A DNA stretch of 64,000 nt, from the NCBI GenBank assembly GCA_026120035.1, contig JALRME010000024.1, forward strand, positions 310,001 through 374,000, written 5' to 3'. Shown in pieces: positions 1 to 64,000 of this stretch. The position numbers and the translations under genes are program-made. The notes beneath the pieces are model-generated. The model had not been told where the DNA came from, made no database searches, and saw nothing but the letters and a program-made list of their open reading frames with translations. The stretch's first letter is position 1; the number at the start of each line of letters is the position of its first letter. This stretch comes from Coleophoma eucalyptorum (taxonomy: Eukaryota; Ascomycota; Leotiomycetes; Helotiales; Dermateaceae).

Positions 1-100
1 CAATACACGGTCAAACATGGCTCACCTAAGGCGACTATTGCATTCACAACCGGTGACCGTGTTACCTAGAACAACTAGCCTAGCATAGGATATTTACATT

Positions 101-137
101 CATTCCCAGTCCCATTCCCATTCCCATTCCCAATCCC
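101..137. repeat. CATTCC-type hexanucleotide repeat
   Basis: About six imperfect copies of a CATTCC or CAGTCC/CAATCC hexamer lie in tandem. This is a simple sequence repeat outside any gene. Confidence 0.85.
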
Positions 138-3100
138 AGGCGCATTCGACGCCACCGCGCCGCCCCTCCCTCGAAATCATGGGGTAAAAAGGACTACTTA
201 CCTCATTGCCAGGGGTATTTTTAGTCATGGTCACGCCCGGATCTACAATAGTACACTACAAGTGCAGCCAGTAGACCAGGATGGATCCGCAACTGTTTAA
301 TAATGAAAACCATGCAATATCCTCTTCACTTCCTGCTTCACCCCTCGATGGACAAATCCGCTTCCGTCTCTCCGCCTCGTGTGCTCTGAGCTCGAATGAC
401 TTAATCACGTTTCGACAACCTAGCCCAACACGTTTCTGAACAAGGCACTCACGTCACGCATGCCCATGCCGTGCTGTTGGTCAATGTGTCCTTTCTTACC
501 TAAGAGAACTCTCCCTTCCCAACCGATCCCTTTCGCAAAGCTTTCTTTGTCCTTCGCTACTGTAGCGAGAAAGTTCGAAATGGTGTCAAAGCAGAAGCAT
601 GAAATCCCAAAGCACCATCACGTCATAAGGACGGCTACACGGCCTCTTTTTTTTCCCTTTCATCGCACATTTGTTTTTTTTTTTTCTAAGTTGTGTTTGG
701 TGCCCTGATCACGGGCGCAGTGGTGTCATACGGTACCTGGACAACGCATAGACTTTCTTTTTCTTCGCTCCTTCTGGGCCCTCTATGGCTGACGGCAGGG
801 CTTTGGGTCTTGCATCTTGGCCTTCTTACCCCACAATACGACGTACGAGGAAGATGCTTGGATGCGGGGAGGGGGAGGAGCCAAGGAAGCCACGGTTGGC
901 TGTTGCACCAAATTTGTCATATCCCATAGCCCAAGGGAAGTCCCACGAGTTTGGCCTCAGGTCTCCACTTACGTTTGTCGTCATGCTCTTGGCTTGTTTT
1001 CCTTCACTTTCTTTGCGAATGCCATGACCACACACTCACAACCTCGGACCTTTCTTCCCTGTCTCCCGTCACGTCAAAAAACATCAATGATTCTGGACCT
1101 CTGTTGTATCTTCCACCCTGGATCTTGTCGATGATGAAACACTGGAAGTCTGTAGCCTTAGGAGAATTTATTGCACTTCCTTGCATGAAGTGGTTCTTCT
1201 TACCTGACATTCCACACGCGACAGCAAGAAAGAGCAACGAATAACGCAAAGGATCGCTGACTGCTGCGGCACGGCTCCTGTTTCCTCGGCATAGAGGAGG
1301 CTGCTATGACAATGCGTATACAGTGTAGTATGTCAGCATGAAGTTCGAGAAGCAAGACGGAGCTGAGAAAATCAGCCTATCAGCCTTGCTTCTGCGGAGC
1401 CCTGCATTGCGTTTCTACGTGTCTATGTCCAGCACTCTGTCTCGAATCGCCTGCCTTGCAGCATGACTACATCGAGATGCGCTCGGGATAGGTGGTTCGA
1501 CACCAGAGCATTGCCAATAGCAAGCGCTCCTCCCCAGTAGCATCTGTGGGATCGATATCTCGCGAGATGCAAGATACACGGCACTTCCACAGTACAGTAG
1601 CACCCGTATATGCGCTGTACGTACCGAGAAGATCCACATGAGGGCCAAAAAGTCAGGTCAGGTCACGCCAGAAAGGAAAGTCCAAGCCCAAAAAGCCAGA
1701 AAAAGTCATACGTCTTTTCGGAAAATTTCTCTCCTCCATCATCCACAACTCTAAAACTTCGAAACTGCCTCCCCTTGTCCATTCGAGTCTAGCCGGATCT
1801 ACAAAAAACATCGCCGGTAGATTTGCACAGGATGGTTCTCCATAGCACTTTTTCATTTTTTGTTTCGCGCTCGTAAGTGCCGTATTGTCAGTTTTGCCCA
1901 CTTCCCGTCCATACCCGCTGGCTGAGAATTGGTGGGACATGCACATCTGTAGAGGAGAGGAAAGGGATCAAGGGCACATCCGTCATCGGCTCGCTTCGAG
2001 TGTTGAGTCTTTTGGAAGATCCACAGCTTGTGTCCGTTTCTTGTTCCCGTACCATATCTGCATATTTGCATCCCGAAGAATTCTCTTCTTAGGTACTCGT
2101 GACTGTTTCCGTTCCCACCGAGAAATTTGAAAAGGGGCAGTAGTACAAAAAACAATGGGGACGAAAGAGATTCCCATGGTCGCGCAAAGGCACGAGTTTG
2201 CCTTAGTGTTCTTCTCCTATTGTTCATTGAAATTGAAACAATGCTTCGAGGCGAGCGAGATCCAACGGGGGGCACTTGCACTCTCCCGGCTTGACGGGAG
2301 ACCTACTTCCAAGCGAGCGGATGCGCCTTCAGGCAAAGTAGCGTTTTGTCCGTATTGTATCAATTCTGTGGGTTATGTCGTGATTTGTCTCTAATTCTTA
2401 TGACTCTGTTTGCCCTGCTCAGTGGGGGCACAAAGAGTGAATGAAATATTTCCAAAAAGTCACCAAACCATGTTCCCTGACCATGTTTCCAAGCACCAAG
2501 GAAAACCCACAATAGCTTTCCAGAGGCATTGCGAATAGCTATTCCCGGTTTCCACAACCACGATCGTGGATCCCGCGGAAGACGGGTACGCTGGAAGAGG
2601 CCATGACTGCTTTAAACGACCATTGTCAAAGAACTCCAAGGATCTATCCAGCCCTTCTCTTACAGGTACCTATTTTTTTTTGTCAACCACGCGGACGGAT
2701 CGGGCGTATGGATGAACGATGGCCAGGCAAAGCGACATCCCGTTTCCGTTTCCGTCCCCGTATTCGTTCGTTTGAGGTATCCGGGTCAGCTATAGGGCAA
2801 CTACTGTTTCACCCGTTCTTACCCGTCCGTCGTCCGCCGTCCGTCTGTTCATTGTTCTTGTAGTCTGATGGCGTGAAGGAATGGCTGGCTGTTGACGCAC
2901 CACGTAGAGTAGGCTACCGGTTTGGTATGTGCGTACGTTTTGGGTTGCGGTGCATCCAAAGAATGCAATCCTCGTATCTCGGCCGTAGATGAGAATTATT
3001 TTTTTTATGTTCATAACTCACCCGCTCGTCCTATGTGAAACCTTAGGAATTTTACCACTGCGCACGTAAGGTGAAAATTTCTGCTTCTCCTTGAGTCCAT

Positions 3101-3757
3101 GGAATGAGAGGGGATATTGGGTGGACTGATATTTTCTGATATTGACTGCACGAGAATGGAATGGATGACTGTTTCTCTCATTTTTCGGGGTAGGTCTGAA
3201 AATCTCATAAGGCTGACAGGCAAGGTACGGACATAGGCAAGGGGAGCTCCTCTGTGTTGTCAATTTCGACCAGAGGTTTCGGCCGGTAAAGGAGAGGAAT
3301 TTTTTTTTTCATTGGGCAATTGGGATGGATGAGTCAAGATAGAGCCTCACGTCACTTTTTAAAGAATTCTCCACCGGATTCATGGTTCCGCTCTCGGGGC
3401 CCAAGCCGTAACCAGGATTTGCTAATAGCATGAGCTGTCTTTTCTTAAGGTCGCACAGTCATACATACGATAATACCATTCTAACTAGGCTAAGGTATGA
3501 GAAAAATTGGGAATTTATTACCCTAGCATTGCTGCTACACACAATGCGATACAACCCGTTTCTAGATTGCCCCAGGGGCATCGAAGATAGTGCCCACGGG
3601 AGCCTAGAGAGATTCTAGACCCAACTTTGTATTCTCTCCACCTTTCAAACAAAGACTATATACCTTGTGCAACGACAGCATCGGTCTCCTTACAACATTG
3701 TGCTGTCGTAGAGGTCTAGACTCACGGGAGGAATCAAGAGGAGCTACAGTAGCATCA

Positions 3758-3780
3758 ACAGCAGCAGCAGCAGCAGCAGA
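3758..3780. repeat. CAG trinucleotide repeat
   Basis: Seven perfect CAG units occur in a stretch with no supported coding frame. It is a likely length-variable microsatellite. Confidence 0.85.
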
Positions 3781-4308
3781 AGTCTTGCCTGCTCGTAAAG
3801 GCTTGAGGTACTACTTCGTACCTACCCCAGAGATCCAGTTCTTTTCCCGGGTACAACCGCCTGTGCTTGTGGCTCGCTAGGAATTTCAAGCCGGGACAAC
3901 GCGATATCAAGCTTTTCATCCTGCTTACTGTTGCTGAGGTGTGCTTCGTGAATGCCTTTTTGAGCTTCCCGCCCGGTTACGCCGACCTACAGTTTTTTTT
4001 TTTCTCCCCTCGCCGCTTTTCTCGCCGTCGTCTATCTTTCCCTTTCTCTTTGCTGACGGCTCGTTGTCTGTGTGGGCTTGTGGGTTCAATTGGCCTTGAA
4101 ACCTGTCTTGTTCTGTTCATCCGGTTACCCAGCGGGCTGGGTTGGGCTGGGAAGTCGGGCGAGGGAGCCTTTTTTTTTGGGTAGCTCAGAACTCTCTACC
4201 TTGGAAAAGAAGGAAACAAGAGACGAGACGAGACGAGAGAGGCATTCCTTTGCGGATCACAGTTGCAGGTCGCGCTTTAATCGGATATCCTAGTTGAGCC
4301 TTCGGGCT

Positions 4309-4328
4309 TTATTATTATTATTATTATC
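4309..4328. repeat. TTA trinucleotide repeat
   Basis: About six tandem TTA units are followed by a short T run. It is non-coding. Confidence 0.8.
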
Positions 4329-5420
4329 ATTTTTTTTTCATGTATATTTTTAAGGTGTTGGGTGCTGGGTGCTGGCCCATTGGGTCCTTGAGATCTACCT
4401 TGCATTGGGAAAATTTGCTTTTCTCGTTCAGTTGTTCTCTGCCTGAGAAAGAGGCTGAGCTGGCAGGTGGGCGGAGCAGAAATGCCCTGTCAAGATGCTG
4501 TCTCGTACCGGCTTCGTCGCCTCCACTGTGTGTGTCTTCACAGCGCCTTGCCAAAGCCCACGGGAGGTGGTGACAGGTTCAAAATCGTCCTTTTCGCTTC
4601 CAGGCTAAGTTGTTTCTTGGGATTGGAGCCTGCTTGTGTTCAGGGGTCTCTTGTGCGTCTACGAGTGGATCACATTTTGTACTTGTGCTTATAGCTCAAG
4701 TTGTTACTTGCCCATTGCTTGAATTGACCTCATGGGAGTCTCTGGACGACAAATAAGAGAGAGTAGGGATATCTCCTTTCTTTGCCTGGTTGAATAATCC
4801 CAAAGAAGCAAGCAACCTCTGCTTCGCATCTTCCGAGGCATTAATTCTTGTCTTCTTCTTTCGCTCATCCGAGCCTTCTCCCTTGCATGCTCTCAAACAT
4901 GGCCGACTTCCACGTGTTACTTCCACAAGAGAAGCCGTAACAGCTGCCATGCAGAGTAGATCGTCGATCCTGTCATATTTTTGCCTTTTCCTTGCCAAAG
5001 ATGCCGAACTCCCATTCTGTCAAATCGCGGCAAGAATCCGAAGGAACCGAGTGAAATCCTACGGGTGTACTTGCCAGCAAATATGTGGTGAAGGTGGGAA
5101 GCCACTCAGACTTGCAGCCCTTGTTTCCGATGGCAGCATCTGATCGAAAAGAGAGCGGTTTTCCGAAAAAGAAATGCCCGATGCAAGGAGCCGCGTTCAA
5201 ACGTACCTACATATATTTTTCGTGTATAGTTGCAGGTTGATCCTCTCTCAGATGTACGAATAGTATACCTGATCGGCGAAAGACATGGCCTTCTTTCTTT
5301 TCTGCTGGGATTTCCTGGATCTGCTACCGCCCTCACATGCTTAAAGAGCTCTTATATAGGGGCGAGGGCTTGAGTTAGCTCGAAGTTGCTCTTCAACACT
5401 TGCTTTTTCTCCTTCTCATC

Positions 5421-5456
5421 CTCCTCATGCTGCTCCTCATGCTGCTCCTCATGCTG
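5421..5456. repeat. 12-nt tandem repeat, three copies
   Basis: Three perfect head-to-tail copies of CTCCTCATGCTG run into a CTG-rich stretch. All frames around it are short, so it is most likely a non-coding minisatellite. Confidence 0.85.
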
Positions 5457-7512
5457 CTGCTGCTTGCTGCTCTCTGCTTCCCGCATTCTTCATTCATTGA
5501 GTCGGAGAGTTGCGATTTGCTCAGAACGCGTAAGGCCATGAATTCCGCCTACATATTCGATGGATGACAGCAGCTGAGACGAGAAATGAGCGTGCTAATC
5601 CAGCAAGGAGTTGTGTTCCGAGAGTGTGTGACTACCTTAGTGGCACACGGGTTGATGCCTATCCTATCTTATGTCCAGTGGTAGATGCCAAATCAAGATA
5701 CAAACTGTGCCAAACGAAGGGCTCTGCTGCTTTGAAGAGATTGCTAAGCAAAAGAAACAAGGCTGTTCCAGATCACCTCGATCTGTTGACACGCTTCGAT
5801 CCCAACAGATGACAATCATTGCTCTTGCTCATTCCCGGCATTACTTTCTGTGCCGGTATACAGCTAACATTATTCCCGCTCACCTTGCATCCGGGCTTCT
5901 GCTATCCTATATACTCAAGCAACAAGAGAAGTACGCGGAATAGATCGTAAGCCTGTCTTCTTTCTCACTACATCTCTATGCCACGCGCTGCACTTTTCGA
6001 GCTTTTCATCAGTAAGCTACTCTTCCTTCCCAGCTTCGAACAACTGCCTATTGTTTCGAACGCTTTAACGTTACGCTAAGCAATTGCATACATATACATA
6101 CATGTATATGCTTTCCCGAAGGAGAACACAGCGTGGTAAAGGGTCGGGGGGTTTCACCTGTAAGCCTGTAACGGGCGGGGAGTTCATTGTCGGAAAGTGG
6201 CATTTCTGAGAAACCTTCCTAAGGAACTATTATTTCCTGTTTCCGTAGCTGAAGGGAAGCCCATGCTTACGTTTCCCTCTGGCTTCCTTTGCCTTGCAGA
6301 ACCTAGTCTTGTGGTGTTCCCTTGAAACTCTATGCTCCCAGACCATTCATAGGGCTCCCGCATTGATCAGCTAACGGGAATCCCCCATCCCTCCCACAAA
6401 TTCAACGACGCAAGCCTCGGAGGAAAGATAATTGCTTCGCAGAGACTGGAGGCTTGGAATGCAGTTCCCTAGCGACCCAGCAAACTGGGGTGCCGCCGTT
6501 AATCCGACCTTTTAAGGTTGAGGGCCGCATCTCTGAAGGTCGGCGAACCTTTCGATGGCCACGTAATATTCTACTCCCCCCAATATCGAAAAAACCCCTC
6601 AATCTGGCATTTCCTTGCTTTGAGTTGTGGCCAGACGTGGCTATTATTGCCATATGCTAAGCTATGCTGGGAAAAGAGAGCTTGACTGTTGAGCCCTTGA
6701 AACCTCAACTACGAAAAGGTTTCAATATTGTAGTTAGGCCATCCCTCCACGCAAAAGCTTGGTCTGGGAACGAAAACCCCCGTCTCTACGCAGGCAGGCA
6801 GGTAGGTATGTGTGATCACTAAGCCGACGATACCATCGAACGACTGGCTGAATCATCAGAGGAACTTGCCTTTCTTCTCCCGAGGCCGCGCGGGACTTCT
6901 CCGAGGTTTTGTCGGTAGGTAGGTAGGGTGTTCCCCAACAAGAACACACCGGTCAAGACGGCAAGAGTTAAAACCCACGTCAGTCTGCGGTACATCCTCG
7001 TCCTAGAGTTCTAGGTGACGTAGTAGAATGACATAGTCGGGTTGGCCTTGATGAGGATTACTAACCCTGGTCTATACACGCATTGATCAGAAGCAGAACG
7101 CTCGGGAGTTTATTCTCTCCATTTTCTTTATATCCTTTTTGGGGAGGGAAGGGGAAAGGAAGAGTTTGGCTAGCTTGCTAAGGTGTTGAAGTGGCAATAA
7201 ATTGCGTCATTTGAGTGTCTGGTAGTGTTCAGGTTATGTAGCATCCTCTGGTGTATTCTACTATCTCTGTGTCATAGTTAGAACTCAGATACCTTCTTCT
7301 ATAATGCCTCAGATGTCACTGATGATGACAATTCTGCCCCAAGTCTATGAGGTGATATGTGTTTATTGGGTTGCGAGAAATTCAAGATATCCTTGATGAA
7401 ACAGACCGAGGAGAAGTTTAGCGACGAGTTTCCATATGCACATACAAACACTACAAGTTGTGAGCCTTCAACAGTTGACGATGTAATACGACGGCTGTGT
7501 TCAATTGCTTAT

Positions 7513-7893
7513 CTATTCACTGACTTCTGCACACCCCACCTGTGCTTTTAATGATGGAGTTGCGCCTAAAGGAGAAATCTCGTCATTCGACGTGTGCCTC
7601 AAATCCGCAGATATCTTACACAAGAACCGACATAGATCAGTGTTTGCTCCATAATACACATACAGTAAGCCTTTCTTGTGGGCCAATCTTTCCTTATGCT
7701 CAGTTCTCTCCTCTTCAATAGAATGATAGGGCTCATAACTTATTGGAATTGACCAGGTGAAAGACCACCACCTCCATGTGTGAACTTTTAGGCCATCACC
7801 GAGATTCTTGACAGTTTCATGCCCGCCTTCTTCGTGATATAACAGTACTACTGCTACTGGAGATAATATCGATATGACCGGTAAGAATCTCAT
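7513..7893 (-). CDS. possible 3' exon or overlapping small ORF (126 codons)
   Basis: This frame overlaps the 3' end of the RS-repeat gene in another register. It begins with a hydrophobic stretch (MRFLPVISILSPVAVVLL) and continues with an aromatic-rich segment (HTWRWWSFTW) and a charged tail. It has no recognised domain. The frame is closed just upstream by TAA, so it could join the RS gene only through an intron. A 64-nt candidate with a weak GTGCCT donor and an acceptor ending ATGAG would preserve frame. It could equally be a separate small gene or chance. No function is assigned. Confidence 0.3.
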   Translation of the reverse strand: MRFLPVISILSPVAVVLLYHEEGGHETVKNLGDGLKVHTWRWWSFTWSIPISYEPYHSIEEERTEHKERLAHKKGLLYVYYGANTDLCRFLCKISADLRHTSNDEISPLGATPSLKAQVGCAEVSE

Positions 7894-9115
7894 GGTCCAT
7901 TAAAATGCAGTGGCACTGAATTCCTGAATATGCTTCAGTGTTGTCGAGGCACTTATAGCCATCTCGCTTCTGACGTGAGCGAACACCGTCATCTCGAGAT
8001 CGATATCTCAAGCCATGACGAGAACGGCGAGGAGACCTAGATCTAGATCTAGATCTCGAAGACTGAATTCCTCCATCCCCCAAAGTCTCATTGACGAAAA
8101 CCCGCGTCGCAGCCCTGTCGAATGCTCTGTCTCGATCCACATCCCCCAAAGCCTCATTCTCACCAGCCCTAGCAACCTGACCTCGACGTCCTTCTCTGGA
8201 GTCCCGCTCCTCACCCGTCCCGTCATATCCAAGAGGTGGTAGTTCATAGACTTGCTGTGCAGCATCCGAACTTCGTCTGATCTGCTCAACAGCCTGCTCT
8301 ACGGCTCTTTCTTGAGAGTCAGTAAGTGGCTCGACCGGTGCGGGGGGACGCGCCGGTGGTGATCTGGGCGGCGAGGTTGAGTTGATGGGTGAGCAGGGCG
8401 TTGGGGGACAGACGTCGCTTTCGGGGCTTGGGGAGGCGCTGCGTGTGTGTCGGGGCTGCTCTGGATGGATTAGATGCCCCCCGTCGATATTCGAACGGGG
8501 TTGGTGATCTGAAGCTGAGGTTGAAGTATTGCGTGAGGTATGTTCCAGAGGCGTTGGGCTGCGCTCGCCAGGACTAAGCGACGGTGTTCTCAGATCTTCC
8601 TGAGGTCCTGAATCGCCATGCTCCTCATAATCATCAGGCCAGTGGCTTCCTATTCCTGGCGAAGTTCTAGCTGGGATGTGGTCTCCATCATCGTCGCGCT
8701 CATTGACGCCGGAATAGTCTTGCCAGTTAACCTCTGGGCCGTCATGGTCATCCTCTGTACGTCTCTCGCTAGGTTCCTCGTCATCGTACTGCGTGTTCAT
8801 ATCTTCGTCCATTCTCCTAGGTGAAGCTGGGGAAAGTGATCTCGTTTCTGGCCATCCACTTGGGCTTGCACATACTGTGACGGGCGAATTGCCTGGCTCG
8901 TATGTTTCATCTCTGTCGCTGGGCCAGATAGGTGTACGCGGTTCATGATCATACGCTGGTGAGGTTGTGGGTTGGTCGCTTTGGAACTGAGACACTGGTG
9001 ATAGAGTTGATTCCTTTAGTTGGTGATCTGGTGCTGTAATGTTTCTGGAAGCGTTCGTTGTGTTTGTGCCGTTTGAGCTCATGGAGCGCTTTCTCTCATC
9101 TTGCGACTTGACCAT
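7817..9115 (-). CDS. Ser/Pro-rich protein with short RS-repeat tail
   Basis: A single-exon frame of 432 codons whose ATG sits in a strong CACCATGG context. The protein is low in complexity throughout. The first 300 residues are rich in Ser, Pro, Asp and Glu with many SP and TP dipeptides. Near residues 355-375 comes an arginine-serine run, SRSRSRSRSPRRSR, encoded by tandem CTAGAT-like hexamers, like the RS domains that mediate nuclear protein or RNA contacts. No RNA-recognition motif or other fold is visible, so calling it a splicing factor is not justified. The last 40 codons may be replaced by an alternative 3' exon in the overlapping frame at 7513-7893. Confidence 0.6.
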   Translation of the reverse strand: MVKSQDERKRSMSSNGTNTTNASRNITAPDHQLKESTLSPVSQFQSDQPTTSPAYDHEPRTPIWPSDRDETYEPGNSPVTVCASPSGWPETRSLSPASPRRMDEDMNTQYDDEEPSERRTEDDHDGPEVNWQDYSGVNERDDDGDHIPARTSPGIGSHWPDDYEEHGDSGPQEDLRTPSLSPGERSPTPLEHTSRNTSTSASDHQPRSNIDGGHLIHPEQPRHTRSASPSPESDVCPPTPCSPINSTSPPRSPPARPPAPVEPLTDSQERAVEQAVEQIRRSSDAAQQVYELPPLGYDGTGEERDSREGRRGQVARAGENEALGDVDRDRAFDRAATRVFVNETLGDGGIQSSRSRSRSRSPRRSRHGLRYRSRDDGVRSRQKRDGYKCLDNTEAYSGIQCHCILMDHEILTGHIDIISSSSSTVISRRRRA

Positions 9116-9533
9116 GGTGACAGCCCTTAGGCAAGAAGTGAGGGAGGTGCTCTTTATGATTCAGAAAAGCCGTCCCTCTCTTCATTTAAGAGAGCTGTCA
9201 ACGGGTTTCAACTAGGAGATATGAAGATGCCTTTTGATGTTGAAGTTATGGCCTTTGAGAGTGTCTTCAGATGTCTTAGTATCTGCAGGTGTTGCGACAA
9301 CGACAATGAAGTATTGGGATAGAAGATCGCAGAAACAAAGCAAGAGAGACTGTGTGATGTGTTGAGACTGAAATTCTTTGTTGATCTTGGCTGAGATATA
9401 TGCGACATGATCGTTGCAGCAACCGTCTCTCATTATAACATGACCGATAGTAACAAAGATACAAGATTAAGAACAAAATAGGGGCACAAGATGTAAACTA
9501 GCACAAATTGAATTCACAAACTAGATAACAACA

Positions 9534-10936
9534 CTAGGAGCTCTCTTTAACAATTGTTTGTAACGCCTTCACATAATCTCCCACTTCATTTGCTCCCTGG
9601 ATAGTGAGATCCCTCTTTCTACCTTCAATGATAACATACGGCACGGAATCCACTCCATTTCCTTGCTGCTCAGCGATCAAGTTCTTGACATCCATCAAAG
9701 CCTCATACTCATCATCAATAACCACCTTCGCATCCTTTTCTTCAATTCCAGCATCTTTGCAAGCCTGATAAAGCGTAGCCGGGCTACTTGGATGTTTCTC
9801 TTCCTCAAAGTATTGGTGATAAAGACTATTGACCAACTTGTCTGCCACCTCTGGCCCTTTTGCTTCTTGGAAGTGTTGGATAAGACGGTGTGCGTCAAGG
9901 GTATTGGCGACTGTGCCTCCAAACTTGTACTCGATGCCAGCGGTAGCTCCGTAAGCAGACATGAGCGTGATGTACATCTTCATCTTGTCCTCTGAATTGC
10001 CATATCTGGACTTCTTGTACCACTCATACTTGTCTTCGCCCTCCTTGCTCGCTTCTGGATATAGCTGATACGGCAAGAATTTTATGGTGAAATTTACCTT
10101 TGATGCTGCCTCGGTTTCTCGCACCTGTCTAAGGGCTAGGCAAAATTCGTTAATAAAGTTCTAGGCCAGGAGCTGTTCTGTGTAGGTAATTTGTGAAAGC
10201 CCTGAAAGCTTTACAGAGCTTAACGTTATTGAGAGGGTAGTTGAGCTTTCCGACCATATAAGAAAAAGACAATGCAGTGCACAAAACAGCATGGACTAGA
10301 CAAGAAGCAATGTGACGACGGCCTAGTGTAAAGACTAGGGACTGACGAAAGACACTTGTGGGGGACTAATAGCCTTACACAGGAGTGTTGCTATCCACAA
10401 AAGTACTTGATTGATACTAAGGAAACAGAGTATGAGGGTATACAGCTAATTGCCGCACAATTTTTGCAATTAAACAACATGTAGTTTTCACAAAGTAAAG
10501 GCTGAACCTTAAGGGCATCCCGGTGCTCAAAAGCAACAGTACTCATAATAAAATTGTCAGGGGCTCTTACAAGCACCTTAAACAGCTGCCATATCCACGG
10601 CAATGTGCAAGAACCCGCAGCTGGGTGCTCAAGGTGTAGGGAGAGGTACGCTTGTACCATAGTTGACCCTCATCAGGAAGCCAAGAACAAAACACCAAGA
10701 GAGCAACTGAAAACAAATGCGTCCTTACCTTCATCAAGTCTATGCAATGTTAACGTCAGCAGTCCGGAATAAACCATATCGAAATAGCACAGAATAAACC
10801 GGCACCTACCTTCGTTTTGCCAGAAACGTCCTTAAACAACGTCAGCCATATATACCGTACGTACACTGCACCACCTCTGAGACACATACCATGGGCAGAT
10901 AGTGTCGAGCGTAAAGGATATCTGAGACTCGTACAT
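9534..10936 (-). CDS. DsbA/FrnE-family thioredoxin-fold protein
   Basis: Four exons give 226 residues: 10936-10890, 10830-10810, 10739-10729 and 10135-9534. Donors are GTATGT, GTAGGT and GTAAGG. The third exon is only 11 nt. The join yields ISFTLDTICPWTFLAKRRLDE followed by ALRQVRETE, which fits the family N-terminus. The C-terminal part carries the DsbA-like helical insertion and the VPYVIIEGR segment with the cis-proline strand. The usual CPWC redox pair reads CPWT at residues 14-17, so the second cysteine is missing. Family members are oxidoreductases or glutathione-S-transferase-like isomerases; the substrate is unknown and a cytosolic site is likely because no signal peptide is seen. The third intron is about 593 nt, far longer than any other intron here. 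Confidence 0.85.
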
Positions 10937-12069
10937 GACTGAAGGAAGTCAGTCGGGCGGGCGGGCGGATACGAGAGGGCGTGGTGGCTATTTTGGGGAG
11001 CAGTTTGGAGCCGGAAACGGATTGAGGAATGTGCAAGAGAGGCAAGAACAACAAAACGTGGAGAGTCAAGAATGATGGTGACCGTTTAATGCGAATTGAT
11101 AACTTATGCACACCGGTGATAGATGGGTTACAGCGACAACAGAAAGAGGGGTGAGTTACTCTGTCCCCACATTCAACTGGCAACTGGCGGGGGGTGTGGC
11201 GTTGAAGTGGTTGGTTATGAAACCACCAGCCACCAACGACGGAACGACGGCCGGCCTGCCTGCCTGCCCTGATCGCGGTCGCTTAGTAAGGTAACCATGA
11301 TTTGGTACTTCGTATTAGACAAATGATGACTGCTTGCGCGAGCGGAATGCTAAGAATACCTAGGTACTTGTCTGATGCTCAAGACGAAAAAAAGGAAAAG
11401 TGACGAATGCGGCTATGCTTATCACTTCGGACGGGTGCCTGGGCCGGGACGGGGTCAGGAAAAGGATCTCGGTGGGTACATACGCACCCTATGCGCAAAG
11501 GGACGGCAAGAGGCTGACAAGTGAAAGCAAAGGCGGACCTGAAAAGAAGGGATCTCAAAATAGAAAGCAGCAATCGAGAGAAGATGCATGATCATGATCT
11601 CATGGCCGTGAAAGACTTAGTGAGTCTTTGTTCTTCCATGCTTGCTGGCAGCGACAGGACCGCTCGGGCCAATTGCAGGCTGTGGTTGGGGGTCCAGCAG
11701 CTGGCGGACTCGCCGTTAGCGTCCTCGGCAACTACAGGAGGCTGCATCCAGCGCGCACATTCAGGCTGTGGGCGTGGATTTTTCGCTGTGGCGTAGTTGC
11801 CTCTCTTAGTCGGCGGTGGTAGGGCCTCGTCCTCGTACCTGGCTGTACCTGCTCGCTTCGGCTGCGTCCAACTTCTTGCCTCAGTATGCCGTCTGTCTTA
11901 GATATCTGATCAAGTTATAAAATTGGGAAGTACCCTCCTCCTTCTGCTTCCATCATCACCCTCTCAGAAACATACCAATTCACGTCTTGCGCTCTACCTC
12001 AATACAAACAACTGTGGTTCTCCTTTTGGAATAGCACTTTCGTTTATTCATCTTTCGTAATCAGTCAAC
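10937..12069. promoter_or_regulatory. divergent intergenic region
   Basis: This 1.1 kb separates the divergently transcribed FrnE-type gene and the GPI-type secreted protein gene, so it should contain both promoters. No gene is supported inside. A GGGCGGGCGGGCGG-like run lies near 10953 and pyrimidine-rich DNA precedes the right-hand start. Confidence 0.45.
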
Positions 12070-12898
12070 ATGAAGTCCTTCACTGTCGCCGCCACTATGG
12101 CCACCTTGGCTGCCATGGCGAACGCACAATACACTTCGTGAGTATACCCTTTTGAAGGGCCCATCCTTTCTTCATATGGCGTACTGACGCGTCCCTAGTA
12201 ACGCCAATGGTACTTTCACCTGTGCCAAGGCCAACGCATCGTACTGTGCTGGTGGAAGTATGGGAACCAACATCATTATCCGATGCGATGGTTTTGTTGG
12301 CCACCCAGGAAACTGCAATGACAACATGGACGGTAATCCTCCCGTCGGATTGACCTATTCTCCATGCTACGAGACCTCGCCAACCTCCGGTGATGGCACT
12401 TGCACCAAGAACTGCGTCATCTATGGCACCGTTGAAGGCGGGTTGACGAGTGTTCCAGGTTGCGTCCCAACCTACACTGCGACCACCAGCACCGCTTCTG
12501 CCACACCATCCCCGTTCAGCAATGCCACTTCATCCCTCTCAGGCAATGCCACTTCAAGCTCTGGACCAGTCATTACCGACATGCCAAGTGCTCCTCTCAG
12601 CACCCTTGTGACCATTCCACTTGTTACAGCTTCCGGAGGTGCTAGTGTTGCCTCGAGCAATTGGACTGTTCCTTATCCAACTGGTTCTAGCTCTAGTTCA
12701 AGTTCAGGCTCAGGCTCTGGTTCAGACTCTAGCTCAGATTCTGGATCTGGTTCCCAGGGATCAGCAACTGCTACTCCGGTTGGTCCTACCGCGTCACCCA
12801 CCACAGGAACCAGCCCAACGTTCAAGGGCGCTGCGGCTGCGAACAACGCTGGGGGGGCTTTCCTCTTTGTCGGAGTACTGGCCGCTTATTTCCTTTAA
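12070..12898 (+). CDS. GPI-type cysteine-rich secreted protein
   Basis: Two exons, 12070-12137 and 12199-12898, with a 61-nt intron (GTGAGT to CCTAG), give 255 residues. A signal peptide occupies residues 1-19 (hydrophobic core ending ANA, then QYTS). A compact N-terminal domain has regularly spaced cysteines (TFTCAKANASYCAGG, then IIRCDGF, GNCNDN, YSPCYET, GTCTKNC, VPGC). A Ser/Thr/Gly-rich linker follows with several N-glycosylation sequons and an SGSGSDSSSDSG-type run. The C-terminus is a hydrophobic tail, AGGAFLFVGVLAAYFL, fitting GPI anchoring to the plasma membrane or wall. The cysteine-domain pattern recurs in uncharacterised ascomycete surface proteins. Molecular function is unknown. 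Confidence 0.88.
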
Positions 12899-13754
12899 GC
12901 TTTTCGAAAAAAAAAAAAACTGGGTATCGATTTTTGATTTCGTATCAGCAAGCAATGGCGTAATATGGAGATATAGACATGGAATGGTGGCAGCATCTTC
13001 TCCCTTTTTCACAGCAAAGACATCCAACAAAATTGGGTTTTTTTTCCTCTTGCTAATTCTCGTTATCTTTCCACACCTTCTTCCTAATTTCCAAGCAACA
13101 AGCTTGAGCTGAAGAAGAGTTGGATTATAAAAGTTTCTTACATACGAGTATGGATATGATGATATGGAATGGACGGATGGCCAGCATTTTATGGTGTTTA
13201 TGGATGATGATGCAGCGACAAACTTCCGTTGACAGACAAAATGGGAGCAATAATGGCGGCTATGCTAAGCTGCAACTTTAGAAGGCTACACTGGGCTGTA
13301 CTGAACTTTCAGTGCGTACTAGAAATCATAAAATCTTTAGAGACATTGAGAGGTAGCGAGAGATAGATTTAATCATGATAACACTTGTTCTCTTTTACTC
13401 TAAACTTCTTTTGGGCCATTTGTGACTTGGCTTCGCTTGCTTTACCAACAGCCATAAGAACACGATCATAGGGCGATATTCTTATGACCATTGAAGCCTT
13501 ACAGGCAGGACAAATTTTCCGTTTGCCCCAAATTTTGCTTCAATGCCTCATTTAGTGTTCAACTGCCAAAAACTTCAACGGTACTTTAGACAAATACGTG
13601 AGCCGTTAATGCCTTTTTCCTGCCTTTCAAACTCCACAAACTCCAAATCAAGCAAGGGTGCTAGAAGAGAGTGTTCATAATTTCGTAAATTCAATATCTG
13701 TTTCTCTTCGGTCTAGAGTGAGATTGAGGTAGACGGAGTAAAGAGTTACCGGGA
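12899..13754. other. convergent intergenic region
   Basis: This holds the 3' flanks of the secreted-protein gene (+) and the peroxin gene (-). It contains short A and T runs but no supported gene. Confidence 0.5.
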
Positions 13755-15311
13755 TCAATTCCTGACTTCAGAATTATCATGATATCGCCTCTTGACCATT
13801 CTAACCCATCGTCTCCGTCTCCACTCTCCTCGTCTTCCGACTCCGTCACCACCTTCTTCCCAACTTGGCAGCATCTTCGCTTTTTTCTTGCTGCCGGTCC
13901 CCCTTTCAGGCGTTGCCAGCCCTGAAGAATGGTTCGAATATAGCTCTTCCCCTTCGTACCGGATATCATACACCCACCGTTCCCCTTCCGTCTCGACTTC
14001 GACCCCGGTGATGATCCGCTCTTCTACCCATTCCCGACTCCAGAGATCGAGCGTCCATTTCTTCTCACTCCACTCCCACCCTGCAGGGGGCCGCACGTCT
14101 TCGAAGAACCGCGTCCCCTTCGGTCGGTCACTGCCTATCCTCGATGCGCTCAGCGGATCATATGGCGACGAGGAAAAAAGCCAGGATTCCCACTCTCCAG
14201 CTTCCGTCAACTTCTGAAGCTCGAAAATCTCCACCTCCCTTGTCTCAGCCGCTGAGTCGAGGATGATGTCTTTCGCAACCCAGGAATTGAGCCGTGTTTT
14301 GGCGGGTTCTTCTAAAGGTACGACGTGTGTCGTGTGTGTTTCGAGCATTTGTTCCTGCAGTGCTGGGTGTCCGAGGCAGGTTATCGTCCAGCCGATAATG
14401 AGGAAGATCAGGCGCCATGGCATTAGGTGCGAGGCAATGAACATGAATGTAGCCGTCACAAACGTTGCGAGGAAGACGGTGGAAGAGAGCGGTTCGTCGC
14501 TGAAATTCGTCGGTGGCGTAATCAGCTCGATGACTTTATCGTGCGCCCGCGAGAAATCTTCCATGCTGTTCTGTAAGTCCCGCATGTTGCGGAAGAAGTC
14601 TTTCGATAGCTCTTTTACGGGCTTGACCGTCGGTGCTGGCGCGATTGGGGGGCCCGCGGTCGAGTAGGAGAAGGTTTCTGAGGACAGCGTGAGGGGTGGC
14701 GCGGGGTGTCTGGCGATGAATGAGGGGATCAGAATGGCGAGCAGGAGAACGGCCAAAGGTAGGACAGCGAGTATATATGGGTCCAGGCACACGAATGTAT
14801 ATATGGCCAAAAATGAAAGAGTGTGAGATGTCCTAGACCAGCTCAGCAGGCGGACTACTTTGGCCTGGAAGACGAAGACTACGCCGATTCTAGAATTGAA
14901 CCGCCGGAAGTTATTTGACATAGTCGTGATGTTAAATGGTGGTCGCTGTACGAAATTCGGTGCAGCGGTAGCGGAAGGATCTTTCTCCTTACTTTGGTCC
15001 TCGATGGGAATAACTTGCTGCAGCAGTCTATCCATGTTAGCCAATGTGGCAGCTGAGAGTATACTTCCAGCTTACTTCTCCAGTAAACGGTCCTGCATGC
15101 TCGGCCCAGCCTCTGGTGCTTTCCCTGAAAAGCTGCCCCCCAGAGCTGCCCTCAATCGTGCCCTCTTCCCCTCCTTCGCCTTATGTCCACTGTCACTGCG
15201 CAGAGGCGCATCGTCGTTGGCGCGAGAATCGGAAGCGGAGGAGGTATCAACCTCCATGACTGGACCTGAGTCATCTCTATTAACAAAGGCGTCGGCCGTG
15301 AACTCGTCCAT
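13755..15311 (-). CDS. dysferlin-domain peroxin (Pex23/Pex30 type)
   Basis: Two exons, 15311-15076 and 15027-13755, with a 48-nt intron (GTAAGC, branch GCTAAC, acceptor ATAG), give 502 residues. The join reads MQDRLLEKLLQQVIPIEDQ, continuous with the family core. Hydrophobic hairpins at about residues 149-183 and 261-299 fit a reticulon-like membrane domain. The C-terminal region holds dysferlin-type DysF-N/DysF-C motifs, with WESWLFSSSPYDPLS, PAGWEWSEKKWTLD and EWRRRRWVRMVKRR. Family members sit in ER subdomains that contact nascent peroxisomes and control their number. The C-terminus is short after the DysF motif. Confidence 0.9.
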
Positions 15312-16766
15312 CCTGAGATCTACCAGCGATGTTCAGATGAGACGTGTCAGGGAAGCTGGAAGTACGTTCGGCAAGATCAGGCTGTCCGAGACACTTTGAA
15401 GCATGTGCAAGCGCTTAAGGCTAGCCGCTCCGCATCCATTCTCCCGCGCCTCACCCTGCGCGCCCCAGAAAGTTGCTTTGAAGGGTACGGCGAGACAGAA
15501 ACACTGATGCAGCCCTACAAGTCTGCAGTTGGCAGCGATGGTTATCCAGTGGACGAGATGTTTTGTCACTGCACAGGCTCAGTCCTTGGACCAGAGTGTT
15601 TAATGCTTAAGTCACGATAAGCGATGCATGACGTTGGAAAAGCTCCGAACTTGGGACGCAGCCTCGGTCGAGGAAACAATTGAGAGGCATGGCCCAGATC
15701 TCAACCAAGACCACCAAGCCCGGAGAGGAAAAAGTACCAATAGCTGAAATGAGGATGGGCAAAACTCTACCGTCGCTAGGCAGTAGGAACACCAATATAG
15801 AAGATTGAAGAATCTGTACACGAGCCCCTTTTTTCAGATCAGATGGAACAGGTCGAGCTAAGGAGAATCCTGATGGGGCAGATCAGTCAACTCTAGTTAG
15901 GTTATGTTTGGTCTGCATGCGGCGGGCACTCCGTCAGGGGAACTGCAGCTCTGCCGTGGCATTGGATGGATACGGCACTTGTAGCTAGAAGCGGTGGGCA
16001 CACAGAGAGACAAAGAGGTGGTGGGTGGGTGGCATGCAAGTTGAAGAGGAAAAGGAAAGGCAATGCTTAGTTGTGGATTTAAGGGGGCCAAGAAAAAAAA
16101 TAAAGAAAGATTAGGAAGAAGAATTAAAAAAACAAAAGGAGGCTCGTAAAGCCACGCGAGGATTGGCAGTGAGTGAGTCCGTGAGCCCTTTGCGACCGAC
16201 AGACTCTTTTGCATGCATTATTGCATGAGATTTCGAGATAGAGCTCTCGCGTGTGTGTGGATATATGCTGTCTGTTATAATCTTCCTGTCAGGCATTTTG
16301 ACAGCGGATCGCACTGTTATTGGCTGCTCAGCACTGTCTCTTGAGCAACGGCACCCTCTCGCTAAGCCAAATGGTGGATCTAAGACTAGGACTCTCGACG
16401 CCGACTTCATCAAACCTAAAGAGGAGCTCAATTTCGCTGAGAAAAGGATACAACTTGCAGATATATACATTCCACTTGTGGAGATCCTCACCGTCGCGCC
16501 GTGCACGCCCTTTCTCTGCGTAGTCCTCAACCACCGACCGCTGTCGAGGGATAGAGCTCTTCCCCCGAGCTGCCCTTCACTGATTCCGTACGGCTCTCGA
16601 ACACGGTCACCCTTTGCCCTCACGCTCCCCAGCATACGCAGCTGTTCTGGAGATGTCATAGCCCGACGAACATCTCAGCCCTGAACAGGACTGAGTTAGC
16701 ACAGGGTACATCCCCCTTCACAATTGTCGCTGGGAACGCCGGGCAGTGGCCAGGGCAGATTCATCC
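15312..16766. promoter_or_regulatory. divergent intergenic region, peroxin and kinase
   Basis: This 1.45 kb between two divergent starts should contain both promoters and the kinase leader. Open frames of 140-180 codons on both strands at 16111-16684 overlap each other and show no domain, so I treat them as chance. An A-rich stretch lies at 16091-16138. Confidence 0.45.
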
Positions 16767-19700
16767 ATGATTCGAGATCAGAAAGCCCCTCTTGGCCCCA
16801 GACAGAATAATTCAGACTACGATTCGTGAGCTGCCATTGTCTCTGCAGTACCCTGTGTAGAATCCCCACTGATCTTTTCGCTTGCTAGAGACGAGAATCA
16901 CGACCTCATCACAAGAACGCATGTAGCAGCTGCTCGAGAACCTGTCCTTAGTGCCTCGTCGCGCAACAACCACTCCCTCTTCTCCTTTGGGGGACATACC
17001 GAGCCAGACGAGCCCTCCGCACCTGCTGCGCCATTCGAATTCCTCCCCTCCGTCAGCTTTGACGACCTTCAAAGCAGTCTTGTGAGCGCGTCCAATGATT
17101 TCAAGCTGATCGACTTTTCAGATTCTGCAGTTGGCGCGAGCAATATGGCGGCCGCAAGGACGAATGGAGGGAGGCTGGATCCTGCAAAAACCGATGGCCA
17201 GGCAGCTCCCAGGACCCGTATTGTTTCTGGTCCTCGTCCCCCTCCAGGACCTGCAAGAACTACCTCGGTAGCGCGAAGGCAAAGTCTGTCGACGCGCCAG
17301 GTCAGTGGCACTTCAACGACATCGGGCTCGATGGATCCCCCCAGTGCGCCATTGGCTATGCGGACACGACGACAGAGCCAGTATCCTCCAATTTCTGGAA
17401 CCGGCCCAGGAAAAGGTACAAGAAAATCTATTGGGCCTGGAGGATTGAATATGGATCAGTCCAGCGGACCACCATCAAGGAGACGGCCAAGCCTGGTATC
17501 GAACATATCCGACCAGGGCCACACTGATGGGACCACCACGGGCCGTATAAACATATCTGCAGGTGGACATCGCCACGAGGGGGGTGCTACGGCGACAACT
17601 GCTTCTCGAGCTGCGAAAACCAAATCTCTCCAACCACCCTCCAGACAAGGCCAAGCAAACCTGTCTGTAGTTACACCAGAGCATAACAGGTCCTCTTCCT
17701 ATGCTGGGAAGTCCCCCGGGAAAAGCGGCGGAAGAACGGGGACGCCATCATCAGCAAAAAGGATGTCAATGATGCCGGGCATGCCCCCCTCAGCTTCTCA
17801 TGCATCTGGACTTGGTGCCAGGACGATCAGTCCAACGGATGCTCGAAGGGCGAAGCGTATGTCTATTCTACAAAATGCGCCACCTATGCCACATACACCT
17901 CCAACACCGCAGCCTGACGCGTCCATGACCCGAAACTCCTCACATTCTCCTTCGATGCTGCCAAGAAAGGCACCAACCCCATCTTCCTCCCGGGCCACTC
18001 CCGATATTGCTAATCGCAAATCTTACAGCTCTGGTCTATCAATCGCTTCCACTTCAAGCTATAATACTGCCCGAACCTCGACTGGCTCTCTGCAACCCCG
18101 CATTCCTATAGCACCCTCTACATCAAGATTGCCAACTCCAAAACCAAGAAACGTTCATAGTTCTGCTGGTAACGATGATGAGGAGGAGGAGGTTCCACCG
18201 GTTCCAGCTATTCCAAAAGCATATGAATCCCCTAAAGATTCACCAGGAGAGGCAACCTTCAAGCGGAAGCCGAGTACGGCTTTTGACACAAGTAGTATCA
18301 ACAGCGTCTCGACCAACAGCCTGTCGGGCAAGGCCTCAATTCGAGAGGTGACAAAGAGTGATGTGGAACCCAATAAGATCCGAAAAGTTGTTCCAAAAAG
18401 TTCAAATGCAGACTTTGATCACACGAATCTTACCGCCCCTGTAAATGTTAAGAAGAAGAGTTTACAGCCGCTACGACTCCCACCTCTGAATCTTCTCCCT
18501 TTGAGCACCCCAACGACAGCAAAAATTGCGGCTTTACAGCAACCTGCGGCGTCCGATGGGACTGTCACCCCACCAGCGCGTCGTACTAACACAAAGACTC
18601 CTACCACTCCACTGACTGCGTCTAAAACGTCCTTCTTTTCAAAAGGACGGTCAGATGATAAGGCTACCCAAAAATCACGAGCTATGCGAAGTAGTAGCTC
18701 GACACATCATTTGCGTTCTGGGTCGTCGTCAGTGCTGGATACCAGCAGTTCAGATTCTTCAAAGCCTGTTGCAATTCCTCAGCATCATTCACGCAGTACA
18801 GCCTCTCCTTATATATCTTCCTCTCTACCAAGGTCCACCGATGAGCATTCCTTTGCTCCGCGGTCGCAAACGAGTGGGGACTTCTCTACGACAGACTTTG
18901 CTCACGATCAGCGACATTCTAAGCTTACTGGTCCACGTGCTCAGAAGCTTGTCAAAGCTGCGAAGAGCGAGACCCCAACCCAGGTTTCAAGCCCAGATGA
19001 ACCAACAACGCCATCTTCGACTTCTTCATCTTTACGACGCAAGCTGAGTCTTGGGTGGAAGCGTAGCACCTCTAAGAGTAATATTAATATTTCTCACGCA
19101 GCAACCGAGAGGGAAAGCGAATATGCACCTCAGCCCCCACGGCATGATCATATGCCGCCACCGAGACTACCCGCCTCTGCTACACTGAACAATCTTAGCA
19201 ATCCGACATCAGTACCCAGCCCCAGCCCGTCTACTAAATCGATCAATTATCTAGATTCGAAGCGAAGGAAGAGCTCTGCTTCCAGTCTCAACATACTTAG
19301 TGGCCATGATCGCACCCGAAGTGATAGTTGGGGTCTGAATAGGAGCCCAAAGAAGGAGCCAACGGCTACTACGTTGGATAAGCCTTCCTCAACTAGTAAG
19401 ACAGCATCATCAGTCATGCACAAGATGCTCACTTCAAAAGCTTCAACCAACGCTATGCGATCTCATGAACATGCAAGGTCCCAGGATCCTTGGACTGCCG
19501 ACCTTGACAGAGATGACATGACAGCAGAAGAGGAAATGAGGAAGCTTGGTATGAAAAGGAAGGAGACCGAACATGCAGCTAGGCAATTGGATTCGCTCCG
19601 GAAGCGAGCCACACCCAAAGAAAGAGTCACCGCTGCTCAGGCGATACAAGCTGCCAATCTCAATATTTATGAGCGTGGTGAAATCGTCGACTACAAAGAG

Positions 19701-21177
19701 GTATACTTCTGTGGAACACAGAATGCAGCCAAACATGTGGGCGAACTATCGTCCGAAAACGCAAACTTTGGATATGATGATGATCGAGGAGATTACAGCA
19801 TTGTTCCTGGAGACCATCTCTCTTACCGATACGAGATTATTGATGTGCTCGGCAAAGGTAGTTTTGGACAGGTGGTGAGGTGTATTGATCATAAGACCGG
19901 CGGATTAGTCGCCATCAAGATTATTCGGAACAAGAAGCGATTCCATCAGCAAGCTCTAGTAGAAGTCAACATCCTACAAAAGCTGCGTGAGTGGGTGAGT
20001 TTGTTGAAATATTCTGAACCGTGTGATAATGCTAAATGATACATAGGATCCCAAGAATCGACACAGCATGGTCAATTTTACACAGAGTTTCTATTTCCGT
20101 GGCCATCTTTGCATTTCAACGGAGCTTCTTGATATGAATCTTTACGAGTTTATTAAGTCTAACTCCTTCCGAGGCTTCTCGCTGAAGATCGTCCGACGCT
20201 TTACCAAACAGATGTTAAGCAGTCTTCTCTTACTGAAGCATCACAAAGTTATTCATTGTGATCTGAAGCCAGAGAACATTCTCTTGACTCACCCACTGCA
20301 TTCCGAAATCAAGGTTATCGATTTTGGTTCCAGTTGCTTCGAGAACGAAAAGGTCTACACTTACATACAGTCGCGGTTTTATCGATCCCCAGAAGTCATC
20401 CTTGGGATGACTTATGGTATGCCTATCGACATGTGGAGTCTCGGATGCATTCTAGCAGAGCTTTTCACCGGTGTACCTATTTTCCCAGGAGAAAATGAAC
20501 AGGAGCAGCTTGCCTGTATCATGGAAGTTTTCGGGCCGCCCGAGAAACATTTGATAGAGAAGAGTACTCGCAAGAAGCTCTTCTTTGACTCGCTGGGAAA
20601 GCCACGTCTGACAGTCTCATCTAAAGGAAGGCGCCGGCGCCCATCGTCAAAAACTTTAACGCAGGTCCTGAAGTGTGATGATGAGGCTTTCCTCGATTTC
20701 CTCACCAAATGTCTCCGATGGGACCCAGAAAGACGCATGAAACCCGATGAAGCTGTAAGGCACGAGTTTATAACCGGCCAGAAGTCAGGTATGCCAATAG
20801 CTGCTCGAACATCTGCTAGGAATGATTCCCCAATCAAGCGATTCAACACGACTGCTGCTCCTTCGGCAACCAACAGGCCGCTGCCAGAACCCCCTGCGAC
20901 AAGCTTCAAAAATGGTACTGCAGTACGGACTCGAGACGCAACCGTGGCTAGTCCGAGCAAACCTACGTCCTCGTATCCACCAGTCACTTCTTATGCTGGG
21001 CCGCGGAGAGCATCAACAGTCGGAGTATCATTCACCTCGAGCGGCGGTAAGCGTGTGAGTGCTGGGGCGGCTGTACCTGTTGCAAGCGGTCTTCCTCGTG
21101 TTGCAACCAGAAGCACTAGCGGTCGACAAGACCTTGCATCAGTCGGAGCAACTGTGGCCATGTCCCGGCGACAATGA
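16767..21177 (+). CDS. DYRK-family protein kinase, Pom1-like
   Basis: Three exons, 16767-16825, 16889-19994 and 20047-21177, give 1431 residues. The first exon (MIRDQKAPLGPRQ) joins by a 63-nt intron to an acidic region containing FEFLPSVSFDDLQ. Residues 100-960 are basic, Ser/Pro-rich and disordered. A DYRK homology box (EIVDYKEVYFCGTQNAAKH) precedes the kinase domain at about 999-1294. The domain has the glycine loop GKGSFGQV, VAIKII, HCDLKPEN near 1125, IDFGSS, and the YTY activation-loop motif that DYRKs autophosphorylate. The long N-terminus and short C-terminal tail match fission yeast Pom1, which forms cortical gradients controlling polarity and cell size. Yak1 is the alternative family member and is less likely by architecture. 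Confidence 0.93.
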
Positions 21178-23400
21178 AAAACTAATACTGGGCACGAATA
21201 CGAACATGAAGTGGACGTTGGTTATTACATACTTGGGGCAATTCGGATATGGTAGACGGTTTTCTTTATGATAAGCATTGTATCGGAGCTTGTTTTGCCA
21301 GTTTTTCTCCAACCTTTCTTTTTTCTGTTAAACAACAAAACACATACCCTCTTTGTTCTTATGGCAAGGTCAATGCTAAAGCTTTAGCTTGTTTACATGG
21401 GTAGGCGGTGTTTCTTGCTCCTGGGGACGGACGGGTTTCAAACATATTTTTCAAGGTGGAAGGAGGCGAAAGAGGAGGAGATATAAGGATCCCATTCCTA
21501 GGCAGTTTTGTCCTGATATCCGAATGGCGTTATTTTTACTTCCCTTAGCTTTGCGTTCGAATTCCTGGCTACAAGACATGGAAGTAGGGCTCAGCACGAA
21601 GTGATGTGCTGGTCCGGTAGAGTACTGTGCCTTTTTCTAGTATAATGTATTTAATATGATGGAAGTGATGAAGGATGGCTTTTCTTCTTTTTGTAAGCAG
21701 CATGCGGAGACTTTGTACTTCAGTAGATAGAGCATACGTCTGTTACTCTCTCTGTGCAAGAGAGAGGATAGATGGATGGAAGATAATGAGAGACAATCAA
21801 AACCAAAGGACTTGGGATCGTCCTAAGAGACCTTTTCGAGTATATCTTGTTTCTCAACTCTTTGTCTTTTTAGGACCTTAACGTACTTTGCTTTGAGAGG
21901 CTTGTGTACCACAGAGGATTCAGATCCTCATCATGTGCATGTTTGTGTAGATACTTTTGACTCTGGCGTGTTGTCCTTGGACCGAGGCTCGCCTTTCCTT
22001 AGCTCTTGTGCAAAGCTCATGGTCATATCTGTCAGCGAATAATATGTAACCTTACACTCTGCCACGCAGAGGTGTAACCAGGCATGACCTTAGATTGTTT
22101 GCTAGGGGTAGGTTGAGAATAGGCGAACTACACCGAGGATCAAGGATTATGTGCCTTGTGGGTTGTTAATCCAACATGTCTCCCAATCCCCTTTACGGCG
22201 AGCTTTGTTGAAGGCAAGATCGAAGAAAGGTATGCAGCATAACATTCCATCAAAATTCTGGTTCCCAATTCGTTAAGGCCCTATCGGAGGTTATGAAGGC
22301 GGAAAAGGAGGCAAAGTCATCTAGCAGGCCTTGCGTCTTACCACAGGGTCTCTATTTCACCAGTCAAGTCTTCTTTTGGGTAAAGAAGGCAATCACAGAG
22401 ACATGACCTGTTCCCCTTGGCAGCAATCGGCCCGCTTCAACTGTCCATTAATACCACATGGCTACGGATGGTTTCGTGTGACCACGCCTCGCTTAAGGCT
22501 CTAATGGCACCTCACCTCACTCTCGAACAACACTACCTTTTCTTGAGCAAGCCAAGAACTATAGCAAGACTGAAAAGGATCGTCCTGGAAATTCTGACAT
22601 GTCTCATTGACAGACATGGGGGCCTCGTTACCCCCCTCCCGTTCCCGCTGCTCATGCTCCAGCTCCAGCATCAGCATAAGCGAGCCAGGGTCGTATTCAG
22701 AGAACAATATCAAGCGACTTAGCGTGCTTTTCGGCTCTCTGCATTGGGTCCTCTTTGTATTGTTCGTTACATCCAACCCTCACTACCTCCTCTCCTCTTT
22801 CAATGGGCTGAGCTTGACTCTGGTTTGGCTGATCTGGTCCATCTGCTCTCCTCAGACTCGTCTCTCCTCTCCGCTCTTTCCCTTTTCTCTTTCCTTGCTA
22901 TGTCTTCGTTCGCTGGTTCTCCTGCACCAGTTTGGTTTCCAGCTCTACCTCGTGGCCTGATTCTGTTAATGTGTTCCGGCAACTTCCGCCACAGAATCAT
23001 TGATATTGTTCTTGTTCTGGCCTTAATTATCTGAGCGTCCCGTTTATTGCCTGCTACAGATCCTGCCCTGCACCACGAGACGATGGGTTATGATTGTTCT
23101 TGGTGATATTGTTGCAAGACAGTAATTGTTCTCCAGAACAATTCCCAAAATACCACTTTGCATTGTACTTACTATTTTTTCCAAGACATATTGTTCCAAC
23201 TTCATCTTGAGCATTTGTCTGTCAAGTACTAAAAGCACTTCGACCCTCTCATCGATATCTCCTTCTCCGTCTGCTTCCTGCCACCGACACAGTACAACGT
23301 CTTTCACTTACTTGTCTTCGAGACTTTCTCGAATACACTACTGTTTTCTCGACTTCTTCAAAAACCATCCCCTACCAGATCGCTCAGCCGCTTCTTCAAG
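21178..23400. promoter_or_regulatory. 3' flank of kinase and upstream region of STE2
   Basis: This 2.2 kb has no supported gene. The right part, from about 22600, is strongly pyrimidine-rich with several short upstream open frames, typical of long fungal leaders. Upstream frames could tune translation of the receptor, but that is inference. Confidence 0.45.
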
Positions 23401-24616
23401 ATGTCTGCCTTCGACCCTTCCAACCAGAACCTCACCCTTCTGAAGGCCGATGGTGTGACTCCATTGACTTTCTCAATAGCTGATGTGGACGCCTTCAATT
23501 TCTACAACACAGCAGCTTGCATTAATTTTGGAACTCAATGTGGAGCCTCTATCGTCATGTTCTTGATAGTCCTTGTCTTTGTCAAGGAAGCAAATAAGTG
23601 GAAGACACTGCACATTGTCAATCTCCTCTCACTCTTCTTAAGCTTCCTCCGGTCCTTTCTCTTCGCACTATATTTTGTCAGCCCCTGGGACGAATTTTAT
23701 GCCGCTTTCTCCATGGACTTCAGCGCTCTTCCTCGATCCGCATATGCTACGAGCATTGCTGGAACAGTCATGCCGTTGCTCTTGACAGCTAGCGTCAATA
23801 CCTCTCTTCTTCTCCAAGCCAATAGCGTCTGCCAAACCATGAGAGACTTATATCGGTTTATGACCATTGGTATGTCTATGATTGTTGTTGGACTTGCAAT
23901 TGGATTTCGAGTTGCTCAGACTGTTATCTTCTCTGTCAAGATCATGGATTCCGAGAACGCCTACAACGATGAGTGGATCACAGTTGGCACGCTAACAACA
24001 GAGACCATCTCGATTTGGTTCTTCTCCCTGGTTTTCGTTGGAAAGCTCATTGCAACACTTTATGTTCGTAAAAGACAAGGCTGGAAGCAATACAGTGCCA
24101 TGCAAGTCCTTGCAATTGGAGGTTGCTGCACTATGATCATCCCATGTAAGTTCCTATCTTTTAAGAGGAAAAAATATCAGACTGATTTAATCAGCAATCT
24201 TCGCTATTCTCGAGTATGTCCAAACCAATGCCTTCCCTGAAGCTGGCAGCATCGCTTTGACAATGGTCGCCCTCCTTCTTCCACTCTCCGCGATCTGGGC
24301 AGGTATGCTCACCAATTCGGTACTTCCGTCAATCAACATCCAAAGCACTGCACCTTCATCACACGGCTCTGCTTTCTCTGCACAGCGCAAGGTATTTGGA
24401 AGTGCATCGAGCGACCCCTCCTCCGGTATCGAATTCCAGCACAATGATTTCTGTCATGGTAGTGGTGTTGCTTTACAACCTATCAGTCCTTGCACTCTCA
24501 ATGCTCGGATCGAAAATGCTCAATTCCGTGCGAAGGATAGCACTGAGATTGATTTAGAGGCTATGGGTGTTAGGGTCGATCGTTCATACAGTGTTCACAG
24601 CAGCAATAATATTTGA
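23401..24616 (+). CDS. STE2: alpha-type mating pheromone receptor (class D GPCR)
   Basis: Two exons, 23401-24145 and 24195-24616, with a 49-nt intron (GTAAGT to AATCAG), give 388 residues. Seven hydrophobic segments are visible. The first begins near CINFGTQCGAS and the last is TMVALLLPLSAIWAGML. The LPLSAIWA motif in helix seven is diagnostic of Ste2-type receptors (LPLSSxWA in yeasts). An N-glycosylation site, NLT, lies in the short extracellular N-terminus. The third intracellular loop (RKRQGWKQYSAMQ) is basic, as expected for G-alpha contact. The cytoplasmic tail is Ser-rich and short. The receptor binds the peptide alpha-pheromone and signals through the heterotrimeric G protein to the mating MAP-kinase cascade. 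In filamentous fungi it also guides hyphal chemotropism. Confidence 0.95.
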
Positions 24617-25122
24617 AAATAACCAAGAACCCTAATGGTTACTAACTGAATCATACTGATGGGAGTTGACGTAGTGCTGGGGGGGGTTGTTGACGATTTC
24701 TCTTTACTGCTTTGGATTCCAGGGAAAGCAATGTGAAAACTTTCAGCGATCAGTTTGCAACGTTTTCTTCAATTTACAGGAATCTTCGGTTGACAGAGAT
24801 AAATATCAGTTCCTATGTTTCTACTTTGAGTAGGACAAATAAAAGATTTAGAGGTAGTTGCATTCAAGTGGCTCCTACCTCGTTCACTTACTTAGCTTGG
24901 AATTGAGATAGGAAGGAATTTAGAAATACAAACTTTCTCATTCCACCTCATCCTCTGTTGTGAAGCATGACCAACTTCAATTTGGTTAAAGATATCTGTA
25001 TATTGGCAAAATTGGTGTTTATTTTGAACCCCCCCCCCCCCCTCCAGTTTGCGCCATCAGCACCCTAAGGCGACTTCGATACTCAATAAAATTAGTAGTT
25101 ACGAAATATACCGGCCAGTAAA
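24617..25122. other. intergenic region between STE2 and the disordered-protein gene
   Basis: This 500 bp is AT-rich with no supported gene. A run of 14 C residues at 25029-25042 lies 80 nt before the next start codon. Confidence 0.5.
25029..25042. repeat. 14-nt poly-C tract
   Basis: An uninterrupted C homopolymer sits in AT-rich DNA close upstream of a start codon. It is a likely length-variable tract. Confidence 0.9.
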
Positions 25123-27265
25123 ATGCCTTTCGCCTCAATGCCATACGTTGCATCGCAATTCCAGACGGTTCAGCCATTACAGGTTGTCAATAGTCCAGAG
25201 CACGGGGAAGAAGCGATTCAGCGACGACCATCTAAGGACTATCCCAGAAGGGCGGACTCTGCCCAGCACCAACATTTCCGAAATCTTCAACTCCAAAGAA
25301 AAGCATCTCTCCGCCTAATACCACTTATCAACCGCTTCGAAGAACTTGATTCAACAAGCTTTGGGCCCTTCACAACTTCTGTAGTGGAGGCACCCTCACC
25401 GTTGAAGATCCCACGGGAAAGGCTGAGGGCCGATGTACAGCTGAAGAGACAGCTGAGCAATGTCTTTAGTCCAGATATGCATCGGTTTGAAGGCGTTCTC
25501 GCCGATGATGGGAAACGTAGGGTGAGTACTACGGATACTGTAACTTCGACTGAGATGGAACACAAAGACGATAATAGTGCTGTTGCGAGTGTAAAAGGGT
25601 CTCGAGACGTTGTACTATCGCATAATGACGCTTGGCTTCATTCTAATTCAGAAATCACAGATAGAAATGCTTCTGGAATCCTTCCTGAAGAGAGAGATGT
25701 GAGGAGAAGTCAGATATTGAATGTAAAGGATAAAGTCAGGCTCTTTGACCAAGGTACGTGTTTCCTAGAAAGCTAATTCCGCGCATCAAATAACAGTTTG
25801 GCGTCTAGCACAAAGCACGGTGACTACCAAGAAAGCAGATTCGCCAGTTTTCAAGATGTCGACCAAGAGACAGATACTACCAAGCCCGAATAGCAAGCAG
25901 AGATCAACGGAGAAAACCAAGCTAGCACAACCCCATTCAAGTACAACCCAAACGAAATCCAGCTTTCGATTTCATGAACCAACTTTGGACAAAGTTATGA
26001 AACGGCCATTCCGTGAACTAATCCCACCACCACCCATCGCGGAAGCTGCTCCCACTACGACAAGTTATTTGCCTTCGCCACCAAAGGTAAAGCTGAGCAA
26101 TGTCTATACTGACAACAACCACCTGTCAGCTCGAGGCCCTACTATGCCCTACAGCAAAGATATGCAAATCATGGAATCAGGATTAGGAAGGCAGCCGTGG
26201 AGTCCTCCCAAGATGGCCACAATCAATCAAACCCCTTTCAAAGAACTATGTCGCAGACACAGCATCGTGTCCCTCGATTCGGATCACAGTCCGATTCACA
26301 ATAGACGACGGAACTTAAGCGACAAGATAAAAGCCATTTCAACCACAGCACAGAACAATAGACCAAGTCAGATAAATAACATCGATGGAGAAGATTCGAG
26401 ACAACCATTGAGAGATGAACATGACTGGACTGCACCCCTTGTACCTCAACCAGCAGGTAATATTGGGTCAAGAATTGCAGCCCTGAAAAGGTTTTTCGAC
26501 GGCAATAACAGAGAGGTGGGATCTAGCACCTATCGCTTGCGTATGCCAACTACTCCGCCAACACCACGAGATACAGCTCCAAGATCTTTGCGTACTACGA
26601 CTACGATTCAAATGGCCATTCCAGAAACATCTCCGAGGAGAGTTCCGCCTTTTGCCAAACCACCCGAGCCAGGATTCCGACGTATCCCACCTAACGTGAA
26701 ACCTCTAAAGGCAAGAGGTAAAATTGGTGACAAAATCAAGTTATTTGAGAGCATAGCCAAAGGTAGAGAAATTCTAGGAAAACCATTCAGAGGCAGTACT
26801 TCTTCTGTCAAAAAAATACGTGGCAGTCAATTAAGTACGAATCCCTTTCGACGATCCTCAAGGACCGCGAGTTATAGCGAATTCAACGAGATCGTGGAGG
26901 AATTGAATGAGACAGGTAGAGTTAATGGGAAACGCGAAAGAGAAGGGAAGAGGAGGTCGCTCGTAGGTTTTTGGAACGATATAAAGCCTACTGTTACTAG
27001 TAACAGTAGCCGGAGAGTAGACGAGGTGGATGAAGATCAACAGGATCGAGCAAGAGAACCTAATGTTGATATTGATGCTGATACTGATCTGTTGTTTGTG
27101 AAGCAGGCGAAGTGCAGTGTTCGAGAGCCGAAGCCGATAAGGTTGGTCGAGGTGAAGAGGATGGTTGCGCTATGTAAGGACTTTGTTGGCTCAGGAGGTG
27201 GTGGTGGTGGGAGTGAGCATAGAGGAGAGCACAAGGAGAACTTCGGTCGTGTGATCAGGGGCTAA
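25123..27265 (+). CDS. basic disordered protein, function unknown
   Basis: Two exons, 25123-25753 and 25809-27265, with a 55-nt intron (GTACGT to TCTAG), give 695 residues. I do not recognise the family. The chain is basic and rich in Pro, Ser, Arg and Lys, with no membrane segment or enzyme motif. A short amphipathic motif recurs: NRFEEL, DKVRLFDQ, DKIKAIST, SRIAALKRFFDG and DKIKLFESIAK. These share an acidic or serine residue, K/R-I/V, two variable positions and a Leu/Phe with an acidic end, spaced through the protein like a repeated docking site. The C-terminus has a Gly run (GSGGGGGGS) and an acidic patch. It lies between STE2 and VPS23, convergent with the latter. Confidence 0.75.
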
Positions 27266-27469
27266 GGTAACGCAGGGTCAAAAGGCAATAAATTAGAAGA
27301 GAAGGGGAGGAAATTATGTGCATTTTCTTTTGGTTCAGGATTATTATATACTTTCCGCACACAAGGATGATGAGCACCTTGAAGATAGATGGTGTCTGTA
27401 CATTTCTAAAATGGTGAAATGGTTCATTTATCTTTACCATCAACTCATTCAGTGCAACCCATAACACTC

Positions 27470-29225
27470 TTAATAAGCCGCAGCATCTAACCCCATCCCA
27501 CGCCCAATCTTCTTGACCAGCGCTTTCTTCAAATACCACTCACGCGCCAGACTCCTTGTCATCTTCGCAAACGTCGCCGCATTAATTCTCCCCTTCTCCA
27601 CCGCCCGTCCAAGCACGAACAATGCATCCCCCAGACTACGCTCCTCGCTCACCAACTGATACAGCTGGTTTCCCACCACCGTCGGCGCCACCAGAATCTC
27701 GTCGATCCCCGGTGCTGCACGGTGTGCACTTGATTCTATCACGGTGTCGGCATCTCGTAACGCAGCGTGTAGGATCTGCGTGTTCGATGCCAGTGTGCTC
27801 TGTAGAGATTCTAGCGCACTAAATTCGGATTGCATGTTCTTTAGCGCGGCGTACATGGCGCTGTGTTGCGATTGGAGCCCTGGAAGTGAGCTGTTGGTTT
27901 GTTGTACTACTTGTTGTCGCTGTGCGTACAAGGCGCGCCCAATGTTGGTGAGGAGGAGGTCTTTCTCTGGATTGGGGGGAATTGGTGGCGCAGGGATATC
28001 TTGTCGTGTAGTCGGTATGGAAAGTGTCAATGGGCCGTCGAGGAGATCCGGGGGAGGTGCTGGTTTGGCCTGAGGAGGTGGCGGGCCGTATTGTGCTTGC
28101 TGTGGTGGTGGGTATCCTTGTTGTTGCTGTGGCTGCATGTATGTAGCTGGTGGCTGTTGATTCGAGTATGCCATGTTATGTTGGGTGGGTGACTGTGTTG
28201 CATATTGGTTTTGGTTTGGCGGTACTTGGTTATACAATGACCTTCTATATGGATCTTCGGCCGTCACGGGGCTCACTGGCCCTGAGCCGTAGGAATCCCG
28301 TAAAATTTGTTGCTGTGGTGGGCGTGGAAGTGGACTCTCGTACCTCAAACTGCTGCTTCTTTGTGGTTGATGAGACTGCCCATTTAGTTGATGAGTCTGT
28401 GATCCATATTGATTACCTTGGCCTGGTAATGGGGGCAGGGGAGGACCATTATCTCGCTGTGATGGTCCAGGTGAGTAAGATCTTGGATCTGCATTGGGCT
28501 TTGGTGGAGGTGGAGGCGGTCTTCCTGGTTCTGTTGAGGAAAGAGGTCGTGAAGCATTTGGAGGTGGGGGGATTGGAGGAGGACTCGGCCGAGGAGGTGC
28601 TATTTGCTGTGGTTGCCGAGCAATGACTGGTGGTTCTTTTGCAAATACGTCTCGCAGGATTGCCAGAAATTCCAGTATGTTGGATTTCTATAAATGTTCA
28701 GTGAATTATAGCGTGAATGGCGCGCGCGCGCGTAACTCACATCCCAATATTCTGCCCATCCCACCAAGTATGGATGATACACTTTTCCTTGTGGATCAAC
28801 ATGCTGCCCTGCTCTAACTACCAACCCTTCCGTCGCCGTCACGTATACTAATGGCGCCTCCCGAGGATATCCATGCGGTATCCATAATGCAATTGGAAAT
28901 CTGTAAGTTGTTCCTCGAAATGTGGCGGGCACCGTGCCTGAAAGGTGTAGGAGAAGGGCGGACGCTCCATTTTCAAATGCTACAGACGTATAATTAGCTT
29001 GAGAAGCTGAAGGACATCATATATTGCTTACTATAAACATCGGTCCTCGGCGCAAGAGATGGATATTGTGACAGCGTTTGCGCAACGTCATTGTATGTTC
29101 GATTCACATCTTTGTACTCCTGTAGGTGGCTTTAGCATAGCGGCTCTAGTCTATTAAAGCCAACCACTTACGCTCATAAGAACACTGTACAACCAGTTCA
29201 AGACTCGCTGCTGAACAGCAGCCAT
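27470..29225 (-). CDS. VPS23: ESCRT-I subunit Vps23/Tsg101
   Basis: Four exons, 29225-29172, 29119-29032, 28979-28741 and 28687-27470, give 532 residues. Introns are 52-53 nt with GTAAGT, GTAAGC and GTGAGT donors. Residues 1-145 form the UEV domain (LNWLYSVLMSEYKD, SQYPSLAPRTDVY, FRGTTYRFPIALW, VYHPYLVGWAEYWD), the ubiquitin E2 variant fold that binds ubiquitinated cargo but lacks the catalytic cysteine. A long Pro/Gln-rich linker follows, then a coiled region and the C-terminal steadiness box (SLGDALFVLGRAVEKGRI, SLAREWYLKKALVKK). The protein acts in ESCRT-I on endosomes for multivesicular-body sorting and in the Rim101/PacC pH pathway. It ends 204 nt from the convergent upstream gene. Confidence 0.95.
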
Positions 29226-29657
29226 GATTGCCAGGCACTGTCATGCTCGGCGGGACATGAAGCTATTCACATTCCCAGGTGTTCGCTCAAGCTCCATCGA
29301 ATCATGTGATATATCCTCGGAAGATAGATTGGCCGCTTATCGTGTTTATCGGGACTATCGAAAGCAATCGGACGCGCGCTTGTTACGATTCACGTCAGAG
29401 ATTTCCGCCCAGACTCTCGGTTGGGCGGAATCACGCGGGGTCCCTCCTGCTTTCAAAGCTGAGATGGAAGCCGCCACCTTCTCTCAAACAAAACAAGTCC
29501 ATCTTACCACGAAGCCTCCTCTCTTCTCCGTCCCACCGCGAACGCTTAGTTGATGATCCAAGCCCATCTATTCTTCAAAAGGCTGAGGTGTATCGGACAA
29601 TAGATCTGTATACACCTTGCGTCAGGACATAATCCATCGCTCTCCTCCGGCTTTAGA
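29226..29657. promoter_or_regulatory. short bidirectional promoter, VPS23 and IDO
   Basis: Only 432 nt separate the divergent start codons of VPS23 (-) and the indoleamine dioxygenase (+), so both promoters must share or abut here. A 109-codon frame on the plus strand begins inside VPS23 and shows no domain. Confidence 0.5.
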
Positions 29658-31175
29658 ATGCTTCCTCCCATTCCCAACTTGGGCGACTACGGAATTTCAC
29701 CAGAATATGGTTTCCTTCCGGCCGAACTGCCTCTCGAAAGACTTCCCGACCCCTATTACAACAAATGGGAAGCAATTGTACTCAATCTTCAAGGGTTGAT
29801 ACTCAGCAAACGATTGCGCGGTGTCATTGACCGACTTCCGGTTCTTTCCACCATTGGTCTGGAACACGACTCAGAATGGCGGAGAGCATACTCTTTGTTG
29901 GGTTTCATGGCACATGGCTACATCTGGGGCGGTGATAGTCCTGCAGAGGTAGGCGACTTCAGTCCTAGATCTGTTGCAGGATGATGTATTAACTGTTTAT
30001 AGGTGTTGCCAGCCGCAATCTCCGTTCCTTTACTCGCTATCTCGGAGCACTTGGAGATCCCACCAGTGGCTACATATGCTGCTGTGTGTCTTTGGAACTT
30101 CAAGCCGTTGTTCATAGACGAGCATGTTGACAACCTCGAGAACCTCGCCACTTTGACCACTTTTACCGGATCCATTGATGAATCCTGGTTCTATTTGGTA
30201 TCTGTGGCTATTGAGGCTCGAGGCGCACCAACAATTCCTCTCATGCTTACTGCTATCGACGCTGCTCGTGGAAACGATAGTGCGACGGTAACTTTGTGTC
30301 TCCAAAAGTTTGCTGAAAGGCTTGATGACTTGGGCGCTCTGTTGCAGCGTATGCATGAGGGTTGCGATCCCAGGGTTTTCTACGACCGCATTCGACCATT
30401 TCTTGCTGGAAGCAAAAACATGGAAGAGGCAGGTTTACCCAACGGCGTTCTTTACGAAGACGCTACTGGTGCGCAATCGTACAGGAAGTACAGCGGCGGC
30501 AGTAATGCCCAAAGCTCTCTCATCCAGTTCTTTGACATCATACTTGGTATCGTTCACAGGACTACGGGGGAGAAAAAGGATGCGGCTTCTGAGAAAGAAG
30601 GCAATGCTCCGCCATCTAAGAACAACTTTTTACTTGAGATGCGAAAGTATATGCCTGGTCCTCATCGCCGATTTCTTGAAGACGTTAGTCTTGTCGCCAA
30701 TATTCGGGATTATGTAGAGGCTAATTCCGACAACGCTGAACTTCGTATTGCATTTGACGCATGCCTTGCGATGCTCAGTGCCTTCCGAGATGTTCACATA
30801 AACGTCGTAACCCGCTACGTTGTGATGAAGTCTCGCGAGTCTCGATCTCGGTCCAAAAGTCCAGAAGTGACACGTCGGAAGCTTGACATTGCGTCTTCTT
30901 CTCGGGAAGTCAAGGAGGGTGACGACAAAAAAAACCTTAAAGGTACGGGAGGTACTGCTCTCATCCCTTTTTTGAAGCAAGCTCGCGATGAAACTGCAGA
31001 GCCTTCTGTTGAGCCTTGGGCTAGACGTTACATGAGTAAGAGCCGCAGGCCACGAGGCCAGGAGGATTTCTTCCTTGGCAAACTTAATGAACATGCCGAT
31101 GGTGCTAGTGCGGCTTGCGGTCTAGCTGGCACGTGGACTGCCGAGGATGATACAGGAGGGCTTTGCCACTACTGA
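29658..31175 (+). CDS. BNA2: indoleamine 2,3-dioxygenase
   Basis: Two exons, 29658-29948 and 30003-31175, with a 54-nt intron, give 487 residues. The N-terminus (YGFLPAELPLERLPDPYYNKW) matches the IDO small domain. The large domain includes ATYAAVCLWNF, SWFYLVSVAIEARGAP, MRKYMPGPHRRFLED and AFRDVHINVVTRYVV. The last contains the proximal heme histidine. The enzyme opens the indole ring of L-tryptophan to N-formylkynurenine, the first step of kynurenine-route NAD synthesis and tryptophan catabolism. It is cytosolic, with no signal peptide. The length is slightly above the yeast enzyme because of insertions around EKKDAASEKEG and the Ser/Arg-rich C-terminal extension. Confidence 0.94.
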
Positions 31176-31262
31176 ACTAGAATATATCCCCCATTTAGAT
31201 GCTATTGTCACTAACGGTATTCAACATACTGCATCAAATTTAGATTTTGAATATATTTGCCG

Positions 31263-33414
31263 CTACCTGATCTTGTAAAATTCCGGTGCATATTCCACTA
31301 GCCAGCCCTTCTCAATCTTCGTGATATCTCTGATGAAAGTCTTGTTTCCCGTCTCCATAACTTCATGGAAGATAACCCAGTCCGCCTTCCGATTAAACAT
31401 GAGCGAGCTTGGGTGAGCGTGCAAGATTGTACCACCGGCAACGTTCCTAAAGGAGCCATCTGGCTGCATCTTCGCTGCATGAGCAAAGAAGCCCGTGGTC
31501 AAGCACCTGCGGATCTGCTCTGCCTTATCGGGACCGCCCACAGCAAGGACCTGGCCCCGGTTCGGATTTGTTGACAACGACTCGTCGACCATGATACCGA
31601 AGCGTTCTAGATACCGCTTTAATTGCGCGCGTATGCTTACGGCCTTTGTCATGCTCTTGAAATTTAGATAGTTGTCGCGACAGAACCGCGATTCCTTTTT
31701 GCCCTTGGTCACAAATGCTTGATAGACGTTTAGTAACGTCATGTGGTCCCCTTCTTCAACTGCGAACTTGCGTCGCGCCCCCTCGACCGCTTTCTTGTTA
31801 TCGTCGTGCGTGATGAACACGCTGCCGCTACCGCCAAGAGATGTCATAGCTGCGATGGACAGGATCTCACTGAGGCAGTTAAAGTGTACTGCCATCAAGA
31901 GCGTCTTTGCCATCATGGGCTCGACGGCCAATTCCGCCATCCGCATCCCTAACGGCCGTGTGAGCTTCGCATACTCATCTAGGGCGCCGAGCGAGTAGAG
32001 AAGCTCGAGTGCCCGGATAACGAGTTCCGCTGGTGGTGAGGTGATAAATGGGAAGCGCACGATGTTATCGATGCCCAAAGCTTTGAGCTGCAGAATCACG
32101 GGCGCTAGATTCGAGCGCTGGATCTCTGGGACTGTAGACTCGGCGAGTTCATCATAACTTGCTTCTGTATACAACCGGAAGCATTTCCCGGGTTTCGTTC
32201 GACCGGCTCGTCCTGCTCGTTGGGTTGCGGATGCTTTGGAAATAGGTGTTGCAGTCAATGTCTCTATGCCTGTGTTTGGGTTGTAGGCCCGCAACTTTAC
32301 GAATCCTGTGTCTACTACGTAGACGATTCCTTCAATTGTGATGGATGCTTCAGCTATGTTTGTGGCAAATACCACCTTACGTGTGTTCTCGGGTGCTGGC
32401 TCGAAGATGTACATCTGTTGCTCGGTTGATAGACCGGCGTATAGGGGAAGGCCCAAGACTCCTTGCGCTCGGGGGTGTAGGCCTGCAGCTCGTTCTGAGA
32501 GTGCTTGTATGGCGTTATCAATCTCTTCTCGACCGGTCAGGAAGACTAGTATATCACCGTCTGGTTCTTTAGTATGGATATCGAAGACTGTCTGAACGGA
32601 CTTTTCAAGATAATCTTCTACTGGAGTCTCGGAATAGAGTACATCAACAGGATATGCCCGACCCTCGAGACTGATGATCCGGCCAATTTCCTCTCCAGCT
32701 TCAGTCTTGGAACCCTCACCGCCGGTGCTGATTAACTCATCTAGAGTCATGGCACTGTCTGTGGCTGGCTTTGGCCGAGAGTCTGCATCCCCAGAGAAGA
32801 ATCTGAGGAAATCCTCCGCTTGCAGTGTTGCACTGCTGATGATGATGCGCAGGTCGTTTTGTCTCTTCTTGAGAATCTTCTTGAGCACCCCTAGTAGAAT
32901 ATCTGTGCTTAGTGATCTTTCGTGGGCTTCATCCACCATGATGACTGAATAGCGTGAGAGCAGAGGGTCGACAAGAGCCTCCCGTAACAAGAGCCCATCG
33001 GTTAAGAATTTGATACGTGTGGATGCTGAGGTGACGTCCTCAAAACGAATTGAGTACCCGACATCTTCCCCGATGTTACAGCCCATCTCCTCTGCAACTC
33101 GAATAGCGACTGTAGTTGCTGCTACTCGCCGAGGCTGATAGCATGATCAGCAGAAGTCACAGGGCTGAGAAGGGGGGGGGGGTAGAGCTCACCTGAGTAA
33201 CCGCAATAACCTTGCCGTCGGCACACCATCCTGCCTGCTCGAGAAACTGAGGAATCTGTGTTGTCTTTCCTGACCCAGTTTGACCAACAACAATGGTAAC
33301 AGGGAAGGTCTCTATCAAATAGAGCAAGCTCTGGCGGTGGCGAGCTATGGGCAATAATGAGGCTGGTTTATGCAGTGAGGGAATAAAAGTGGCAGAGATA
33401 TCAAAGTCTGCCAT
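31263..33414 (-). CDS. DEAH-box RNA helicase, DHX35-type
   Basis: Two exons, 33414-33193 and 33134-31263, with a 58-nt intron, give 697 residues. The start is MADFDISATFIPSLHKP; an open frame continues 13 codons upstream without ATG. Motifs run in order: GQTGSGKTTQIPQ (I), TQPRRVAA (Ia, rebuilt across the intron), FLTDGLLLRE (Ib), VDEAHERS (II, DEAH), SSATLQAE (III), LVFLTGREE (IV), FATNIAEASITIEG (V) and QRAGRAGRTKPG (VI). Winged-helix, ratchet and OB-fold regions follow (RSNLAPVILQLKALGIDN, KFAVEEGDHMTLLNVY). Pairwise similarity by eye is best to human DHX35, a spliceosome-associated helicase absent from budding yeast. It ends 87 nt from the convergent dioxygenase gene. Confidence 0.93.
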
Positions 33415-35290
33415 GTTTGACCTATCACATCCTTGCTCTCGTGTAAGTATCACAAGTGCGATATGTCCTGGCTTGAGAGCTCCAGGACGGACAGTGGGCG
33501 GATGTCGCCCAAGGCTACAAAAGTTGAAGCTTTTTGCAGCCTCGCTTACGAGGTTGGCGCCAACCTAGAGTCCAAGACTGGAACAGCCCACCCTCAGTTC
33601 GCTCCTTTTCACTACCGGTACCGCGCTGGCCAGTCCTGTCATTTCAGGCGCTGCTCGATCCAGCCACAAAAGCCTGGGGATTGTGAACAGATTCAGGTCA
33701 GGGGGAGAAGAGACGATGGATGACCTGCAGGGAGAAACAACAGCCAGCAATAGAAACAAATGAAGCGGAATGACGCTATAACGGCTGAAATAACACGAAG
33801 TTCAGCGGAACCACTGGGTTCATGCACTGGAAAGGGTGCAATTCCGGAGTCGTTCAATGATCACCATAATTCCCCATTCGCTCGGCGGACAGAGTGGGGT
33901 ATACAAATTTGCAGGCTTTCTGGTATGCCCAATCATGACGAGCCTCGCACCTCGCACCTCAACTTCCTCAAAATACTCGACGAGTTCTAGGGTTCTAGAT
34001 GTGCTTGTAGAGTAACGTAGTGCTGCGGCAATTGCCCAGCACAGAGCGTTAGCAAAGGCGGCTGGCTGGCTCTTGAACGCTCGCTGTTACAGTTGATATC
34101 TGATAGTCTCGGTCGGAAAGTAAGGGGGCCCCAAGTCGAACGTGCAAAGAGCCGCCGTTGTCGAGCTTGGGCAGACCGGGCTCGAGATCTGGCGATGTTG
34201 GCAACAGCCCGGAAGAAATCAGGGCATCCATCCATCACACTACGTACAATTTGTGAAGTCAGACTTACTTTCGCACATCGGACTGCTCGCTTGTCATGGG
34301 CATCTATTATAGCCTGCTATGGCCGTGAAATGAAGCTTGCGAGTGAAGCCAGATCCCTGACCGGCCGGTTCCTGAGTAGTCCAATTCGGGCTAGCGCACA
34401 ATAACCGATCTCTGTGGTCCTCCTTCAGGGGCATTCCAGCCTGTACCTGCAGGTCCAGTCCGCTGTCGTGTCGCTCTCCCAGCAGAAGAGCTCTGGATTC
34501 AGATTCCCATTCGGATTCAGATTCAGACTCAGACTCAGATTCAGATGCAGACGCGGGTTACAGGTTGGATTTAGATGCACCCTGAGACCGAGACTCGAGC
34601 TCTCGAGGAGAAAGGCATACGTACCTTCGTAGCTGTCCAGCACAACGGTCGTATCGTCTTATCTTTTTTCGGCGGCATGGCTGTTAATCAAAAGCCTGGG
34701 TGCTGAGCGCAGTCCACTGTTTCGTCCCCTGAAGACCAGTAAGATTAGCTTCCCGTCAGGCGAGACAGGCCTCTCCTCGCCAACGCGGTCCAATCTCTCC
34801 ATCCCAATTCCCTTCCAATCGCTTCCTCTTCCCTTCTTCTATCCTCTTGACCTCTTCGTTCCCATCCTCCCTCCTCCTCACCTCAGACTGTACTGCCTGT
34901 TCTTCGCCCATCACGACAATTCATCTGGTCGAAGAACCTGCCAGTCGGGCTCTTCTCTGTCATTCCTTTGGTTACGCCTGTCGCTCATTCAATCAAGCAT
35001 TTAGATAATTCGCTCACCCAAGTCACTCTTTCGAGTCCTCGCCATCGCTTCAGCCTGCTCTTTTACTGTTTGGCTTGTTTCAATATCAGCTTTGCATATT
35101 ACCGACTTAGACCATCCATTACGAAACTGACCGACGACGACGTATCGGCTCTACTATCGCATTTCTGACAGCCTCGCCTTGTCGCGCTTCCCCATACAGA
35201 CGAACTTTATTTATTCACTTCAAGACCCTTTTCCACTTACCACGGAAACTCTACACCAGACCTCCGGCGACAACATATATATTACGCCAG
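33415..35290. promoter_or_regulatory. divergent intergenic region, helicase and SKG6-like gene
   Basis: This 1.9 kb has no supported gene. It contains a hexanucleotide repeat at 34513-34550 and a pyrimidine-rich leader from about 34780 to the SKG6-like start. Confidence 0.45.
34513..34550. repeat. GATTCA/GACTCA hexamer repeat
   Basis: About six tandem hexamers alternate GATTCA and GACTCA in non-coding DNA. The minus-strand translation reads as a leucine/asparagine run but is part of a short frame without support. Confidence 0.8.
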
Positions 35291-37632
35291 ATGGAGGACA
35301 CTGTTAGACTGGGACGTAGGGTCCCAAGGCCCGCTGCCATGCCAGATGCTATGGGGACCATGGATGGAGTCGTAAATGTTGTCGTTCCAAATCGCGTGGT
35401 GGAGCGAACTCCAGCATCAACAACGGATTCCTCCTCGGCATCTACTACCAGCATCGATTGCTCGCTCTCCAAGAACAGTGGTTCTCAATACTGCGAAAAG
35501 CCCGTCTCTTCGTCAACTTTCACACTCCCAATTGCCCTTGGTATTGTGTAAGTAACCTTCAATTGACAATATGGCAGCTTCTAACCCTTCACGCTAGCAT
35601 TCCCTTAGTCGGTGCCATTATCTTGTTTATCTATCTTCAACGTAGACATAATCGGAAACAAAGGGAGGAGGATGCCAATGACCCTACAGCTGCCTTGGAT
35701 TTTGGCATGGGCAACGTGAAGAGAGATGCAAAAGCAAAGGGATTACCACCACTTGTCCCAATCACCGACCTTGATTATCGCGAGAAGGGAGGTCAACGCC
35801 AACGCCAGGTTTCGCTCGATCTTACCAATGTGGACAGCCCGTACCTGCTCCCCCCTGAGCTGCAAAACTCGAGAGAGTCTCTACACTCACTTGCGAGGGC
35901 TGGTGAGAAAGAGGATCCTTACCGACCAGTATCCCATTATATGGCGGATGGAGCTTCGATGCGCTCATACTCAAAGAATGGCCGTGATGGATCTTCTATC
36001 TATACGGGCTCGAGTGGGCCATCTAGACTCCAAGACATGTCAAGAGCCGAACTTCTGTCCAACGCCGTCCCTATGTCCCGAAGCCCAGTACCTTTTGCTG
36101 CTGATTTCATCCCTCCACCACGCCAAAACTCTTTGCCAAAGAAAACTGAGTCTGTCGCCAGTCCTGTAGACTCCATCGGTAGCATACCCCCACCATATCC
36201 CGTTGAGCCTGCAGCTGTTCATCTCTCGGACCCAGTCCCAAGAAAGGAGCTTCCAACTCAGCCTCCAAATAGTCTTCGACCAGGAGGAGCTTCACCCATC
36301 TCTCCACCTTCCCCAGCACGCTCTCCGCTATCTTCGCCAATCGAACGCGAATCTGTAGGCGATGACTATATGGGAGCCACGAGCCATGCTAGAAGTGTTT
36401 CTCCCGCACCTGCACCTGCTCCCGTTCCTATGCCTGCTTCTCCACCAAACAAGCGCAAGTCACCACCTCCAGCAATTAATATTCGTTCATCAGTTTCAGG
36501 CCCCGCCAAACAGGAATCGATGGTTGGATCTCATTTGAGCATGGATGAGACCAGTGATTACGGCGATGGCTTCAAGGTCACACCTCCATCTCCATCTCAG
36601 GAGAACACCATTCGTGCACAGCGTTATTCCATGGATGTTCCTCCTGAAGAATTCGCACAAGCTGGTCTGGGAGCTCCAGGATTTGATCCTCGCCGCATTT
36701 CTCTGGGTTTCCGTCCATTGCCACCAAATGCAATCACTGAGTCAGAAGACCCTGAAATGAGAGCAAACAGAATTAGATCGTTCTATAAGGAGTACTTCGA
36801 TGATTCCAAACCTGCCCCCAAGGGACAATACTACGAAGACTACGACCAGAACTACTTGGGAGATGCTGCTTACTTTGACCCCAACAACAACAACTTCGTC
36901 ATGCCATATGCTGAACCAGTTACCCGACGTGCTATGACACCGCCACCACGTGGACCAAGATTCCAGGGGCCACCAAGACCAAGAAACGGATCAATGGGCG
37001 CCCAGTTTCCACCAGGACCCTACCCACCAGGGCCATACCCCCAGGGCGGTCCAAAGGCATACTCAACAGCTTCTGGGGCTAGAGGACCACCTAGACGACC
37101 AATGCCACCGCCTGCTGCATTAAATACATTGCCAACTCCCGCAAAACTTGGTGACGATTCGTTCGCTATTATGGGCGCTATGGAGTTTGCACCCCCCACA
37201 TCTTACCGAGAACGTGTTCAAGGTAGATGTGACAGCCCCGTTGGAGAGAGACGCCCATACTCACCAATGGTACCATCTCACACTCCTCTTGCAAGTGCCT
37301 TTGATGAATTGGCTCCGATGCCAAGCCCGTGAGTATTTATAATGGCAAGCTTGATCTCAACATGCTAACTTTTCTCTAGTCACTTACTCAGAAAGTCTGG
37401 AACATTCACTGCCCTTGACTTCGCACCACCCAGAAAGTTCAGAGATCCAGATACAATGAGCGATTCAGGTAGTATCCGAAGCAACCGAAGCGGAATCTCA
37501 ACGACGCAACTTCAAGCTATCCGGAGCGGTGCCCACCGTGTCAGTAGACTACCCCAAGACATGGTCTCCACGAAGGATGACATGGCCGCACAATTAAAGC
37601 CTCAATGGGGAATGCGACCTGGATTATCATGA
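35291..37632 (+). CDS. single-pass membrane protein, SKG6/AXL2-like TM region
   Basis: Three exons, 35291-35547, 35598-37328 and 37380-37632, give 746 residues. Introns are 50 and 51 nt with GTAAGT and GTGAGT donors and CTAAC branch points. A Ser/Thr-rich N-terminal segment with SIDCSLSKNSGSQYCEK precedes one transmembrane helix at about residues 78-100 (LPIALGIVIPLVGAIILF), then a basic stop-transfer QRRHNRKQRE. There is no cleavable signal peptide, so it is probably N-out. The long cytoplasmic tail is Pro/Ser-rich with many SP sites, plus DPTAALDFGM and ANRIRSFYKEYFDD. The TM-plus-tail arrangement resembles fungal SKG6/AXL2-type polarity or wall-growth proteins. The assignment is by architecture, not a diagnostic motif. 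Confidence 0.8.
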
Positions 37633-40600
37633 TCAAATAACTAATGTCTTTCATAACTATATCTCGTGGACTCCTTTCCCGCTTTGGGTCAATATCAGTC
37701 GAGGCATTTGAGCGTGCATTTTTGAGTTTTCGTCACAAATTATGGTACTGCACTCGTCGCCACTATCACTCGATCGTTTCTTTTCTCCAAGACCTCGCCT
37801 TTTTTGTTGTTATGACCACTTGTTTCCCACGTCTATACACAGCAATAGCAGAGCTGGCTGCGTTAGACGTTTTGCGTGCAATATGCCCTCTCTGACTTGG
37901 AACATGTCGTTGGTTAGTGTGCGGTTGGGGATTAAAAAGAGGGCGTACATGAAATGCTTGTTTGGCTCTTTGCTCATGATGCTGAACTAGACCTGCTGTC
38001 CCCCGATGTTAATGTCTTTTTTGTTTTTGTGTAATTGAGATGTGTGTTTTGGGACGGACGGCTTGGGTATTGCAAATCTCTTGCTAAGTTATCATGGTGG
38101 CTTTCTTTTTCTTTTGAATGCCGCAGAGATTCCTACGTCTTTGTCCTTTCCTTGCGCAAAATACCAACTTTTGGTTGGTTATGTACATAGATGGCTTGCT
38201 GGCTGAATGGACCGATGCTATGCAAATGCTGGATGGCTTCCTTAACTTTTCCTTACCTTTTCTAGGTTGTAAGGAGGTTATCTAGGTGTTTCTTGCATGT
38301 GTATGTGGGATGAATATTTTTGTATTACTGATACAGAGAGGAGTCAAATATGGAATTAGAAAATGGAGAATTCAATTGATCATAAAACAGCCTGTGTACC
38401 AAAACCACTGGAATGGGGCAAAATGATAAATCTTAAGACATCACCTTATCTATTGTTTAGAATGCTTGACCTACCTGTATATAGATCATGTGACTGAAAT
38501 CTAAATCCTGACATTGGCCTTATATACCTCAAACACTCTTAATATCAACAATCCCTCTCCTCTTTCCTGCTTTGTGTCATAGCCTCATCTTTCCCCTTCA
38601 CCTTCCTAAATCTACCTGATTTATGAGATATGGTTTGACTCCCTATAATAACAATCTGGGAAAGAGGGGCGCAGAGAAAAATTTGTTGCTGTAAATTGTG
38701 AATCTTAGGAAGGAAAGATTTTTCATTGTTATGATCGGAGATTTGGGACAAGTGAGGCCGACAATAATAAATGCGTAGGAGCGAGAGAGCTGGGTTGGTA
38801 AAGTCAGGGATGGAGTTCTTTTTTTTTATGTCTTTTGTGCACTACTAGCACAACTTTGAATAGTCTCCTTGGGAGGATCAGTTTAAGATGGTCCAGCAGC
38901 TACTTAGAATTGCCGAAAGGTGGAAGTTTCCAGGTTATTGAGTTATGGGCCTAGGCAAGAATGCTTGCTTGCTTTTTTCTTTTCTTTTCTTTTTCTTTCC
39001 CTCGCTATTGTTCTCCTCTGCTCTGCCTTGGTTTAGAGTTATCTATAGCATCTGCCTTGTTTGGAAATGCGGAGTAGCACGTCACAAGCGTTGGACTGGA
39101 GTTACACCTCGGTACTCATAACCGGTTAGTTGCCTCACCTAGTTCTTTTGCTGCTTGAATACCACCTATCGATGGTGCGCGTTTCGAGGGATTGAACTTA
39201 TTCTGGAAGGAGAATTCAGGCAATTGTGCCGGGTGGAGGAAGTAGCATCGGATCAATCTTGAACAGGGAGGAGAAGATGATGCTACTGATATGAGATCGG
39301 TTTCTGAAGCTCTTCGTTCCCAGGATGCCAGGGCGTTGTGCGGGGATGGGAGAATCTAAACAGGTTTTGGTTCTGAATGAGTTCACCGCTGTTGGGGTTT
39401 GATGCACGTTGTGTGGTTGAATGCTGGAAAAGTATAGGCTGATGATGGTAATGATGATGCTGGATTCTTGGATTGCGAGACCACTTAGCTTGGTGAATCG
39501 CGATCCTTTCGATGAGATACAAACAAACACCCGACCGTTGGGCGAGTCAGCCGATCGAAAGGACATAACAACTGCTGAATCGACCAGAGGTCAGGTCCAC
39601 CAGACCAGGCACAGAACTAGAGCGATTGGCAGAAGCAGAGGCCTGAGGAAGACTGACTGAGGGTTTGGAAGATGTCATGCAAAGCAGGCACATACGCACG
39701 CACGCACGCACACGCACAAGGCACTGGGCAAGATTTATGCTTTTCGGGGTCTTTGTGTTTCCGGGATGCTAAGGAGGCGTATTTCCAGTTTTTCTTTGTC
39801 TTTGTTATGGTGATGAGAGTCACGAGTTCCAGAAAGTCAATTCTGACCACTTTCACTGGTTAGGAAGGAGAGAATGTTAGCTTTACTGTATGGGACAAGC
39901 TTCCTCGGATGGCGAGTGAGAGCGATGGAATGTATGGGCTTGATTCTCAGCTGCGTTGGCCCGCTGATTGGTGAAGGGCGGCAAGTTAGCTAGGTAGGAT
40001 TGGGTAACCTCGGAATTTGTTGGTGATCATACATCGTGTGGTGCTGTAGCACGAGAGAACGGAGAGGACGGAGGGCAACCCAAACACCATTTGGCTATAT
40101 GCATCGTACGTAGTCAGATTCTGGCCGTTGATACGAGTTGTAACGTTTCCTTTCACCTCTCAATTTACGTGAGTAGTTGTTGGTGAGTAGACCGACGGGC
40201 TTGGCGTCTTAGCCTCATGCCCATCGTAAATTCTCCAGCTGGAGGGGATGGGATGGGATTGGACTGAGAGCGAGCCACATCAGTAGGAGAGCGACGCTGT
40301 ATAAGCTGGTCGCATCAAACACGAGAAGGCACAGCCTCGTGTCGGCGATGAGCGAACAAAAACAAGCGCGGAAGCTGACGGTGTTTTCGTGTTGAAGCGA
40401 GCCAGCGCAAGAGTAGAAAGGGCCCGAATAGGATGTTTTACGACTTTCGCAGCGCAGCGATGATGATGAGGATGATGATGAAAGGAATGATGATAGGCAA
40501 TACAATAATAGCAAACAAGTCAAGAATGACATGGGCGTGGGTCTTGCCGAGATGATGGAGTACTCCTGGACTGGACTGTAGACTGTGCCCTGCTCGTGTT

Positions 40601-41872
40601 GGCGAGGCGATTGGTAGGCTGGGACGTGGAAGCCGTAGATATTTCTTGAAAATACGGTACAGCGATCCTAGATGAAAGTTGGTCCGGATCCCCTCTCTGC
40701 CTTCCTTCCTGCTTCCTTCTTCACTCCCACCGGGCCCCGTCATCTGCCTTCCATTTCCTCAGCTTCCATCTCTTCCTTCTTACCTATACCACTGGATCAG
40801 TTTGATCGGCTTGTAAATTGAGGCAGATTCCTCGTCCATCCCCTCACCTACCTCGATCCTGTTCCCCGGCCCTCACTGCACCTTTTATTGCTCTGTGCAG
40901 ACAAGCGCGGAAGCTAGGGCGAACTCGTTGCCGCATCGCACTACTGTACCGTATATTGCACCCAAGCTAGTTTCCCCACTCGGGCCGGTCTAGCACCCAA
41001 CCAAGCTTGGTGCTGTCATCCACAAAAACACGCCAGCTTTTCCTTCCCTTCTTTGGGCCACATCCTCCGCTCAACGATCTTCTTCTGTCCGACCCTCCTT
41101 TGATTGCTTTCCTTTGTGCAACTGCTGTATCTCTTCTCTCCAACAACCCTCTGTCGCGTCTGCCACCGTCCCAACCCGAATATATCCTCATTGCTCATCC
41201 GCCCTGGGAGCCACATCCCTAGAGCACGCCCAGCTAACTCCAAGCGATTCGACTATACGAACGGCCGTAATCTCGGCTATACGGCGCTTCGCTGTCATAC
41301 GCTCAAGCTCTGCCAACGTACCAAAAGGTGCAAGACTGTTGTCTCACATCACTTCGCCTTCACCCCATCTATTCGATCTCCACCTCCTGTCTTCGCCACA
41401 TCCAACTGCTTCCATCCTTTACGAACCACCACCGACCTTTTTAGACTTCAGACGCTTATTGTCGCCCATCGTCACTAGAGGCACGCATTCGATTGTAGCT
41501 GTCTCATCCCCCTCTGTACTTCCTCTTCCATCCCTTTCAAACGCTTCCCGGGAGCGTGTCATCCCAATTCAGCTGTCTCCAACACCAGCCAAGTACTGAG
41601 CACGACCGATCGCTCTTGCCCACACGAAACAGCGGCGCTTCCTGCGAGCAAGTAACTGCTGCACGGCAGTGGTGTAGACTTCATCGGAAAGCACTGGTTT
41701 GAGGTATGCATTGATTTCCTTAGCAGCATCTGTGACTTGCCTATGCCAATTCACCCTCAACGCCAACATCACAACCCTCATCGCGCGTCCTGGAGATGTG
41801 GTTGAAGATTCTTGCCAGCTAACGTACATGATGGACAGGCAACGGGGAAAACTCGTCTTTAGACAATTCACA
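37633..41872. other. long intergenic region upstream of the Mid2-like gene
   Basis: This 4.2 kb has no supported gene. It includes a CGCA tetramer repeat at 39691-39718, a GAT-rich stretch near 40456-40495, and a CT-rich leader from about 40680. Frames of up to 161 codons at 41104-41599 lie in that pyrimidine-rich leader and have no domain. A possible leader intron runs from GTATGC near 41703 to the acceptor GGACAG near 41838, just ahead of the start codon. Confidence 0.45.
39691..39718. repeat. CGCA tetranucleotide repeat
   Basis: About six CGCA or CACA units lie in tandem in non-coding DNA. Confidence 0.8.
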
Positions 41873-43168
41873 ATGTCGTCCAATTCTACAAGTGCGGCAC
41901 CCACACCCTCCACCAGTGCTCAACAGTCTTCTACTGCAGACGCAGCTGCATCATCGACTGCAGTCTCTTCAGCTGTGTCTTCCGTGAATACTCCATCGAG
42001 TTCCAGCGCAATAGCTAATAGCAGTCCAACTGCAGTATCAACCAGCGATGTCGCGTCCACAAGTACGCCGCAAACATCTATCGCATCTAGTTCTCAAGTA
42101 GACACAACGACAAGCACTCCTGCTACCACTACATCGGTCCCAGCAACGACAACGTCCACCCCTGATACAACGACGACGACTCCGCAGTCATCAACATCTA
42201 ATATTGTCTCCACGCAAACCATTGTTGTAACGCCTACCAGCGGCAATGGACAACCCCAGACAACCACACGAGTAATTACATCAACAGCAGCTGGCGCCGG
42301 AACCACCGGCGGCTCATCCACTTCCTCCTCATCATCGTCCACATCATCCGCGTCACTCATTAGCCAAAATGGCAGTGGCAGCAGTAGTTCTAAAGGCCTT
42401 TCCAGTGGTGGAACCATCGCCGTTGCGGTTGTTGTTCCCATTGTAGCTGTGGCCCTGATTGCCGCAGCAATCATATTCTTCTGGCGGAAACGAAAGCAAC
42501 GCAAGGATGCTGAAGAGTTGAGAAGGAAAGAGGTTGAAGAGTATGGATACAACCCGAACAATGATCCAACCCTCCCAGCGGTAGGCGGAGCTGGATCCGA
42601 TGGTCCATTTGAGATGCGCGAAGAAGGCTCTTCCGGATACCGCGGATGGGGAACTACTGCCGTTGCTTCTTCCGGTCGAAAAGCTTCCACAACATTATCG
42701 GGCGGAAACTCAGCCAATGGCGCCATTGGACAAGCTTACTCTGGTGAAACATCTCCAACACATGGCCCAGGCTCTGATGCTCGATCTGGGGATGCGTTAG
42801 TTGGACCCGATGGTAGACCGCTCTCCGAGACCGAAGGTATGGGTGCCATGGGTCCAGCAGCCTCGGCCAATCGTGCTGGTGATATCAACAGAGGACCTTC
42901 CAATGCTTCCTCTTCATACAGTGCTGCAAACCGGTCGGATGGCTCCGGTGATGCACCAATTCCCGGTGGATCATACGGCGGCGCCAATTACTACTCAAAT
43001 GAACAATATGGACAGAACCCCTACACCGACGCATATGGCAGCCCGCCGGGACGATCGGAAATGTCTGGACAACCCGTCATCCGTGATGTTTCCGCTCGTC
43101 GAAACACACGTATAGAAAACCCATCACATTTCCCTCAACAAAGTGCTGGAATTTCTCAGAACTTCTAG
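41873..43168 (+). CDS. Mid2-like cell-wall stress sensor
   Basis: One coding exon of 431 residues starts at MSSNSTSAAPTPSTS. The frame continues upstream without a better start, and a leader intron probably ends about 35 nt before this ATG. The extracellular part is almost all Ser and Thr, suited to dense O-mannosylation. One transmembrane helix at about 181-205 (TIAVAVVVPIVAVALIAAAI) is followed by basic WRKRKQRK. The cytoplasmic tail has EEYGYNPNNDPTLP and a Gly/Ser/Tyr-rich end. This architecture matches Mid2/MtlA-type sensors that signal to Rho1 and the cell-wall-integrity MAP-kinase pathway. No WSC cysteine domain is present, which separates it from Wsc sensors. Confidence 0.85.
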   Translation: MSSNSTSAAPTPSTSAQQSSTADAAASSTAVSSAVSSVNTPSSSSAIANSSPTAVSTSDVASTSTPQTSIASSSQVDTTTSTPATTTSVPATTTSTPDTTTTTPQSSTSNIVSTQTIVVTPTSGNGQPQTTTRVITSTAAGAGTTGGSSTSSSSSSTSSASLISQNGSGSSSSKGLSSGGTIAVAVVVPIVAVALIAAAIIFFWRKRKQRKDAEELRRKEVEEYGYNPNNDPTLPAVGGAGSDGPFEMREEGSSGYRGWGTTAVASSGRKASTTLSGGNSANGAIGQAYSGETSPTHGPGSDARSGDALVGPDGRPLSETEGMGAMGPAASANRAGDINRGPSNASSSYSAANRSDGSGDAPIPGGSYGGANYYSNEQYGQNPYTDAYGSPPGRSEMSGQPVIRDVSARRNTRIENPSHFPQQSAGISQNF

Positions 43169-44298
43169 AATACTTGTTATCGTTTTGGTTTTGTTTTCCG
43201 CGCAAAAATTTGGGTCAACTGTAGGCATATCATCGCACAATACCACCAAGGGGGGCGTTTAATAGCAATTTGAGCTTTCTTGTTCGTTTCACTTTCTAAA
43301 TTTTCTTTTGTTCAGACATCATACGCTCGCAACAGTTTCAGCAAAACGGCAGTACGAATGCAAAATATCCATCTCAGAGAAACTTCACCTGCACAAACAT
43401 ACATCTTGGGCTCTTATGCAATGACATTTAGCATTTGGAAGGGGAGTTTTTAAACCTCCATTTATATTTACGGCTTGGTTCGGGACTCATAGTGAGCTCG
43501 TAATGAATTGAGTTCTACGATTGGGGTTGGAGCAGTACAATCTGGTCGGGAGAAAGTTTACCTTAGAATGAGAGAAGGGGTCTGACGTGAGTCGTAGGGG
43601 TAGGATAGGGGTTGGCTTTTGCAATTGAGGTCAACCAGTCGGTTTTACGTGGTATCAAGTTAATTCCACAACGGACCCAACATCCGGATAGACACCGTAT
43701 ATATGTAAAGAACCTTAGCAACACTACTTTAATTAATTATGACTAGGGACTCCTTCCCTCTATTCGATTCGAGTGTGGTATTTGGGATAATGATTTTATC
43801 TTGTCGTGACTAAGTGATGAAGGACTGAGCAAGATTGAATAAAATATCGTGCTCAAATCATATGATCATGGCTGACTACATATCCCCTGGTACATAAGTG
43901 GGCGCTCCCTTTGGCAGGCAAGAGGCGAGGAATATATACGCAGCCAAAGGAGGGAGTTGAAGATCAAGGACCTGCCACCAATATATCAACAATCAAAAGA
44001 GGCGAAAACAAAAAACAACCATTCATAATTCATTAAGCAGGTAAAGGTACCTTCTACTCTAATTAAGTACCTCACCTTAAAAATCCCAAGCATCTCTGAA
44101 ATACATATAAGAATTGAAAAACGAGACCCATGTGCATGAAAACAACGTAGCAAGAACAACAAAGGCTTTTAACAGTTGCACGCGTACATGCATCGTCCCT
44201 CAACCAAGCCGCAAAACATCGCCTCCTTTCCATCATTCGTTAGCAGGCTTCGTCGGTCTCCTTTCCGAAGCCTCTCTATTCGCTGCACACTTCTTCAT
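43169..44298. other. convergent intergenic region
   Basis: The 3' flanks of the Mid2-like gene (+) and the ADIP-like gene (-) lie here. The DNA is AT-rich and has no supported gene. Confidence 0.5.
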
Positions 44299-46759
44299 TC
44301 ACGAAGTCTGCTTCACAGGACCGCCGCTCGCCTCTCCTTCCTCTCCGCTGATCTTGCCCAGGATCAAACTCTCTAGCTCCCATGGGCTGAGCGTGCTCCG
44401 CCGTCTCGCTGCTCGTCCACCTTGGCTGCGTGGGCCGGCGGGTGCTTTGCGCTTGCGTGTGCTTGTAGGTTCTTTCACATCTCTCACTTGCGCCTCTTCG
44501 CTCCTTGATGGCGCACTTGAAGACAAAGCAGCAGTAGCCTTCACTGGACTTTGTCGCTCTCTTTCTCCTTCTCTGCTTGAAGCTGCAGCCGTTGAAGATT
44601 TTGCAGAACTAGCAGCGGCGTTGGCGCGTGAGAGTTTCGCTGCTTTTATCTTCGCGCGCACTCTCGCGGCGTCGGCTTCTCGTTCTGTCGCCGCAAGTTT
44701 GGCGGCGATTGTTGCCATGGTTAGCGGGGATTGCTGTGGTGGAAGATTATCCCTTGGCCGTGGGAGTCGACTACTTGAAGAGGGTGGTTGGAGTTGGATA
44801 CGCGGTGTTGGTGCAGCTGTTCTTGTGGAGACGGGTCGACTGGGTGTTGCTTTGGTGGCTGCTGGCTCTCGGGGTTGTCTGCGGGGCGTTGGTTGGGGCG
44901 CCGTTCTGGTTGTCGTTGTTCTCTGTACCCGGGGTTGAGATCGCGAGGTTGGTCTCCCGGAAGACGGGTCGCTGGATGTACCAGAACGTTGTGAAGTGTT
45001 GTTCTCTTTCAGTGACCGCGCGTTTCTGGGGGTTGCTTTTGCCCGCGAGGACTTGGTTGGAGATGCAGCTCTCGAGACGGTGAGAAGATCGGCTGTATTC
45101 TCTTCGATTATGGTTGAAAAGACCGCCGGCTGTGACTTTCCGGGGCTTGGATTCACTCGGTTGCCGTCTGTTTCTTTGAGAGGCGAAAGTTGTGGTATTG
45201 GCCCCAGAGAGAACGATGAAGCTGTGTGTAAGGAGGATTCGTCCTCTGGCTGTTCCTCTATTGGTTCTGCCTCAACCTGCTCTTCCTCGACATCCTCGTT
45301 TTGCTCTTCGGGGATTTCTTCCTCAATATCCACTTCCTCGATTTCTGCTTGCTCATAAGGGCCCTCCTCATCAATAAGTTCAGATGCATCTTCTGGCACT
45401 TCTTCCTCAATCTCTTCAGACACTTCTACCACTTCTTCCTCGATCTCTTCCGACACCTCATCTGACACTTCCTCCAGACGTTCATCCAATGGCTCCTCCT
45501 CGAAAAGACTTGATTCCGAATCGTCAAAGTCATCCTCCTCAAACTCTGGCTCGGATTGTCCTGGAATTCCAGAGTCATCCATAGCATCAATATCGGCTTG
45601 GGTGTCATCTTCGGCTTCCTCCGCCAAAGTAGAAAGCTGGAAGCCCCTAATTGACTCCTCGGGCTTTAAAGGACTTAGGCTCAAACCCATCTTTAATTCT
45701 TCCAGGTTGACAGTCTGCCCGCTCCTAGCCATGCGCCTTCTCCAACCATCCATCATCATGACGGCGTCGCGCCATCGTCCTTCCATCTTCTCCCATCCCT
45801 CGCGAAGACGTATGATTTCTTCCTCTCTAACTTCTACTTCTTCCAAGGGCACAAAAGACGGGTTGGTGAGAAGATTTCGTAGATGCTCAATCACAATATC
45901 CGTCTCACCAGCCAGGCATTCATATCCATTTTCCATCTGTACCACCAAACCTCCTTCCTGCACGTCTTCTTTCTCACAGCCAGAGAGAGTTCTCAGAGTA
46001 TCCACAGTTCTCCTGACAAGACTACAGAGATTCTCGTTTTCCTCGCTAAGTCCTGTTGCCAACCCGGTCAAGAACTCGTTGGTCTCCATTCTCAGATCGT
46101 ACCCGGTATCATTAGTGCTGACATTGCTGATATTCCCGACTTCTGCACCAACTCCAGGAACAACGGTAATCGTCGTAACACCTGGTGCCTTTCCACTTCC
46201 TCTGGCGCGTCCCCCGTCCACCACATGCTTCTTCATACCTTCAATCACCCTTTCTCGTTTGCGCACTTCATTGGCGCATTGTGCTCTCGTCTGACCAACT
46301 AACAGCTTCATCCGTCCCATTTCCTCTTTCAGGATCCGCGCCGCTTGCTCTGCGCTTTTAATTTGCTGTTTCAGAGATCTTTCTGTGGCCTCTGCTACGC
46401 CAAGTCGTCTTCTTGCGTCTGTATTTTGGGTGGAGAGACGTTCAAGTTCTGTTGTTTGTCGCAATGAATCTGCTTTCAGTGCGCGTATGGTCTGCGCTAA
46501 GGATTCTCGTTGCTGGGCATCGCGCTGTATCTTCATTAGCACACCATGTCTCTCTCTTATCCAGCTCAGAGGGCCTCACGTCTCGGCGCAAAATAAGATC
46601 ATTCACCACGCCCATTATCCGCCCCATTGTCCCTTCAATGCCCCCCGGATCCTTCTCTGGGCGTGCAAATTCGATAGCTTGTCCATTGCGGAGAAGACCG
46701 CGAGAGAGCAGCTGGTTATTGATGTAAAGGGACGCCGTTCGCAAGTTGTCGGCCTCCAT
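44299..46759 (-). CDS. coiled-coil ADIP/Msd1-type microtubule-anchoring protein
   Basis: Two exons, 46759-46580 and 46524-44299, with a 55-nt intron (GTGAGG, branch GCTAAT, acceptor ACAG), give 801 residues. The N-terminus reads MEADNLRTASLYINNQLLSR and later MGRIMGVVNDLILRRDRD, characteristic of the afadin- and alpha-actinin-binding protein family (human SSX2IP, fission yeast Msd1), which anchors microtubule minus ends at spindle poles. Residues 60-170 are heptad-like coiled coil. A middle stretch of about 110 residues is extremely Glu-rich (SEEIEEEVVEVSEEIEEE). The C-terminus is basic, Ser/Arg/Pro-rich, with a second short coiled coil (MATIAAKLAATEREADAARV). The function is assigned by family resemblance. 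Confidence 0.85.
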
Positions 46760-47340
46760 TGCTCCGATTGAATGGTTGGGTTTAGGGCAAGTTTGCTCTT
46801 AGTTTGTGCATATGTGAGAATTAAATGCGACAACTCTGGTACCTTCGCAATCTTCGTTGGGGCTTTGAGTGGTGGGCATAAAGTTACTGCTCATCAAAAA
46901 TATCGTCGACATGTCCAAAGTAAACAAAAGAAGTGCCAAGACAACGCGAGGATCATGCCGAGCCACGTGAGTTGTCCGCGCCCGCCCCCACAAACACCTC
47001 GCGATTGTATGTGGCTCCCTTACACTCAAAACGCGTAGAACGCCGATTTTTCCTTGTTTCTGTTCTCTAGGTTGATGACATTTCCTTTAAAGCATAGTGG
47101 CATTCAATTTCGTATTGGAAGAGCTGGGAATGCTGGCTCTAGAAACCGTGGTTCACGGATATAAATCTGGACTCCGTGCTACGGCTTAGCTGTACAAGCA
47201 GGCAGTGTAGGCCGGAAAGCGGAAGGCATGTAGGAAGTACAAGTATAAGTAATGTACCTCAGCAGGCCTACAATGAGATACAGACTCCCTCACATTCTAT
47301 TTGAAACATCACATATCAATTGCTGGGGTGCTTCTTTTCG
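46760..47340. promoter_or_regulatory. divergent intergenic region, ADIP-like and carboxylesterase
   Basis: This 580 bp between divergent starts should contain both promoters. No gene is supported inside. Confidence 0.45.
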
Positions 47341-49033
47341 ATGGCTCGGCCCACTGTTACTTTGCGACAGGGAACATTTGTTGGAACGGATCTGAAGAGA
47401 GACTTTCCTCAAACACTCGATCAGTTCCTCGGAATTCCTTATGGGCTTTCGACGGCTGGAAAGCGACGATTCAAACCTCCTGTCCGTGTAGCATCAAGTG
47501 CAACTACGTTTGATGCCTCACAGTTTGGCCAGCGGTGCCCAAGTGGAATGCCCGACGAAGTTCCTATGGGCGAAGACTGCTTGAATGCCAATATATACAG
47601 GCCCAAGCAGCGAGACACAAAGCAGAAGCTGCCAGTTGTCATCCACATTCATGGAGGCTCCTTCAATTTTGGCTCAGGACATGCGAGGGATATTGCTTCT
47701 CTTGTAGCATGGTCATCAGAACCGATATTGGGGATTACATTTAACTATCGATTGGGAGCTTTCGGCTTCTTACCTATTGAAGGATCGCTCAATTTGGGAC
47801 TGAAAGACCAGAATTTGCTGCTCGAATGGGTACAAGAAAATGTGGCGGCTTTCGGTGGTGATCCAGACAATGTAACACTCATGGGAGTCAGCGCAGGCGC
47901 ACACTCTGTAAGTATATCTTCACTGGTCTCATAGGCCATAGGACAGTTTCTCCGTACTAATATGGACCTCGGTAACTTAATCGGGAACTCGACGCTAACG
48001 TTGCCAGGTTGGACATCACATCATGCACCCGAAAACAAAACCACTTTTTCACAAGGCTATCATTGAATCTGGGGCGACTACTGCCAGAGCTGTGTACCCA
48101 TACACCTGCCAACTTCATAAAATACAGCTAGAGATATTCTTAGAGTATGCAGGTCTATCGTCAATTCTGCCTTGTGATCTGGTTGAGGCTCTCCAGTCGC
48201 TACCCTTTTCCACTATCAAAAACTCTTCAGAGGCAACATACCTGCAATTCATGGAGTCCGTGAAGTGGCCATTCCAACCTGTTATAGATGGTGACAGTGG
48301 AATAATCCCGGTAGCGCCAGTACAGGCTTGGAAAGATGGAGACTTTGCCCCTATCCCAATTTTGACAGGATTTAACACAAATGAAGGAGCAGCTTTTGTG
48401 CCGCAGAACGTATCGTCACCCGCCGCATTCTTGGATTTCTTCCGGACATTACTTCCAAGCCTTCAAGAAGAAGATCTAAGGGAACTTGAACAAGCATATC
48501 CTGATCCAACTACCACTTCTAACAAGACATATGAGGAGACTCGTCCTGGAGTAGGCTCACAATTCTTCCGCATGGAACAGGCGTACGGCCACTTTGCATA
48601 TATAGCACCGGTCCGACAAACTGCAGACTTTGCTTGTAAAAGTAGTACCTCGGATAACCCTGTGTATCTCTATCACTTTGCTGTCAATAGTTCTGTGGAT
48701 GGCGGGGCAAATCATTGTGACCATACTGAGTTTGCAACTTACACTCAGCGGTCAAGTAGCAGCATAGAGAGTATTTCTAGGGCCATGCATGCTTATTGGA
48801 CGTCGTTCATTGTCAACGGAAACCCAAACTCTGTTATTGGAAATTGTAAGGCCAGACCGGAATGGCCAGCGTATTCTGGAGCTCGAACTGGTCAGAAGAT
48901 GGTCTTTGGAGAAGGTAATGACATCCTTGCGGGGGGCAAAAGTGAGGGTATAGCAGCTAAAGTTGAGACGGACAGCTGGGCTGTGGACGAGTGTGAGTAT
49001 TGGTGGAAAAGAACGGAATTGTTTGAGCGGTAG
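47341..49033 (+). CDS. type-B carboxylesterase/lipase
   Basis: Two exons, 47341-47907 and 48008-49033, with a 100-nt intron (GTAAGT, branch GCTAAC, acceptor GCCAG), give 530 residues. Signatures include EDCLNANIYRP, the oxyanion-hole HGGSFNFGS, and FGGDPDNVTLMGVSAGAHS, whose Ser in GVSAG is the nucleophile. The acid is likely the Glu in NTNEGAAF and the base a His in NHCDHTEF. The intron falls directly after the nucleophile elbow. No signal peptide is visible at the chosen ATG, whereas many fungal relatives are secreted, so it is probably intracellular. Substrate cannot be predicted; relatives hydrolyse short-chain, aromatic or xenobiotic esters. Confidence 0.9.
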
Positions 49034-49627
49034 AGGCGCCTTATAGACGAGAGATGAAAAGGACGGAATTCACATGGTTAGATCACTAGATAAGATACAC
49101 GACCGCGGCTTGCCAATTGGTATGACTCCAATATCGAGAAAATCTCTCATTTCGGAAATTTATCGAGGCAAACAGTTGCCATTTCGATTAGGTGCGCACC
49201 TCAAAGTCGTCTAATATCAACAACAACTTCTTGCTACCATTTCACCAATGACGTTATACTGGATGTAATACCTCAATTATAGCAGAGCTGAAACTCGAGT
49301 GTGATCGATGGGCTAACTCCATCAATGGTGCTCTTACGTGTCAAGTGATTGTTAATTCACCAATCCGGAATTGATGTACGGTACTGAGCGCCAAATGCCG
49401 TAAATTATACTTCGTCGAGCATTAATTGCATTCCTCTACCGTTTCTGCCCCCTAGTGCTGTACATCTCATTTTGAGAGGTATGGAATGCGTTGCTGGGCT
49501 GATCTCTATTTACTTTCCACACCCCCAGATCTGGTGCATAAAGGTAGAGAAATTCTGGATTCAACGAAGTTTAGAAGCCAGCTTCTTTCACATACATAAT
49601 TTTCTAGCAAGATTTAGTATTCAAATC
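49034..49627. other. intergenic region, esterase to chitinase
   Basis: This 590 bp has no supported gene. The chitinase frame extends upstream to 49472, and its first ATG there, at 49481, lacks a signal peptide. Confidence 0.5.
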
Positions 49628-52326
49628 ATGCCACGTATTTGCTTGAAGCTTCTACTCTCTACATTACTACTAACAGCTCTTCTTGAGAACGTACAGCTTA
49701 TTTATGCTGCAAGAATACCATTTTGGAAATCGGGCCACGAACATGGTAAAAAACGAAAACTTGGGGCGGGGGAAAGAATCGAGATTCCAGGATTAAGTTC
49801 ACTGGCCAAGTATGTATGCCCAAGAATAGCTAACAATGTAGGATCGGAACATCTTGGAGTAAGAAATGACTGGGCGGTTGATCTCCCGAGGGATGTCAAT
49901 TCGTTGAACACCGTTCTGCGGCAGATTCAGAATTTGGAAACAGAAATACATTCCTTGATGGCAAGGCTTCATCCTAGAGACGCTATGGACAGTAGCTCAG
50001 CAAACAATAACCAAGCCCTTACTGAAGACTCTGAAGTATGGGCAGCGGTGGTTGGCTCTGAAGGTTCTATATATGAACAGGAGGAAACTGTAGCAACATT
50101 ATCTGCTACAGGCCTTTCTGTAACAACTACTAAACCACCACCAGCTCCAGGACATGCAGCTGCAGCGAGCGGCTCCCTCTTTCTTCCTGCAGCAACAAGT
50201 CAGGTCCCGTCCTCTGCCCCATCGAAACCTTCAGCTGCAAGTATACCTCCGGCAGCAAGTGTACCTCCAGCAGCAAGTGTACATCCAGCAGCAAGTGTAT
50301 CTCCAACAGCAAGTGTATCTCCGGCAGCAAGCCAACTTGTATCTACGGGTGCCTCTACGCTTGTAACCTCAAATCAGCCCGCTGCTAAAAGCCCAGTAGC
50401 TCCGGCTGCGGCTCCGTCAACATTGGCAGTTCCGAATCAGCCTGCAGCAGCTAGTATTGTTGTTAGTCTGAGTACCTCACCAGTGGCGGCTGACAATACA
50501 GCAGCTACATCCCAAGTAGCAACTCCAGCATCATCCGCACCTGGTGCCGGAAACAATCAACCAGCGGCTTCAACTTCACCGGAACCTGCCAGCCCTGCGG
50601 CTGCCCCATCGCAGGCAGCATCCCCAGCGTCTTTTACGCCTGTCTGGGTAAACGGTGATCCAGCGACGTCGGCAGCCGTGGTTGACAACAGTCCAACATC
50701 AGAAGCACCAGGTCCAGCGTCTGGAGCAGCAAGTTCGGCGCCGGGGGCAGCGAACCCTGCATCAGGAGCAGCAAGTCCAGCTGGTTCACTTGTTGTACTT
50801 CCATTCTTACCCAGAGCTACAGATTGTACTGCTTCCTATGGCGAAGCTGGAAACACAACAAGTACAACAACAATAACTTCGAGAATTACCTCGCATGCTT
50901 ATGTTACTTTGACCAGGACAGCACAAGCTGGTCTAGATGGATCTGCTGCTACAACCGTAGTGAACATTGATCTTGTTGCTGCGAATCAAATACAAGCGAG
51001 CGCAACCGCTGCTGCATCACAGCCAGCTTCAAAAGGCGACGTAGTGAACAATAATCTTCCTGGTGCGAATCAAATACAAGCGAGCGTAACCGCTGCTGCA
51101 TCGCAGCCAGCTTCAACAGGCGAGGTCTTTTTGGAAAATGAAGCCGCCAATACGAATCCGCCAAGTACAAAAGCAGCACAGTCTATGGCATACAACGTAG
51201 GTTTGCCCTCCGAAAACACCCAATCAGCTGCTGCATCATCACCAAGTTCCGAATCTTCGGGTTCTTCAAGCTATGTCTTTGATGCAGGGTCATCTGAGAA
51301 CGTTGCTGTGTACTTCGGACAGACAGGTGCAACCAGTCTTGATAGTCTGTCGAAACAATGTGCAGATCCGAGCATTGATATAGTCATTCTGGCTTTCGTT
51401 ATTGGTCAACTCGATGGCGGCATCTACCCACAGGTGAACTTTGGTTCTGCTTGCGGAGGCCAGACAGCTGCTATGAAAAGTGAAGCTCCAGGGTTACTTT
51501 CTTGTCCGTCACTAGCCGTTGAGATAGAAAAGTGTCAGTCCGTATATAACAAGAAGGTACTGTTGAGCATCGGCGGTGCAACCAGTCAGATATCTTTCCC
51601 AACTGTCGATGAGGCCATACTCTTTGCTGATGTACTCTGGGAACTGTTCGGTCCTATGGGAAACATCAATATTGACCTCCGGCCATTTGGAAATTTGTCC
51701 GTTGACGGATTTGACATTGGTACGTGTTTCATAGCGTAAAGCTTCAGGTAAGGTGCTGACAATAAATATAGACAATGAAAACAAATCCCCGGACTATTAT
51801 GATGAATTTGCCAGCACGTTGCGATCTCACTACAGTAGTACAAGCTCCAAGACCTTCTACCTCTCCTCCGCGCCTCAATGTCCATACCCTGACGCATCAA
51901 ATCCACTCGCTATGCTTCTTCTTTGCGACTTCGTCTGGGTCCAATTCTACAACAATCCTGACTGCGAGATTGGTTCCTCGGGTTTCTCAACTAGCGTAAA
52001 GGGTTGGTCTTCCCGCCTGCAGAACTCGACACTTAATCCACCCCCGAAGTTGTATATCGGCGCGCCTTCCTTCTCTGATGCTGGTAGTACGGCCTACAGT
52101 ACTATTGGTAGTGCAGCTGGCATGGAAGATATTGGCAAAGAGGTCAAAGATATTGGGGTGTCTAATCTTGGCGGCATTATGTTTTGGGATGGAAGTGAAG
52201 GCTTGGATAATGTCCAGAACGGGAAGACTATTATTGATGTGAGTCTTGGCTTTCCAACTGGTGCGTGTCACAAAGGTCACATACTGACGTACTTAATAGT
52301 ATGCGAAGATAGGTCTGGCTTCTTGA
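49628..52326 (+). CDS. secreted class III GH18 chitinase with long A/P/S linker
   Basis: Three exons, 49628-51719, 51772-52238 and 52300-52326, give 861 residues. I chose ATG 49628 because it starts a signal peptide (MPRICLKLLLSTLLLTALL). An N-terminal region of about 200 residues contains a short heptad stretch (SLNTVLRQIQNLETEIHSL). About 350 residues of Ala/Pro/Ser linker follow, with internal repeats. The catalytic domain begins at NVAVYFGQTG and includes LLSIGGATS and the DGFDIDNEN acid motif, rebuilt exactly across intron 1 and fitting DxxDxDxE. The hevamine-like arrangement fits chitin hydrolysis at the wall or outside the cell. The last exon is only nine codons (YAKIGLAS, stop). No carbohydrate-binding module or GPI signal is seen. 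Confidence 0.88.
50240..50329 (+). repeat. 18-nt tandem repeat in chitinase linker
   Basis: Five in-frame copies of an 18-nt unit encode SIPPAA, SVPPAA, SVHPAA, SVSPTA and SVSPAA. It is a coding minisatellite that lengthens the linker between the N-terminal region and the catalytic domain. Confidence 0.92.
50957..51124 (+). repeat. 84-nt tandem duplication in chitinase linker
   Basis: Two adjacent 84-nt units share long identical stretches, each encoding ANQIQAS followed by TAAASQPAS. The frame is maintained (28 residues per unit). The few differences imply a fairly recent duplication. Confidence 0.92.
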
Positions 52327-52541
52327 GGAAGACTTGCGTAATGAATAAGGAATATCAAAGTAAGCACCTTCTTGGTATATCCAGCTCTTGCTCTGCTAAT
52401 CAATTTTCTAGCGACTGTACAACAACCGAAACAACGACTACGATGACATATAGGAAACGAAATACACATAAATTACGAATTACTGGAAACGAACAATAAT
52501 ACGAAGTCGACAATCACGAACACGCGATGATTGTTTATAGA

Positions 52542-53153
52542 AGCTTGCCTTGAAATATCGTAAGTCTACGTGCTTGAGGCAGGTTGTGAATCACTGGCAT
52601 CTGTTTTGCTTGCTCTTTTAGCGTTTGTCTTTGCGTTTGTCTTTGAGGGGGCAGAGAGTTGGGCATTTGTTTGAATGTGTATTCCGCACCTTTTCAGTCC
52701 AGAAGCTGTCTTGAAATATCGCATGTCTACGTGCTCGAGGCAGCTGATGGAGTGTAACTTCTGCAATGGTTTGAGAGTTATATGGCATGTCTACCTGCGC
52801 TCTTGAAACATTGTTGAAGTACGGAGTGGATCTGCTTCTGTGATTTCTTTTTGGGGGTCTGAGAGCTATATGGCATGTCTACCTGCGCTCTTGGATCAGG
52901 GGAGTTGGTTCTTTTCTTTTGATGGTCACCCCTCTTTGACACTGAAGGCTATATGGCATGTCTACCTGCACTTTCAGTGAAGGACAAGAGAGATTTTTAT
53001 TCGGAAATGGCGTTAAGGTTGTTCTTTTTCTTTTGGCGATCTGGGGACTACATGGCATGTCTACCTGCGTTCTCAGATCAAGGATTAGCCGTCTTATTAG
53101 AATTCTGTTAGAGATCTTAGAGCTATATGGCATGTCTACCTGCGCTCTCGAAT
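52542..53153 (+). repeat. array of seven covarying hairpins (putative structured RNA)
   Basis: Seven copies of a hairpin lie at irregular spacing, 64-161 nt between equivalent bases. Each has a 20-nt apical segment, TATATGGCATGTCTACCTGC in copies 3, 4, 5 and 7, with one change in copy 6. Copies 1 and 2 share a variant with ATCG before and CGT after the octaloop. Flanking stems differ in sequence yet pair: 52542-52553 with 52574-52585 (12 bp), 52704-52714 with 52735-52745 (11), 52770-52778 with 52799-52807 (9, plus 6 beyond a mismatch), 52856-52866 with 52887-52897 (11), 52940-52948 with 52971-52979 (9), 53038-53048 with 53069-53079 (11), and 53119-53123 with 53144-53148 (5). Spacers are T-rich. 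G-T pairs in the stems imply a plus-strand transcript, possibly the chitinase 3' UTR or an independent RNA. Confidence 0.85.
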
Positions 53154-53799
53154 ATTGGTTAATGTTTTTTGATGGATCTTGGGTCTCTGGGGATTTCATT
53201 CTACGCATATTCTGGATATGGCTATGGAGGATGGTTGGAATGGTTGGTTAGGAGGAAATAAAAGGCAGGAATAGAGGGAGTTGGAAGGGTCATGTTTCAT
53301 CGGGAGAAATACGACGACGCGACGTAGAGAAAATCACAATAGCCTCTACAACATATCTTCAGTACTATTACCACGAGTTTCAAGAATATTTGGTGTAACA
53401 CGTAGAAAGAAATCCAAATGATGGCCCTGGTACATAAGGGATGGTTAAATCAAAGTTCTATATCTATGACAGGCAAAAAAGTGCAAAACCATACAACAGT
53501 ACAACAGTCGCTGGTGATCACCCACCCAATTCCCTATCTACTGACTTGAAGCATGCCTCAGAATAATACCTAAGTCTGCCCCTCGTGGCTTAGTAGGCGA
53601 GCAATGCTGCCCTACGAATTCGGGAGTCTCCTCAAATAGGAGGACACACGAGGTGAGCCGTTATGCGCGAAGGTAATGAGTAGGTAATTAGAGGTGATAC
53701 TATAACTGAATAAGCAAAAGCTCAGTCTGGGTACAATTAAGCGAGGGTTCAATCTGTTCCCAGGCGGAACTTATCCGTACCCAGGCCAAGCTGCAAACA
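53154..53799. other. intergenic region right of the hairpin array
   Basis: This 650 bp has no supported gene or further clear hairpin copy. It forms the 3' flank of the AIG2-like gene. Confidence 0.5.
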
Positions 53800-54330
53800 C
53801 TACTTGTCCAACTGTGACATCTGCCAGTCTTTTAGAATGAATTCTCCATCCCTCAACTCCTTATCATCATCCCTTCCTGCCCACTTGAACAGAGAACCCG
53901 TTAACCTCTCTCCATACATCCCCTCCGGATACCGGTTATACCCCTTCTCCCATCCTGCCTTAAGAAGCATCGACACTGGAGACCGTTTATACTTGTCCGT
54001 CTCATAGGCAGCCAACATATCCTGGTGCTTCTTATCCTGTGTGAAATAAGCCATCCCGTGCACTGTATTTGCACGTTCGCGTTTTGGTACTTTCTCTGAT
54101 AGCACAGCTGGATATTGGCCCCACATCCTACTGTAATAGCCTGCAACACTTGCGGGTTCGAGTTTTGGTGTTTCTCGAAGATTAAGGGCTTTCTTGAGAT
54201 GGGAGGGATCCATGAGCGACCCATAGAAGAAGAACCATTGTCCTCGGTAGATGTTCTCGCGTTCGTGTCTTTCAAGGAGGTCGGGATCCGTGGCTGCCGC
54301 TTCATTAAATAGCTGTGACTTCTGTTGCAT
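53800..54330 (-). CDS. AIG2-like / gamma-glutamylcyclotransferase-fold protein
   Basis: A single exon of 176 residues. The motif QWFFFYGSLMDPSHL is the substrate-loop signature (YGSL) of the GGCT/AIG2 fold. Later segments VAGYYSRMWGQYPAVL and TVHGMAYFTQDKKHQDMLAAYE fit the same fold. Family enzymes release 5-oxoproline from gamma-glutamyl compounds, and many fungal AIG2-like members are uncharacterised. The frame is open upstream for about 70 codons without an ATG, so an extra 5' exon is possible, but the chosen start leaves the full fold. Confidence 0.8.
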   Translation of the reverse strand: MQQKSQLFNEAAATDPDLLERHERENIYRGQWFFFYGSLMDPSHLKKALNLRETPKLEPASVAGYYSRMWGQYPAVLSEKVPKRERANTVHGMAYFTQDKKHQDMLAAYETDKYKRSPVSMLLKAGWEKGYNRYPEGMYGERLTGSLFKWAGRDDDKELRDGEFILKDWQMSQLDK

Positions 54331-56162
54331 ATTGGGTTCCTTTGTAGAGCTTGAACTAGAGGTGGTCTTAGAGGAGCGCAGGTTCGGGATCTCGTTGTTG
54401 TGGTTAAAACCTTTGGCAACGACATGTGAGGTTGTATTAGAGCACGATAGTGGAAGGTAGCGTATTTGTGGTATTGTATTTGGATGGTGGGAAGGAAAAC
54501 TAGTATCGAAGTTTGAAAGGACGGGAGGGGTTTGCGTACTATTTAAGATGCAGTAAAGCTTTTATCTTGACTCTGAAGTATTTGTAGATGAAATCCAGAT
54601 CGCTCCCGTTCTTGCGCATAGAGCTTTACGAGCCATTTCGCGACCCATCCGGGTCGGATGCCGGAGGGGACTACCCCTCCAGGTGTCACCAATGCACGCC
54701 AGTCAATTCCTTAGACCGAACTTATTACCGGCTTCGTTACCACTACTTTCCGTAATAACAGCACAGACATTTCAAGCAGATGGCCTTTCACGATTGATGG
54801 TCTTGCTCTTTTATTCATGACTACGGAAATACCACAGGGATCATGGATCATTCAGTTCTGGATTTGATCTTCGCGGGGAAGAGTGAATATGTACTATATA
54901 GACTCATAATCTTAGTTCCTCTAACTCTCCTTAGTGCCCTAGCGGTGCTGCTTCAACTCGTAGCCTCTTACTGAGCAAGGCTCTTGAAGATCTTCGAATG
55001 GATGATTCCGTTGTATTCCCACCCAGAAGCCATAGAAGACGTCTTTGCAGGTCCGGTAGTGGATTATATAACCTGCTGATAGGCCTTCTATGAAGGCAGA
55101 CTCAGGCCTTTGAACGATGACATATTAGAGTCTTCCAATCAGTTCGTAACTTTCTCTGGCCTCTATCTACTACCACCGACGCATGGATAAACGGGGTGCC
55201 ACGTGCTAATGTCACCCAAATAGGAAATTTATAGGTCAGCTATTCAAGCTTTAAAGCATAAAACCTTATTTGGCAGATCTTTAGCTCTTAAGCTTAAGTA
55301 TTGGAAGACTATAACTAAGAAATTAGTCATAGATCGGATGGATATGGAGCTTCGCTAAAATTTCTATGCTGCTCGAACCGACATCATTTAAAATCAAGGA
55401 GAGTTATACATTGGCTGGACTTAAATGTCTTGGTTTCTGCTCATAATTCACACGGTATGTAGAATGGCTATTTTCTACGTTGAGCTATAATCTAAGCTCA
55501 ATGGTTAGCTTTGCTGTACCCGAGGAATAACAAAATCAAGCAGCCTCTAAAAAAACAAGTGAAATGTAATAAACCATAGCATAGCGTTAAGGAGCTCAGC
55601 AATACCCTAGAAACAAGGCATTAACTAACCTCATTTCCATAAGGTATTTAGTCAGTTCATGCAATATGCAACAGCCGTAAATATCAGCAACTGATCTAAA
55701 ACTCTACACTAAGTACCGCTCGTTTACTTATGCGTCGCTCCTCAGCAATCTTACAATAGCGTTAGTTAAATAGCATCCAAGGAGGCGTAATCAGGTAAAG
55801 GCTTTACCATTTCCAAGATATTGTAACTTTCCCCATCTATCTAAGCATGCACTACCTATTTCACTTAACAGGAAACATCGAATCAGCGGCCGGTTAGATA
55901 GAGCGCTTGGCCTATATTTATCGCGTTTTGGAGATCAGCTAGGCCGTCTAGATGTTACATGACACTTATTCAGGAAGTAAACTCTAGATGCGCGACAGAA
56001 TTTCTATATTTTAGCTATATAAAGTAATCCCAAAGTTTGGCTAAAGAAAACTATCATCCACTTTTCGACCAAGACCCACCCTTCCAATTCAAGCAACGTC
56101 GGTTCATTGTTCTTTTGTCAGCCACTCCTGCACCATGCGGCAACTCGGACCCTTCCCTTCGG
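54331..56162. other. AT-rich, stop-dense stretch (possible mobile-element relic)
   Basis: From about 54780 to 56030 the DNA becomes visibly AT-rich, with dense stop codons in all frames and no frame over about 60 codons. This is how repeat-induced-point-mutation relics look in ascomycetes. I see no terminal repeats, target-site duplication or transposase motif, so the element type cannot be named. The left 450 bp is the upstream flank of the AIG2-like gene. Confidence 0.4.
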
Positions 56163-56789
56163 TTAGATTCCGTGCAAACCGTCCTCCACGAACTGCGTAG
56201 TCCCTTCCGTTGGGAGTTTCCAGGAGACACGATCCTTAGTAAACTGTTCCATTGTCGGTCTCAACTTGGTCTCGTGCAGAGAGAAGTCGTCCACGCTGCC
56301 AACCCGCAAGATGCTCATGCCGGGGAAAGCGGCCCCAACGCGATACATGAGGGAGCCGCAGGTGGAGCAGAAGTAGTTGGTCATGCTGTTGTCCTGGCCA
56401 TCGGTTTTCACAAAGACGGTGCTTGATTGGCTGAAGGTCTTGAGGTTCTCTTGCCCGCGCAGGTGCTTCAGGTGCGTGTCGTACACGGTGAAGTTGGTTG
56501 CGTGCATCGACGCCGTGAGCTTGTGGCAGTCGGCGCAGTTGCAGATAAAGGAGCCGACATAACCTGGCCCATGGATCGGCTGGGAGTTGGGAAATCGGAT
56601 TAGAATGGTGCAGATGGATGTGGAGACTTGGAGGTTCAAACTTACGAAGGACAGTTGCACGGCACCGCAAAAGCATGTGGCCGTCGCTTCGTCTTCCGTG
56701 GACCAGCCGTCACTGGCTAAGCCAGCCACAGGGAAGTAGGATTTGGATTTGTCGATAGGGGCCGTGGCTGGGACAGAAGTAGAAGCCAT
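56163..56789 (-). CDS. GFA/CENP-V-fold zinc protein
   Basis: Two exons, 56789-56646 and 56579-56163, give 186 residues. The 66-nt intron (GTAAGT to CCCAG) is a multiple of three and has no in-frame stop, so an uncut reading also stays open. Splicing is preferred because it restores TCFCGAVQLSFPIHGPGYVG. Zinc-binding cysteines follow the family order: CFCG, then CNCADCHK, then CSTCGSLMYR. The fold is that of glutathione-dependent formaldehyde-activating enzyme. In fungi many members act on, or bind, glutathione adducts of aldehydes, but activity here is unproven. Confidence 0.88.
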   Translation of the reverse strand: MASTSVPATAPIDKSKSYFPVAGLASDGWSTEDEATATCFCGAVQLSFVSLNLQVSTSICTILIRFPNSQPIHGPGYVGSFICNCADCHKLTASMHATNFTVYDTHLKHLRGQENLKTFSQSSTVFVKTDGQDNSMTNYFCSTCGSLMYRVGAAFPGMSILRVGSVDDFSLHETKLRPTMEQFTKDRVSWKLPTEGTTQFVEDGLHGI

Positions 56790-59031
56790 TGTGTGGTATT
56801 TATTGCTTCAGGATATTCAAGAGTTGATGTGCTATTTAGGTGCTGTTAATGGGGCGAGGAGGTAAGATGCTGATGATTGTAAGGCTGTGGTTTCAACTTT
56901 CTTGCAGTCCGAAGCATGCTTTATATATCTTGAGTTTTCAACTCGTAGCATCACTAATCCCATCGTCATGTCGGCGGTGATTGGAAATCAAGCAACTGTA
57001 TATATCTGCAATCTGCAATCAACCGGGTTGAGTCGCATTGCCTGAAGATGGCATAGCGTTGACGGGCGATGCCACTATCCCCTCCCCAAACACATGTTAT
57101 TGAGTGGGGGCCGTCAGGGAAGCTTCGGTGGGCACACTGGGAACCCTCTGAGTGGTGAGAAGTCAGTGTCCAGGCCGACGCACAGGCCAGAAGCTTGTCC
57201 TTAAATCAGACCCAAGCCAAATCGGGATAACGGTCAATTGGAGGTCTTCGGCTAAGGATTCGGATGCGCCACCTACGTATTTTGGGGGATCTCGTCTCGC
57301 CTGCGGCTATTGGCTCTGGGTCAGTGTTTACATTCAAGCGTTTATCAGGGGACCTTCTTCTGCACGGGTATCTGTCAAACAAGCTCCAAGAAATCCCTGC
57401 AGCAAGTCCCTGGGGATTGCTGAATCTCTGTGCTCTGGGATTGGATGCAGTCCTTATTAGTAATGAGTCTTGATTCTTAATTGTTACGGCCCTTGCGATG
57501 TGATTGACCTTGTAGACGACTGCTAATCAAAGCTGCGTCGAACAATTGTATCATAAGAACCTTACATTGATCGGGTCTTCCTTGTTCTTGCCTTGATGGC
57601 CGGAGACAACTAATTCCCATGGGTTTTGACAAATGGAGCTTACAGGGTGCCTAATCTCTAATTCAGGGAACGATGGCCAACCTCTTTACTCTAGCCGAGT
57701 AAGATAGTATTAAGAGGCAAGAGACATAGCAACCTTTTCTTGTTGTTGAAAATCTAGTATAATCAGCCTATGAAATCTGAATCCCGAATTTGACAAGACC
57801 ATATCAAGCCAATCCTTCAGATCAGACATAAAGGTCCAAGACACCCAAAAGGTTGCCTGGTTTTTTCTGCCTATACTCGTATGTCCACGAATACCGGTTA
57901 CCTGAGTATGCAAACGCCGATGACAACGCGTGAGAAGGAAAGGAATTGACAAGACGAACTGAGAATAACCAATGGAACATAGCATGCACCCAAGAAGAGG
58001 TCTATTAGTCTGTAGGGCGTTCGTTGTTGGAGCAGGTGCAGTGCTCGTCGCTTGTGCATTCTGCATATGCAAGAAAGGTATACCAACAAAGAACCTCGAG
58101 CCTTATCTGCAATCAGTTCCCAGACGGTAGCGAGCTGTGGGAGATTTCCCCTACAAATCACCTCGCATATGTATATGTAGGAGACTTTGCCCATGCGGGT
58201 GGCCTCAAATCCGCAGAATGCGCCCACCAACGGCAGCCGGACGGCGTGTGGCCCCTCAATATCCAAAAGGCTGGCCAGAGAAATTACTGAGCAATAACCG
58301 TGCTGAGGCTGAGATACTAGCTCAAGCAGCTCAAAATGAATACGCGATCACAGTATTAGTATTAGTATCAACTGCGGTCGAATGTCGAGATTCGGTAAGT
58401 CAGCTTACGCAGTGCAGGGTTGTCTCACTCTTTCAGTATGGTGAAGTGTACCCGCTTTCCATCTGCTGTCACCCAGCATGGAATCTTAGGCATGCCACTC
58501 AATCGAGCACATATGATTGGGCATGTATAAGTCATCCTGCCTCGACTAAATTGGCATGATATCTTTGACACTGGTACTAACACTGGCACTGACACCAATA
58601 CTAACACTAACACTCTACCTAGTGAAAATACACTTTTACTTTCGGGTTTATGCAGATGTCACGTTCTCAAATTATCCTATGTCCGTGCAGCTAGGTTTGT
58701 GTGAAGGCGTCGATTAATGCTCGTTGGGCAAGCAGTAAGAGTACCACAGCATTGAAGTACATGTGTCACCGACCTGACCAGATTGAGCCATATCACGCAA
58801 ACGCAAAATCCTAGATGCCATGCCACAATTCTAACTCGAAGCGAAATTCCACAACAAACTCGTGCAAGATCCAACCAAAATGATTTGAAGAAAAGAGTGA
58901 AAATCCGACATTCTAGGAAAAGATAAAGAGGAAAGAAGTCCGCTTCTATAACCTATTCGTAGACAACAGTGAATCAAAAGCAATTTCGTCTCGCTATTTA
59001 ATGCCACGAATTCTTCTTAACCAACATGTTG
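56790..59031. other. gene-poor region
   Basis: No supported gene in 2.2 kb. Frames of up to 140 codons at 57700-58560 overlap on both strands without domains. A TATTAG-type repeat near 58352-58370 and an ACTAAC/CACTGA-type repeat near 58570-58616 are loosely inverted relative to one another. Confidence 0.45.
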
Positions 59032-59970
59032 CTAGTTATGCATGTTCTTCTTATGACGATCAACATTATCGCTTCTTGCCGCATAAGTGCACTCTGAGCA
59101 AGCTTTCCAGTTTCTTGGGATTTTGTGAGACCTGGCGTACTCTTGATGGTTGGTCCAGTAATGTCGATGTAGGTCTCCGGCTCGTGCGGTTCTATAAGGC
59201 TGCGGTGTGCAGACTTGACATATATGCGGCTTTGTGTGGAGTTTTATATGTTTACTAGCCAGCCCGGGGTCAACTTGGTTGTTGGGAAGGATGGAATGAG
59301 GTACGTACGTAAGTTCGCATCTCTTAAGGAACTGCTTTCCACAAATATCACATGGGAGAGGTTTGCGTAAAGGATCCCTTTCCAATGAATTTTGCCCCTG
59401 CTTTGCCACAAATGGGACCGGCACATTTGGTGGGAGTTGCAGATCAGGCATTTCTGAAAGCAACAGTGGCCAGGCATCTTCACAATGGGACATAAGCGCT
59501 TGGCCTGGTTGGGTAGAGAATGGCCCATAAGCTGTATTTCCCAGGAAGGTTTGGTATTTATTCGAATTCAATTTGTGACACAACGGGTAGCTCTGCTGTT
59601 CGTAGCTTTGCTGGAGTTCATGCTCATCAAGATCATGGGTATCAATTGAGGCCTAATGGCTCAAAGGTGTGGTGTCAGTTGACGAATTTCTCGCGGTAGG
59701 TGTATCCCAAGTTATACCGGTGTCAAGGCTGAGATCAATTGAGTTCTGTGGAGCCAACCAATTTGGGTTACTGGTACTAGAGCTGAAGCTGCTTGTGGAC
59801 AGGGTGTGATAGTACGGTATACTATGTTCCTGGTCGCCTGCATGTGGAAAGTTTGCAAATGTATTATGGTCTTCGTCGCTTGCCCCATCACTGAGTGGCG
59901 GCTCTGTCACAACAACGGATTCAAATGCCGCAAATTCGTTCCACATAGAGCTACAATCCCAGGAGGACAT
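59032..59970 (-). pseudogene. C2H2 zinc-finger protein with an in-frame TAG
   Basis: Two exons, 59970-59309 and 59254-59032, join through a 54-nt intron (GTACGT to GGCTAG). The join produces a perfect finger, CDICGKQFLKRCELTKHIKLH by parts, with two Cys, twelve residues, then His-x3-His. Two further, less regular fingers follow, at CQVC...HRHYWTNH and CSECTYAARSDNVDRHKK. Together the frame would encode 294 residues and a likely nuclear DNA-binding regulator. A TAG at 59655-59653 interrupts codon 106, with the same frame open and coding-like on both sides. No intron with an acceptable donor removes it while keeping phase. It may be a nonsense allele, a pseudogene, a readthrough site or a base error. 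Confidence 0.6.
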
Positions 59971-60753
59971 GCTTGAAGCCTGGTCGCCGTGATGCGATAC
60001 TATTTATTTGAGTATGAACATACGAATAAGTGCGAAGGTTTTGTCTCGGTAAGCCACCGGTAAAACAGAAAATCGGGCAAAACTGTTCTCAAGAGATTAG
60101 GCTTCAGATAACAAGTTAAAGCCGGGCTTAATTATTGGAGGAAAGCCTTACCAAGTCGTTTTTGATTCAGATTCAAATTCAATATCGACACTGATTAGTC
60201 AAGCCACATTCCCTTCCCAAACTACTGCTTCTGTGGGAGTCCTAGATACCTGGGATAAGCTTGACGAAGGAAGGATTTATTCTGGCTGTCTACCTTAGTG
60301 CAAACTCTTGAACCAGAAATTGAATTTACAGTTTATCTCGAACCACCAGTCAAATCAATACTGAGGGCTGAGGTTGTAAGGTTTTGATGGAACACATGAG
60401 TAGCCGTTTGAGGCATTCAGGTGGGTTATATCGTTGTGCTATCTGACTCCGCCAATTTCAGAAAGGGAGCAGCTTTACATCATCATGCATTCAGTTTCCT
60501 GTTGGCTAATTACTGTAGGCACCCTCGAGCCTCAGAGCCTACCTGCAGTGAGGCCAACTGCATGAGTGGCCGCATTGCATTGCATGGCGCTAAACTGTGC
60601 TTCATGGTTCCTATCAACGCTGTAAAATATAGAGTTTTACTTTGAGGCCTCCCTCCTGCAATTGAGTTGCATGGCGCATTATTATATCGGCGTGGGCTTC
60701 TGTGGGGGATGAGGCTCCACACTATAGGCCATCAATCACACCGACCCGAGGAT
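59971..60753. other. intergenic region
   Basis: The promoter side of the zinc-finger gene and the left flank of the decayed deaminase gene. No intact gene is seen. Frames at 60421-60722 are short and overlap. Confidence 0.5.
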
Positions 60754-62664
60754 GCCTTACCGCAGGCAGGGAGAAAGAACTTTGTAAGTCATATCTAAGT
60801 CTATGAATTGTCTCTTTTCTACTTAATATTACATTTAATTCTTCAGAGTGCGATAACCAGCAAATCTTCTTCACACAGCTTATACCTAAATCTCCATATC
60901 CTGTTCACATCGCTAAATGTGGTAAGCCCTTGCTTTGGAAATATGCCACCATCATCTAGTTAGTAAATGAGAACTTCCGCATTTACGATGGAACGAGGGA
61001 ACTGACTGAGGAATATAGCATACAATGGAACCCGCTCGGAGGCCATCCCTCTAAGTTCTAAATTAGCTAACCGCTTCTACGAGCCCATCGTTCTTCTCAA
61101 GGCCCTTAACACGGCGTTGGAGCAAAACCGAAAATCACAATCGCCAGACCTATCTTCGGACGTGACCCAGTCCCCCGAATATAATTTCCGTTGCTTTGTT
61201 AATAAGCTGGGCCAGCTATGTGACTATGAGATAGGCGGAAACACCGTGACAGCCTGCGTCGTCCTGCAATTACCAGATCGCATTCAGTATCGTTTTGCAT
61301 CGAACCAGCAATCAGAAGATGGCCTGGTTCGTACAAAAAAGTTCCTTAACAATGTTTTCCAAACATTAGGTAGAAAAAATGAAGACGATCTACGTGGTGG
61401 TGCTTTAACTATCTTGAGAGCAACTTTGTCTTTCACTAGGCCTAGAGTCCAGACTTACGTCAAGTTACTAAGTACGTGGACCATTAAGTGTGTTAATTCA
61501 TGTAAAGGAGATGACACAAAAGAATGTAAGGCTGGAAACCATGTCTTCATATATCTAGCGCATATTGACTTCTGCCCTAGCTCGTGCTATACTCCGAGAA
61601 CTGTTGCAACTGCAAAATCTCTTGCATTTCTCGGACACAAAATTAGATGACAATACCTGCGAGTATCTACTCCAGGCTCTTCCTCTCCTCGCTAATTTTG
61701 ATTAGTTTCTGAGAACTGCAAGAATCTGATTCAGAATCTTGATCTCCTGTACCAATCTCAGATCGAGGAATTCATTCGTAATCGAGCCAAAGAGGGTAGA
61801 ATGGACGAGTCCAAGCACTGGTGTGAATTCCGCCACTGTGCAGGACGCCTACTCTCATACCTGGGAGCCGCCCACGTAATAGTCGCCACTCGCCGGCGAT
61901 GGCCGGGACTTTTTGAGGACTTCGAGATCTGCTTTGTGCCTTCTAGTGCCGCCGTCAAATGCCCATTACGCAAAGCCAACAAGGTCGAAGAAATCACTAC
62001 ACAGGGGATTATTGGCCGCATGACTTCGGACCCCGAAGAATTAAATACTTACACTGCTCACGCCCAAGAACTAGAGAAGTTTAGTTTGCAAGACAAGATA
62101 CGGCGCTTAGTCAATCCCAGAACATTTCGTCCTTTTGTCCATGCTGAAATTCTGCTCTTGGACTCCCTCGAGAGGGATGGTGGCACTGCCTCCTCTCGGT
62201 TCTTCAACAGCTATAGTTATATCGGCTGCAGCAAACCTACATGTCGCCTATGCTGTTACTTCTTCTCATTCCATGCAAGTAGTGTGGAAGTTCGGTCGGG
62301 ACATCGAAATCTATACCTCAACTGGAGATTGCCAGACGTCTACCCTGATCATCCTCGGGGGGCTAAGAAGCGGAGAGAGGATATCTTGAACAGAATCTTA
62401 TCTCAGACCAGGAAAGACACCTTCAAGACTATGACTGAAAAAGTGCCTGAGATAAAGATACATGATTCCAATACGGAACCAACTTGTCTGAATGATATCT
62501 CTGATGCTCTGCGGCATTTGAAGATAGCAGGCCCCGAATCTGATTTGGATAACCCATGGGATGATACAATACCCCAATTTGGCCTACGTACATTGTCTCG
62601 AACGAAATGCTTGTTAGTGGAGAGTGATGAAGAAGATGACGAGGATGGTGGCGTACGACTTTGA
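60754..62664 (+). pseudogene. decayed deaminase-fold protein (OTT_1508-like)
   Basis: Coding-like blocks run in order but in shifting frames. The first, near 60847-61055, contains FFTQLIPKSPYPVHIAKC and FRIYDGTRELTEEYSIQW. The second, 61066-61471, contains ANRFYEPIVLLKALNTALEQ and LCDYEIGGNTVTAC. The third, 61559-61702, contains ARAILRELLQLQNLLHFSD. The last, 61702-62664, carries HAEILLLDSLERDG and GCSKPTCRLC. The His-Ala-Glu (62140-62148) and Cys-Ser-Lys-Pro-Thr-Cys pair (62227-62244) match the zinc site of the deaminase superfamily group common in fungi. Lesions: TAG at 60957-60959, a 7-bp near-duplication at 61050-61063, a phase mismatch at 61472-61558, and a one-base slip near 61702. The last 287 codons alone form an intact ORF from 61801 that could still be expressed. 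Confidence 0.65.
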
Positions 62665-63107
62665 TAGATAATGCAGACCTCAGCCGTGACAACGAAGACG
62701 ATTGAATGATTTGAATGACCTGTGAGGTAAAGATCGATTGCTCATAATCAGTATTTTATCTTCTACTCTGATTCTAATTCCGAATGTGTCCGTTGAGTTC
62801 TCGTCACCCCTAGACCACCATAATAAAGAACATGTAGTGGAATCCAAGAAGATGAAGGCTGAGCAAGTTGCCTCTATGCCCTTGTGTAATAACCCTTCCC
62901 TAATGTTCGTAAGTAGGTAAGCCTTTGGACTGAGTTTCATCTTGATGATTCACAATAAAGCCTCCAGTGTCGTGCATGGGCATAACATAGTATCTTGCTT
63001 TCGCTTAACTCAGAGGCTTTGAAGGACTTTTTCGATTTAGCCGACGACAACAGAGGAACGGAATTGAGGTACGTGTACCTTATGCAACAAAGTAGGAGGA
63101 AACATGG
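62665..63107. other. intergenic region
   Basis: This 440 bp between the decayed deaminase gene and the small membrane-protein gene has no supported gene. Confidence 0.45.
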
Positions 63108-63488
63108 TCACATTGTGATATTAACCCAATCATTCTCCTCCTCCTCCTCCTCCCCATCCCCCTCGATTTTATCCTCTTGTAACTCCCCCTCGTTGTGTCC
63201 CCGCGTCCTTTTCTGCTCCTGCTCCTGCGCCTTGAATGTATCTTCTTCCTCCTTGATCTCCTCCTTCAATATACCAGAACCCCCTTCCATGGCTGTCTCC
63301 CTCTCAGATCCGTTTACACAGTCTTTATCCACCATTCCATCACCAACCCTCTCTCCATCGCTTCCCCCATTTCCAGACCCCTCCGTCCCAATGACAATAA
63401 AGGGCAAAGTCGCAACAATGATAGGAAGGCTGAGAACTCCAATAAAAAACAAGAGAGGCAGTAGCTTCCCCCTTTGTGTGGCGGACAT
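63108..63488 (-). CDS. small N-terminally anchored acidic protein
   Basis: A single frame of 126 residues. A basic start (MSATQRGK) is followed by a hydrophobic segment, LLPLLFFIGVLSLPIIVATL, which is either a signal anchor or one transmembrane helix. The rest is Gly/Ser and then very Glu-rich, ending EEEEEENDW. A plus-strand frame of 216 codons overlaps it fully, but its Ser/Pro runs are the complement of the Glu codons here, so the minus reading is preferred. Family and function are unknown. Stop-codon position and possible further exons are uncertain. Confidence 0.45.
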   Translation of the reverse strand: MSATQRGKLLPLLFFIGVLSLPIIVATLPFIVIGTEGSGNGGSDGERVGDGMVDKDCVNGSERETAMEGGSGILKEEIKEEEDTFKAQEQEQKRTRGHNEGELQEDKIEGDGEEEEEENDWVNITM

Positions 63489-64000
63489 GGGTTCTTCAAT
63501 TGAGCAAGGTGTTGCAAAGGGAGTAAGTTATCTGTCGATTTGTCAGTTCTATCTGTTAGACGGGCTTGTTACTTGTGGCGTGGTTTGGTATGCTGGCATC
63601 AACGCTTACAGAAGTGATGAAAGGAGGAAGAGGAAGCTCTGTTAGATGACAGTTTATGTCTGATGATAAGAATCGGCCGTTTAGTACGGCGTGGAGTTTC
63701 AACTGTCTTTTACTGATGAATGAAAATGGCGCATGTAAGAGACAAACTTTTCATGACTCGATCAGACGTCAATGTGATTGTGGCGCAAGCGTGCAATTGC
63801 TCGTTATGATTGATAAAAAGTTAACAAAAAGCGAGCAGACATCCTTCATGTATGCGGCTAGTTATAAGAACTTGACACTTGACGGCCCGCATGCTGCTTG
63901 TAGAAATCTATACTGGTATTCTACCCATCCAAACGCCACAAAAATATAACTTGTAATAATGAAATGCAGACAGGAATTATTACTCTAAAATAACTATAGC
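63489..64000. other. right-edge region
   Basis: No gene is supported in the last 500 bp. It includes the upstream flank of the small acidic protein gene. Confidence 0.4.

Follow-up and report, generated by a model that had tools for sequence, protein, structure and literature searches.

What kind of element occupies the interval downstream of a chitinase gene in Coleophoma eucalyptorum, whether it acts as RNA or as DNA, and what it might do, are the questions raised by seven tandem hairpins at 52543-53154 on the plus strand of the window (the whole 64-kb stretch of DNA analysed here), where they lie between that gene and the next one. The individual copies are as follows.

52543..52584, plus strand: hairpin copy 1, apex at 52554-52573 with the loop variant UAAGUCUA, 11 of 11 stem cells paired
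52704..52745, plus strand: hairpin copy 2, apex at 52715-52734, 11 of 11 stem cells paired
52768..52809, plus strand: hairpin copy 3, apex at 52779-52798, 10 of 11 stem cells paired, with more pairs outward
52856..52897, plus strand: hairpin copy 4, apex at 52867-52886, 11 of 11 stem cells paired
52939..52980, plus strand: hairpin copy 5, apex at 52950-52969, 9 of 11 stem cells paired
53038..53079, plus strand: hairpin copy 6, apex at 53049-53068, 11 of 11 stem cells paired
53113..53154, plus strand: hairpin copy 7, apex at 53124-53143, 8 of 11 stem cells paired, a weak stem

In the alignment frame used throughout, columns 12-22 pair with columns 43-53 to give an 11-bp stem, and the 20-nt apex takes up columns 23-42; copy spacings are 161, 64, 88, 83, 99, and 75 nt. 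The initial annotation had described a 20-nt apical segment common to all seven copies. The apices do share 14 invariant positions out of 20 (consensus NAYAUSGYAWGUCUACSUGC), with GUCUA and its adjacent letters unchanged in 7/7 aligned copies, but they are not identical, the loop of copy 1 reading UAAGUCUA. Mean between-copy identity was 0.89 in the apex, 0.38 in the arms, and 0.32 in the flanks. The accompanying claim, that divergent arms pair in every copy, held up well, with 8-11 of 11 positions paired per copy; between copies 1-2 and copies 3-7 arm identity drops to 0.00-0.23, which is chance level, and yet pairing is kept. The six spacers between hairpins have a T fraction of 0.32-0.44, with pyrimidine runs of at least six in four of them, and the locus as a whole thus has the tandem short repeats and U-rich linkers of an XIST A-repeat-like multivalent array.

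Compensatory change in the stems, also proposed at the outset, was borne out. Across the seven copies 71/77 stem cells were paired on the plus strand, and a two-sided change in at least one copy was seen at all 11 stem pairs and at one apical pair (12 of 13 pairs), with 25 compensated cells and 93.4% of cells paired over the 13 pairs. None of 500 shuffles matched the observed alignment on any of five covariation measures, and slid registers were 31-53% paired. Since shuffles take no account of relatedness, we let a perfect hairpin evolve without constraint along the copy tree in a simulated phylogenetic test (three branch scalings, 5000 runs each). This neutral simulation is a rough null, because its tree and distances were themselves derived from the 22 arm positions being tested. 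In it, 0 of 5000 runs reached 71/77 paired cells (the highest count, 65, came with branches of half length), and the 24 two-sided stem changes observed (23 by the covariation tool, under another tie rule) compared with a simulated maximum of 17, again 0/5000 at each scaling. The compensatory changes therefore go beyond both shuffling and relatedness, as in a structured RNA under selection, on the basis of seven paralogous copies from one genome.

Pairing of this extent was rare in the surroundings. When the 11-bp geometry was slid over the whole window, array positions included, a mean of 4.1 positions paired and 0.46% of placements reached at least 9; near the array (52000-53900, copies excluded, n = 1851) the mean was 4.2, with 0.76% at 9 or above and a maximum of 10. 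A covariance model made from copies 3-7 recovered copy 2 weakly (21.7 bits, E 0.0034, stem partly deleted), and copy 1 was absent from its matches. Overall, the RNA array is real and apparently unnamed, and its stems bear strong signs of having been under selection.

The case for the hairpins rests on covariation, not on single-sequence folding. Single-copy folding z-scores ranged from -4.87 to +1.78 on the plus strand, unremarkable for several copies, and from -0.61 to -2.42 on the minus strand, where they were the more negative in four of seven copies (copies 4-7); plus-strand folding energies were the lower in five of seven. The 701-nt region was not unusually stable on either strand (z = -1.58 on plus and -0.86 on minus, against 20 shuffles for each), and for copy 7, whose stem runs for five unbroken pairs below the apex, 197 of 200 shuffles folded at least as well.

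Twenty-two stem cells are other than Watson-Crick: 16 G-U, 2 A-C, and 4 other mismatches, so that the "about sixteen" G-T positions first annotated number exactly 16. The G-U share expected from arm composition is 0.23 (16/22 observed, P = 9e-7), an excess that points to selection on RNA and speaks against DNA palindromes or template-switch repair. As to the strand, stem pairing came to 71/77 on plus versus 57/77 on minus, and G-U outnumbered A-C by 16 to 2 (P = 0.03 in the plus-versus-minus test, composition allowed for). Both measures agree with the original assignment of the RNA to the plus strand, but the per-copy z-scores do not favour plus; most likely, the array is read from the plus strand.

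The apex can fold in two competing ways. Fold A joins 28-39 and 29-38, plus 25-41 and 26-40 around a bulged U27; it pairs in 7/7 copies, and it accounts for the only compensated apical change, at columns 28/39, which are GC in five copies and CG in two, a single event between copies 1-2 and copies 3-7. Fold B (29-42, 30-41, 31-40) also pairs in 7/7 copies, without compensation, and its longer form breaks at 32-39 in six of seven. Predicted energies prefer fold A in copies 1, 5, and 6 and fold B in copy 2, and are split in copies 3, 4, and 7. Of the octaloop with a compensated closure that had been put forward, the compensation stands, but the GG/CC octaloop is one of two near-isoenergetic folds. 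We lean towards fold A as the form that the apex adopts, with a switch between the two being possible.

The neighbouring features that bear on the carrier RNA are as follows.

49472..52326, plus strand: GH18 chitinase gene (approximate), with a TTG-initiated ORF start, exon joins placed by eye, and a stop ending at 52326
52540..53320, plus strand: strand-skewed stretch in the composition profile, T>A to ~53260 and G>C to ~53320
53257..53262, plus strand: AATAAA, candidate poly(A) signal by consensus match, the only exact one in 52301-53800

The GH18 match is confined to the exon at 51753-52256 (29.8 bits, cut-off 29.6), with none in the ORF at 49472-51736. The exon has 55 relatives, the best at 81% identity and that of Bisporella sp. 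PMI_857 at 54%. Within the chitinase ORF, a long low-complexity stretch rich in Ala, Ser, and Pro lies in the N-terminal part, at 49472-51739. Other proteins encoded in the window include a carboxylesterase, a gamma-glutamyl cyclotransferase-like protein, and a GFA-domain protein; these genes, with introns of fungal type when judged by eye, are in keeping with a filamentous fungus.

Hairpin 1 starts 216 nt past the chitinase stop on the same strand, a distance that the initial annotation gave and that fits the inferred stop end, and the next gene is convergent, on the opposite strand, with its end at 53800. This layout would suit a cis element in the chitinase 3' UTR, bound repeatedly by a regulator of cell-wall mRNAs, a reading that we consider possible though not probable. 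Just after the stop, an intron-like stretch at 52360-52412 (GTAAGC ... GCTAATC ... TAG, 53 nt, picked out by eye) may be a 3' UTR intron, so transcription may run on. Passages of PMC10512220 describe post-transcriptional control of fungal cell-wall mRNAs by Ssd1/GUL-1, with Ssd1 acting through UTR motifs, a point in favour of this reading. Against this, the Ssd1 5' UTR motif as given in those passages is absent from 52300-53400 at up to one mismatch, and the main text of that paper never mentions "chitinase". The plus strand is moreover rich in A between stop and array (A 0.40), then in T and G from the first hairpin on, a change that resembles the border of a unit. The strand-skewed block coincides with the array plus a tail, and we infer 52540..53320 to be the extent of the RNA domain; together, the shift at hairpin 1, the skewed block, and the AATAAA favour a unit of ~0.75 kb. 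Two carriers come into question, and we hold them to be about equal. One is a long 3' UTR of the chitinase mRNA, where the array would govern how stable the message is, how it is translated, or where it is localised; the other is a separate ncRNA of ~0.75 kb, whose end would lie near the AATAAA at 53257.

Whether the array has relatives elsewhere bears on a second alternative, that of a decoy or sponge RNA in which each of the seven copies would pair, through its invariant loop, with another RNA, small or otherwise. Searches covered the genome (45.26 Mb, 101 contigs), with the proviso that copies more diverged than these searches reach could be missed. By DNA comparison, the whole array region had a single match, the array itself. 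The 15-nt apex core with up to two mismatches gave 87 matches genome-wide, 6 in the array and 81 elsewhere, and the reversed pattern, not necessarily an equal control for the frequency of core matches, gave 54. At all 81 sites outside the array the arms paired at 1-7 of 11 positions (mean 4.0), versus 8-11 in the array. The excess of 81 over 54, if the control is fair, would agree with a sponge, as would the invariance of GUCUA and its neighbours, which could be held open for pairing. Outside the array, GGCATGTCTACCTGC had no exact 15-nt match on either strand (nine sites had one mismatch), and hence the genome holds no perfect complement of it at the 15-nt length examined. The conserved positions also flank the loop on both sides, which would look more like protein recognition. 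On this evidence, a sponge seems unlikely.

A search with the 14 invariant positions (a 19-place pattern, up to one mismatch) returned 22 matches, 7 in the array and 15 elsewhere, with 11 for the reversed pattern. Among 20 look-alikes chosen by these positions (17 from the same genome and 3 viral; partly the same sites as the 81 core matches), 2-8 of 11 arm positions paired, the best of them (L022) reaching 8/11, the same as copy 7. The only exact match elsewhere to the 14 invariant positions lies in L017, at 1501-1519 (G000:C68:46703-46721), and has U/A at columns 28/39; its arms pair at 6/11 scattered positions. With 6/11 scattered pairs and 8/11 pairs, respectively, L017 and L022 were considered as extra copies and taken as chance. 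Another, unlinked site on the minus strand (L006, G000:C13:865321-865335) repeats 17 of the 18 letters in apex columns 25-42, with unpaired arms.

Covariance model R1 gave seven matches up to E 10 on 18 non-array loci, the best being L006 at 17.7 bits (E 0.027); L017 scored 17.0 bits (E 0.041), and both of these matches were to the apex only. On 78 further sites it gave 14 matches up to E 1, the best at 14.6 bits. Viral contigs contributed three single apex matches at 24.1, 20.0, and 16.4 bits (E 0.0002 to 0.03); preselected by the apex pattern and with arms pairing at 6, 5, and 4 of 11 positions, they too were taken as chance and not as relatives. In 52000-53900, with filters off, nothing beyond the seven copies exceeded 9.4 bits (a separate model search of the array listed six copies, copy 2 missing). 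No further copy turned up in the genome at the divergence searched, and instead of the dispersed copies of a mobile hairpin element (MITE, DHE, or REP-like) we found one nuclear locus.

Hairpin-derived small RNAs exist in fungi, and hairpins in tandem at one place might be read as clustered precursors of microRNA-like (milRNA) or other small RNAs. Such a precursor is defined by a conserved stem strand of about 20 nt. Here the variable part is the stem, where the mature RNA would sit, and the conserved part is the apex (arm identity 0.38 versus 0.89), much as the initial annotation had argued in setting the array apart from microRNA precursors. Stems of ~11 bp are also short for a Dicer product. 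Finally, six strings of apex letters, searched in the literature as DNA and RNA on both strands, appeared in three papers only, whose titles concern bladder cancer, Huntington's disease, and E. coli operons. We therefore judge small-RNA precursors improbable.

The hairpins might instead be DNA palindromes maintained by template-switch (quasi-palindrome) mutation, without selection on RNA. That process would leave Watson-Crick palindromes, whereas here G-U makes up most of the non-Watson-Crick cells, and the change between copies sits in the arms and not in the apex; this origin is very improbable.

Short ORFs with an AUG and a MACLPA reading begin at 52782, 52870, 52953, 53052, and 53127 in copies 3-7. 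A short repeated peptide-coding gene, to which the AUG at columns 26-28 and the common MACLPA reading of these copies (mostly by eye) might point, is hardly credible given AUC instead of AUG in copies 1 and 2, copy spacings that are not all multiples of three, covarying stems, and the lack of any homolog at E 10 in a protein search with two ORFs that span the latter half of the array (copies 4-7 on minus, copies 5-7 on plus).

The initial annotation knew of no named RNA family that fits, and neither did Rfam 15, which gave no match at gathering score on either strand of the whole window; with the limit relaxed to E 10, 52300-53400 gave just two matches, both to plasmid antisense RNAs, far below cut-off and in spacers. 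SECIS, IRE, hammerhead, twister, and HAC1-type loops were dropped on a by-eye comparison, together with the lack of an Rfam match. No known RNA-binding protein motif was identified, and among titles and abstracts of the open-licence literature on such arrays and on fungal structured RNAs, none described this array. To our knowledge, covarying hairpins that share a fixed apex have not been described before as a tandem array in a fungal nuclear genome.

Similarity of the apex to GYAWGU led us to consider a decoy 5' splice site, which was dropped in view of a C at the second place in six of seven copies; this C presumably breaks U1 pairing. Copy 1 alone carries GTAAGT in its apex (52560-52565), a canonical 5' splice site. 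Just one other plus-strand match to GTRNGY occurs in 52301-53400. Splicing from the GTAAGT of copy 1 would destroy hairpin 1.

The reading that we favour, and consider reasonably probable, is that of a functional plus-strand RNA domain in which seven diverged tandem hairpins form a putative multivalent binding array. In each copy a stem of ~9-11 bp, free in sequence, would hold up the near-invariant 20-nt apex, and the apex, with its conserved loop and bulge, would be the putative recognition site of one RNA-binding protein. Such a protein might bind up to seven times along the RNA, making the array a multivalent recruiter, and the flexible, mostly U-rich linkers would suit a platform of this type. 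Going further, the carrier might be a chitinase-independent lncRNA, whose seven self-paired hairpins would serve as a platform for one protein in chromatin, condensate, or mRNA control, having evolved apart from XIST and with the apex as a previously undescribed recognition motif; we regard this fuller proposal as rather doubtful. In any case, the seven copies provide an internal covariation test that needs no other genome, and the apex can be used directly as bait for its partner. Finding that partner would reveal a new RNA recognition motif, and with it a new filamentous-fungal mode of cell-wall gene control or of structured-ncRNA use.

Several known systems resemble the array in part. Mitochondrial repetitive hairpin elements (double-hairpin elements, RHE) are likewise repeated short hairpins, but they are mobile and dispersed, whereas the array occupies one nuclear locus. 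Among fungal nuclear RNAs, passages of PMC8216456 describe 17 candidate conserved structures that covary, lie in UTRs, introns, and intergenic regions, and in several cases have no function assigned so far. Those structures, as presented there, mostly occur once per genome and draw their support from comparison between species, unlike tandem copies in one genome; the word "tandem" is absent from that paper's main text, and our comparison of the array with the 17 structures went through Rfam only. The 3' UTR of Ox40 mRNA, bound by Roquin, offers the likeness of several structured elements engaging one protein multivalently, according to the abstract of PMC9023295, although its core is described there as an ADE-CDE pair with 2:1 stoichiometry and the fungal array has seven near-identical 20-nt apices. 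The A-repeat region of mammalian XIST is alike in carrying short repeats with U-rich linkers within one RNA: as related in passages of PMC10870365, there are six to eight and a half repeats, and four units are enough for SPEN to bind with high affinity, two or three being too few. In the current view XIST repeats pair with one another, whereas the fungal copies, by covariation, pair each with itself. Coming from another kingdom, XIST is likened to the array by architecture only, and we claim no membership: the array may work like the XIST A-repeats or the Ox40 3' UTR by analogy at most, as a row of structured sites presented to a single partner.
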